A stretch of DNA of 39,516 nucleotides, from positions 1-39,516 of the forward strand of contig PHAL01000022.1 in the NCBI GenBank assembly GCA_002840355.1. Direction: 5' to 3'. The position numbers were made by a program, and so were the translations under genes. Under the pieces are notes generated by a model. That model was not told where the DNA came from, searched no databases, and saw only the letters and a program-made list of their open reading frames with translations. Numbering within the stretch: position 1 is the first letter of the stretch; each line of letters begins with the position of its first letter. The DNA is from Elusimicrobia bacterium HGW-Elusimicrobia-3 (lineage in GTDB: Bacteria > Elusimicrobiota > Elusimicrobia > Elusimicrobiales > UBA9959). Shown piece by piece: positions 1 through 39,516 of the stretch.

Positions 1-38
1 AACCGCCGCGCTGTGGACGAGCCTGCTGGCGCCCCGGC

Positions 39-1091
39 CTACCACATAAAGTAAACTTCCTCTTTCTCCTCGGCCCGCTTTTTCTTCGGCGGCGCCTTGC
101 TGCCGCCCTGGCGCGCGGGAACGGCCCGCTTTACCGCCCGCTGCTGCGGCAGGCCCCTGAACGGCCTGCGCCGGGTCTCGGCCGGCCGTCGCGCCCCGAA
201 GCTCAGCGCCACGGTAACGCGGTGGGCGTCGCCCAGTTCGCCGTACGGTGCGAAGGCGTAATCCACGCGCAGGTCGCGGTTGGTAAGCCCTATGCCCGCC
301 GTGAAACCGGTGCCGGCGTAGCGGCTGCGGCCGGTCTTGTAGCCGCCCCTGAAATAAAAGTATTCCTGCGGCCCGGCCGTCAGGCGGGCTTCCGCCCCCA
401 GCGCGGCGGCGAGGTCCGAGCCGCCGGCCTTTACCGCCTCGGCCGCCGCCAGGAAATTGCCCGGCAAGGACCTGGAGACGCCCGCGCGCAGCACGAGCGG
501 CAGCGGGAAGCTGCGCGAGCCCAGTTTAAGGGCCGAGCCGAAATTGGCGGCGGAGACGCCCGCGCGCCAGTAGCCGAAAGTCTTGAGCAGGCCCGCGTCC
601 CCGGCCCAGGCGCTCGCGCTGAGGCCGTCGGCGCGCTGGGTGAGGAATTTCAGCGCCGCGCCGCCGTAGAACTCCCGTCCGAGCGCGGCCGCGGCGCCGG
701 CCGACACCGCGCCTTCCAGCGCGCTGAAAGAGCCGGTCCTGGCCCCGGCGGCGTCGTACTTGTCCATGCCGCCCGAGAGCAGCAGGTTAGCGCCGCCGAA
801 CAGCGTCAGCCCGGGCCCGAGCGGGTGCACGTAGGCCGCGGACTCGTTGCGCATCTCCTGCAGCCATTCATTATGTCCCACCAGCGCCTCCTTGCGCTCG
901 GCGAGCGCCGGGCCGGCCGGGTTGTAGAACACGCTCAGCGCGTCGTCCCCGGCGGCGCAATAGGCGCCGCCCATGGCCGCGCCGCGCGCCCCCGCGTCCA
1001 GCTTGAGAAAAGGCAGCGCGTCGCCCCCCGCCCCGCCCAGTGCCGGGGCGGCGGAGAATATTGCAAGTATGAGCGCCGCCGCTAGTTTCAT
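39..1091 (-). CDS. PorV/PorQ-type outer-membrane beta-barrel protein
   Basis: 350 residues. A signal peptide (residues 1 to about 20) is followed by the stretch GARGAAMGGAY and then DDALSVFYNPAGPA, the usual N-terminal signature of the PorV/PorQ (UPF0164-like) outer-membrane barrel family. Alternating hydrophobic/aromatic strands run to about residue 300 and end in VTVALSFGA. After the barrel there is an unusual basic, Arg/Lys/Pro-rich tail of about 50 residues that ends in EEVYFMW. The ATG start lies 3 bp after the stop of the M6 protease gene, so it is the last gene of a three-gene operon. PorV proteins of Bacteroidetes shuttle type IX secretion substrates at the outer membrane. Whether this homologue does so is an inference from its protease neighbour. 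It could also be a FadL-like transport barrel. Confidence 0.75.
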   Translation of the reverse strand: MKLAAALILAIFSAAPALGGAGGDALPFLKLDAGARGAAMGGAYCAAGDDALSVFYNPAGPALAERKEALVGHNEWLQEMRNESAAYVHPLGPGLTLFGGANLLLSGGMDKYDAAGARTGSFSALEGAVSAGAAAALGREFYGGAALKFLTQRADGLSASAWAGDAGLLKTFGYWRAGVSAANFGSALKLGSRSFPLPLVLRAGVSRSLPGNFLAAAEAVKAGGSDLAAALGAEARLTAGPQEYFYFRGGYKTGRSRYAGTGFTAGIGLTNRDLRVDYAFAPYGELGDAHRVTVALSFGARRPAETRRRPFRGLPQQRAVKRAVPARQGGSKAPPKKKRAEEKEEVYFMW

Positions 1092-1094
1092 AAA

Positions 1095-4000
1095 TTACCA
1101 GACCAGGAAGAACTTGCCGCTGCCTTTGCCCCTGTTGTCGGTCTTGACCACGTAGATATACAGCCCGCTGGCCGCCCTGCCGCCGTTCTTGTCGCGGCCG
1201 TTCCAGGAAATCGAGTTCAGGGCGCTGACGCCGTCGGAGCGCGTCAGTTCGCGCACCAGTTCCCCGGCCGAGTTAAAGATATAAGCCCGGGTCCCGGTTG
1301 CGTCCACCGGCACGCCGTCTATGGTCAGCCCGGAGGCGGAGCGCAGGTCGCAGGGGTTCGGATACGCCCGCAGGTCGCCGATGCCCGGCCCCGCGTCGCC
1401 CGCGGCCCTGACGGAATAGACCGAGAAGTGAGAGACCTGGGCGGAGAGGGTATTGGCCCCGGGGTCTCGCGTCACGCCGGGCACCGGGGTCCAGCGGCCG
1501 GCGGCCGGGTCCAGGTAATAGATCCAGGCCTTGGACTCTTCGATCAGGTCCATGTCTATGCGCCCGTCGTCGTCGGCGTCGGGATAGGCCAGGGTGATAG
1601 TGACCGGCGCCGCGAAAGCGGTAACGGGCGTTCCGGCGGTATCGCGGGCGGAAAAGTCGCGCGCCAGGTCATAGCCGTAGATCTTGAAGGAATCGGGCGA
1701 AGCCGCGTCGGGCCCGGCCAGCGCCGCCGCCGGCGCCGTCGAGACCGACAGAAGTATCGTCCCCGTGTAGGCCCCGGCCGGCAGCGTTATGCCGGCGCCG
1801 TCGCTGTTGTACACCGAACCGCCCGAGGCCCCGGCCAGGGCGTAGTTTATCGTGAAAGTGCCGCCTGAGGTAATGGAAGTCCCGGTATTTCCCGCGGCGT
1901 CGGCGGCGGAGAACTGGAAGGAAGCCGTGCCGGTGGAGAGGTAAGACTCTATATAGCCGGAGGCTGTCCACGTCGAACCCGTCAGGAACGTCAGCGCCAG
2001 CGGCACCGCGCGGCCGTTGGAAGTGACGAAACGCAGCTGCGGGGCGGCGGGCAGCGGGTTGGCCTCGGTCACGACCAGCCGGGCGGTGAACAGGCCGGTC
2101 CGGCCCGGCAGCGCAGTGAGTACCTCCACCTTGGCGACCGGGCTGACCGTGTCAGTCTTCTGACCGTCGGAGGCGGTAGGCGTCGAATAGTATCCGCCGG
2201 TATTGTGCGCCCGCACGGAGAAATAATAGGTGGTGGCCTGCGCCAGGCCGAGGCCCGTGCGCGTCACGTAGGCATTCAGCCCGGTGCTGGTCCAGCCGGC
2301 GGTCTGTGTGCCGCCCGGCGTGGTGCCGATGGCGTACTCGTAGCGGTCTATATTCTCGGAGGGCGACTGCGCCCAGTAGGCCGAGAGCGTGGTCAGCGAG
2401 CGCACATAATCTATATCCCCCTCCGTGCCGTCGTGGACGTAGGCCACGTCGGCGGGCGACTGCGTGTCCACCGTCTGGCCGTTGGACCGGGTCTCAGCGG
2501 AATAGACGCCCACGCCGCTGATGGCCTTTACGCTGAAATAGTAGGTCTGCCCCGGCGTCAGCGTGAGGCCGGAGCGGGTAACGGAGAGGGCTAGGCCGTT
2601 GGAGGTCCAGCCCGCCACGTTGGTGCCGCCCGGCGCGGTGCCGATGGCGTAATAGTAGCCGGCCAGGCCGGTCTCGGGGTCCCCGGCCGAAGCGGGCCAG
2701 TTGGCCGAGAGCTGGGTCAGCGAGCCGGTGGTGGAGATATCGCTGCCGACGGTCAGGCCGTCGTAGACGGCGGCCACGGCCGCCGGCGGCGTGACGTCTG
2801 TGGTGCCCAGGTAGAAGGTCATTGTCGCCCCGGTGGCGGACACCGCGCTGATGGGCAGTTTCAGGTTCTGGCCCGCGTAGCTTTTGCTGTTGGGGGAAGT
2901 AGAATCCGAAAAGGAGGTGTTGTTGCCGGAGCGGTAGTAGTCGGCGTCATCGCCGGTGGTCCAGCTGTTGTACGGGCCCGTCAGGTGCTGCGTGCCGCTG
3001 GCCTCCTCCAGGTCCACCTTGTAACGGGCGGGGTTGTCGTTGCCGGCCATGGTCTCGTCGACATGCCAGACCAGCAGGCCGCGGGAGGAGCCGGGCAGGT
3101 AGGCGTCGAAGCCGTAGCCCTGCCGGTTCTCTATCAGGAAATATTCCGAGGCCGGGAAAGCGGAGTCGCGCAGCTGGTAGAGCGCGGCGGGGTCCGCGGC
3201 TATGCGGCCCAGCGACTTGGTGCCTATGGTAGTTAGCTGCGTGGGCACGGCCCAGCCCAGGGCCTTCTTGGGCCAGGCGCTCAGGTGGGCCGGCGAGGCG
3301 CCGTCCTCGTCCGCGCCGTTCCAGGAACCGCCGCTCATCAGGCAGAAGCTGCCGATACCGTTGCTCTCGTAGGTGGTGTCGTAAAGGTCGGGCAGGCCCA
3401 GGAAATGGCCGGTCTCGTGGCAGATGACGCCGATGCGCGAGATGCCCTGGGACGAGGGCGTGTCGCTCCAGCCGCGGATCTCCGCCTCCGTATGATAGGC
3501 CTCCATCCTTACGCCGTCGTAGGTGAGCGGGGTTATCAGTTCCCACTGGTGGGACCAGATGGCGTCGGTCGGGTTGTCGGTATACTCCTCGGCGAAACCG
3601 GAGTGGATGACGGTCAGGCCGTCCACCTCGCCGTCGCCGTTGCCGTCGGCCTGGCTGAAATCGAAGCCCGAAGCCTCCAGCGCGTTGATGGCGTCGCGCA
3701 CCATCTCGCGCGGCCGCACGTCGTAGCCGTCCACGTCGTTGGCGCCGTAATAAGCCTGGTTCTGCGGCAGCGTTACCCAGGCCGTCACCACGGACTGCAC
3801 CGTTAGTTCGCCGTAGGAAGTCTCCAGGAAATAGTCCTTCACCGAGCCGACCGCGCCGTCGAGATTGTAGCCGACCTGGTTGAAGAGATTATTGAAAGAG
3901 GTCTGGCTGTGCGTGGCGGCCTGGTCCGAGAACCTGGCCAGTATCACCAGGTTCTTCATCGTCCCGGCAAGTATGGGCGCGCGGGCCGGCTGGGCAGCGG

Positions 4001-4463
4001 AGGGCGAAACGGCGGAGACAGTCCCCCCTGGCGCCGCCGAAACCCTGAAAGGCGAGGACGAAGCGCGCGCGCTCCTTGCGGCGGCGTCGCGCCGGCGCCG
4101 CTCGGCGCCCGCTTTGGCGCGCCTGGCGTCCCGCAGGCCCTTCTGAAAGCCCGCTTTGCCCGGCTCTACCGTCCCTACGCGGTGGGCGCCCGGCCGCAGC
4201 GAACCGTCGGCGGCCTTCTCCGCGTAAAACCAGGTCCTGGCGGCAGGGTCCTTGATTACGGTATAGCCGTCCCGGTCCTCGTGCCAGTGATGATACTCGT
4301 CGCCCCGCAGCCGCACCGTAACCGTGGAGCCGTCGGCCTGAGCCACCGCGGCGGCGCGCGGGTTGGCCGGCACGGCGCGCGCCGGCCCGGCCAGGCAGGC
4401 CAGCAGCAATGCGGCAGCCAGGGCAGAGAGCGGAGCAGCGGTGAGGGCCTTAACGTGGGGCAT
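1095..4463 (-). CDS. Secreted M6-family metalloprotease with Fn3 repeats and FlgD-like C-terminal domain
   Basis: 1122 residues. Signal peptide about 1-30, then a propeptide-like region. The M6 (immune inhibitor A-like) catalytic domain spans about 165-560 and carries the zinc motif HETGH at 349-353, followed by FLGLPDLYD. A D-N-G-D-G-E-V-D loop before the active site looks like a calcium site. Two tandem fibronectin III-like repeats of about 95 residues follow (about 620-820; both contain YAIGT.PGGT and YYFSV). Then come an Ig-like region, a module with a second Asp-rich loop (DADDDGRID), and a C-terminal FlgD/type-IX-like sorting domain from about 1035. That domain begins AYPNPCD, contains SGLYIYVV and ends KFFLVW. 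The start is 1 bp downstream of the preceding gene's stop and 3 bp separate its stop from the barrel gene, so translation is probably coupled. Likely an extracellular or surface-attached protease; substrate unknown. Confidence 0.88.
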   Translation of the reverse strand: MPHVKALTAAPLSALAAALLLACLAGPARAVPANPRAAAVAQADGSTVTVRLRGDEYHHWHEDRDGYTVIKDPAARTWFYAEKAADGSLRPGAHRVGTVEPGKAGFQKGLRDARRAKAGAERRRRDAAARSARASSSPFRVSAAPGGTVSAVSPSAAQPARAPILAGTMKNLVILARFSDQAATHSQTSFNNLFNQVGYNLDGAVGSVKDYFLETSYGELTVQSVVTAWVTLPQNQAYYGANDVDGYDVRPREMVRDAINALEASGFDFSQADGNGDGEVDGLTVIHSGFAEEYTDNPTDAIWSHQWELITPLTYDGVRMEAYHTEAEIRGWSDTPSSQGISRIGVICHETGHFLGLPDLYDTTYESNGIGSFCLMSGGSWNGADEDGASPAHLSAWPKKALGWAVPTQLTTIGTKSLGRIAADPAALYQLRDSAFPASEYFLIENRQGYGFDAYLPGSSRGLLVWHVDETMAGNDNPARYKVDLEEASGTQHLTGPYNSWTTGDDADYYRSGNNTSFSDSTSPNSKSYAGQNLKLPISAVSATGATMTFYLGTTDVTPPAAVAAVYDGLTVGSDISTTGSLTQLSANWPASAGDPETGLAGYYYAIGTAPGGTNVAGWTSNGLALSVTRSGLTLTPGQTYYFSVKAISGVGVYSAETRSNGQTVDTQSPADVAYVHDGTEGDIDYVRSLTTLSAYWAQSPSENIDRYEYAIGTTPGGTQTAGWTSTGLNAYVTRTGLGLAQATTYYFSVRAHNTGGYYSTPTASDGQKTDTVSPVAKVEVLTALPGRTGLFTARLVVTEANPLPAAPQLRFVTSNGRAVPLALTFLTGSTWTASGYIESYLSTGTASFQFSAADAAGNTGTSITSGGTFTINYALAGASGGSVYNSDGAGITLPAGAYTGTILLSVSTAPAAALAGPDAASPDSFKIYGYDLARDFSARDTAGTPVTAFAAPVTITLAYPDADDDGRIDMDLIEESKAWIYYLDPAAGRWTPVPGVTRDPGANTLSAQVSHFSVYSVRAAGDAGPGIGDLRAYPNPCDLRSASGLTIDGVPVDATGTRAYIFNSAGELVRELTRSDGVSALNSISWNGRDKNGGRAASGLYIYVVKTDNRGKGSGKFFLVW

Positions 4464-4464
4464 A

Positions 4465-5451
4465 TCAGCGTGCGCGTCCTTTCTTCTTCAGGGCGCCTTT
4501 CGCGGCGCCAGGCACTATCTCTATGGGGGCGGACCATTCGCCGGCCCGGCGGCCGTCGGAACCCATGAAGCGCAGGTACTGGCCGGGGGCGACGGTGACC
4601 GGCAGGCCGGAGAGCCTGTAGGTGCAGGTATCGGTGAAAACGTCGGCCAGCGGCGCGTCGAAATCGGCGGTATTGGCCAGCTGCAGGCGGAAGTGCCTGT
4701 CGCCGGGGGCGGGCTGCCAGGTCACGGCTCCCCTGTTCAGCGGCGCCTTGGCCTGGGCCGGCGCGGCCGGCGAACCCGGCTTCGCGGCCCCGGCCCGGTT
4801 GGAGACCGCGAAATTGTAAACGGAGGAATAGGGCGTTTGCGAATACTCGCCCGTATTGAGCCGCACCACCGGCGCGACGCGCCAGTAGTAGATCCCGTCC
4901 TCCAGCAGCGAGGGATAGAGCAGGTACTGGTTGTCGGCTATGCCGGTCTCGAGATAGATCTCGGAGAAATCCTCACCGCGGCTGATCTGCAGGCGATAGG
5001 AGGCGGCTTTCATGACGTCGTTCCAGGCCAGGCGCAGGCCGCCGCGGCGGCCGGCCTTCTGCACCCGGCTGCTGACCACCAGCGGGGCCACGGGCGGGTC
5101 CTCCACGAAGCGTTTGTTCCAGGCGTTCACGGCGAACACGGCGTTCTCGCCGTAGCGGGCGAACGAGGCCCAGTCGTCCACCTTCTCCCGGTATACCTTG
5201 GCGCCGTATTTTTCCTCCAGTTCCCGGTCCAGGTCCTGCGGTATATGGCCCACGAAAACGCTGGGCGGGTGGGATTCCAGCAGCTTGGCGCCTTTCTTTT
5301 CCAGGTAATCCTGGAACTTGCGGTCGAAGGCCGTTTCGGAAGGCACTACCAGCAGCGCGTTGGCCGGCGCTTCGGCGGCCGGGGAGGGCGAGCTGAGAAA
5401 GCACAAGGCCGCCAGCGCGGCGGCGAACAGGAGCGGTATCCCTTTTTTCAT
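4465..5451 (-). CDS. Secreted protein with fibronectin type III-like domains
   Basis: 328 residues, first gene of the exported-protein operon. Signal peptide about 1-25 (KKG start, hydrophobic core, PSPAAEA). Residues about 30-120 form a domain I do not recognise (LLVVPSETAFDRKFQDYLEK then VGHIPQDLDRELEEKYG). Its short alpha/beta look recalls protease propeptide/inhibitor folds, but this is only an impression. Residues about 125-225 look like an Fn3 domain (LRLAWNDVMKAASYRLQIS ... YYWRVAPV), and a second such domain (TWQPAPGDRHFRLQLA) reaches about residue 315. The end is basic (KGALKKKGRAR). The ATG has an AGGTGA ribosome-binding site 5 bp upstream. Next to the M6 protease it could be an accessory, anchor or inhibitor of that enzyme; there is no direct evidence. 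Confidence 0.72.
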   Translation of the reverse strand: MKKGIPLLFAAALAALCFLSSPSPAAEAPANALLVVPSETAFDRKFQDYLEKKGAKLLESHPPSVFVGHIPQDLDRELEEKYGAKVYREKVDDWASFARYGENAVFAVNAWNKRFVEDPPVAPLVVSSRVQKAGRRGGLRLAWNDVMKAASYRLQISRGEDFSEIYLETGIADNQYLLYPSLLEDGIYYWRVAPVVRLNTGEYSQTPYSSVYNFAVSNRAGAAKPGSPAAPAQAKAPLNRGAVTWQPAPGDRHFRLQLANTADFDAPLADVFTDTCTYRLSGLPVTVAPGQYLRFMGSDGRRAGEWSAPIEIVPGAAKGALKKKGRAR

Positions 5452-5467
5452 GGTTTCACCTGCTTAT

Positions 5468-5473
5468 ATTATA
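5468..5473 (-). promoter_or_regulatory. Candidate -10 box of the exported-protein operon
   Basis: A perfect TATAAT on the minus strand lies about 17 bp before the first gene of the Fn3/M6/PorV operon, which has its own AGGTGA ribosome-binding site. I see no convincing -35 hexamer at 16-18 bp. The divergent promoter of the next gene begins about 35 bp away. Confidence 0.4.
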
Positions 5474-5506
5474 AACGCGCCGTATGACGGATTTGTTTCG
5501 CCGTTT

Positions 5507-5515
5507 TGGTAAAAT
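5507..5515 (+). promoter_or_regulatory. Extended -10 promoter for a predicted leaderless mRNA
   Basis: TGG followed by TAAAAT, then exactly six bases, then the ATG at 5522. There is no Shine-Dalgarno sequence. Transcription from this box should start at or next to the ATG. Same layout as at 16403, 19592 and 27250. Confidence 0.5.
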
Positions 5516-5521
5516 CTAGCT

Positions 5522-5854
5522 ATGGAAGAACGCCGTCTTGCGGTCAGCGAAGAGTGCGTGGAGCCGGAGCTGGTAAGCCCCGGCGGCCAGGGCCAGCGCA
5601 CCTCCGGCCCGCGGCCGGGGCCCGTCCCCCCGCCGCAACCGCCAGGCCTGCTGACGCGGCTGAAGGCCCTGCTAGCGGCCGCTCTGGCCCTGCTGGGTTT
5701 CGCCCTGCTGGTCTCCGGCGCGCTGCTGACCTCCACCGTCATCGGCGCCATCATCGGCATACCGCTCATCCTGCTGGGCGCGCTGGTCTTCTACCTGCTC
5801 TTCAAGTTCCTCTCCCTGGGCGCCGTCCCCCCCGTCACCTTCCGCCGTTTCTAA
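5522..5854 (+). CDS. Small membrane protein with two transmembrane helices
   Basis: 110 residues, no family recognised. The first 40 residues are hydrophilic and Pro/Gly-rich (GPRPGPVPPPQPPG). Two hydrophobic helices follow (about 45-67 and 70-95), separated by a short turn, and a short tail ends in TFRRF. Codon use (GC-rich third positions, many CTG and GCC) matches the neighbouring real genes, which supports it being coding. It stands alone between a divergent operon and a convergent one. No ribosome-binding site precedes the ATG. The start is supported instead by the -10 box six bases upstream. Confidence 0.65.
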   Translation: MEERRLAVSEECVEPELVSPGGQGQRTSGPRPGPVPPPQPPGLLTRLKALLAAALALLGFALLVSGALLTSTVIGAIIGIPLILLGALVFYLLFKFLSLGAVPPVTFRRF

Positions 5855-5923
5855 CCTTTAATTCCCCCAGCAAGACCGCCGACGAACACAATCAGCATGT
5901 CTCCTTTGGCATTCTGGCGGCCT

Positions 5924-6045
5924 ACCGTAAGGGCAGGATCGCAAAATCGGCGTCGCGCACACCGTGCGCGCGCCTGCCGCCCTCAGGCTCGGCGCTACGC
6001 AAGCCTCGCCTTCCGGGGGGCTTTTGCTAACCCTGCCCTTACGGT
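5924..6045 (-). repeat. Extragenic palindromic element, copy A1
   Basis: Perfect 14-bp inverted repeats, ACCGTAAGGGCAGG at 5924-5937 and its complement at 6032-6045, enclose a core shared with the copies at 6090 and 25044. On the minus strand the core reads GCTTGCGTAGCGCC, then about 30 nt, then a hairpin CGCGCAC-GGT-GTGCGCG (5954-5970). No coding potential is visible. It lies between two convergent genes, with copy A2 next to it in opposite orientation. Confidence 0.75.
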
Positions 6046-6089
6046 CTCCGCCATGATCCGCATACGCTTAACGTTCCCCGGCGGATTGA

Positions 6090-6207
6090 CCAGGGGCTGG
6101 GTTCGGAAGGCCCTCACGGAGGGAGGAGCTTGCGTAAGCGCGACGACTGAGTGAGGAGGGGCGCGCACGGTGTGCGCGACCCCGTGCCTGACGGGCCCAG
6201 CCCCTGG
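6090..6207 (+). repeat. Extragenic palindromic element, copy A2
   Basis: 12-bp inverted repeats, CCAGGGGCTGGG at 6090-6101 and its complement at 6196-6207, enclose GCTTGCGTAAGCGC (from 6128) and the hairpin CGCGCAC-GGT-GTGCGCG at 6162-6178. The core aligns with copy A1 on the other strand, while the outer arms are unrelated in sequence. The rest of the 5855-6297 gap shows no gene, only a short GGCTTAGGC direct repeat near 6252. Confidence 0.75.
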
Positions 6208-6297
6208 GCAAGCCGCCTCTCAGACGAACTTCAATTGCTCAATAACGGCTGCTTAGGCTTAGGCACTCACAACTTCGCTGCGCACGGCGACCGGCAC

Positions 6298-9200
6298 TTA
6301 CTTCACTTTAAAAGTGAAGCCGGAGGAGTGGGCGGCGAATTCGGGGGCGTACATGGACTGTATCACCGCCGCGCCGGCCTTGAACGTGCCCGGCGTGGTC
6401 GGGCGCAGCCGGTACTTGAGCACGTACTCGCCGTGCGGCAGCCACTCCACGAAGAAGTTCGTCAGCGAGTCGCGCGGCTCCTCGTAGCGGGCCAGCCGGT
6501 CCCACTGCCAGCCGCTGGTCAGCGTCTCCGCCTCGAAGCCGGCGGCCTTGGGGTCCTTGATGTGCACGTACTCGAACTGACCTCGCGTCCTTACGGTCAG
6601 GTGCACCTCCACCTGGTCGCCCACGGCCACGGAATCCCCGTCGGCCAGCGGGGTCAGCGTGTAGGCGTCCCCCTCCTTGGCGCGCAGGAAATACTTGCGC
6701 GAGACGTTCATCATCCCGGCCGGCGACTCTACGGCGGTCTTGTCGGTAGTGTAGATGCCGGTGAAGGCGGCGAAGGCCAGGCCGGGGCCGCGCTTGCGCA
6801 CCTCCGGGGCCAGGTCTTTTTTTCCGATCTCGGCGCCGTACTTGGACCAGCGCAGCGGCCGGGCGGCCCAGTCGAAGGGCTGCAGCTCTACTTTCTCCGT
6901 CGTGGCGCCCCATTTCAGCGAGAAGGTCTCGCCCTTGTCCAGCGCGCCCCGGGCCTTCATCACGTCGAGCAGCGAGTAGATGGCCGCCGCCGAAGCCCTG
7001 GTGGACTTCCATTCGTTGCCCTTGCGGTTGAAGAGCAGCCAGCGCGTCAGGCCCGGGATCTTCGGGTCCGCCGGCCGCAGCGCCAGCAGCGTCCGCAGCA
7101 GGAAGGCGTGTTTCTCCACGCTGTCGTTGTACCACAACCACGAGATCTTCTCCGGAGTCCAGTAGGTGCCGGAGATATCGTCGGTGCGGGCCCCGTCCAT
7201 GGCGCGGGCCAGGTAGCCGTCGGCCTTGGCCCGCTCGCCCAGCCGGTGGTAGACGTAGGCCGCGTAGGCCTTGCCGAAAGCGGTCATCGCGTTGGCGTGC
7301 TTGTCGGAGAAATCCGCCCAGGCCTTGGCGTACTCGCGCGCGGCGGCGCTCTCCGGCCAGGCGGCCGGGAACGAGGTAACGACGTAGGCCGCGTAGAGCA
7401 CCAGCGAGGTCTCGGCGGGATCGGCCTTCAGATGCGACGGGATCTCGCCCAGCGCGTAGGCCAGCGCCCGGCGGGCCATGTCCTCGGGTATCTGCACCCC
7501 GTAGCGCGAGGCCTCGGCCAGCCCCTCCAGCACATAGAGCGTCATGTGCAGGTTCGGCCTGCCGCCGGGGAACCAGGGGAAGGAGCCGTCCGCGCCCTGG
7601 TAGGACTTCAGCTTGCCCAGCGCGTCGTCCTTGCCGGCCGCCACCACCTTCGGGTCCAGCATGTCGGTGACCGGCCAGCCGGCCTGCCGCCCGCGGGACG
7701 CGGACTCCCACGGCGTCTCCATCAGGCTCATCAGGCGCACCGGGTTGTCCCTCTCCCATTCGGGGGTCAGGGTCTTGCGCTTGGGGACCTTCGCCACGGC
7801 GGCGCTGAGCGCCGGATACTTCTTATAGAAGCCGTTGGTGATGGCCAGCGGCACGTAGCGGTTGAGCAGCTGCTCCGTGCATTCGTAAGGATAATTCACG
7901 AGGAAAGGCAGGCTGTTGAGCACGGTCAGGATCAGCTGCGGCTGTATCTCCAGGTGCAGCGATTCAACCTCGCGCGTCGGGTCGGCCGCCTCCAGCTCCG
8001 GCAGCCGGAAGGTCTTGGCGGCGTTGCCGTCGAGGGCGGCCACGCCGGAGGCTATCAGCCGCTCGCGCGACGGCAGCACCGGCAGTTCGTTCTCCTGCGC
8101 GTCGGACAGCTGCCCGGCGCGGGCTATCACGCGCGCCTGGTAGGCCGCCGGAGCGCGCGGCGCCGTGATCTCCCAGTACACCGGCACGGTGCCCTTGGGT
8201 TTAACGGTGAAGGGCCTCGAGAGCTCACTCACGCCGAAGTCGCCGTGGGCCTCGGCCCCGTCGCGCGTCACCGAGAGGGAGACGGTGCCCGACAGCTCGC
8301 CGCCGGTGTCGTTGGTGACCAGGGCGGTCAGGCGCGACCGGTCCCCCTCGCGGAAGAAGCGGGGGATGTCGAGCCGCGCCATCAGGTCTTTTTTCGTGAC
8401 GGTCTCGGCGGCGAAAGAGCCCCGCCGCGCGTCGCGCGTGAGCAGGTACGAGGAGATCTTCCAGGAGGTCAGCCGCTCCGGAATACGGAACGAGAAAGCC
8501 GCCTCCCCGCGCAGCACCTTCAGCTGCGGGTTATAATAGGCCGTTTCGGAGAAATCCTTGCGCACCGCCACCGGGGCGGCCTGAGCTTCGGCTGGCGCCG
8601 CGGCCGGGGCCCGCGCGGCGGAGAGCTTGGCCTCAGGCAGGCCCATGCTCGGCCTCGTACCCTCGGTCAGGTCCGCGAAGTCGGCTTCAGCCAGGGCCCC
8701 GTCCGGGGCGGCTTCGAAGGCCAGCCCCTTGGAAAAAGCGGCCTTGCCGCCGTAGGAGGTGTCACGGTAGGACAGGCGCGTGGAGGCTATGCGCAGCGAA
8801 GCCAGGCGTTCCTCGGCCGTGTACTGCCGGAAGGCCTGCAGCATTTTCTGCATCAGGCCGGTACGTACCGGCAGGCTGACGGCCCGCGGGGTGAACAGCG
8901 AGCCCATGGCCTCGCCCGAAGAGTAGCGGCGCGGATAGAGCGAATCCGCCCAGAAAGCGGCGTCCCCGGCGTAGTATTCCAGCGAGCGGTCGAAGACCTT
9001 TACCAGCGCCTCGCCGGCCACCGGCCGGCCGGCCGCGTCCCTGGCCCTTACTTTCCATGAGGCCCGCTGGCCGGGGGCGAGGGCCTTGTCGTAATCCAAT
9101 TGCAGGCTGATATTCTTGTTCGCCGACGGCACGTCGGCGTCGGCCATGGCCGAATATACCTTGAAGCCGCCGGCCCCCAGCCAGCGCAGGCCGAAGCCGC

Positions 9201-12200
9201 CGCGATGCTCGGGCCCGACCTTCAGCGTATGGACAGAAAGTCCGCCGCCCGGCGCGACGCTCCGCGCCAGCACGAAATTGCCGGCCAGCACTTCGGTGAA
9301 CCTGGCTCCCTTCATGGCCGAAGCGCCCACCAGCACGCGGGCGGTCTCGCCGGGCTGGTAGGAGCCGCGCTCGAACAGCGCCACCGCCGGCAGGCGCAGC
9401 GCGGCGTTGCGGCGCGAGTCGGCCGCGGCTGAAACCAGGATCACCTGCGACTCGCTCTCGCCCCCCCAGGGGTCCCGGGCCTTCAGGCGCAGCCTGTAGA
9501 CGCCGGGCGCGAGGCTCTTGAACGTGATAACGGAGGGGCGGTCCTTGGCGAAGGATACCTTGCCCTTGCCCGCCTGCTCGCCGTCGGGCACTTTGGAGAA
9601 GGCCTGCTCCAGCGACGGGTTGCGCCCGAAATGCCCCCAGTCGCGGGCGCCGCCCGCGTCCTCGGGGGCGCCGTCGAGCCGGTACAGCGTGTACTGCGCC
9701 TCGCCGGCCTGCTGCTCGTCGTTAAGGTCCCTCAGCCGCGCGTCGATGGCCGCCGTGCCTTCGGGCGTGAAGAAGCCGGCCTGCGGCCTGACGTCGAAGA
9801 GCCAGGCCACGGAGCCGGCCCGGTAGTCCCGGGAATCGGTTATGGTGCGGCCGCCGGCGTCCAGCGCCTCGGCCCCCACATGGTAGGAGGAGGGATAGCC
9901 CGCGAAGGCCTCGCTCTCGGGCTCCGGCGTGAAAGTGAAACTGAACTTGCCGTCGTCGCCGGTCACGGTTTCGCCGGCGGCTACCGGGACTCCGGCGCCG
10001 CCTCCGTAGAACCAGCCCCAGTACCAGCAGTAGCGCGGCAGGTAACGCGAGCGGATCACGGTGTACTTCACCCTGGCGCCGGGCACCGGGGAGCCGAAGT
10101 AGTACTTCGCCTCGCCGGAGACCCTGGCCTTCTCGCCGTAGCGCAGCGGCTTGTCCGCGGCCTCCAGTTTCACCTCGAACTCGGGCCGCTTGTACTCCTC
10201 TACCCCGAACCGGGCCGTGCCGCTGAAATTATAGCCGTACTCCCGCACTCCCGCCGAGAGCGAATACTGGCCCAGCATGCGGCCCTCCGGCAGTTTGAAC
10301 GAGCCGGCCGCGCTGCCGAGGCCGGTGAAGGGCACGGTGGCGGTATAGGCCGTCTGCCAGTTGGCGTCGCGGGCCGTCAGGGTGACGGCGGCCTTGCCGT
10401 CGTAGACCCTGTAGCCGCCCGGCTGGCGCAGCAGGGCGGTCACCTTGAACTTCACCTCCTGTCCGGGCCGGTATACCGGCCTGTCGGTCTCGACGAAGAC
10501 GGATACCGGCTGCGGCACGTGCAGCCCGGCCGAAGCCTGCGAGTTCCAGTAGGCGTAAGCCCCGCCGTGCCGCAGCAGCGGGTCCAGCGAGAAATATTCG
10601 TTGGCCGGGTAGGTCACCGCAAATTCATGGCGCAGTATGGCCGCCCCGTCGGGGCCGGCGGTCAGCGGGACCCGTTCCCAGGCCCTGGCGCGGGACTTAT
10701 GCACGAAGGCCTCGGTCTGCGCGCCGGCCAGCGGCGCGCCGGTCAGCGCGTTCACGGCATAGAGCCGGAACACTTCGGCGGAGGCCGGCCGGGAGGGAGC
10801 GGCCGGGTCGTAGAGGAAGGCCTCGGGATCGGCCCCCAGCCCGGAGGTGCCGAGCAGGAAGATATCAGTAATGTTGACCGTGACCGCCCGCATCAGCGAG
10901 GCCCCCTCCTCGAAACCGGCGTCGCCGGAGGCCACCACCACGTAAAGCCCTTTCTTGAAAGGAGGGTTGGCGATCGCGACCGAGGCCTCCCGGTAAGGGG
11001 CCTCGTATTTTAGCGTCTGCCGCCATTCATGGGACGCCCGGCGGCCCAGGAATTCCTTCACCGTCTCCTGGCGCAGATATTTGACGTGGTCCCAGCCCTG
11101 CTGCGAGCGGCCGAGGGAGGCCTGCAGTTCCTCCGGCGTGGTTTTGTACGCCCTGAAGTGCAGCTCGGGCAGGTTGCGCGCGGACACTTTAAGTATGTCC
11201 TTGCCGGGAGGCGGCGCGAAGGAGGTGGACAGTTCCAGCCGCGGCAGCTCTATGCCGGCCCGCAGCCGCGCGCAATGCGAGGCGGGCCTGGAGCGCGGGG
11301 CCTCGTCCTCCGCCTTGCGGCAGAGTTCCACGGCGGAGGCGAACTCCCCCGCCTCGTTCTCGAAAGCGGCGGCGCGGTAGTAAGTCCAGCTCCGCCCCAG
11401 CCCCGTCTTAAAAGAGGCGGCCCAGTACTTGAGCGTCTTGAGCGCCCGCGGGCGCAGCGCGGCGCGGTCGTAGGCCGCCACGCGCCCGGCCTGCTCGAAC
11501 GGCAGCATCAGGCGCTGCAGGCGCCAGTATTCGCGCGCGAAACCTGCCGGGCCGCCGGCGGCGGCCTCGTAGAGCGCTGCGGCTTTGGCGGCGGCCGGCG
11601 CTCCGGCGGCGTAGTCCGCTTTGTAAGAGATCCCCGCGAAAGGTTCGGCCGCGGGCAGCCGGCCGGAGTCTTCCGACTCGCCGAGCAGCCAGCTGGTCCA
11701 GCGCAGCACCGCGAAATCCCATAAGGCAGGTGTATAAAGGAGCTCCGCGCCCTTTATGTCCACGAAGTAAGCCTCGTCGGCCAGCCCCGCCTTCGCCAGC
11801 GCCGCCCTCAGCGGCCAGAGCGAGTCGTAATCCCCCGCTATCAGACCGCGCCACTGCGCGGCGGTCAGCTTAGCAACGTCCTTCGTGCCCTTCTGCTCGT
11901 CGGCGGGCAGGGCGTAGCCGTACTGCCGCAGGTACTGGCGGCCGGTCTCGGCCCGCAGCAGCAGGAACCTGGCCCGCCACAGCGGGTCCGCCGGCAGCTT
12001 CATGTCCGCCAGGCGCTGGGCGGCCTCGGCGTAGCGCAGCAGCAGGGCCTCGCTCTCGGCGGCGCGGTACAGGGCCTTAAGGCCGGGTTCGCCCGGAGTT
12101 TTGGCGGCGGCGGCGTAGCCGTCCAGCGCGGCCTGGTATTCGCCCTTGGCGAAGGCCTGGTCGGCGGCGTCGTTGCTCCCGCCGTAGGCCAGGCAGGGCA

Positions 12201-12228
12201 GCAGCAGTATCGCGATAAGTGTCTTCAT
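6298..12228 (-). CDS. Alpha-2-macroglobulin family protein with intact thioester
   Basis: 1976 residues. The signal peptide (KTLIAILLLPCLAYGG) has no good lipobox, so the product is probably periplasmic and soluble. A TPR-like helical region (about 20-330) is followed by macroglobulin domains. MG2 (VFVETDRPVYRPGQEVKFKV) starts near residue 575 and the next domain at EEYKRPEFEVKL. The central A2M domain contains SWKISSYLLTRDARRGSF. The thioester motif CTEQ lies in YPYECTEQLLNRYVP, with Cys1450 and Gln1453, and sits in an alpha-alpha toroid (NPVRLMSLMETPWE). The C-terminal receptor-like domain follows. Bacterial A2Ms are thought to trap proteases that reach the periplasm and often sit with the peptidoglycan synthase PBP1c. 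Here the upstream gene is murB instead, 28 bp away. The ATG is preceded by GGAGGGGGAAAC. Very long but normal for the family. Confidence 0.92.
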   Translation of the reverse strand: MKTLIAILLLPCLAYGGSNDAADQAFAKGEYQAALDGYAAAAKTPGEPGLKALYRAAESEALLLRYAEAAQRLADMKLPADPLWRARFLLLRAETGRQYLRQYGYALPADEQKGTKDVAKLTAAQWRGLIAGDYDSLWPLRAALAKAGLADEAYFVDIKGAELLYTPALWDFAVLRWTSWLLGESEDSGRLPAAEPFAGISYKADYAAGAPAAAKAAALYEAAAGGPAGFAREYWRLQRLMLPFEQAGRVAAYDRAALRPRALKTLKYWAASFKTGLGRSWTYYRAAAFENEAGEFASAVELCRKAEDEAPRSRPASHCARLRAGIELPRLELSTSFAPPPGKDILKVSARNLPELHFRAYKTTPEELQASLGRSQQGWDHVKYLRQETVKEFLGRRASHEWRQTLKYEAPYREASVAIANPPFKKGLYVVVASGDAGFEEGASLMRAVTVNITDIFLLGTSGLGADPEAFLYDPAAPSRPASAEVFRLYAVNALTGAPLAGAQTEAFVHKSRARAWERVPLTAGPDGAAILRHEFAVTYPANEYFSLDPLLRHGGAYAYWNSQASAGLHVPQPVSVFVETDRPVYRPGQEVKFKVTALLRQPGGYRVYDGKAAVTLTARDANWQTAYTATVPFTGLGSAAGSFKLPEGRMLGQYSLSAGVREYGYNFSGTARFGVEEYKRPEFEVKLEAADKPLRYGEKARVSGEAKYYFGSPVPGARVKYTVIRSRYLPRYCWYWGWFYGGGAGVPVAAGETVTGDDGKFSFTFTPEPESEAFAGYPSSYHVGAEALDAGGRTITDSRDYRAGSVAWLFDVRPQAGFFTPEGTAAIDARLRDLNDEQQAGEAQYTLYRLDGAPEDAGGARDWGHFGRNPSLEQAFSKVPDGEQAGKGKVSFAKDRPSVITFKSLAPGVYRLRLKARDPWGGESESQVILVSAAADSRRNAALRLPAVALFERGSYQPGETARVLVGASAMKGARFTEVLAGNFVLARSVAPGGGLSVHTLKVGPEHRGGFGLRWLGAGGFKVYSAMADADVPSANKNISLQLDYDKALAPGQRASWKVRARDAAGRPVAGEALVKVFDRSLEYYAGDAAFWADSLYPRRYSSGEAMGSLFTPRAVSLPVRTGLMQKMLQAFRQYTAEERLASLRIASTRLSYRDTSYGGKAAFSKGLAFEAAPDGALAEADFADLTEGTRPSMGLPEAKLSAARAPAAAPAEAQAAPVAVRKDFSETAYYNPQLKVLRGEAAFSFRIPERLTSWKISSYLLTRDARRGSFAAETVTKKDLMARLDIPRFFREGDRSRLTALVTNDTGGELSGTVSLSVTRDGAEAHGDFGVSELSRPFTVKPKGTVPVYWEITAPRAPAAYQARVIARAGQLSDAQENELPVLPSRERLIASGVAALDGNAAKTFRLPELEAADPTREVESLHLEIQPQLILTVLNSLPFLVNYPYECTEQLLNRYVPLAITNGFYKKYPALSAAVAKVPKRKTLTPEWERDNPVRLMSLMETPWESASRGRQAGWPVTDMLDPKVVAAGKDDALGKLKSYQGADGSFPWFPGGRPNLHMTLYVLEGLAEASRYGVQIPEDMARRALAYALGEIPSHLKADPAETSLVLYAAYVVTSFPAAWPESAAAREYAKAWADFSDKHANAMTAFGKAYAAYVYHRLGERAKADGYLARAMDGARTDDISGTYWTPEKISWLWYNDSVEKHAFLLRTLLALRPADPKIPGLTRWLLFNRKGNEWKSTRASAAAIYSLLDVMKARGALDKGETFSLKWGATTEKVELQPFDWAARPLRWSKYGAEIGKKDLAPEVRKRGPGLAFAAFTGIYTTDKTAVESPAGMMNVSRKYFLRAKEGDAYTLTPLADGDSVAVGDQVEVHLTVRTRGQFEYVHIKDPKAAGFEAETLTSGWQWDRLARYEEPRDSLTNFFVEWLPHGEYVLKYRLRPTTPGTFKAGAAVIQSMYAPEFAAHSSGFTFKVK
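6301..6319. repeat. 19-bp near-perfect palindrome at the end of the A2M gene
   Basis: CTTCACTTT-A-AAAGTGAAG, with 9-bp arms, overlaps the last codons of the A2M gene just before its stop. It is AT-rich compared with the surroundings. It may be chance from the lysine and valine codons, or part of a transcription end signal. There is no U-tract. Confidence 0.35.
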
Positions 12229-12239
12229 GTTTCCCCCTC

Positions 12240-12255
12240 CGGCCGGACGGCCGGA
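12240..12255. repeat. Short hairpin between murB and the A2M gene
   Basis: CCGGCCG-GA-CGGCCGG fills most of the 28-bp gap and directly precedes the ribosome-binding site of the A2M gene in transcript direction. No U-run follows, so it is not an obvious terminator. It might modulate translation or mRNA processing of the downstream gene. Confidence 0.4.
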
Positions 12256-12256
12256 T

Positions 12257-13153
12257 TTAAAAATCGCCGAGCAGTATCTGTTCCAGCTGCAGGTCCACGC
12301 CGGTCTTTTCTTTCACGGCCGCGCGCACGCGGCAGATCAGCGCGTAGATGTCGGCGGCTGTGGCGCCGCCGGCGTTCACGATGAAGCCGGCGTGCTTGGG
12401 CGAGACCTCGGCCCCGCCCACCCTGAGGCCCTTCAGCCCGGCCGCGTCTATCAGCCGCGAGGCGTAGTCGTTCTGCGGGCGCTTGAACACGCTGCCCGCT
12501 GACGGGTAGTCCAGCGGCTGTTTGGCCTCGCGGGAGGCCAGCACGCAGGAGCGGTCCTGCAGCAGCATGGCCGGGTCCCCCGGCTGGAACTCGAAGCGCG
12601 CCGACAGCACTATCAGCCCGTCCAGGCCTTCCGCGCGGCGGTAGCCGTGGACTATGTCCTTCTTTAAAAGCGTGATTTCCCGGCCGGCCCCGTCGAAAGC
12701 CCGCACGGAGGCGAGCCGGTCGAAAGTCTCCTGGCCGAAAGCCCCGGCGTTCATGCGCACGGCGCCTCCCACGGAGCCGGGGATGCCGGAGGTCTTTTCC
12801 AGCCCGGCCAGGCCGGCCTCGGCGGAAAGGCGGGCCACCTCGTCCCAGGCCGCCCCGGCCTGGGCCTCCAGCGCGCCGCCTTTGAGGTCAACGGCGGCCA
12901 GCCGGCCGGTGAGAATGGTAACGCCGGGCAGCCCCCTGTCGCTGACCAGCACGTTGGAGCCGCGGCCCAGCACGCGCCACGGCGTACCGCCGGCGCGGCA
13001 CCAGGCGCAGGCCCAGCGCAGCTCTTCCGGCGTACCGGGGCGCAGCAGCGCCTCGGCGGCCCCGCCGGCGCGGTAGGTGGTGAAAGAGGCGGCGGGCTCG
13101 CCGAAGAGGCAATGCGGGCCGAACTTTTCTTTGAGGGCTGAATAATCAGGCAT
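12257..13153 (-). CDS. murB: UDP-N-acetylenolpyruvoylglucosamine reductase
   Basis: 298 residues. Cytoplasmic FAD enzyme that reduces UDP-GlcNAc-enolpyruvate to UDP-MurNAc with NADPH in peptidoglycan synthesis. FAD-binding features are GRGSNVLVSD (63-72) and GIPGSVGGAVRMNAGAFG (123-140). Catalytic residues match the family: Tyr171-Arg172, the proton-donor Ser221 in PSAGSVFKRP, and Glu291 near the C-terminus. The length and the YPSAGSVFKRP segment fit the shorter type II MurB. It overlaps the upstream transporter gene by 8 bp and is followed closely by the A2M gene, so cell-wall synthesis and periplasmic protection are probably co-transcribed. Confidence 0.96.
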   Translation of the reverse strand: MPDYSALKEKFGPHCLFGEPAASFTTYRAGGAAEALLRPGTPEELRWACAWCRAGGTPWRVLGRGSNVLVSDRGLPGVTILTGRLAAVDLKGGALEAQAGAAWDEVARLSAEAGLAGLEKTSGIPGSVGGAVRMNAGAFGQETFDRLASVRAFDGAGREITLLKKDIVHGYRRAEGLDGLIVLSARFEFQPGDPAMLLQDRSCVLASREAKQPLDYPSAGSVFKRPQNDYASRLIDAAGLKGLRVGGAEVSPKHAGFIVNAGGATAADIYALICRVRAAVKEKTGVDLQLEQILLGDF

Positions 13154-14075
13154 TGGCAGAGACCCCGCCGGCGGCGGCGCGGTTTTTCTCCTTTAATCCC
13201 ACCAGGTATACGCCCGCCAGTATCAGCAGCCCCCCCGCGAAGGCCGCCGGCGCGGCGCGCTCGCCCAGCAGCAGGTAGGCGGCCAGCATGGATGAAAAAG
13301 GCTGCAGGTAGATGAAATAGGAAGCTTTCACGCCGCCCAGGCCTTCCACGGCCCTGTTCCAGAACAGGTAGCCCATGGCCGAGGACAGCACCCCCAGGTA
13401 GGCGATGCCGGCCCAGCCGCGGGGGCTGACGGCGGCGTAATCCGCCGGGCCGCCGGTGAGCAGCCAGACGGGCAGCACGCTGACCAGCGCCACGAGCATC
13501 GTGGCGGCCGTGACCTTGGCCTGCGGCCAGTCGGTGAGCCAGCGCTGGGCGCAGTAAATGTAGATGGTCCAGTCCACGCAGCTGGCCAGGAAGATGACGT
13601 CGCCCGTGGTGGACGGCAGGGAGAAAGCCCCCGCCCCGGCGCGGCCGAAGACCACGAGCAGCGTGCCTACCGTGCCCAGCGCGAACGCCGCCAGTTTAAA
13701 AACGCCCATGCGCTCGCCCAGGGCCGCGGCCAGCCCGGCCACCAGGATGGGGATGGTGCAGATCAGCCAGCCGGCGTTGGAGGCCAGCGTGTATTTCAGG
13801 GCGTAGGCCTGTATATACTGCTGGGCCGAGACGCCCAGCACGGAGAGGATAAAAAGTTTGCGCAGCGGGCCGGCGCGGAAATCTCTAAGAGAAAGCCTGG
13901 CGCCGCCCAGGACCACCAGCAGCAGCGCGCCTAAAGCGGCGCGCGAAACCACTATGGTGAGCGGCGAAACCTCGCTCATCAGCTGTTTGGTAAAGGGATA
14001 TGAGGCGCCCCACACGGCGGTGGCCAGGGCTGCCTGCAGGTAGAGCCGGCCGTGGCCGGAGTTTTTGTCTGGCAT
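13146..14075 (-). CDS. EamA/DMT-family transporter
   Basis: 309 residues with about ten hydrophobic helices in two EamA repeats. The first repeat contains WGASYPFTKQLM and VVSRAALGALLLV. The second contains GWAGIAYLGVLSSAMGYLFWNRAVEGLGG and ASYFIYLQPFSSMLAAYLLLGE. Family members are inner-membrane drug/metabolite exporters or permeases; the substrate cannot be told. I place the start at the ATG at 14075 (PDKNSGHGRL). A longer reading to 14117 would begin inside the terminator of the upstream gene. It overlaps murB by 8 bp. The last residues are hydrophilic and cytoplasmic (KEKNRAAAGGVSANA). Confidence 0.88.
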   Translation of the reverse strand: MPDKNSGHGRLYLQAALATAVWGASYPFTKQLMSEVSPLTIVVSRAALGALLLVVLGGARLSLRDFRAGPLRKLFILSVLGVSAQQYIQAYALKYTLASNAGWLICTIPILVAGLAAALGERMGVFKLAAFALGTVGTLLVVFGRAGAGAFSLPSTTGDVIFLASCVDWTIYIYCAQRWLTDWPQAKVTAATMLVALVSVLPVWLLTGGPADYAAVSPRGWAGIAYLGVLSSAMGYLFWNRAVEGLGGVKASYFIYLQPFSSMLAAYLLLGERAAPAAFAGGLLILAGVYLVGLKEKNRAAAGGVSANA

Positions 14076-14078
14076 GTT

Positions 14079-14115
14079 AAAAAGCCCCGCCGGCGCGCGG
14101 TGCGGCCGGCGGGGC
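14079..14115 (-). terminator. Rho-independent terminator of the ornithine aminotransferase gene
   Basis: A perfect 11-bp stem (GCCCCGCCGGC at 14084-14094 with its complement at 14105-14115), a 10-nt loop and, in the minus direction, a run of five Ts. It begins 12 bp after the stop codon at 14127. Confidence 0.85.
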
Positions 14116-14126
14116 ACAGGAACCTC

Positions 14127-15338
14127 TTACTTGGACAGCACCTTCTTGATGCGCCTGAAGGCCCAGTCTATCTCCTTGCGCGTGATTATCAGTGGCGGCG
14201 CGAAGCGTATGACATGGTCATGCGTTTCCTTGCACAGCAGGCCCAGACCCATCAGCTGTTCGCAGTAAGGCCGTGCCGCGCAGTCCATCTCCACGCCTAT
14301 AAGCAGGCCTTTGCCGCGGACTTCCTTGATGTGCTTGCCCTTGATGGAGCGCAGCTTGTCCATGAAGTAATTCCCCATCTCGAAGGAATTCTCCACCAGC
14401 TTCTCCTCCGTGATGACCCGCAGCGCCTCGCGCGCCACCGCGCAAGCGAGCGGGTTGCCGCCGAACGTGCTGCCGTGGTCTCCGGGGCTGAAGACGCCCA
14501 GCACTTCCCCGGAGGCCACCACGGCGGAGATCGGCATCACGCCGCCGCCGAGGGCCTTGCCCATGACGAGCATGTCGGGTTTCACGCCTTCGTAATCGCA
14601 GGCGAACTTTTTACCGCTGCGGCCGAAGCCGGTCTGTATCTCGTCGGCGACGAACAGCACGCGGTTGGCCTTGCAGAGTTCGTAGGCGGCCTTCAGGTAG
14701 CCGGCCGGCGGCACTATGATGCCGGCCTCGCCCTGTATCGGCTCCACGATGAACGCGCAGGTGTTCGGGGTGATCGCGGCCTTGAGGGCCGCGATGTCGC
14801 CGTATTCCACGTTCACGAAACCCGGGGTGAACGGCCCGAAGCCGTCCTTGTACTGCGGCTCGGTGGACCAGGAAACGATGCTGATCGTGCGGCCGTGGAA
14901 GTTGTTGGTCACGCCGATGATCTCGGCCTTGTCGCTCGGGATGCCCTTGATCTTGTAGCCCCACTTGCGCACCGCTTTCATCGCCGTCTCCACTGCCTCC
15001 GCGCCGGTGTTCATCGGCAGGGCCATCTCGTAGCCGGTGAACTCGCACAGCTCCTTGAGGAACGGGCCCAGCTGGTCGTTGTTGAAGGCGCGGGAGGTCA
15101 GCGTAACCTTCTTCGCCTGCTCCGTCAGCGCCTTGAGTACGCGCGGATGCCGGTGGCCATGGTTCATCGCCGAGTAGGCGCTGAGCATGTCCATATATTT
15201 ATTACCCTCGGGATCCTTCACCCACACGCCCTTGGCGCTGTTGATGACTATCGGCAGCGGGTGATAGTTATTGGCGCCGTAATGCTCGGCGACCTCGATC
15301 AGCCTGCGGCTTTCCGTATTTTCGGTGTTAGTATCCAT
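14127..15338 (-). CDS. rocD: Ornithine aminotransferase
   Basis: 403 residues. Class III PLP aminotransferase converting ornithine and 2-oxoglutarate to glutamate semialdehyde and glutamate, in arginine breakdown or proline synthesis. Family motifs are [35 protein letters not shown] and [11 protein letters not shown], plus the PLP region [13 protein letters not shown]. The Schiff-base lysine is Lys261 in [12 protein letters not shown]. The start at 15338 ([10 protein letters not shown]) is chosen because AAGGAG lies 6 bp upstream. A longer reading to 15530 would run through hairpin-rich intergenic DNA with low-complexity translation. It is monocistronic, with its own terminator downstream. 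No arginase or proline gene is in the window. Confidence 0.94.
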
Positions 15339-15562
15339 GTTGATCTCCTTGTTCAAGGGAGCGGCCCTGCGTTTAAGCGGGGAGCCCTCGGCGGGACCCC
15401 CCCAGGTAAAGGCTGCCAGCCTCCCAACTTTTTCGTCGGAAACTTGCTGCGCAACTTCCCCCCGCATAGCGGGGGCACTCCGTGCGACATTCCCCTTCCG
15501 GACCTTCGCGCATAGCGCTCGGCCCTTCACCCGCTTTGCGGGCGGCCCTTACAGGGCCGGGG
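15339..15562. other. Hairpin-rich intergenic region
   Basis: Between rocD and an outer-membrane protein gene, both on the minus strand. No gene is seen. Several perfect hairpins have unrelated stems: CCCCCGC-ATA-GCGGGGG near 15462, GCGC-ATA-GCGC near 15510, CCCGC-TTT-GCGGG near 15530, and GGCCC-TTACA-GGGCC near 15545. The outer edges GGCCCTG and CAGGGCC (about 15365 and 15553) are complementary. It may be a distant relative of the palindromic elements elsewhere in the window, but the CAC-GGT-GTG core is not present. Confidence 0.45.
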
Positions 15563-16300
15563 TCAAAACTTCGCGCCGGCGCCCAGCGAGTAGCCGGCCT
15601 GGCCGTGGAGGATGTTGTAAGCGCCGTACACGTAGAGCAGCGGCAGCGGCGACAGGCGCACGCCGACGGTGTAGCGGGGCTTGGAGATGGTGGCGTCCAC
15701 GCCGTTGAGCGCGGCGTTGACGTTCTTGATCTCGAGCGTCGTGCGGTCCACGCCCACGCCCACATACGGCTTTATCACCGGGATGTCGAAAGAGGCCGTG
15801 GCGTCGAAGGACAGGTGGCTTCCCTTGAAGTAGTCGTAGTTGATGACGTCGTACCAGGCGGACACCGAGACGTCCGGGATGAACTTGGTCAGCGTGCCGC
15901 TCTTGATGATGCTCTTGCGCAGGCCGCCGCCGACCACGGAGAAGCCCGACAGGCTGACCGCGCGCGCCATCACGTCGGCGCCTATCGCCGGCAGGGCCAC
16001 GCCGGCGTGCACCATCGGCACGCCGAAAGCCTTAACGTCGGCGTCGCGCAGCACGCGGTTCTCGTCGCTGGGCTTGGCCTGCACGGAGGCGGCCAGGCCG
16101 ACCTCGAAGCCGGGAAAGCCGAGCGTGCGGCCGGAATTGAAGTCGTTGGCGCCGATGACGCCGCCCAGGTCCATCGCGAAAGGCTTGAGCAGGGCTTCGC
16201 CCTGCAGAGCTATCTGGGTCTTGAAGTCCTCGAAAGAATCGGCACGAACACCGGCGGCCAATACGGGCAGCAGGCACAGCGAAATAATAAGTTTTTTCAT
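15563..16300 (-). CDS. Putative outer-membrane beta-barrel protein
   Basis: 245 residues. Signal peptide about 1-20 (KKLIISLCLLPVLAAGVRA). The mature part has a Gly-rich alternating pattern (FPGFEVGLAASVQAKP, SFDIPVIKPYVGVGVDRTTL) and ends LYVYGAYNILHGQAGYSLGAGAKF, a typical terminal barrel strand with a final aromatic residue. No specific family assigned; it resembles small hypothetical barrels (DUF6588-like), and this comparison is from memory. The ATG at 16300 has a strong AGGAGGG ribosome-binding site 5 bp upstream. A longer open frame to 16852 overlaps the divergent radical SAM gene and is not real. Confidence 0.78.
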   Translation of the reverse strand: MKKLIISLCLLPVLAAGVRADSFEDFKTQIALQGEALLKPFAMDLGGVIGANDFNSGRTLGFPGFEVGLAASVQAKPSDENRVLRDADVKAFGVPMVHAGVALPAIGADVMARAVSLSGFSVVGGGLRKSIIKSGTLTKFIPDVSVSAWYDVINYDYFKGSHLSFDATASFDIPVIKPYVGVGVDRTTLEIKNVNAALNGVDATISKPRYTVGVRLSPLPLLYVYGAYNILHGQAGYSLGAGAKF

Positions 16301-16331
16301 TTTCCCTCCTAAAAACATGTTCCGCACCTCT

Positions 16332-16340
16332 ATTATCCCA
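16332..16340 (-). promoter_or_regulatory. Extended -10 promoter of the outer-membrane protein gene
   Basis: TGG-GATAAT on the minus strand about 30 bp before the ATG at 16300, leaving a short leader with the AGGAGGG site. It shares the TGn extension with the leaderless promoters but has a normal leader. No clear -35 box. Confidence 0.45.
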
Positions 16341-16402
16341 TAATTTAAATATAAATGGAACCCCGCCAGCGCCGGGTCCGGGACTCCGTGGGGAGGTCTT
16401 TT

Positions 16403-16411
16403 TGATATGAT
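16403..16411 (+). promoter_or_regulatory. Extended -10 promoter for a predicted leaderless mRNA
   Basis: TGA-TATGAT, then exactly six bases (TGTAGT), then the ATG of the radical SAM gene at 16418. No ribosome-binding site lies between. The GGGGAGG further upstream is too far to serve the ATG. Confidence 0.5.
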
Positions 16412-16417
16412 TGTAGT

Positions 16418-18187
16418 ATGAGTTTCCTTCCCGCTACGCCGCAAGAGGTCAAAGCCCTGGGCTGGGACGCCGTGGACGTGGTCCTGGTCACCGGCGACGC
16501 CTACGTAGACCACCCCTCTTTCGCCATGGCGCTGGTGGGCCGCGTGCTGGAGGCCGAGGGCCTGCGCGTGGCCATCCTCGCCCAACCGCGCTGGGATTCG
16601 CCGGCCGATTTCAAACAGTTCGGCCGGCCCCGCCTGTTCTACGGCGTCTCCGCCGGGAACATGGACTCGATGATCAACAAGTACACGCACAACCGCAAGA
16701 TCCGGTCCTCGGACGATTTCTCCCCCGGCGGCCGCGCCGGCCTGCGCCCCGACAGGGCCACCATCATCTACTCCCAGCGCTGCCGCGAGGCCTACCCCGA
16801 AGCGCCCGTGATCATCGGCGGCATAGAGGCCACCATGCGCCGCTTCGCGCATTACGACTACTGGTCCGACAAGGTGCGCAAGAGCGTGCTGCTGGACGCC
16901 AAGGCGGACCTGCTGGTCTACGGCATGGGCGAGCGCCAGATCCGGGAGATCGCCGCCAGGCTGAAGGCCGGCGAGGCGATAGGCGCGCTGCGCGACGTCC
17001 GCGGCACGGCTTATCCGCTCGGGGCGAAAGAGACCGCCGCGCTGGCGATACCCGGGGCGCTGGAATTGCCCACCGCCGGAGAGGTTTCAGGGGACCGCGT
17101 TAAATTCTCCGCCGCTACGCGGCTTATCTACGAGAACTCCAACCCCTACAACGCCGCGGTCCTCGTCCAGAAGAGCGAGGGCAAGGCGGTGGTGCAGAAT
17201 CCCCCCGCGCTGCCGCTCTCCACGGCGGAGATGGACGCCGTCTACGGCCTGCCCTTCGTCAAGCGCGCCCACCCGTCGTACAAGGAGCCCGTCCCCGCGC
17301 TGGAGACCATAAAAGATTCGATAGTCATACACCGCGGCTGCTTCGGCGGCTGCGCCTTCTGCTCGCTGACGCTGCACCAGGGCCGGTTCATACAGACGCG
17401 CTCGGCCGAGTCGGTGGAGAAGGAGGCCGCGGCCCTCCTGAAGACGCCGCGCCACCCCGGCAACATCTCCGACCTCGGAGCCCCGTCGGCCAACATGTAC
17501 GGCATGGGCGGCAGGGACATGGCGGTCTGCAAGGCCTGCAAAAAGCTTTCCTGCGTTCACCCCGTCATCTGCCCCAACCTCAACACCGACCACAAGCCGC
17601 TGCTGGCCCTGATGCGCCGCGTGCGGGCGATCAAGGGGCTGAAGAAAGCCTTCGTCGCCAGCGGCATCCGGATGGACCTGGCGCTGAAATGCGGCGAGTA
17701 TATTTCGGAGATAGCGCGCTTTCACACCGGCGGGCTGCTCAAGGTGGCCCCCGAGCATATCTCGCCCAGGGTGCTGTCGATAATGAAAAAGCCCGGCGTG
17801 GAAGTGTTCAAGGAGTTCGCCGACAAGTTCCTCGCCGAGTCGAAGAAGGCCGGCAAGGAGCAGTACCTGGTGCTGTATTTCATCTCGGCCCACCCCGGCT
17901 CCACGCTGGCCGACATGTCCGACCTCGCCGTGTTCCTGAAGGAGCGCAACATCCGCCCGCAGCAGATCAACGATTTCCTGCCCGCCCCGATGGAGCTGGC
18001 CACCTCGATCTATTTCACCGGCCTGGACCCGTTCACGCTGGAGCCGGTCTACGTCCCCAAGAAAGAAACGGAGCGCCGCCTGCAGCGCGCGCTCCTTCAG
18101 TATTACAAACCCGAAAACCGCCCCCTGATCCTCCAGGCCCTGCGCGAGATCAAGCGCCCCGACCTGATCAAGAAACTACTCCAGTAG
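16418..18187 (+). CDS. YgiQ-family radical SAM protein
   Basis: 589 residues. The N-terminal region has the YgiQ signature ([66 protein letters not shown]). The radical SAM cluster cysteines are in [10 protein letters not shown], Cys308-Cys312-Cys315. The TIM-barrel part continues through [11 protein letters not shown], a Cys-rich insertion ([17 protein letters not shown]), and [17 protein letters not shown] to [21 protein letters not shown]. Members have a 4Fe-4S cluster and cleave S-adenosylmethionine; the family's physiological reaction is not established. It is somewhat shorter than the Escherichia coli relative because the C-terminal extension is missing. Monocistronic, divergent from the outer-membrane protein gene, convergent with rnd. 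Confidence 0.93.
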
Positions 18188-18241
18188 AGTTTCTTCTCCG
18201 TCACACTAACACGAATGTTCCCTCCGAAGTAAAGCTAGCGC

Positions 18242-18430
18242 CGCGGGCATGCTTGCCGTGAGCGACTTTAGTGCGTAGGGCCAAGGTCCGCAGCGGACAG
18301 CCTATCATTAAGGCTGCGGCGAAGAATGTTTGAGCGAGGCACTGTGTGCCGAGCGAGTTCTTCGCCGGCAGAGGACCGCAGGCCCTCTTCCGCCACGCAC
18401 GCTTAGGAGCGAGCGGCAAGCATGCCCGCG
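18242..18430. repeat. Extragenic palindromic element, copy B
   Basis: Outer perfect 17-bp inverted repeats (CGCGGGCATGCTTGCCG at 18242-18258 and its complement at 18414-18430). A second, nested pair (CGGCGAAGAA at 18317-18326 and its complement at 18358-18367) encloses GAGCGAGGCAC-TGT-GTGCCGAGCG (hairpin 18338-18350), which is very close to the core hairpin of copy C. GTCCGC-A-GCGGAC near 18286 forms a side hairpin. It fills most of the gap between convergent ygiQ-like and rnd genes. No other gene is visible in 18188-18445. Confidence 0.7.
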
Positions 18431-18445
18431 ACCGCAGTGGGGCGA

Positions 18446-19585
18446 TTACTTGCCGTGGTGTTTTTTAAGGAATTCCATTATCTCGGCGCCGTAGAGGGCG
18501 GCCTTTTCGGCGCCCAGGCCCTTGATGGCGTGCAGGTCTTCAATACGGTGCAGCTGGGCCATGGCCAGGCGCTCCAGCACGTCGTTGCCCAGGATCGCCT
18601 CGGGCAGCATGTTGCGGCGGCCGGCGGTCTCCTTGCGCCACAGGCGCAGCGTCTGGAAGCGGGACTTGACGGTCTCGAAATAAGCGCGCTTCTCGCGCGA
18701 GATCTCGCGGCGCGGCACCTGGTACTCCGGGGCCTTGAGCCCCCTGGCCAGCGCCTCGCGTATCCACGCGCCGTGGTTGGCCAGCACGTAGCCGCTGACG
18801 CCCTTGAAAATGGAGAGGTTGTGCAGGCCCTCGCGCGGCGCCACGGAAAGACGCAGCATCAGGTCCCCGCTGATCACCTTGAACGAAGGTGCGTCCTTCT
18901 TGATCGCGGCCACCTCGCGCGCGATGTACAGTTCCCGCAGCACGGCCAGGCCGCGGCCGTTGAGCTGGCGCGCGCCCTTCAGCGTCAGGAAGCCCGACTC
19001 GTCGAAGCGCATCGGGGTGGGCTCGATCTTGCAGATCTGGGCGAACTGCCCCATCGCCTCTTCCAGGCGGCCCTTCTTCTCCAGCTCGGCGCCCAGGATG
19101 TCGCGCAGCTTCTTGAGGTGGATGGTGTCGGAGCTGGCGTAGTCCAGCATCTCTTTCGAGAGCGGGCGGCGGCCCCAGTCGGCCTTCTGGAACTTCTTGT
19201 TCATCTCCAGGCCGAAGCGTTCCCCCACCATGCTGTCGAGGCCGCATTTGATGATGCCCAGGTACTTGGCGGCCACCATCACGTCGAAGACGTTGACAAA
19301 AGTGCACTTGAGCGCGGCCTTGAAGACGCGGATATCGGAGTCGGCCGAGTGGAAGATCTTCTCTATGCCGGGGTCGGCGAAGATGGGGAGTATCGGCTTG
19401 ATGTCCACCGCGAGCGGGTCCACCACGGCGTTGATATGCTCGCTGGACAGCTGCATCAGGCAGAACTTTTCCTTGTAGGCGTAGAGGCTGTTGGACTCGG
19501 TGTCGATGGAGAGGTACTTGTGGGTGGCGAGCTTCGCGCACAGCTCGTTGAAATCTTTCTGTTTGTCGATGAAGGTGTAACTCAT
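18446..19585 (-). CDS. rnd: Ribonuclease D
   Basis: 379 residues. DEDDy 3'-5' exoribonuclease of tRNA and structured RNA 3'-end processing. Exo I is SIDTESNSL (Asp28, Glu30), Exo II is FHSADSDIRVF (Asp84) and Exo III is DYASSDTIHLKKL (Tyr149, Asp153), so the active site is complete. Two HRDC-like helical domains follow (about 210-290 and 315-379; the latter contains IEDLHAIKGLGAEKAALYG). The length is normal. The ATG has no ribosome-binding site. A TATTAT box lies exactly six bases upstream, suggesting a leaderless transcript. It is divergent from the pseudouridine synthase gene, so two RNA-modifying genes share a promoter region. Confidence 0.93.
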   Translation of the reverse strand: MSYTFIDKQKDFNELCAKLATHKYLSIDTESNSLYAYKEKFCLMQLSSEHINAVVDPLAVDIKPILPIFADPGIEKIFHSADSDIRVFKAALKCTFVNVFDVMVAAKYLGIIKCGLDSMVGERFGLEMNKKFQKADWGRRPLSKEMLDYASSDTIHLKKLRDILGAELEKKGRLEEAMGQFAQICKIEPTPMRFDESGFLTLKGARQLNGRGLAVLRELYIAREVAAIKKDAPSFKVISGDLMLRLSVAPREGLHNLSIFKGVSGYVLANHGAWIREALARGLKAPEYQVPRREISREKRAYFETVKSRFQTLRLWRKETAGRRNMLPEAILGNDVLERLAMAQLHRIEDLHAIKGLGAEKAALYGAEIMEFLKKHHGK

Positions 19586-19591
19586 TAATAT

Positions 19592-19600
19592 ATAATAACA
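19592..19600 (-). promoter_or_regulatory. Extended -10 promoter of rnd, predicted leaderless
   Basis: On the minus strand TGT-TATTAT, six bases (ATATTA), then the rnd ATG. A TTGCCA that resembles a -35 box lies 19 bp further upstream. No Shine-Dalgarno sequence fits between. Confidence 0.5.
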
Positions 19601-19632
19601 TTTAGCCGGCCGTTTCTGGCAAGCCGGGGACG

Positions 19633-20199
19633 ATGACCACCATTATTTTCAACAAGCCCTACGGGGTACTATCGCAGTTCACGCCGGAGCACGGCCATCC
19701 CTCGCTGGCGGACTTCGGCCTGCCCAAGGGCGTCTACCCCGCGGGCCGGCTGGACCACGACAGCGAGGGCCTGCTGCTGCTCACCTCCGACGGCCACCTG
19801 CAGGCCGGCATAGCAGACCCGAAACACAAGATGGCCAAGGTTTACTGGGCCCAGGTGGAACGCGAAGTGACCGACGAGGCGCTGGCGCGGCTGCGGGCCG
19901 GCGTTACGCTGGCCGACGGCCCGACGCTGCCCTGCGGGGCGAGAGCCCTGCCCGACCCCGGGCTGCCGGCGCGCATGCCCCCCATACGCTACCGCAAGAC
20001 CGTGCCCACCTCGTGGGCCGAGATCACCCTGAAGGAGGGCCGCAACCGGCAGGTGCGGCGCATGCTGGCCGCCGTCGGGTTCCCGGTGCTGCGCCTGCTG
20101 CGGCGGGCCATCGGCCCGCTGACGCTCGAGGGGCTGGAGCCGGGGCAGTGGCGCGAACTGAGCGCCGCAGAGATTTCAGGGCTGGGAGAAAAAAAATGA
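19633..20199 (+). CDS. rluE: RluE/RsuA-family 23S rRNA pseudouridine synthase
   Basis: 188 residues. It begins directly with FNKPYGVLSQF and has no N-terminal S4 domain, like RluE. The catalytic aspartate is Asp41 in AGRLDHDSEGLLLLT. Other family motifs are KVYWAQVER, EITLKEGRNRQVRRM and AVGFPVLRLLR. RluE modifies U2457 of 23S rRNA in Escherichia coli; the exact target here is inferred. The start has a GGGGA ribosome-binding site 5 bp upstream. The stop overlaps the next start (ATGA), so it is translationally coupled with the dehydrogenase gene. Confidence 0.9.
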   Translation: MTTIIFNKPYGVLSQFTPEHGHPSLADFGLPKGVYPAGRLDHDSEGLLLLTSDGHLQAGIADPKHKMAKVYWAQVEREVTDEALARLRAGVTLADGPTLPCGARALPDPGLPARMPPIRYRKTVPTSWAEITLKEGRNRQVRRMLAAVGFPVLRLLRRAIGPLTLEGLEPGQWRELSAAEISGLGEKK

Positions 20200-21077
20200 G
20201 CGTACCGCCGAGAATAGGTTTCATAGGGCTGGGGATAATGGGCCGGGCCATGGCGCTGAACCTGCACCGGGCCGGCTTCCAGGTCGCGGTCTACAACCGT
20301 ACCCGTGCGCGCACCACCGAATTCGCCGACCTCGGCTGCGAGGTGGCTTCCACGCCGAGGGCGCTGGCCAAGATGTGCGACACCATCATCACCATGGTCT
20401 CGGACCCCGCCGCTATCGGCGAGGTAATGGACGGCCCCGAAGGCGCGGCCTCGGCCTTCCAGGGCGGCAACGCGCTCATCAACATGAGCACGCTCTCACC
20501 CGACTGCACCTCCGAACTCGCAAAGAAATGCTACGCCGCCGGCGTGGTCTTCCTGGACTGCCCGGTCTCCGGCTCCAAGGCTGCGGCGGAGAAAGCTCAA
20601 CTTGTGATCCTGGCCGGCGCGGAGAAGCCAGCCCTGGAGCGCTACACCCCGGTGCTCAAGGCCATGGGCAAGGAGATCGTGCACGCCGGCCTGCCGCCGG
20701 CCGGCACCGCGCTCAAGCTGTGCGTGAACCTGATAGTGGCGCAGCTCACCACGGCGCTGGCCGAGTCGGCCGCGCTGGCGCAGGCCCAGGGCATAGACCC
20801 GGCCCTCATCTTCGAGACGCTCGCGCACAATCCCGCCCTGAACTGCGGCTACTTCTCGCTCAAGAAGGACAACATCCTCAAGCGGGACTTTCCCGCGGCC
20901 TTCCCGCTGCGGCACATGCTCAAGGACGCCCGCTTCATGCTGGCCGAGGCGGCCAAGCGGCGGCTGGAGCTGCCGGTCACGGCGGCGGTGGAACGCCTGA
21001 TGACTAAATCGTATAATAGCGGCTACGGCGACAAGGACCTCAGCGTGGTGCTGGATACCCTCGCCGAACCGCTCTGA
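20196..21077 (+). CDS. NAD(P)-dependent beta-hydroxyacid dehydrogenase family oxidoreductase
   Basis: 293 residues, 6-phosphogluconate/3-hydroxyisobutyrate dehydrogenase superfamily. Rossmann motif GFIGLGIMGRAMALNL at the N-terminus with VYNRT after strand 2. The substrate loop is FLDCPVSGSKAAAEK. The catalytic-lysine helix GTALKLCVNLIVAQ and the C-terminal motif LRHMLKDARFMLAEA follow. Members reduce glyoxylate or succinic semialdehyde, or oxidise 3-hydroxyisobutyrate; which one cannot be decided here. The start (SVPPRIGFIG) has GGGAG upstream and overlaps the preceding stop. A longer in-frame reading from 20013 lies inside the pseudouridine synthase gene and is rejected. Confidence 0.9.
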   Translation: MSVPPRIGFIGLGIMGRAMALNLHRAGFQVAVYNRTRARTTEFADLGCEVASTPRALAKMCDTIITMVSDPAAIGEVMDGPEGAASAFQGGNALINMSTLSPDCTSELAKKCYAAGVVFLDCPVSGSKAAAEKAQLVILAGAEKPALERYTPVLKAMGKEIVHAGLPPAGTALKLCVNLIVAQLTTALAESAALAQAQGIDPALIFETLAHNPALNCGYFSLKKDNILKRDFPAAFPLRHMLKDARFMLAEAAKRRLELPVTAAVERLMTKSYNSGYGDKDLSVVLDTLAEPL

Positions 21078-21087
21078 CGGAGAACAT

Positions 21088-21267
21088 ATGCGCAAGATCT
21101 TAGCCGCGGTAATCCTGTCGACCTGGGATTTCACCAGGAAGCACCGCTTCATAGCCTTCTTCCTGGGCCTGCTCCTGGCGGCCGCCGCCGCCGGCGGCCT
21201 CTACCTGCTCGTCCTGCAGTTCCCCACCGTGCTCAGCCTGCCCTGCTTCACCGGCGGCTGCCAGTAA
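21088..21267 (+). CDS. 59-residue single-helix membrane protein
   Basis: A small gene not previously called, 10 bp after the dehydrogenase stop, with GGAG 6 bp before the ATG. It starts MRKILAAVILSTWDFTRKHR, continues with a hydrophobic helix (about residues 21-43, FIAFFLGLLLAAAAAGG LYLL), and ends in LPCFTGGCQ with two cysteines. The helix is preceded by basic residues, so the N-terminus is probably cytoplasmic and the Cys pair outside. A strong terminator starts 3 bp after its stop, which fits its being the last gene of the operon. No family recognised. Confidence 0.65.
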   Translation: MRKILAAVILSTWDFTRKHRFIAFFLGLLLAAAAAGGLYLLVLQFPTVLSLPCFTGGCQ

Positions 21268-21270
21268 ACC

Positions 21271-21300
21271 GCCCCGCTTGCCGCGGGGCCTTTTATTTTG
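21271..21300 (+). terminator. Rho-independent terminator of the rluE operon
   Basis: GCCCCGC-TTGCC-GCGGGGC (21271-21289) followed by CCTTTTATTTTG. It sits right after the small membrane protein gene and just before the iron operon's control region. Confidence 0.85.
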
Positions 21301-21304
21301 CTAG

Positions 21305-21340
21305 AGTTAGAGAGGCCTAACTTTGTTATGCCCCGCTAAC
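21305..21340. promoter_or_regulatory. Candidate metal-repressor operator upstream of the feo operon
   Basis: The inverted repeat AGTTAG-AGAGGC-CTAACT (21305-21322) resembles DtxR-type boxes, in which TTAGG and CCTAA half-sites face each other. A second, weaker pair GTTA...TAAC spans 21325-21340. Both lie between the preceding terminator and the ATG of the DtxR-like gene, the expected place for iron-dependent autorepression. A TTGCTA just upstream could be a -35 box. The assignment is inferred. Confidence 0.45.
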
Positions 21341-21342
21341 AT

Positions 21343-21780
21343 ATGCATAAAACCCTCTCCCCCAGCCTGGAAGACTACCTGGAAGCCGCCTACGCGCTCA
21401 GCCTCAGGGACGGCAGCGCCCGGGCCTGCGACATCAGCCGCCTGCTCAAGGTCTCGAAGCCTTCCGTAAACTCCGCCGTCAAGACGCTGGCGGCGCGCGG
21501 CCTGCTCAGCCATGAGCGCTACGGGGCCATACGCCTTTCCCCGGCGGGCCTGCGGGCCGGCGCCGAGATCACCGGCCGCCACGCCACGCTCAAGGACTTT
21601 TTCATAGAGGTGCTGGACCTGCCCGCCGCCCAGGCGGAGCGCGACGCCTGCAAAGCCGAGCACGCCCTCAGCCCCGAGGCGCTGCGGCGCGTGGGCGCCC
21701 TCACGCTGTTCCTCAAGGCCCCGGCCCGCCGCGCGGCCCTGCTGGCCGCCAAGCGTGCCCTAGCCGGGAGGCCGTCATGA
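21343..21780 (+). CDS. DtxR/MntR-family metal-dependent transcriptional regulator
   Basis: 145 residues, the short form without an SH3-like domain. Winged helix-turn-helix about 5-70 (DYLEAAYALS; ARACDISRLLKVSKPSVNSAVKTLAARGLL), then a metal-binding/dimerisation domain. Likely metal ligands are Asp11, Glu14, His80 and the Cys103-Glu106-His107 cluster (DACKAEHALSPE). A cysteine at the first position of this cluster is DtxR-like, whereas manganese-selective MntR has glutamate there, so iron sensing is the better guess. It overlaps the FeoA-FeoB start by 4 bp (ATGA) and is therefore coupled to ferrous iron uptake. Probably represses its own operon when iron is plentiful. Confidence 0.85.
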   Translation: MHKTLSPSLEDYLEAAYALSLRDGSARACDISRLLKVSKPSVNSAVKTLAARGLLSHERYGAIRLSPAGLRAGAEITGRHATLKDFFIEVLDLPAAQAERDACKAEHALSPEALRRVGALTLFLKAPARRAALLAAKRALAGRPS

Positions 21781-23744
21781 AGCCCTCCCCCCCTATCACC
21801 CTGCTCGCCATGCGCGGCGACGAGACCGGCTACATAACCGAGGTCGGCGGCGGAAGCGATTTCCAGGCCAAGCTGCGCGCGATGGGCCTCTATGTCGGCC
21901 GCCATATCACCAAGCGCTCCGGCGAGAATTCCGGCGGGCCGGTGGTAGTGGAAGTGATGGGCACCAGGGTGGCCCTCGGCCGCGGCATGGCCGCCAAGAT
22001 AGCCGTCAAGGTAAAGTCCCGCCGCGTGCTGCTGGCCGGCAACCCCAACGTGGGCAAGAGCGTGGTCTTCTCGCGCCTGACCGGCCTGGAGGTCATCTCC
22101 TCCAATTACCCCGGCACCACGGTGGAATACACCGCCGGGCATACCGTGCTCGCCGGCGAGCGCTTTTCCGTGGTGGACGTGCCCGGCGCCTACAGCCACG
22201 CCGCCACCAACAAGGCCGAGGAAGTGGCGCGCGAGATCCTGGCCCAGCCGGACAAGGCGCTCATCCTCAACGTGGTGGACGCCACCAACCTCGAGCGCAA
22301 CCTCTATTACAGCCTGGAGCTGGCCGCCCTCTGCACCCCGATGGTCATCCTGCTCAACAAATGGGATATCGCCCGCCGCCGCGGCGTGGAGATAGATCCC
22401 GCGGCGCTCGGCCGCCACCTCGGCGTGCGCGTGGTGCCTTTCGTGGCCACCACGGGCGAGGGCCTCTCCGGCTTGAAGACCGCCGTGGAGGAGTTCAACG
22501 CGGGCCGCCTGCCCGCGCCGGGCTGCCACCCCACCGACCCCGACGAGAAATGGGCGCTGATAGGCCGCATCTCGGCCGAATGCCAGAAGATCACCCACAA
22601 GCACGCCACGCTGCTCGAGAAGCTCGAGGACATCACCTCGCGCCCCGGCACCGGCCTGCCCTTCGCCGCCGCGGTCATGCTGGCCATGTTCTGGCTGATC
22701 CGCTTCGTCGGCGAGGGCCTGATAACCCACGCGCTGGACCCGCTGTTCCAGGCGGCCTGGATGCCGCTGGTCACGGCGGCCCTCGGCGGCCTGCAGGAGG
22801 GCGGCTTCTGGAAGGTGCTGCTGCTGGGCACTACGCCCGCGCCGATGGAATCCTTCGGCCTGCTGACCACCGGCCTCTATATCCCGTTCGTCACCGTGCT
22901 GCCTTATATAGTTTCTTTCTACGCCGCGCTGGGCCTGCTCGAGGATATCGGCTACCTGCCGCGCCTGGCGGTCATGCTAGACAGCTCCATGCACCGCCTG
23001 GGCCTGCACGGCTACGGCACCATCCCGCTGATGCTGGGCATGGGCTGCAAGGTGCCGGCCATCCTCGCCGCTCGCGTGCTGGAGACGCCGCGCGAGCGCG
23101 TGATAGCCACCGCCCTCACGCTGGCGCTGGCGCCCTGCATGCCGCAGACCGCGATGATACTCAGCCTGCTGGCCCCCTTCCACATCAAGTACACGCTGGC
23201 CGTCTTCGGTGCCATCGCCGCGGCGGGCATACTCAGCTCGCTGCTGCTCAGCCGCCTGCTCAAAGGCGAGACCCCGGAGCTGTTCCTGGAGATCCCCCCC
23301 TACCAGGCCCCGTGCTGCCCCATGCTGGCCCGCAAGCTGTACTTCCGCATAAAGGATTTCCTGCTAGAGGCCGTGCCGATGATCATCGTGGGCGTGCTGC
23401 TGGTGGCGCTGCTCGACGTCAGCGGCCTGCTGGCCGGCATCTCCGAATTCTTCAAGCCGGCCGTCACCGGCCTGCTGGGTCTCCCCCCCGAGACCGTGTC
23501 GGTGATGACGCTGGGCTTCCTGCGCAAGGACGTCTCTATCGCCATGCTGGTCCCGTTCGGCCTGTCCCCCGGCTCCATCGTGGTGGCCAGCGTCTTCCTC
23601 TCCCTCTACCTGCCCTGCATGGCCAGTTTCATGGTCACCGTGCGCGAGCTCGGCGTTAAGGACGCGGCCAAGGTGATAGCCATGAACCTGGCCGCCGCCC
23701 TGGTCTTCGCCTCGGGCCTGAACCTGCTGATAAAGTTCCTGTGA
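21777..23744 (+). CDS. feoB: Ferrous iron transporter, FeoA-FeoB fusion
   Basis: 655 residues. Residues 1 to about 78 form an FeoA domain (ITLLAMRGDETGYITEVGGG; LRAMGLYVGRHI; GRGMAAKIAVK), fused to the FeoB GTPase: G1 GNPNVGKS (88-95), G2 Thr in YPGTTVEY, G3 DVPG (134-137), G4 NKWD (194-197). The membrane part begins near 300 and contains both gate regions, with GMGCKVPAILAARVLETPRERV and LAPCMPQTAMI. The second replaces the common PCSARLPVY-like form. FeoB moves Fe(II) into the cytoplasm across the inner membrane; FeoA, normally separate, supports it. The start is the ATG overlapping the repressor stop. It ends in GTGA shared with the MFS gene. Confidence 0.95.
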   Translation: MKPSPPITLLAMRGDETGYITEVGGGSDFQAKLRAMGLYVGRHITKRSGENSGGPVVVEVMGTRVALGRGMAAKIAVKVKSRRVLLAGNPNVGKSVVFSRLTGLEVISSNYPGTTVEYTAGHTVLAGERFSVVDVPGAYSHAATNKAEEVAREILAQPDKALILNVVDATNLERNLYYSLELAALCTPMVILLNKWDIARRRGVEIDPAALGRHLGVRVVPFVATTGEGLSGLKTAVEEFNAGRLPAPGCHPTDPDEKWALIGRISAECQKITHKHATLLEKLEDITSRPGTGLPFAAAVMLAMFWLIRFVGEGLITHALDPLFQAAWMPLVTAALGGLQEGGFWKVLLLGTTPAPMESFGLLTTGLYIPFVTVLPYIVSFYAALGLLEDIGYLPRLAVMLDSSMHRLGLHGYGTIPLMLGMGCKVPAILAARVLETPRERVIATALTLALAPCMPQTAMILSLLAPFHIKYTLAVFGAIAAAGILSSLLLSRLLKGETPELFLEIPPYQAPCCPMLARKLYFRIKDFLLEAVPMIIVGVLLVALLDVSGLLAGISEFFKPAVTGLLGLPPETVSVMTLGFLRKDVSIAMLVPFGLSPGSIVVASVFLSLYLPCMASFMVTVRELGVKDAAKVIAMNLAAALVFASGLNLLIKFL

Positions 23745-24934
23745 AGAGCTTCTTTAGCGACATGAGGGCGGGCCTGACCCGCAACGTAACGCTGCTCGGC
23801 GTGGTGAGCGGCCTCACCGACATCTCCAGCGAGATGCTCTACCCCATCGTCCCGGTCTTCCTCACCTCCGTGCTGGGCGCGCCCATGCAGGTGGTGGGCG
23901 TGATAGAAGGCCTGGCCGAGGCCACGGCCAGTTTCGTCAAGATCCTCGGCGGCCGCCTGTCCGACAAGTACGGCGCGCGCAAACCCTTCGTGGTGGCGGG
24001 CTACTCCCTGTCCGCCGTTTCCAAGCCCCTGCTCGCGCTCGCCACCGGCTGGCAGTTCGTGCTGTTCTCGCGCTTCATGGACCGCGTGGGCAAGGGCCTG
24101 CGCACCTCGGCGCGCGACGCCATGATAGCCGGCTCGGTGGATAAAGCACACTGGGGCAAGGCCTTCGGTTTCCACCGCGCCATGGACACGCTGGGCGCCG
24201 CGCTGGGCCCCTTGGCCGCGCTGGCCCTGATACATTTCCTCGGCGCCGAGAAACCCGACTACCGCCTGATCTTCCTGGCCGCTTTCGTGCCGGCCCTGCT
24301 CGGCATTGGGGTGCTGGTCTATTTCGTAAAGGAAGCCGCAGGCCCGCGCCGCGCGCCCGGCGCCCCCGGCGGCGCGCCCATGTCGGCCGACTTCAAGATC
24401 TTCATGGTCATCTACGCCGTCTTCTCGCTGGGTAATTCCAGCGGCGTGTTCCCTATCATGAAGGCCAAGGACATGGGTTTCTCGCTCACGCATGTCATCC
24501 TGGCCTATACCGGCTACAATCTGGTCTATGCCGCGCTGGCCTCGCCCGCCGGCTGGATCTCGGACCGTCTGGGCAAGATCCGCACGATGACCTTCGGCCT
24601 GGCCGTCTTCGCGGCCGTCTACCTGGGCTTCGCCCTGGCCGACGCTCCCTGGCAGATCTGGCTGCTGTTCGCCCTGTACGGTTTCTACGGCGCTTTCAGC
24701 GAGGGCATAGCCAAGGCGGTAGTCTCGCACCTGAGTGCCGACGAGAACAGGGCCTCGGCGATGGGCTATTTCCAGGGCATGCTGGGTTTCCTCACCTTCG
24801 CCTCCAGCGCCGCCGCCGGTTTCCTCTGGGACCGGGTCTCCCCCGCCGCCCCGTTCATGGCCGGCTCCCTCTGCGCCCTGCTCGCCGCCGCCGCCCTCCT
24901 GCTCTGGACGAGGAGCAGGAAATTCTCCTTCTAA
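23741..24934 (+). CDS. MFS transporter co-transcribed with feoB
   Basis: 397 residues, about 12 hydrophobic helices. The N-terminal signature is GVVSGLTDISSEMLYPIVPVFL. The conserved MFS loop 2-3 reads GGRLSDKYGARKP, and DRVGKGLRTSARDAMIA is typical of a widespread uncharacterised MFS subfamily. A Pro/Gly-rich linker (RRAPGAPGGAP) separates the two six-helix halves. The start is GTG, sharing bases with the feoB stop, so it is translationally coupled to the iron transporter. The substrate is unknown. The operon suggests metal, chelate or metal-stress export, but this is inference. No terminator is seen; a palindromic element follows within 110 bp. Confidence 0.87.
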   Translation: MKSFFSDMRAGLTRNVTLLGVVSGLTDISSEMLYPIVPVFLTSVLGAPMQVVGVIEGLAEATASFVKILGGRLSDKYGARKPFVVAGYSLSAVSKPLLALATGWQFVLFSRFMDRVGKGLRTSARDAMIAGSVDKAHWGKAFGFHRAMDTLGAALGPLAALALIHFLGAEKPDYRLIFLAAFVPALLGIGVLVYFVKEAAGPRRAPGAPGGAPMSADFKIFMVIYAVFSLGNSSGVFPIMKAKDMGFSLTHVILAYTGYNLVYAALASPAGWISDRLGKIRTMTFGLAVFAAVYLGFALADAPWQIWLLFALYGFYGAFSEGIAKAVVSHLSADENRASAMGYFQGMLGFLTFASSAAAGFLWDRVSPAAPFMAGSLCALLAAAALLLWTRSRKFSF

Positions 24935-25043
24935 AAATTGTAATCTAGTACCTGAGAGAGGTCCTGGCCGCCCGACTGTTCGCTCATAGAGCGGGCGCGG
25001 CCTCTGGCGCTGAGCTAGCCTCATCGCTCCAAGTTGCGGAGCG
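24935..25043. other. Intergenic stretch with two hairpins
   Basis: No gene visible. GGCCGCCCG (about 24968) pairs with CGGGCGCGGCC (about 24992), and CGCTCC-AAGTTGC-GGAGCG closes the stretch at about 25025-25043, directly against palindromic element copy C. These may belong to a degenerate second copy. Confidence 0.35.
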
Positions 25044-25166
25044 CCGGCGAGGGTGTGCCTTCGCAGGGGCCTCGCGGAGGTGAGGCTTGCGTAAGCGCCG
25101 AACCGTAGCGAAAGAGCGAGGCCACGGTGTGGCCGAGCGTACCCGGAGAAGGCATCCCCTCGCCGG
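25044..25166 (+). repeat. Extragenic palindromic element, copy C
   Basis: Imperfect 19-bp inverted repeats (25044-25062 and 25148-25166; the outer 10 bp CCGGCGAGGG are perfect) enclose GAGGCTTGCGTAAGCGCCGA (25082-25101) and GAGCGAGGCCAC-GGT-GTGGCCGAGCG (hairpin 25120-25134). The inside aligns with A1 and A2, and the hairpin flanks match B. It lies between two genes of the same direction, ending 21 bp before the next ATG. Confidence 0.75.
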
Positions 25167-25187
25167 TACGACAGACAATATTAACCG

Positions 25188-26468
25188 ATGAAAAATCTAC
25201 TTTCCGAAGTCCTCAAACACGAAGTGTATCCCGCGATGGGTTGCACCGAGCCCGTCGCCGTGGCTTTCGCCGCCGCCACCGCCGGCAAGTTGCTCAAAGG
25301 CAAAACCACCGGCGTGCTGATAAAGACCGACCCCGGCACCTACAAGAACGGCCTCGCCGTGGCCATCCCCAATACCAGCGGCCGGAAGGGCAACTTGCTC
25401 GCGGCGGCCGTGGGCGCCGTGGCGCGCAAGCCCGAACTCGGCGCCGAGCTCTTCAAGGGCCTCCCCCCCGCCAGGCTTAAAGAAGCCGCGGCGCTGCTGA
25501 GCAGCGGGCGCGCCCGGACAGAAGTCGACTACAAGAAGCGCGGCATCTATATCGCCGCCGAGGTGACGGCCGGCCGGGACAAGGCGCTCTGCGTGCTCGA
25601 AGGCAGCCACAACAGGGTCTCGCTGCTGCGCCTCAACGGCAAAACGATAATAAAAACAGGCGGCCCCGGCAAAAAGACCGCCTTGCCTTACAAGCAAGCC
25701 CTGCGCAAAGCCACCTTCAAGGACCTGTTCCGGGCCGTAGAGAAGATCAAGCCCGCCGAGCTGGCTTATATACGGCGCGGCGTGGACATGAACCTCGCCG
25801 CCTCCCGCGAGGGGCTCAAGCTCAGGAAGGTCGGCTATTATATACAGGACCTGATAAAGAAAGGCTATCTCAAGCACGACATACTCTCCGACGCCAAGCT
25901 CACCTCCGCCGCCGCGGCCGACGCGCGCATGGCCGGCGTGCCGGTGCCCGTCATGTCCAGCGGCGAGTCCGGCAACCAGGGCGTGGTGGCCGTGCTGGTG
26001 CCCTGGCTGGTGGGCAAAGCCTTCGGCGTGCCGGAAAAACGCATTCTCAAGAGCATCGCGGTGTCCCACCTCGTAAATTCCTACATCAAGGTCTTCACCG
26101 GCGAGCTCGCGCCCATCTGCGGCTGCGCCGTGGCCGCCGGAGTAGGCGCCTCGGTAGCCATAGTCTGGCAGCGCGCCGGCGGCGACGCCCGCAAGACCGC
26201 GCTTGCCGTCAATACCGTCATCAGCGACATCGGCGGCATGATCTGCGACGGCGCCAAGAGCGGCTGCGCCCTCAAGGTGGCCTCCTCTGCCGACTCCGCC
26301 ATCCGCGCCGCCTGGATGGCCTCCAACGGCGAGGGCATCACCGACGCCGAAGGCTTCGTCGGCGACTCAGCCGAAGCCACGATCAAGAATATCTCCCGCA
26401 TCTCCAGCCTGGGCATGGAGAAGGTGGACAGCATCATCCTCGACATCATGTCGCGCAAGCGCCCGTGA
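25188..26468 (+). CDS. L-cysteine desulfidase / UPF0597 (CyuA/YhaM) family protein
   Basis: 426 residues. The N-terminus EVYPAMGCTEPVAVAFAAA is the family signature. Other conserved parts are VAIPNTSGRKGN, VPVMSSGESGNQGVVA, YIKVFTGELAPICGCAVAAGVGAS and GGMICDGAKSGCALKVAS. Conserved cysteines (Cys19 and those in ICGC, MIC and SGC) are the expected ligands of a 4Fe-4S cluster related to bacterial serine dehydratases. Members release H2S from L-cysteine, giving pyruvate and ammonia; related proteins act on serine. No ribosome-binding site is clear before the ATG. It overlaps the next gene by 4 bp (GTGA). Confidence 0.9.
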   Translation: MKNLLSEVLKHEVYPAMGCTEPVAVAFAAATAGKLLKGKTTGVLIKTDPGTYKNGLAVAIPNTSGRKGNLLAAAVGAVARKPELGAELFKGLPPARLKEAAALLSSGRARTEVDYKKRGIYIAAEVTAGRDKALCVLEGSHNRVSLLRLNGKTIIKTGGPGKKTALPYKQALRKATFKDLFRAVEKIKPAELAYIRRGVDMNLAASREGLKLRKVGYYIQDLIKKGYLKHDILSDAKLTSAAAADARMAGVPVPVMSSGESGNQGVVAVLVPWLVGKAFGVPEKRILKSIAVSHLVNSYIKVFTGELAPICGCAVAAGVGASVAIVWQRAGGDARKTALAVNTVISDIGGMICDGAKSGCALKVASSADSAIRAAWMASNGEGITDAEGFVGDSAEATIKNISRISSLGMEKVDSIILDIMSRKRP

Positions 26469-27208
26469 GCCTGTACGCCGTCGCCCTCAAGGCCCCGCAG
26501 GTCCCCACGCTGGCCCCGGCCCCCGCGCTGGCCGCCGCCGGCAGGTCTACCGAAGAGGCCGAGGCCTTCCTGCGCGCCAACCCCGGTTTCCTCGGCCGGC
26601 GCCTGCCGCTGGCCGACGCCCGCGCGCTGGCCGACGCCGCCGCCCTCGCCGGCTGGCCGGCCCTGATAGCGGCCGAGGCCGGCCTGCCGGCTTTCCCGCC
26701 CGCCGTCTTCCCCGAAAAGATCGAGATCGCCGACGACGGCTTTTACGCCGAGGCGGCCGGCGCGCGCCTCTTTATACCCTATGACTCGGTGACCGTAATC
26801 TCGGCCGCGGCCTACGAGGCCCCCGTCGAGCCCGCCACGCTGCAGGCCCTCAAGGCCGGCCTGCTGGCCCGGATAACCGCGCTGGCCGGACGCCGGCCGC
26901 CGGAAATACCCGCGCCCGCGCGCGAGACCCGCCTGCTGGCCGACATCATAGGCGGGCCTGGGCCGCTGCGCCTGCGGCTCAAGCCGGAAGACCTGGATTT
27001 CTCGCCGCTGGGCCGGGAGCTCTCTCCCTCCGCCGATACCAATTTCAGCAAACTGCTCGGAGAAATAGCCGCCCGCGCCTTCAGGGCCGCCGGCAGCGCC
27101 TGCCTGGCCGCCCTGCTGGCCGGCCGGCCCCTGGAGCCGCTGCGCTACAGCGGGGCCGAGGCCTGCGACGAGGCCCTGACCCGCCTGCTGCTGGCCGCCG
27201 GCGCCTGA
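26465..27208 (+). CDS. Hypothetical protein coupled to the cysteine desulfidase gene
   Basis: 247 residues, not recognised. GTG start sharing bases with the preceding stop. Visible parts: an Ala-rich region (about 1-70) whose pattern STEEAEAFLRANPGFLGRRLPLADARALADAA recalls the helix-strand pattern of bL12 C-terminal-like domains; a short strand-rich stretch KIEIADDGFYAEAAGARLFIPYDSVTVIS (about 83-112), reminiscent of a small PH/GRAM-like beta domain; and a C-terminal part LRLRLKPEDLDFSPLG...NFSKLLGEIAARAF. No signal peptide or membrane helix. These comparisons are impressions only. Codon use matches its neighbours. The 4-bp overlap suggests translation with, and perhaps a role beside, the desulfidase. 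Confidence 0.7.
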   Translation: MSLYAVALKAPQVPTLAPAPALAAAGRSTEEAEAFLRANPGFLGRRLPLADARALADAAALAGWPALIAAEAGLPAFPPAVFPEKIEIADDGFYAEAAGARLFIPYDSVTVISAAAYEAPVEPATLQALKAGLLARITALAGRRPPEIPAPARETRLLADIIGGPGPLRLRLKPEDLDFSPLGRELSPSADTNFSKLLGEIAARAFRAAGSACLAALLAGRPLEPLRYSGAEACDEALTRLLLAAGA

Positions 27209-27249
27209 GCGCCCGGTCTTTTGCGCTTCTAGAACCGGCGTCACTTTAC

Positions 27250-27255
27250 TATAAT
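27250..27255 (+). promoter_or_regulatory. -10 box of the DUF3536 gene, predicted leaderless
   Basis: A perfect TATAAT with exactly six bases (TTACCA) before the ATG at 27262 and no ribosome-binding site. Unlike the other three cases it has no TGn extension, and no -35 box is clear at 17 bp. Confidence 0.5.
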
Positions 27256-27261
27256 TTACCA

Positions 27262-29706
27262 ATGGATAAGCACCACGGGAAACACGAAAGATTCTTCGCG
27301 CTGCACGCTCATTTCTACCAGCCCCCCCGCGAGAATCCCTGGACCGGCCGCATAGACGCGCAGCCTTCCGCCTGGCCCTTCCACGACTGGAATTCCCGCA
27401 TCGCCCGCGAATGCTACCTGCCCAACGCCTGCGCCCGCGTCAACGACGCCCGCGGCCGCGTGCTGGAGCTGACCAATAATTACCTGCACATGAACTTCAA
27501 CTTCGGCCCCACGCTGTTCGGCTGGCTGGAGAAGAACTATCCCTTTTACTACGCCAGGATCGTCAAGGCCGCCCGCGAGTCGCGCGAGCGCACCGGCCAC
27601 TCCAACGCCATAGCGCAGGGCTACAACCACATGATCATGCCGCTGGCCTCTTTCCAGGACCAGCTGACGCAGGCGCTGTGGGGCATCAAGGATTTCGAGC
27701 ACCGCTTCGGCTTCAAGCCCGAATCGATGTGGCTGCCGGAAACGGCGGCCTCCGACGACACGCTGCGCCTGCTCGTGGACCTCGGCATGAAGTACGTCAT
27801 CCTGTCGCCTTACCAGGCCGACAAGGTGCGGCCCGCGGGCGGCGAGTGGCGGGACGCCTCCCGCGGCGACATCGACACCACGCGCCCCTACCTGTGGCGC
27901 GACACCCAGCCCGGCGCGGCCAAGGACCGCTCTATCGCGGTCTTCTTCTACGACGGCCCGCTCTCCAAGGCGGCCGCCTTCGAGGGCCTCACCCGCGATT
28001 CCGGCGTTTTCGCCGACCGGGTGGAAGCCTGCTTCAAGCCCGGCAGGACGGGCCCGCAGCTCGTCAGCATGGCCGTGGACGGCGAGACCTTCGGCCACCA
28101 CCACAAATTCTCGGACATGACGCTGGCCCACGCCTTCCTGCACGAACTCGGCAACCGCGGCATCCGGGTGGTCAATTTCGGCCAGTACCTGCGCGGCAAC
28201 CCGGCCGTAGACGAGGTGATGATCAAGACCGGCCCCGACGGCGAGGGCACGGCCTGGAGCTGCGCCCACGGCGTGCGCCGCTGGAAGGGCGGCTGCGACT
28301 GCGGCGGCGAGGGCGGCTCGCTCAACTGGCGCCTGCCCCTCCGGGCCGCGCTCAACGCGCTGCGCGACGCGGCCGCCGGCGTCTACGCCTCGGAGGCCTC
28401 CAAGTTCTTCCGGGGCCCCTGGGATGCCCGCAACGATTACGCCGGCCTGCTGCTCGACCGCTCGCCGGAGACCGCCGCGGCCTTCTTCCAGAAGCACGCC
28501 TCGCGCGAACTGAACAAGTCCGAGCGGGCCCGCGCCCTTGAGCTGCTGGAAATGCAGAAGCACGCGATGTTCATGTTCACCAGCTGCGGCTGGTTCTTCG
28601 CCGACATCTCGCGCATAGAGGCCGTGCAGAACCTGCGCTACGCGGCCCGCGTGGCCGAGAAACTGCGCGACCTGGGCTTCGAGAACGCCGACCGGCCTTT
28701 CCTGTCGCTGCTGGAGCTGGCCCATTCCAATTTCCCGGAGGCCGGCGACGGCCTGAAGATCTACGGCGCGCTGCTCGGCGAGAACGCCCTGGCGCGCCAG
28801 AAGGCGGCCGCGCTGATCATCGCCGAAGCCATGCTCTGCGTGGACGAGAGCGCCTGTCTGGAGGCCGTCACCGTGCACGAGCGCATGAGCCGCGACGGCG
28901 TGCTGTACCTGCGCGGCGAGGTGGCCGCCCCCGGCCCCGACGGCGACTCCCAGCTGGCCTTCTGCTACCTGCGCCGCGGCGCCGAGTTCCCGACGATGTT
29001 CTTCACCCGGCCCTCGGCCACCGCCCGCATGCAGGAGCTCTTCGCCGCCCCCTCCCCGGAGGACATGCGCGCGGCGCTGGAGCGGGAGCCCGGCTTCGCC
29101 CGGGTCTCGTTCGACGATTTTTCCTGGGACGAGAAGACCCTCTACGCCTGGATCCTGGCCGACGCCGCGCGGCACAGCCACGCCGGCTCCATCTTCAAGA
29201 TCCTCGAGGACTACCTGTACCTGCTGTCCCGCCTGCCGGGCCGCACTTCCTCTTCGTGGGCCCCGCTGCGCTCGCAGGCCGCGGCCTATGCCAGGCAGGC
29301 GGCCGAGGTGGTGTTCACCCGGGCGCTGCGCTCCGCCGCCCCCGGCGACATAGACAAGCTGGCCCAACTGGCCGGGCGCCTGAAGGACGCCGGCCTGGAG
29401 GCGGGCTTCGACCCCTCTCCCGAGGCCTCGGCGGCGCTGGCCAACCGGATAGGCGCGGCGGCGCTGGCCGCCCAGGACGAGGCCGCGCTGGCCCCGCTGC
29501 TGAGCCTGATGAAGGCGGCCCGGGACCTGGGCGCCCACGACCTGACCTTCCACCTGCAGAATTACCTGATGGACCTGTTCGAAGCCGCTGAAAAGCGGGG
29601 CCTGCCGGCGGAGGCCGCCGCGGCGGTGAAAGAGCTCTACTCCCTGTCGGGGATAATAATAGAAAGGTTCAACAGCCGCCTGGAAGAACTGGCCCTCGGG
29701 AAATAG
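27262..29706 (+). CDS. Glycoside hydrolase family 57 protein with DUF3536 domain
   Basis: 814 residues. The GH57 catalytic barrel comes first: FALHAHFYQPPRENPW at the N-terminus, HMNFNFGPTLFGWLE, and the nucleophile region MWLPETAASDDTL (Glu160). The acid/base region is AVDGETFGHHHKFSDM (Asp273). DUF3536 follows from about 330 (WSCAHGVRRWKGGCDCG ... MQKHAMFMFTSCGWFFADISRIEAVQNLRYAARVAE) to the helical C-terminus. GH57 enzymes act on alpha-1,4/1,6-glucans. The exact activity of the DUF3536 type is not established; amylase- or glucanotransferase-like action on glycogen is the natural guess. No signal peptide, so cytoplasmic. Convergent with a GH57 branching enzyme, sharing a bidirectional terminator. 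Confidence 0.9.
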   Translation: MDKHHGKHERFFALHAHFYQPPRENPWTGRIDAQPSAWPFHDWNSRIARECYLPNACARVNDARGRVLELTNNYLHMNFNFGPTLFGWLEKNYPFYYARIVKAARESRERTGHSNAIAQGYNHMIMPLASFQDQLTQALWGIKDFEHRFGFKPESMWLPETAASDDTLRLLVDLGMKYVILSPYQADKVRPAGGEWRDASRGDIDTTRPYLWRDTQPGAAKDRSIAVFFYDGPLSKAAAFEGLTRDSGVFADRVEACFKPGRTGPQLVSMAVDGETFGHHHKFSDMTLAHAFLHELGNRGIRVVNFGQYLRGNPAVDEVMIKTGPDGEGTAWSCAHGVRRWKGGCDCGGEGGSLNWRLPLRAALNALRDAAAGVYASEASKFFRGPWDARNDYAGLLLDRSPETAAAFFQKHASRELNKSERARALELLEMQKHAMFMFTSCGWFFADISRIEAVQNLRYAARVAEKLRDLGFENADRPFLSLLELAHSNFPEAGDGLKIYGALLGENALARQKAAALIIAEAMLCVDESACLEAVTVHERMSRDGVLYLRGEVAAPGPDGDSQLAFCYLRRGAEFPTMFFTRPSATARMQELFAAPSPEDMRAALEREPGFARVSFDDFSWDEKTLYAWILADAARHSHAGSIFKILEDYLYLLSRLPGRTSSSWAPLRSQAAAYARQAAEVVFTRALRSAAPGDIDKLAQLAGRLKDAGLEAGFDPSPEASAALANRIGAAALAAQDEAALAPLLSLMKAARDLGAHDLTFHLQNYLMDLFEAAEKRGLPAEAAAAVKELYSLSGIIIERFNSRLEELALGK

Positions 29707-29710
29707 GGCA

Positions 29711-29821
29711 GGCGCCAGTCAGGCCCCGCGCTCCTGGAAGAGGGGACCGTTGCGCGGTCCCCCTCAACCGCAGGAAGCGGTTGAGCCTCCCCTCCCCAAA
29801 GTCGCGCGTGACCTGACCGCC
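29711..29821. repeat. Cloverleaf-like palindromic element, type D
   Basis: Outer arms GGCGCCAGTCAGG (29711-29723) and CCTGACCGCC (29812-29821) are complementary except for a bulge. Inside are two perfect hairpins: GGGGACCG-TTGCG-CGGTCCCC (29742-29762) and CTCAACCGC-AGGAA-GCGGTTGAG (29763-29785). CGCGC near 29727 can also pair with GCGCG near 29804. The result is a coherent three-way fold between convergent GH57 genes. It lacks the core of copies A-C. Confidence 0.55.
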
Positions 29822-29837
29822 GTCTGCTGCATCGCAT

Positions 29838-29879
29838 AAAAAAAGAAAACGCCCGGTTTTGGCCGGGCGTTTCTTTTTT
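29838..29879. terminator. Bidirectional terminator between convergent GH57 genes
   Basis: AAACGCCCGG (29847-29856) and its complement (29863-29872) form a 10-bp stem with a short T-rich loop. Seven As precede it and a TTCTTTTTT run follows, so it serves the DUF3536 gene on the plus strand and the branching enzyme gene on the minus strand. Confidence 0.85.
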
Positions 29880-29891
29880 GGGGCCGCGGGA

Positions 29892-31514
29892 TCAGCTCTT
29901 GGCGGCTTTTTCCATTTCCTCCGTCGAGAAGACGCGGTAGTCCATCTCGGGGAAGATATTGTCGCGCCACTCCAGGTCCTTGAGCCAGCCTTCCTCCAGG
30001 CGGTTGCCCATGATCTGCTCGTAGAGGCCGTTGAAGCGGTGCGTATGGGCCACGAAGCGCTTGGTGGAATAGCTCTTGGCGGTGCCTACCGTCATCAGGA
30101 AGGCCCAGTCCGATGACATGCCCAGCACCACCTCGCGGGCGCACTGGTTGAGCGCGCGCCGCAGCGTGCCGTCGGCGGCCGGGAATTTATTGGCCAGCTC
30201 CACCATGCGCTCCACCTGCTTGTGCAGGTGGCGGTACATCCAGTCATTGGTGCCGTTGAGCCAGACCTCGTTATAGCCCTTGTCGCCCCAGGTGGACATG
30301 GACGGCTGCACCACCTGGTTGTCGGGATGCATGGCGAGGTATTCGCTCGGCGTGACCATCTTCACGCTCTTCTGGTCGTGGTGCATCTTCTTGAACAGGA
30401 ATTCCAAAAAGTCCGTGCCCTCGTACCACCAGTGGCCGTACAGCTCCGCGTCGTACATGGACACCACTATGGGTTTCTTGCCGAGGAAATGTTCCAGGTG
30501 CTCGATCTGGCGCTCGCGGTTGAACATGAAGTTGCCGGCGTGGGAGGCCGCCATCTCGCGGGCTTCCGCCGGGTTATAAGGGGCCTTCTCGTTGAGCTGC
30601 ACCTTGCCGGTGATCTTGTGGTACTTCATGCCGATATTGCGGCGCACCCCGTCCTGGTGCAGGTAGGGCTTCACGTAATCGTATTCCAGGTCGTAGCCCA
30701 GGTCGCGGTAGAACTCGCGGTAGCGGTGGTCGCCAGGGTAGCCGGTCTCGGCGCTCCACACCTGCTGGGCGCTCTCCATGTCGCGGCCGAAGGCGGCCAC
30801 GCCGGAAGGGCAGTACACGGGCGCGTACACGCCGTAGCGCGGGCGCGGGCTGCCGTAGATGATGCCGTGCGTCTCGAGGAAGAAATAGCGGATGCCCTGC
30901 GCCTTCAGGAACACGTCGTCGCCGGGGTTATAGGCGCACTCGGCCAGCCAGATGCCGCGGGGGCCGCGGCCGAAATGCTTGCGGTAATTGTCGGCGGCCA
31001 GCTTGATCTGGGCGTGCACGGCCTCTTTGCGCAGCTCCAGCGGCAGGAAGCCGTGGGTGGCGCCGCAGGTGATGATCTCCAGCTTGCCCATGTCCTGGAA
31101 CTTCTTGAAACCGTCCAGGATGCGGCCGTGGTAATAATCCTCGTAGAGTTCCCGGATGCGGCGGAACTTGGTCTCGTACATCTTGGCCACTTCGTAGAAG
31201 CCGGTGTTGCGGGTGCGGATCACCTCTTTCTCGGCCAGCTCCAGGCGCAGGCTGTAGTAGCGGCGGAAGCGCTCGCGCAGCAGCTCGTCGGCCATCATGT
31301 TGCACAAGGGAGGCGTGATGGACATCGTCACGCGGAAATCCGTGCCTTCGGCCGTCAGCCGCTCGTAGATGTCGAGCAGCGGGATGTAGGTCTCGCACAT
31401 CGCCTCGAAGAACCAGTCCTCTTCGAGGAAATCCTCGTACTCCGGGTGGCGGATGAACGGGAGATGCGCGTGAAGTACTAGTGAGAGGTAGCCTTTTTCT
31501 TCGTTATTTGCCAT
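29892..31514 (-). CDS. GH57 1,4-alpha-glucan branching enzyme (DUF1957 type)
   Basis: 540 residues. GH57 barrel beginning GYLSLVLHAHLPFIRHPEYEDFLEE, with ITPPLCNMMADELL and CGATHGFLPLE. The nucleophile is Glu192 in WLAECAYNPG and the acid/base is Asp355 in SMYDAELYGHWWYEG. These match the family's characterised bacterial and archaeal enzymes in order and spacing. The DUF1957 C-terminal helical domain contains LNQCAREVVLGMSSDWAFLM and AKSYSTKRFVAHTHRFNGLYEQI. The enzyme forms alpha-1,6 branches in glycogen in the cytoplasm. Its start overlaps the stop of the upstream DUF4912 gene by 11 bp. A bidirectional terminator follows. The length is close to the family norm. Confidence 0.93.
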   Translation of the reverse strand: MANNEEKGYLSLVLHAHLPFIRHPEYEDFLEEDWFFEAMCETYIPLLDIYERLTAEGTDFRVTMSITPPLCNMMADELLRERFRRYYSLRLELAEKEVIRTRNTGFYEVAKMYETKFRRIRELYEDYYHGRILDGFKKFQDMGKLEIITCGATHGFLPLELRKEAVHAQIKLAADNYRKHFGRGPRGIWLAECAYNPGDDVFLKAQGIRYFFLETHGIIYGSPRPRYGVYAPVYCPSGVAAFGRDMESAQQVWSAETGYPGDHRYREFYRDLGYDLEYDYVKPYLHQDGVRRNIGMKYHKITGKVQLNEKAPYNPAEAREMAASHAGNFMFNRERQIEHLEHFLGKKPIVVSMYDAELYGHWWYEGTDFLEFLFKKMHHDQKSVKMVTPSEYLAMHPDNQVVQPSMSTWGDKGYNEVWLNGTNDWMYRHLHKQVERMVELANKFPAADGTLRRALNQCAREVVLGMSSDWAFLMTVGTAKSYSTKRFVAHTHRFNGLYEQIMGNRLEEGWLKDLEWRDNIFPEMDYRVFSTEEMEKAAKS

Positions 31515-32373
31515 CGGTGGTGGTAGCCCTGGTCACTTTGATGTCGATCTCGCGGGAGTCGGTCTCGTCTTTGCTCATGGCTTTCACCGGCAGGTCTACC
31601 AGGCCGTCCGGCAGCGCGAAGCGCATGGAGAAGGTGCCGTCCGGGTTCAAGTTCACCTTGCGGCCGGAGACGGTCACGAAGGCGTCGGGCTCGGTGGCCC
31701 CGTAAAGTATCAGTTCGCAGTCCGCTACCAGCCAGAACTTTTTAGCCTGCTCGGGCGGCTTGGGCAGGTTCTGCGAGGACATCGAGGAGACGCCCCAGGA
31801 GGAGGCGCGGCTGAACACCGAGCGCAGCATCTCCCAGCGCTGGGCCAGGCTCTTGGCGACCTCGCCCGAGCCCTTGCCGATGTACTCCACGCCCGAGAGC
31901 TGCAGCAGCTTGTCGAAATCGGCGGTGACCGCCATCCACTTCTCGTCGGTCACGTCCGAGACGCGGCCGGCAGGCAGGCTGACGGTATTGGTCTTGACTA
32001 TGCCCACGAAATTCCCGTCCGGCAGCACCAGACCCACCTCGCAGCAGTAGGCGCGGCCGCCTTCCTGCACGTTGACGTACCAGCTCTTGGCCTCGAACAT
32101 CACCGGGATGTCGAAATAGCGGGCGGCGCCGTCGCCGTCGGCGGCGCTCACGTCGTAGACCCTGATGACCTGGCGGCCTTTCTGGAACAGGTCCTCGCCG
32201 TGGGTCTTGCACAGGTTCTTCTTGGAATTATCGGTGATCTCCCAGTAGACGAACATCCAGTTGGGATCGCGCGGCAGCAGGGCCGCTTCCGTGGTCCCGT
32301 AGCCTTCCGGCAGCGCCCTGTGTTCTGCCTCAGGCCCGGTATTTTTGTTGTTTATCTGCCCAGACGAAGTCAT
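31504..32373 (-). CDS. DUF4912 domain protein, partner of the GH57 branching enzyme
   Basis: 289 residues. The DUF4912 domain spans about 20-140 (LLPRDPNWMFVYWEIT; QVIRVYDVSA; YFDIPVMFEAKSWYVNVQ; YCCEVGLVLPDGNFVGIVKTN). A linker of helices and Ser-rich sequence follows. The C-terminal half has a small beta domain (LILYGATEPDAFVTVSGRKVNLNPDGTFSMRFALPDG) often seen at the end of these proteins. The function is not established; it regularly accompanies GH57 branching enzymes, so a role in alpha-glucan handling is likely. The start at 32373 (MTSSGQINNKN) is chosen for its AAGGAG site 7 bp upstream. An in-frame upstream ATG at 32454 has none. It overlaps the branching enzyme gene by 11 bp. Confidence 0.85.
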   Translation of the reverse strand: MTSSGQINNKNTGPEAEHRALPEGYGTTEAALLPRDPNWMFVYWEITDNSKKNLCKTHGEDLFQKGRQVIRVYDVSAADGDGAARYFDIPVMFEAKSWYVNVQEGGRAYCCEVGLVLPDGNFVGIVKTNTVSLPAGRVSDVTDEKWMAVTADFDKLLQLSGVEYIGKGSGEVAKSLAQRWEMLRSVFSRASSWGVSSMSSQNLPKPPEQAKKFWLVADCELILYGATEPDAFVTVSGRKVNLNPDGTFSMRFALPDGLVDLPVKAMSKDETDSREIDIKVTRATTTDGK

Positions 32374-32502
32374 CGCTTTCTCCTTGCGGATATTATGTGA
32401 TTTTCCTACCGGGAAGCGGCGATTATAAAAAGAAGTAAACCTGACCCCCCCCAATGAACCCTACGCCAGTATTATATAGTAAAAATTATGGCCGGCGCAA
32501 GG

Positions 32503-32530
32503 AAAAAGCCCGGCAAAAACCGGGCTTTTT
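32503..32530 (-). terminator. Rho-independent terminator of the PLD-like gene
   Basis: AAAAAGCCCGG and CCGGGCTTTTT form an 11-bp stem around CAAAAA. The minus-strand transcript ends in a T-run. It lies 20 bp after the PLD gene stop and separates it from the DUF4912-GH57 operon. Confidence 0.82.
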
Positions 32531-32549
32531 CAGGGCGGCCGCGCGGGGC

Positions 32550-33752
32550 TTACTCCCCCGGGTCGCTCTCGAAGTCCCCCGCGGAGGGCGCGGCGGCGCC
32601 GCTATAGAGCCCGTCATACACGGCCTGGTAGGCCTTGACGGCGTCGGCGTCGCTGACGAAGATCAGGTTTTCGAAGGAGTTCTTGTTGGCGTTCACGGTC
32701 CAGTTGAACGAGCCCGTCTGCAGTATTTCCCCGTCCAGGATCACGAACTTGTTATGCAGCGCGCCCTTCTCGTTGCGGCCCCCGCCCCACTTCTGCGGCA
32801 CGCCGTTGTCGAAGAGGTACTTGGCCAGGCTGGCGGTCCGGCCCATGTTCTTGTCTATCAGGAAGCGCACGCTGAGCCCGCGCCGGTGGGCGCGCACCAG
32901 GGCGTCGGCCAGGATCTTGGAAGAGAAGGTGAAGGTGACGGCGTCCACGCTCCTGCGGGAGGCGTCTATCAGCTCGGCCAGGCGCTCTTCCACGCGCGAG
33001 CCCGGGGAGAACAGGTAGGCCGGCACGGGAAGGCCGCCCAGCGACTGCTGCGGCGAGGGGTCCTGCGGCGGCGCGCCGTAATGGCCCTCGGGCACCTCGG
33101 GCGAGGGGCCCTGCCGCGGATCGCGGGCCTTAGACCACATCCATTCGAAATAGCGGGAGTAACCGTCCACGTAGACCGGGTGCTGCGCCACCAGCGTGTT
33201 CTCGTGGTTGGAGAAAGTTGCGCCGAAGGTCCAGTTATACGAGCCGGCGGAGACGGCCGCGCCGTCGCAGATGAGGATCTTGTTATGGTTTACGCCGTAG
33301 GCGCGCGTGCCGCGCAGGGTGCGCAGCTCTATGCCGGGCTCGCTGATCAGCCGCTTGATCTGCGCGTCGGCCCTGGGGTAGACATGGGCCTCGTCGATTA
33401 TAATGCGCACCCGGGCGCCGCGGTCCTTGGCGCGGATCAGCGCGTCCGGATTGTCCTTGAGGGTAATGCTGAAGATGACCGTCTCCACGCTGACGTTGGA
33501 GAGGTCTATCATCCGGGTATTCAGGTCGTTGAGATAGGCGAAAGAGTAGGCCGGGATGGAGCTGAAATCGCCGCGGCTGAAAGCCGGCGCCGGGGTACGC
33601 GCTTCGGGCGCCGCGGCCAGCTCCCCGGGGGAAACGACTATGTCGAAGTTGCGCTCCAGCGCGGCCGCCGAAATGACTTCCGCCCCGGCCAGGGCGGGCA
33701 GGAAGAAGGAACAGCAAAGCAGTACGCGGCAGGCGTTAATGATATATGCCAT
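32550..33752 (-). CDS. Exported phospholipase D-like protein with two HKD motifs
   Basis: 400 residues. Signal peptide about 1-24 (CRVLLCCSFFLPALAGA). Two PLD domains: HKD1 with His156, Lys158 and Asp163 (NHNKILICDGAAVSAGSYNWT) and HKD2 with His333, Lys335 and Asp340 (LHNKFVILDGEILQTGSFNWT). Both are complete. A Pro-rich linker (about 210-245) separates them. The GSYNWT/GSFNWT form and spacing resemble Nuc-type nucleases and related PLD-like phosphodiesterases more than true phospholipases, but the substrate cannot be fixed. The start at 33752 gives a clean signal peptide. A TAGAAT box lies eight bases upstream with TTGTAG 17 bp before it. A longer frame to 33911 crosses a palindromic control region and is rejected. 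Confidence 0.87.
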   Translation of the reverse strand: MAYIINACRVLLCCSFFLPALAGAEVISAAALERNFDIVVSPGELAAAPEARTPAPAFSRGDFSSIPAYSFAYLNDLNTRMIDLSNVSVETVIFSITLKDNPDALIRAKDRGARVRIIIDEAHVYPRADAQIKRLISEPGIELRTLRGTRAYGVNHNKILICDGAAVSAGSYNWTFGATFSNHENTLVAQHPVYVDGYSRYFEWMWSKARDPRQGPSPEVPEGHYGAPPQDPSPQQSLGGLPVPAYLFSPGSRVEERLAELIDASRRSVDAVTFTFSSKILADALVRAHRRGLSVRFLIDKNMGRTASLAKYLFDNGVPQKWGGGRNEKGALHNKFVILDGEILQTGSFNWTVNANKNSFENLIFVSDADAVKAYQAVYDGLYSGAAAPSAGDFESDPGE

Positions 33753-33786
33753 CGCTTTATATTCTAATCGTATAGAGATTCTCCTA

Positions 33787-33879
33787 CAAGGGCCGGTGTG
33801 CCCAGGCCCAGGGGCCAATAGGCCTATATATTGACATGTCAGATCTGGGCCTATTGACCAAGCAAGCCTGGGCCCTTTG
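33787..33879. promoter_or_regulatory. Nested palindrome in a divergent promoter region
   Basis: Three inverted repeats share one centre near 33836: TGACATGTCA (33832-33841), CAATAGGCC/GGCCTATTG (33816-33824 and 33848-33856) and GCCCAGGC/GCCTGGGC (33800-33807 and 33866-33873). An outer imperfect pair CAAGGGCC/GGCCCTTTG (33787 and 33871) extends it. It lies between the divergent PLD-like and metallo-beta-lactamase genes. Repeated TTGAC motifs occur within it. It could be a shared operator or another extragenic palindromic element. Confidence 0.5.
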
Positions 33880-33906
33880 ACGCTGGTCAATACCCCGCCT
33901 GTGCCG

Positions 33907-33912
33907 TACAAT
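33907..33912 (+). promoter_or_regulatory. Candidate -10 box of the metallo-beta-lactamase gene
   Basis: TACAAT five bases before an in-frame GTG (33918) and 38 bases before the preferred ATG (33951). Depending on which start is used the mRNA would be leaderless or have a short leader with GGAG. No clear -35 box at 17 bp. Confidence 0.4.
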
Positions 33913-33950
33913 ATAGCGTGAGCAACTACGACAACAAGCCCGGAGCCAAC

Positions 33951-34907
33951 ATGAAAAGACTAGCCGCCTTGATCGTCACCCTGCTTCTCGGAGCCTCCGC
34001 CGCCAGCGCCCAGCTGAACGTGCACTTCATAAACGTCGGCCAGGGCGACGCCACGTACATAGAACTGCCCAACGGCCACAATGTCCTGATAGACGGCGGC
34101 CCCTCCGGCCAGCCTGTGCTGAACTTCCTGAAGGCCAGGGGCGTCCACACGATAGACCACGTGGTGCTCACCCACCCCCACAGCGACCATTTCATGGGGC
34201 TGCGCACCGTCTTCCGCAACTTCCAGGTCAAGAATTTCTACGACACCCGGGTGGAGAACACCAAAGCGCAGGGCGACAACGAAGTGCGCGCGATGGCGGC
34301 CAATATGCCCGGCTGCAAGACCCACTATCCCGAAGCCGGCACCAACCTCAACTGGGACAGCCGCGTGACCGTGAAGGTTCTCAACACCTGCTCGGAAACA
34401 CTGATCACCAACAAAAGCGAAGAGATAAATAACTGCTCGATAGTCACCCGCTTCTACTACAACGGCCACGGCGTGCTGCTGACCGGCGACATCGAAGCGG
34501 TGACAGAGAACGCGATGACCAAGATCTTCAAGTCCGGCCTGGACTCCACCTACCTCAAGGTCTCGCACCACGGTTCCAAGTCCTCCTCCGCGCCCAAGTT
34601 CCTCGAGCGCGTGCAGCCCCGCGTGGCCGTCATCTCCGTGGGCAGGGACAACGATTACGGCCACCCGCACAAGGAGGCCATGGACCGCCTGATGGCCTCC
34701 GGCGCCCAGATCTACACCACCCTCGACGGCGACCAGTCGCTGACGATCCCCGCCCCCAGGCGCGGCGTGGAGATCATGATGAACGGCCAGCTCAACCTCC
34801 CGGTCTCCGTCACCCCGCAGCCCGAGTTCCGCGTCACCGACCATACGGTGGACCCGGCCGACTCGGCCGCGATGAGGCAGCTCATGCAGGAAGCCGCCGC
34901 CGAATAA
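33951..34907 (+). CDS. Exported ComEC-like metallo-beta-lactamase fold hydrolase
   Basis: 318 residues. Signal peptide about 1-20 (RLAALIVTLLLGASAASA), then VHFINVGQGDATYIELP, the hallmark of the ComEC/Rec2 C-terminal hydrolase. The metal motif is THPHSDH (His75, His77, Asp79, His80). Further ligand regions are GVLLTGDIE and LKVSHHGSKSSSAPKFLE, and the end of the fold is VISVGRDNDYGHPHKEAMDRLM. In ComEC this domain is proposed to degrade the non-transported DNA strand; here it stands alone and is exported, so a periplasmic or extracellular nuclease or phosphodiesterase is plausible. Start at 33951 chosen for GGAG 5 bp upstream and a good signal peptide. GTG at 33918 in the same frame is an alternative. 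Confidence 0.88.
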   Translation: MKRLAALIVTLLLGASAASAQLNVHFINVGQGDATYIELPNGHNVLIDGGPSGQPVLNFLKARGVHTIDHVVLTHPHSDHFMGLRTVFRNFQVKNFYDTRVENTKAQGDNEVRAMAANMPGCKTHYPEAGTNLNWDSRVTVKVLNTCSETLITNKSEEINNCSIVTRFYYNGHGVLLTGDIEAVTENAMTKIFKSGLDSTYLKVSHHGSKSSSAPKFLERVQPRVAVISVGRDNDYGHPHKEAMDRLMASGAQIYTTLDGDQSLTIPAPRRGVEIMMNGQLNLPVSVTPQPEFRVTDHTVDPADSAAMRQLMQEAAAE

Positions 34908-34925
34908 AAGGGAAAAGCTATAGAT

Positions 34926-34960
34926 AAAAACGCGCCCTGCCTGGGCGCGTTTTTATTTTT
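34926..34960. terminator. Bidirectional terminator between the MBL gene and btuD
   Basis: A 12-bp stem, AAAAACGCGCCC (34926-34937) with its complement (34943-34954), loop TGCCT, with T-runs readable on both strands. It ends 10 bp from the btuD stop. Confidence 0.85.
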
Positions 34961-34969
34961 GCCGCGGGT

Positions 34970-35710
34970 TTAAGGGAGCAGGGGAGAATCGGGCGGCAGG
35001 CCATAGACGGGGGCCAGGGCCGCCGGCTTGACCAGTTCGGAAGCGGGGCCGAAGGCATAGCCGCCGCCACGGCGCAGCAGCAGGGCCTTGTTGCAGCCCA
35101 GCCGCGCCAGCCCGGGCTCGTGCAGCACCGCCGCCACCGCCAGGCCCCTGCCCGCCAGCCGGGCCAGCAGCCCCATGATCTCCGCTTTATATTTCAGGTC
35201 CAGGTGGGAAGTAGGCTCGTCGAGCAGCAGCAGGCGCGCCTCCTGCGCCAGCGCCTGCGCTATGAAGGCCAGCTGCCGCTCGCCGGTGGAGAGCGTGTTG
35301 ATGGAGCGTTCCGCCAGGCCGGCGATGCCGGTCTCGCGCAGCGCCAGATCAGCCGCCTCCCCGTCGGCGGCCGAATAGCCGCGCCACAGGCCGGCCCGGG
35401 CCGTGCGGCCCAGCAGCACGGTATCCCTGACTGAAAAGTCGTAGGGCGTGGCGGTCTCGCTGGCCACGTAAGCCGCCAGCCGCGCCAGCCGCGCCGGCGG
35501 TATGGCGCCGGCCTCCTCCCCTCCCAGCCGCACCGAGCCGGCGGCCGCGCGCAGCCAGCCGGTCAGCAGCCGCAGCAGCGTGGACTTGCCGCAGCCGTTG
35601 GGCCCCAGCACGCACATGAAATCCCCGGGCCGCAGCTCGAAGGAAAGCCCGTCGATAAGCGGCGCCGCGCCGTAGGAGAAAGTAAGCCCCGAGACTTTCA
35701 GCGCCGGCAT
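34970..35710 (-). CDS. btuD: Cobalamin ABC transporter, ATP-binding protein
   Basis: 246 residues. ABC ATPase of the FecCD/BtuCD group. Walker A GPNGCGKSTLL (about 37-47), Q-loop region YVASETATPYDFSVRDTVLLGR, signature LSTGERQ (in place of LSGGE), Walker B LLLLDEPTSHLD, and H-loop LHEPG. It powers vitamin B12 uptake across the inner membrane. Start at 35710 (MPALKVSGLTFSYG): the ATG overlaps the btuC stop (ATGA) and has GGGAGGG upstream. A longer frame to 35746 is less likely. Last gene of btuFCD. The cobalamin assignment rests on the upstream riboswitch; sequence alone would also allow a siderophore or heme transporter. Confidence 0.9.
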   Translation of the reverse strand: MPALKVSGLTFSYGAAPLIDGLSFELRPGDFMCVLGPNGCGKSTLLRLLTGWLRAAAGSVRLGGEEAGAIPPARLARLAAYVASETATPYDFSVRDTVLLGRTARAGLWRGYSAADGEAADLALRETGIAGLAERSINTLSTGERQLAFIAQALAQEARLLLLDEPTSHLDLKYKAEIMGLLARLAGRGLAVAAVLHEPGLARLGCNKALLLRRGGGYAFGPASELVKPAALAPVYGLPPDSPLLP

Positions 35711-36639
35711 CAGGCCCTCCCCCTGGCGCTGCGCCAGAGCAGCCACATGAAGAACGGCGCTCCGGCCAGCGCCATCACCACTCCGGCGGGGATTTCCGAA
35801 GGTGAGAACAGCGTGCGCCCGGCTGCGTCGGCCGCGGTCAGCAGCGCGGCCCCGCCCAGCGCCGCCGCCGGCAGCAGGGTGCGCGCCGAGGGGCCGGTGA
35901 TCAGCCGCACTATATGCGGCGTCATCAACCCCACAAAACCTATGGTCCCCCCCAGCGCCACCGCGGCCGAAGTAGCCGCGCAGGCGTATACGAAGAACAG
36001 CGCGCGCTCCCGCTCGGGGCGCACGCCGAGGTGGTAGGCGCCCTCTGCGCCCAGCGCCATCGCGTCCAGCGCGCGCCAGCGCGCCATGGCCAGCGCGCCG
36101 CAGGCCGCGATGATCAGCGCCGAGGCCGCCAGCACGCCGGGCTCGGCGGAGTAGAGGCCGCCCAGCACGAAGTAGAAGAGGGAGAAGGAGCGCTCGCGCG
36201 CCGCCGTCAGCGCCAGCATCACCAGCGCGGACAGGAAGGCGCTCACGGCCACGCCGGCGAGCACCAGCGCCGCGTCCGACAGGCGCCCGGCCAGCCGCGC
36301 CAGCCAGTACGAGAGGAAGGTGGCGCCGAAAGCCCCGGCGAAGACGGCCAGGAAGAAAAGCGGGGAGGAGCGCTCCACGCCGGAGAGGAAGCAGAGCACC
36401 GCCGCGGCGGTAGCCCCGGCGGAAGTGCCCAGTATGTAGGGGTCAGCGAGCGGGTTCTTGAGCACGCCCTGGAACATGGCCCCGGCCAGCCCCAGCCCGG
36501 CGCCCACGGCCAGCGCCGCCAGCGTGCGCGGCAGGCGCAGGTTCCAGATAATGTCCGGGGCCAGGCCGGCCGGCCCGGCCGCCAGCGAGAACAGGCAGGC
36601 GGCGGCCAGCGCGGCCAGCAGCAGGCTAATTCTTCCCAT
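35710..36639 (-). CDS. btuC: Cobalamin ABC transporter, FecCD-type permease
   Basis: 309 residues, about nine to ten transmembrane helices. FecCD motifs: WNLRLPRTLAALAVGAGLGLAGAMFQGVLKNPLADPYILGTSAGA near the N-terminus, LGVRPERERAL in a cytoplasmic loop, GGTIGFVGLMTPHIVRLI, and the C-terminal EIPAGVVMALAGAPFFMWLL. It forms the membrane channel of the BtuFCD importer. It overlaps btuF by 14 bp and btuD by one base of the start/stop pair. The N-terminus is short, beginning almost at the first helix, which is normal for the shorter FecCD proteins. Confidence 0.92.
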   Translation of the reverse strand: MGRISLLLAALAAACLFSLAAGPAGLAPDIIWNLRLPRTLAALAVGAGLGLAGAMFQGVLKNPLADPYILGTSAGATAAAVLCFLSGVERSSPLFFLAVFAGAFGATFLSYWLARLAGRLSDAALVLAGVAVSAFLSALVMLALTAARERSFSLFYFVLGGLYSAEPGVLAASALIIAACGALAMARWRALDAMALGAEGAYHLGVRPERERALFFVYACAATSAAVALGGTIGFVGLMTPHIVRLITGPSARTLLPAAALGGAALLTAADAAGRTLFSPSEIPAGVVMALAGAPFFMWLLWRSARGRA

Positions 36640-37417
36640 GCAGCAGGCGCCTTAGCCTGGCGATCTCGCCGAACAGCCGCGGGCCGGGCCGGGTGAAGGC
36701 GTCGCGGTCCAGCGAGGTTATCACGCGGCCGTCCTCCACGGCGGCCAGCGTGCCGGCCATGGGCCTGGCCAGAAAATCCTGCTCCGTGACGCTGAACAGC
36801 AGCGCGGCCTCCGGGTCCAGCAGCAGCGTCTCCTCCCAGCTGGCCTGGAAGAAGCCCCGCTTCTCCCCGCCGAAGACATTGCGGCCGCCGGCCAGCCGCG
36901 CGGCGTCCGAAATGAAGGACAGCCCGCCGGTGGTCCAGCCGCCGGCGTCCACCTCGATATAAAGTTTTACCGGCTCTCCCGCGGGCGGTTTGGGCGCCAG
37001 GGCGGCGAGCCTGCGGGCCAGGGCCTCCCCTTCTTTTTTGCGGCCCAGCGCGGCCGCTATCAGCCGCACGGTGTTGAGGATATCGGCCACGCTCTTCTCT
37101 TCGGGCAGGGCCACAACCTTGACGCCCAGCCCGGCCAACTGCCTGCCCGTGGAGGCGCCGGCCCAGGCGCCGGTGAATACCACGTCGGGCTTGAGCGCGT
37201 AGACCTTCTCGATGTTGGGGCGCAGGTAGTCGCCGGTCTTCTCTATCGCGGCCGCCCCGGCCGGCCAGTTGCAGAAATTGGACACTCCCACCAGGTCGCC
37301 TCCGGCGCCCAGTTCGAAGATGATCTCGGTATAGGAAGGGAGCAGCGAAACGGCGCGCAGGGCGCGTGCCGGGGCGGCGCAGCAAAACAGCAGGACGGCG
37401 GCTAAGATCTTTACCAT
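36626..37417 (-). CDS. btuF: Cobalamin ABC transporter, substrate-binding protein
   Basis: 263 residues. Signal peptide about 1-20 (VKILAAVLLFCCAAPARA) without a good lipobox. The class III periplasmic binding fold starts RAVSLLPSYTEIIFELGAGGDLVGVSNFCNWP, with KPDVVFTGA, VVALPEEKSVADIL, and a long linker helix LGRKKEGEALARRLAAL. The C-lobe contains WTTGGLSFISDAARLAGGRNVF and WEETLLLDPEALL-type sequence. It captures the vitamin in the periplasm and delivers it to BtuCD. The start at 37417 directly follows the run of Us of the riboswitch hairpin. A frame 21 bp longer would begin inside that hairpin. No BtuB receptor is seen in the reliable part of the window. Confidence 0.9.
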   Translation of the reverse strand: MVKILAAVLLFCCAAPARALRAVSLLPSYTEIIFELGAGGDLVGVSNFCNWPAGAAAIEKTGDYLRPNIEKVYALKPDVVFTGAWAGASTGRQLAGLGVKVVALPEEKSVADILNTVRLIAAALGRKKEGEALARRLAALAPKPPAGEPVKLYIEVDAGGWTTGGLSFISDAARLAGGRNVFGGEKRGFFQASWEETLLLDPEAALLFSVTEQDFLARPMAGTLAAVEDGRVITSLDRDAFTRPGPRLFGEIARLRRLLHGKN

Positions 37418-37450
37418 AAAAAAAAGCCCTCGCTCCAAAGAGAAAAGGCT
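37418..37450 (-). terminator. Riboswitch expression platform: terminator abutting the btuF start
   Basis: In the transcript AGCCUUUUCUC-UUUG-GAGCGAGGGCU forms an 11-step hairpin (some G-U pairs and one mismatch), followed by eight Us that run straight into the btuF AUG. The GGAG/GAGGG available for ribosome binding is in the 3' arm. The hairpin could therefore both end transcription and hide the ribosome-binding site when cobalamin is bound. Confidence 0.65.
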
Positions 37451-37451
37451 C

Positions 37452-37578
37452 CCTCCCCTCGGATCCCCGCCGGGGCGGGGTTCGCAGTAGACCGGGCTTA
37501 GCCTTGCGGCAATACCGTTGCGGGGCAGCCGGGGATTCTCACCCCGTTCCTTCTGCTCTACGATACTATGATACTAAA
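37452..37578 (-). promoter_or_regulatory. Cobalamin riboswitch (AdoCbl-type)
   Basis: On the minus strand the conserved core reads GGGGTGAGAATCCCCGGCTG followed by CCCCGCAACGGT (37514-37545). The B12 box TAAGCCCGGTCTACTGCG lies at 37483-37500, and a paired 5' arm (GAGCAGAAGGAACGGGG) is upstream. The GC-rich hairpin CCCCGCCCCGGCGGGG near 37465-37480 follows. All the family's hallmark boxes are present in the right order and spacing. It precedes btuFCD by about 35 bp and should switch it off when B12 is abundant. Confidence 0.93.
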
Positions 37579-37595
37579 ATTTAGCCGGGCCGTAT

Positions 37596-39516
37596 TCAGG
37601 CCGCCGGCAGCGTGATCTCGGCGCTAAGGCCGCCGGGGTTCCTGTTGCGCAGCTTTATGACGCCGCTGTTGCGCATCAGCAGGTCGCGCGTGATCATCAG
37701 GCCCACGCCGGTGCCGTCGCTCTTGGTGGTCAGCGATTTCCTGAAGACGTTGCGCAGGGCTTCCTCGCTCATCCCGGGGCCGTTGTCGGAAATGGTCACG
37801 CGCGCGTCCTGGCCGACGCGCTCTATTCCAATGGCCACGAGTTTCTGGTCGTTGTTGCCGCTGACGGCCTCCACCGCGTTCTTGATGACGTTGAAGAAGG
37901 CCTGCTGCAGGTCCTGCCGGCAGGCGCTGATGGCGATATTATTTATTTCCGGCCCGTCCAGCTTGAAGCTGACGCCCTTGGACAGCGGCGAGAAGGAGGC
38001 GATGGCCACCAGGTCCTTCATCATGTCGGAGAGGTGTATGGTCTCGCAGCCCGGCCCGCCCTGCTTGCCGAAGCGCGTTATGCCCTGCAGCGACTCCACC
38101 ATCGCCGCGGCCGTCTCGCGCACCCCGCGCAGCACTTCCAGGTCCTCCGGGGCCTTGGTCTTGGCCATCTCCATCTCCAGGTAGCCGAAGATGCAGGAGA
38201 TGGGCCCGCGCATGTCGTGCGCTATGCGGTGCGCCAGCACGCCCAGCTGCGCGGTGGCGTTGAGCTCCGAGAACTTGCGCATCATCGCGTCCTTCAGCTC
38301 CCGCTCCCGCGACAGCTTCAGGTTCAGCTTCTCGAAGATCTGCCGGGACAGGCGCCGCATGACGAAAAGGTAGAGCACCGTGACGCCGGCTATCAGCAGC
38401 GTGGCGGGCAGGCTGGCGTAGATCTCGGCGGCCCAGGCATTGGCGTACGGCAGCAGCCCGGCGTACTGGCCCAGCACCACGCTCATGTCGAGCTGGGTGC
38501 GCAATTCCCGAAAGCGGTTCCAGGAGATCTCGCCCTGGGATGCACCACCGAGGAAAAAGCCGGGCACTCCCCAGGGAGTCCGGTCGGAGAACGTTGGCGT
38601 ATTGAAGCCCGGCTGCGCCTCGCGGGCGGCTACGGTATCCTGGGAACGGGCCAGCTCCTGGCCGCGGATGTCGAGCGGCCGACCCGTGAAAGCGCCGAAG
38701 GTGAAGTCCGGTGCCTCGACGTCGCCTCGCACAAACTCCCGCTCGAAATAGCCGAAGCGCAGATCACCGATGATCGGGCGTCGACTCGTCGGCGCCGGCA
38801 GCAGTTGCAGATGGCTGGTCAGCAGCAGCGCATCGGTGCGCTGTCCCGGCGCAAACTCCGGTTCGTACTTGTAGCGCTGATCATAGAGATAGCGCTGCTC
38901 GGTGGTGGCGAGCCCGAACAGCCGACCGGTCAAACGCTGACTGAGCGGGATGGTGACCTTGCCGCCCGCGGTCCAGGTCTCGCCGCTGTTGTGCGGCAGC
39001 GGCCGCGAGGTGGTGGCTCGCGGGTCGCGCGGATCCTCGGGTTTCGGGGCGTTGACGGGGTCGAAGTCGATTCTGGCCGAGAGATCGACGATCCCCACTG
39101 CGGTGATCCCGCGACCCAATGGTCCGTCGGCCTGGAAGACGAAGCGGTCGAGACCCAGATCGGCGACACCGGTCATCGGCCGGTCGGTCTCGTAGGCGAT
39201 GCGACCGCGCCAACTGTCGCCGCCATCCCGGGTCGTCACGCTCACCAGCCCGCTCACGGCCTGGCCGAAGCGGGCCGAGAAGCCGTTGGTCACCAACTGC
39301 GCCTCGGCTATGAGGTCCGGCGGGATGCGGAGCCCCGATCCCTCACTGCTCGCGGCGTCGAGAGCGTTCTTGACCCCGAAGCCGTCGAGCAGGAAACTCT
39401 GCTGCCCCGCACGACCGCCACGAAACGACTCTCCAACCACTCCCGCCTGCAGCGCGATCGCGTCCTCGAGTGATGAGACCGGCAGGCGACGAAGGTCCAC
39501 TGCCGTGATCCGCTGG
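37596..39516 (-). CDS. Chimeric partial ORF: TonB-receptor N-terminal part joined to histidine kinase C-terminal half
   Basis: The frame is open to the window edge (the GTG at 39500 is not a true start). Upstream part, about 38500-39516: a TonB-dependent receptor plug and first barrel segment (LPVSSLEDAIALQAGVV, FRGGRAGQQSFLLDGFGVKN, GFSARFGQAVSGLVSVTTRDGGD). Downstream part, 37596 to about 38470: one transmembrane helix (LPATLLIAGVTVLYLFVM), a coiled linker, a HisKA-like dimerisation helix with the phospho-acceptor His in LAHRIAHDMRGPISCIFGYLE (about 38218), and HATPase motifs FNVIKNAVEAV (N box), ISDNGPGM (G1) and TKSDGTGVGLMI (G2). The receptor part uses few ATA codons and more CGA/CGT, unlike the kinase part. 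Most likely an assembly join; the kinase alone would be a sensor of unknown signal. Confidence 0.7.
   Translation of the reverse strand, partial: QRITAVDLRRLPVSSLEDAIALQAGVVGESFRGGRAGQQSFLLDGFGVKNALDAASSEGSGLRIPPDLIAEAQLVTNGFSARFGQAVSGLVSVTTRDGGDSWRGRIAYETDRPMTGVADLGLDRFVFQADGPLGRGITAVGIVDLSARIDFDPVNAPKPEDPRDPRATTSRPLPHNSGETWTAGGKVTIPLSQRLTGRLFGLATTEQRYLYDQRYKYEPEFAPGQRTDALLLTSHLQLLPAPTSRRPIIGDLRFGYFEREFVRGDVEAPDFTFGAFTGRPLDIRGQELARSQDTVAAREAQPGFNTPTFSDRTPWGVPGFFLGGASQGEISWNRFRELRTQLDMSVVLGQYAGLLPYANAWAAEIYASLPATLLIAGVTVLYLFVMRRLSRQIFEKLNLKLSRERELKDAMMRKFSELNATAQLGVLAHRIAHDMRGPISCIFGYLEMEMAKTKAPEDLEVLRGVRETAAAMVESLQGITRFGKQGGPGCETIHLSDMMKDLVAIASFSPLSKGVSFKLDGPEINNIAISACRQDLQQAFFNVIKNAVEAVSGNNDQKLVAIGIERVGQDARVTISDNGPGMSEEALRNVFRKSLTTKSDGTGVGLMITRDLLMRNSGVIKLRNRNPGGLSAEITLPAA

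What the first reader, a model, noticed from the sequence alone, without database searches (positions are those of the whole stretch)
39..5451. Protease with sorting-type C-terminal domain in an operon with a PorV-like barrel
The M6 protease ends with a FlgD-like/type-IX-like domain (AYPNPCD ... SGLYIYVV) and sits 3 bp from a PorV/PQ-family barrel gene. In Bacteroidetes PorV is the carrier that hands such C-terminal domains from the type IX translocon to the attachment complex. A dedicated carrier-cargo pair encoded in one operon would be a compact surface-display module, possibly with the Fn3 protein as third part.
Basis: partly seen in the sequence, partly recalled or inferred. Interest (0 to 1): 0.6.

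Follow-up and report, generated by a model that had tools for sequence, protein, structure and literature searches.

The report
Surface protease with its own carrier
This bacterium from the little-known phylum Elusimicrobiota encodes a secreted protease directly beside a dedicated outer-membrane carrier; the same one-cargo-one-carrier layout recurs at least 18 times in its genome, together with a relative of the type IX secretion gate that surveys have reported only from Bacteroidota and close relatives.

Summary
Confirmed and larger than reported. The M6 protease (1095-4463, minus) ends in a type-A-like sorting domain (CTD; TIGR04183 26.4 bits, cutoff 23) and lies 3 nt upstream of a PorV/PorQ-family barrel (39-1091; NF033709 130.7 bits, cutoff 90). 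The genome (Elusimicrobiota) encodes a SprA homologue: 17 of 17 relatives match TIGR04189, and the model's four best PDB matches are all the T9SS translocon SprA (E 1e-49 to 1e-40; next 3e-7). It occurs in 167 of 177 good genomes of the phylum. The pair is one of many: 18 of 24 assessable PorV-family genes have a CTD gene directly upstream, pair members' distances correlate, and the layout recurs across families. The window pair is present or absent as a unit in relatives, and three protease types occupy the cargo slot. The Fn3 protein persists without the pair in 5 of 20, so it is separable. No C25 sortase or GldM was found (weak negatives). All five FliG-like genes, four with MotA/MotB-like genes, sit beside PorV-family genes although no FlhA was found. 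Best reading: a T9SS-type system with one dedicated PorV-family carrier, probably also anchor, per cargo. Secretion itself is inferred, not shown.

The parts
39..1091 (-). PorV/PorQ-family outer-membrane barrel (350 aa); proposed dedicated carrier/anchor of the upstream protease; basic C-terminal tail after the barrel
   Evidence: NF033709 130.7 bits, cutoff 90; best PDB sequence match PorV 6h3i_F E 0.005; one of about 25 paralogues in the genome
1095..4463 (-). M6-family metalloprotease with Fn3-like middle and C-terminal sorting domain (1122 aa); proposed cargo
   Evidence: TIGR03296 221 bits, Pfam M6 E 7e-31; 3 nt upstream of the barrel gene
3063..3947 (-). M6 catalytic domain (residues 173-467), the part that is replaced by other protease types in relatives
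1098..2537 (-). C-terminal 480 residues shared by all cargo types at this locus in relatives
1098..1364 (-). CTD sorting domain (AYPNPCD...ASGLYIYVV...GKFFLVW), residues 1034-1122
   Evidence: TIGR04183 26.4 bits on the last 130 aa, cutoff 23; alignment A1
4465..5451 (-). Secreted protein with an N-terminal beta-alpha-beta-beta-alpha-beta domain and two Fn3 domains; first gene of the operon, separable from the pair
   Evidence: AF2 model pLDDT 78 and Fn3 matches; kept without the pair in 5 of 20 relatives
6298..12228 (-). Neighbouring bacterial alpha-2-macroglobulin (1976 aa), conserved neighbour, probably a separate transcription unit
   Evidence: MG2, A2M, bMG10; synteny

Best explanation
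The operon is one copy of a repeated cargo-carrier module of a type IX-like secretion system in Elusimicrobiota. Proposed steps: (1) the protease is exported by Sec to the periplasm (signal peptide seen in the sequence; export inferred); (2) its C-terminal Ig-like CTD is recognised in the outer-membrane translocon formed by the SprA homologue (homologue shown; function inferred from F. johnsoniae SprA-PorV-CTD structures); (3) the PorV-family barrel made from the next gene docks at the lateral gate of SprA, takes up the CTD and leaves with it (inferred by homology); (4) because each cargo has its own barrel, made from one transcript, and because some paralogous barrels are fused to OmpA, LysM or TPR domains, the barrel most likely stays bound and acts as the surface anchor, as PorP/SprF barrels do for type B cargo in Bacteroidota (inferred). 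The result is display of interchangeable proteases on the cell surface.
For: SprA homologue of 1776 aa: TIGR04189 in three stretches E 8e-38; 17 of 17 relatives match that family and no other; AF2 model of residues 100-1290 (pLDDT 80) has T9SS SprA entries 8gl6, 8gl8, 6h3i, 6h3j as its four best PDB matches (E 9e-50 to 8e-41; fifth 3e-7). Present in 167 of 177 good genomes of the phylum, and 19 of 20 listed genomes without PorV-family genes also lack SprA. Barrel. CTD. Pairing: 18 of 24 assessable PorV-family genes have a CTD gene directly upstream, leave-one-out E 5e-10 to 7e-24, non-CTD ORFs at most 5 bits; distances in pairs correlate, Mantel r 0.40, p 0.0006. Other families: 20 of 29 and 15 of 16 PorV loci. 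Window pair present or absent together in 20 of 20 relatives. CTD-barrel correlation across orthologues beyond the SprA tree, partial r 0.47, p 0.0008. Barrels fused to OmpA, LysM, TPR. Dedicated PorP/SprF shuttles encoded directly downstream of type B cargo are experimentally established (PMC12618676, PMC9143113).
Against: No C25/PorU sortase in 59 genomes (no control genome rang, so weak) and no GldM in this genome (E 0.28). The barrel fails the PorV equivalog cutoff. Six of 24 PorV-family genes lack a directly upstream CTD gene and at least four CTD proteins have no barrel nearby, so pairing is not absolute. SprA scores below the curated cutoff (129 of 200 bits) and finds no PDB match by sequence alone. 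Correlated distances can reflect joint duplication rather than binding. No secretion data exist.
Confidence: 0.7

Rival explanations
1. The system is type IX-like, but PorV-family barrels are interchangeable: any barrel can carry any CTD, and adjacency only matches expression.
For: Bacteroidota PorV serves all type A CTDs (PMC12618676); some CTD proteins here lack a neighbouring barrel; crosstalk between related shuttles is known; three cargo types have used the same barrel lineage.
Against: About 25 divergent barrels rather than one; correlated divergence of CTD and barrel; joint gain or loss of cargo and barrel.
Confidence: 0.2
2. The barrel is a FadL/UPF0164-type transporter or structural porin, and the C-terminal domain is an ordinary FlgD-like Ig domain without a sorting role; the protease is released by another route.
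For: Some barrels have weak matches to FadL/Toluene_X, UPF0164 and TraF; the CTD also resembles FlgD_ig.
Against: SprA homologue, CTD above the T9SS type A cutoff, best barrel match T9SS PorV, and repeated CTD-barrel pairing across the phylum.
Confidence: 0.06
3. The three genes form a three-part module in which the Fn3 protein is an obligate chaperone, inhibitor or adaptor of the protease.
For: Gene order and 1-nt spacing; conserved next to all three cargo types.
Against: Fn3 is retained without cargo and barrel in 5 of 20 relatives, and the own genome has one clear copy of it (one further weak match, E 7e-4) against about 18 CTD-barrel pairs.
Confidence: 0.15

Closest known systems
Type IX secretion system, type A branch (SprA-PorV-PorU, Bacteroidota)
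   Same: SprA homologue, PorV-family barrel, Ig-like C-terminal domain at the type A cutoff, protease cargo
   Different: About 25 PorV-family barrels, most paired with a cargo gene, instead of one general PorV; no C25 sortase or GldM detected; phylum Elusimicrobiota
Type B CTD cargo with dedicated PorP/SprF shuttle (F. johnsoniae SprB-SprF, Fjoh_3952-3951)
   Same: Carrier gene directly downstream of its cargo, one carrier per cargo, barrel as presumed anchor
   Different: The window barrel belongs to the PorV/PorQ family and the CTD is type A-like; only one paralogue tested (C78) matches PorP_SprF (PF11751)
T9SS-dependent M6-like proteases (NF052323)
   Same: M6-type domain with a C-terminal sorting domain
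   Different: 88.6 bits against a cutoff of 600; different architecture, and here the protease type is exchanged between relatives

Membership tests
Type IX secretion system | SprA/Sov outer-membrane translocon | tested here: met
   TIGR04189 in 17 of 17 homologues (below the curated cutoff) and four best PDB fold matches all SprA
Type IX secretion system | C-terminal sorting domain on the cargo | tested here: met
   TIGR04183 26.4 bits on the last 130 aa, cutoff 23; 22.7 on the whole protein
Type IX secretion system | GldL/GldM (PorL/PorM) motor | tested here: inconclusive
   GldM_1st best E 0.28 in own genome; GldL not searched; divergent forms could be missed
Type IX secretion system | PorU C25 sortase | tested here: inconclusive
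   No PF01364 match in 59 genomes, but no control genome rang
Type IX secretion system | PorK/GldK, PorN/GldN ring and SprE | not tested
Type IX secretion system | SprA-dependent export of CTD proteins | not testable with these tools
   Needs an experiment
PorV/PorQ family (NF033709) | Score above the family cutoff | tested here: met
   130.7 bits against 90
PorV equivalog (NF033710) | Score above the equivalog cutoff | tested here: not met
   33 bits against 250
PorP/SprF dedicated shuttle | Gene directly downstream of its CTD cargo | tested here: met
   Window pair and 17 further pairs in the genome
PorP/SprF dedicated shuttle | Membership of PF11751 | tested here: not met
   Window barrel has no PF11751 match; paralogue C78 does, 29.6 bits against 22.3

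The most novel reading that the evidence does not exclude
Elusimicrobiota have a T9SS-type secretion and display system wired differently from Bacteroidota: a SprA translocon served by many dedicated PorV-family carriers that also anchor their cargo, without PorU sortase and GldLM, and with energy, or a gliding-type function, supplied by flagellar-like FliF-FliG plus MotA/MotB complexes encoded next to PorV/SprF-like barrels.
Probability: 0.25. Interest if true: 0.9.

Novelty: new variant of a known kind. Interest (0 to 1): 0.78.

Why it matters
Type IX secretion has been reported as restricted to Bacteroidetes (PMC4793230) or the Fibrobacteres-Bacteroidetes-Chlorobi group (PMC11205867, abstract). 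A SprA homologue in most Elusimicrobiota genomes, with many encoded cargo-carrier pairs, would move the system's origin or spread well beyond that group. It also offers a natural set of matched CTD-barrel pairs with which to read how a carrier recognises its cargo, an open question for both type A and type B signals. Three protease types exchanged in front of one barrel lineage suggest a naturally modular surface-display device.

Tried and rejected
Sequence-only search of PDB with the SprA-like protein and its profile gave nothing; structure prediction resolved it. Operon of three obligate parts: rejected because Fn3 persists alone. Simple swap of the catalytic domain alone: not supported as stated, because the cargo type is monophyletic on the shared C-terminal 480 aa (2 changes) but needs 5 changes on the barrel, Fn3 and SprA trees, so larger parts of the cargo gene were exchanged, or old paralogues were sorted; the 97-aa CTD alone gives 7 changes, but that tree is short and probably poorly resolved. 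A genuine flagellum as explanation of the FliG/MotAB genes: rejected, no FlhA found while flagellated controls rang. FliG near PorV in other genomes: 16 regions chosen by long PorV frames held none, so that linkage is shown only in this genome. My first ORF filter used GC3 and failed on low-GC loci; it was replaced by six-frame searches. A barrel-CTD complex was not modelled: only single-chain predictions are offered and no coordinates or PAE are returned. A Foldseek search against viral structures was started and not collected, as it was no longer needed.

Full report
What is in the window. The Fn3 gene ends 1 nt before the protease gene, and the protease gene ends 3 nt before the barrel gene; a simple consensus scan shows no promoter or terminator between them on their strand (weak evidence). 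The protease is an M6 enzyme. Its last 90 residues resemble FlgD_ig, CHU_C and TIGR04183; with the last 130 residues alone TIGR04183 (T9SS type A sorting domain) passes its cutoff, 26.4 against 23. The barrel passes the PorV/PorQ subfamily cutoff but not the PorV or PorQ equivalog cutoffs; F. johnsoniae PorV is its best match among solved structures. The window starts at a contig end, so anything after the barrel is unseen here.

Organism. Named records found with the SprA-like alignment are Elusimicrobiota; the closest has 95% SprA identity (Elusimicrobia bacterium GWB2_63_16).

Core translocon. The genome has one 1776-aa SprA-like gene (C31:45866-51193). It matches TIGR04189 in three collinear stretches, E 8e-38, 129 bits against a cutoff of 200. 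All 17 homologues tested match that family and no other of 18,950. Sequence searches of PDB found nothing. An AlphaFold2 model of residues 100-1290, built on 42 Elusimicrobiota sequences (pLDDT 80), has the four SprA entries 8gl6, 8gl8, 6h3i and 6h3j as its best PDB matches, E 9e-50 to 8e-41; the fifth match is at 3e-7. The gene is in 58 of 59 family genomes, 212 of 248 phylum genomes, and 167 of 177 good ones. It lies divergently from lptF/lptG-like genes in many relatives. PorV-family genes are in 224 of 248 genomes; of the 20 listed genomes without them, 19 also lack SprA, nearly all reduced genomes of one group, so genome reduction confounds this co-occurrence.

Other parts. No Peptidase_C25 (PorU-like) was found in 59 genomes, but no control genome rang, so absence is not shown. 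GldM was not found in the own genome (best E 0.28).

The pair is a repeated unit. The own genome has about 25 PorV-family genes. Of 24 with visible upstream DNA, 18 have directly upstream, on the same strand, a gene ending in a CTD. In leave-one-out tests each of the 18 scores E 5e-10 to 7e-24 with a profile of the other 17; non-CTD ORFs reach at most 5.3 bits. With about 26 CTD genes among roughly 2,700 genes (my estimate from genome size), about 0.2 such neighbours would be expected by chance. In loci from across the phylum (17 families), 20 of 29 PorV loci have a CTD gene within 700 bp upstream, and 15 of 16 further PorV regions have one next to the barrel; in 105 other loci (2.0 Mb) the CTD occurs in 12, all of which also hold a PorV-family gene. 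Pairwise distances of barrels and CTDs correlate over the 18 pairs (r 0.40, p 0.0006), as joint duplication or coevolution predicts.

The window locus in relatives. The Fn3 protein is found in 42 of 59 family genomes. In 20 loci read in full, 15 have both cargo and barrel and 5 have neither: the pair behaves as a unit and Fn3 is separable. The cargo slot holds three protease types: M6; a HExxH-type metalloprotease without a Pfam match (HETGHIFYALDEY); and papain-like C1 with a lectin-like domain. All share the C-terminal 480 residues. Cargo type needs 5 changes on the SprA, barrel and Fn3 trees, but only 2 on the tree of the shared 480 residues, so cargo genes were exchanged or sorted while the barrel stayed with the locus. 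CTD and barrel distances correlate beyond the SprA tree (partial r 0.47, p 0.0008).

How it most likely works. In F. johnsoniae the CTD binds inside the SprA pore to PorV loops (PMC10994853); one PorV serves all type A CTDs, while each type B cargo relies on a PorP/SprF shuttle, commonly encoded directly downstream and needed in stoichiometric amount (PMC12618676), and PorP-like barrels anchor type B cargo (PMC9143113). Here the barrel is of the PorV family and the CTD is type A-like, but the genetic layout is that of type B. Several paralogous barrels carry OmpA, LysM or TPR extensions, which suggests tethering to the cell wall rather than recycling. I therefore favour a dedicated carrier that stays as anchor. 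Shown: genes, homologies, pairing, conservation. Inferred: binding, transport, anchoring.

The Fn3 protein. The AF2 model (pLDDT 78) shows a small N-terminal alpha/beta domain and two Fn3 domains; PDB matches reflect the Fn3 part only. Its role is unresolved; adaptor or chaperone is possible.

A second lead. All five FliG_C genes of the genome lie in clusters with a PorV-family gene; four clusters hold MotA- and MotB-like genes, and several of the FliG proteins also carry a FliF C-terminal region. No FlhA was found, while flagellated controls rang. The barrel of one such cluster (C78) matches PorP_SprF above cutoff, and its CTD and that of C68:736-2892 lean to the type B model. A flagellar-type motor coupled to this system, or a gliding-type machine, is possible but untested; it was not seen beside 16 PorV genes of other genomes.

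Literature. Searches of the held library found no paper describing type IX secretion, SprA or PorV in Elusimicrobiota. A 2016 survey found T9SS only in Bacteroidetes (PMC4793230). Papers outside the library may exist.

Noticed in passing
G000 C83:18998-27706, C22:148986-156993, C63:35625-40499, C68:84415-91118, C78:32140-37361 (L083, L077, L073, L075, L148): FliG-like proteins, some fused to a FliF C-terminal region, in clusters with PorV/SprF-like barrels, four of them with MotA- and MotB-like genes; these are all five FliG_C genes of a genome in which no FlhA was found.
   Followed up: partly
L069:7992-9356, L151:2967-4409, L077:6987-8702, L083:8094-9707, L148:6986-8953, L150:17295-18965: PorV-family barrels with C-terminal OmpA, LysM or TPR domains, suggesting cell-wall tethering of the carrier.
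   Followed up: partly
L087-L091, L102, L105 (HExxH protease); L092, L094, L095, L101 (papain-like): At the window locus of relatives the M6 protease is replaced by an unassigned HExxH metalloprotease or a papain-like C1 protease, with the same C-terminal 480 residues and the same barrel.
   Followed up: yes
L150:2-16924 (G000 C76): Open frame of more than 5,600 aa ending in a CTD, followed by a 125-aa CTD protein and a barrel with TPR repeats: possibly a giant surface adhesin.
   Followed up: no
window 6298-12228: Bacterial alpha-2-macroglobulin with a CTEQ thioester-like motif, conserved next to the Fn3 gene in many relatives even where protease and barrel are missing.
   Followed up: no
window 5522-5854, plus strand: Small divergent membrane-protein ORF between the alpha-2-macroglobulin and Fn3 genes; similar ORFs sit at the same place in L096, L099, L100 and L104.
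   Followed up: no
L066:7529-15196 and the same place in L154, L156-L163: lptF/lptG-like permease genes lie divergently next to the SprA homologue in many genera; the reason is unknown.
   Followed up: no

Follow-up and report, generated by a model that had tools for sequence, protein, structure and literature searches.

A TonB receptor–histidine kinase reading frame at a contig end as a most probable metagenome-assembly chimera

In inter-genome misassembly of metagenome-assembled genomes (MAGs), two sources are joined at a short common word near a contig end, and composition and nearest relatives change at the join; general misassembly tools in the literature include metaMIC (PMC9661791) and ResMiCo (PMC10174551). 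The locus described here has these same features and does not differ from such cases in kind, although it is unusually well documented, since the two broken contigs belong to one bin and a close relative extends across both. Each part of the reading frame concerned also has a complete counterpart elsewhere. The kinase part is 92% identical to a 423-aa membrane histidine kinase of a same-genus genome (G014), from which it differs in being without the N-terminal part, which lies on another contig (C35) of the same genome as the window. The receptor part shows 82% amino acid identity, across all 338 residues of the query, to a TonB-dependent receptor of Gemmatimonadetes bacterium S09.Bin022, whose gene is full length (926 aa) and is without a kinase part. 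The receptor-kinase frame is almost certainly an assembly artefact, a metagenome chimera, and no real feature of the genome.

The reading frame and its composition

The window, i.e. the whole stretch of DNA analysed, is the complete contig C84 of the source genome (G000:C84, 39516 bases). Its minus-strand open reading frame at 37596-39515 (639 aa) is cut off by the contig end, where it is left open, and encodes, as a sequence-only reading had described, a receptor half followed in frame by a kinase half. That reading had placed the joint at about 38440-38540, and the position found, about 38466-38488 and 1.03 kb from the end of C84, falls within this range, although the receptor part, which had been taken as the first third, actually makes up about half of the frame (about 344 of 639 aa). 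The change of codon use claimed at the joint was confirmed by counting, since ATA serves for 1 of 13 isoleucines in the receptor part and for 7 of 19 in the kinase part, while CGA and CGT together account for 8 of 35 and 0 of 20 arginines, respectively. In addition, GC3 is 0.805 on the receptor side vs 0.931 on the kinase side.

At the domain level (Pfam), residues 3-87 match the TonB Plug at 21.9 bits, slightly below the curated cut-off of 23.9, and the receptor half holds this sub-cut-off plug with only the start of the following part, rather than a plug with a complete beta-barrel. The kinase half carries the phosphoacceptor region and HATPase_c that define a sensor histidine kinase, with HATPase_c at residues 534-638 (61.5 bits) and a weak HisKA match at residues 427-470 (16.1 bits vs a cut-off of 26.9). 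The features are collected in Table 1. The source bin amounts to 2.88 Mb in 95 contigs, with 97.26% completeness and 2.08% contamination, good figures which say little about a 1-kb contig tip.

Table 1. Parts of the reading frame at the end of the window
Feature	Position	Strand	Basis
Membrane histidine kinase, C-terminal part (last TM segment, HisKA-like, HATPase_c)	37596..38465	-	92% aa / 92% nt to the intact G014 kinase; Pfam HATPase_c
17-base word GCGTGGTGCTGGGCCAG, probable site of false join; also C35:13570-13586	38466..38482	-	Exact search; alignments of both sides
Probable foreign TonB-dependent receptor fragment (plug + barrel start), Gemmatimonadota-like	38483..39516	-	82% aa, 76% nt to 926-aa receptor; 0/60 relatives match

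Two halves of different origin

Among 61 genomes (the source genome and 60 relatives), the best relative of the kinase half is found on a same-genus contig (G014:C46), with 92% identity over residues 6-301 of the 301-aa query. The intact G014 kinase (L033:10165-11436) is a membrane histidine kinase whose hydrophobic stretches span about 14-49, 76-116 and 147-173. Its gene is accompanied by those of a 219-aa response regulator of LuxR type and a PAS histidine kinase of 370 aa, which places the real gene in an ordinary two-component cluster. In all 20 kinase-family loci compared, a set which includes the query's own source (L013) and a paralogue (L006), the kinase core is directly preceded by the N-terminus (131 aa) of the G014 kinase. 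In short, the real gene encodes a sensor histidine kinase of the ordinary multi-TM kind, about 423 aa long, and the kinase half of the window is genuine DNA of the source genome, with its N-terminal part on C35.

A paralogous membrane histidine kinase was also seen about 8 kb upstream of the kinase locus (G000:C35:5237-6118 and G014:C46:37217-38098, 62-63% identical), and two paralogous kinase copies lie near each other in several same-genus genomes. A mix-up of paralogues within the genome was considered as the origin of the join and rejected, the C35 copy being 62% identical and away from the join.

The receptor half has a different distribution. It matches in none of the 60 relatives, and no second receptor copy was found in the source genome. 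A scan of 84,980 species genomes by exact peptide patterns, which detects close relatives only, yielded a single relative, on contig JAABRY010000018.1 of the S09.Bin022 genome mentioned above, where the identity extends over 338/338 residues at the amino acid level and is 76% at the nucleotide level. The receptor gene of that contig is complete (L035:4605-7385), with CarboxypepD_reg and Plug domains, the latter scoring 23.5 bits, just below the cut-off of 23.9. Among 41 genomes around and including this Gemmatimonadetes MAG, 34 match the receptor at E <= 0.001 and 7 have no match, while 20 of the 41 match at E <= 6e-95, with open frames of 754-1339 aa. In the Gemmatimonadetes genome with the receptor, residues 1-354 of the chimera and the kinase residues match at separate places. 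A separate search of each half, proposed together with the first description, has therefore led to best relatives in different lineages.

The same description had named, as an alternative, a new fusion in which the receptor N-terminus would sense a ligand and the kinase would report it. The open frame across the join is the one argument in its favour, and all the evidence for an artefact counts against it. Furthermore, the chimera has a single hydrophobic segment, at about residues 363-389, and those near the N-terminus of the intact kinase are missing from it; to our knowledge, no topology is known in which an outer-membrane barrel is cut after its first strands and followed by an inner-membrane segment. 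Nor was the fusion met with in an independent genome, as the receptor half is present in 0 of the 60 relatives and near 0 of the 20 kinase-family loci, within flanks of up to about 1.5 kb. The alternative is unsupported, and we regard it as extremely improbable that the frame encodes a functional fusion. Hardly any credence can be given, likewise, to a strain-specific real rearrangement in which a Gemmatimonadota TonB plug with its first strands would have been joined in frame with the core of the sensor kinase and its last TM segment, and in which the resulting hybrid would be expressed.

One word at both contig breaks

The true arrangement of the kinase locus is given by the G014 contig (L033, i.e. 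G014:C46:35000-52000). Positions 10544-17001 of L033 align to 38488-32024 of the window, with 89.4% identity over 6482 bases, and positions 8-10566 align to 3031-13586 of C35, with 90.0% identity over 10580 bases, which means that one relative contig carries C35 and C84 back to back. The missing N-terminus of the kinase was found at the end of C35, in the same genome as the window. An exact search of the 2.88 Mb genome located GCGTGGTGCTGGGCCAG at exactly two places, one on each of these contigs (Table 1), and both contigs turn to foreign DNA at this identical 17-base word. Over the 60 bases to the left of the word, C35 follows G014 (identity 0.88) and the window does not (0.33); over the 60 bases to the right, the window follows G014 (0.93) and C35 does not (0.30). 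As is characteristic of a chimeric contig, each side is continuous past the join elsewhere (in the G014 kinase contig and in the 926-aa receptor of L035), and the join lies at a short identical word shared with the true continuation. The preference of the sequence-only reading for a false assembly join has been upheld, given that the true locus lies, with no receptor in it, on a single contig of the same-genus genome and that the upstream half of the kinase stands at the end of C35. Acquisition of an entire receptor gene by horizontal transfer was rejected, since C84 carries no more than a fragment of it, and the joint of this fragment coincides exactly with the word at which C35 is also broken.

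Past the word, C35 continues in frame for 268 bases, up to the contig end, as an ISAs1-family transposase. This tail scores 111.1 bits against NCBIfam NF033564 (cut-off 70), and its tblastn matches fall in 687 plasmid records, several of them annotated as ISAs1 family transposase; the transposase DNA was found in 0 of the 60 relatives. The NF033564 match begins at position 109 of the 314 of the model and, in the 100-aa query, at residue 6, whose glycine codon immediately precedes VVLGQ. The similarity of the receptor to L035 also runs through the word, with GACATGAGCCTGACGCTCGGTCAG in L035 vs GACATGAGCGTGGTGCTGGGCCAG in the window, and each of the two foreign genes resembles its own family across the common word as well. 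A simple IS insertion was rejected, since the transposase part begins mid-gene.

The presence of the transposase fragment at the other broken end is, nevertheless, the point which favours a real rearrangement, as IS elements cause rearrangements: a strain would have taken the receptor fragment and the transposase piece into the kinase gene by recombination or transposition, splitting the gene. Against this stands the start of the transposase at model position 109, from which it follows that the join is not at an IS end. Moreover, both breaks fall on the same 17-base word with different foreign DNA on each side, each contig ends shortly past the join, and neither foreign piece occurs in the 60 relatives. 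Such an event would require that two different pieces of foreign DNA, of which one begins in the middle of a transposase, had been joined at one and the same 17-base word, and it is considered very unlikely.

We infer instead that the cause was an error of path in the assembly graph rather than a physical rearrangement. Three unrelated genes of the community, i.e. the membrane histidine kinase of the organism itself, the TonB receptor of a Gemmatimonadota-like organism and the ISAs1-family transposase, would have a common word around GCGTGGTGCTGGGCCAG, coding for VVLGQ or similar, and the assembler would have departed from the kinase path at the word in both directions. In C84, the real C-terminus of the kinase would have been led into the receptor, the contig ending 1.03 kb past the word, and in C35 the real N-terminus would have been led into the transposase, with the end 268 bases past the word. 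All three genes read the shared word in one frame, which would account for the preserved reading frame, and the false frame would be open because each of them has a similar same-frame stretch there. Two contigs broken at one word, with different foreign continuations and early ends, are what is expected from a wrong path in a short-k assembly graph, and this is the simplest account. The smallest k usually employed by assemblers is about 20-21, longer than the 17-base word; the real shared stretch may exceed 17 bases, since this length was read from the contigs and not from the true continuation of the receptor or the true start of the transposase.

Annotation of the frame as a new receptor-kinase architecture is not warranted. 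C84 and C35, two broken contigs of one bin, offer a clean example of what is probably a three-way switch of path at a single short word. They also carry a warning: where every gene involved translates the shared word into the same peptide, preservation of the frame across a join is no evidence that the fusion is real.

Other elements near the join and the reading frame

What appears to be a second false join of the same event was seen on C35 (L034, G000:C35, 13587-13854), where the N-terminus of the kinase is continued by the ISAs1-family transposase fragment. In the window, an Rfam scan at the gathering threshold gave 0 matches, and a cobalamin riboswitch-like element was observed at 37469-37585 (minus strand), scoring 31.2 bits against RF00174, just below the gathering score of 31.5 (E 2.6e-6 in a 401-base search). 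The kinase lies on one side of it and a periplasmic-binding / FecCD / ABC ATPase set (34970-37438) on the other, an arrangement which fits a B12 uptake operon. Further along, a 329-aa protein of metallo-beta-lactamase fold (PF00753) is encoded at 33918-34907 on the plus strand; its N-terminal hydrophobic stretch looks signal-sequence-like by eye, and the protein presumably resembles the hydrolase domains of ComEC type.
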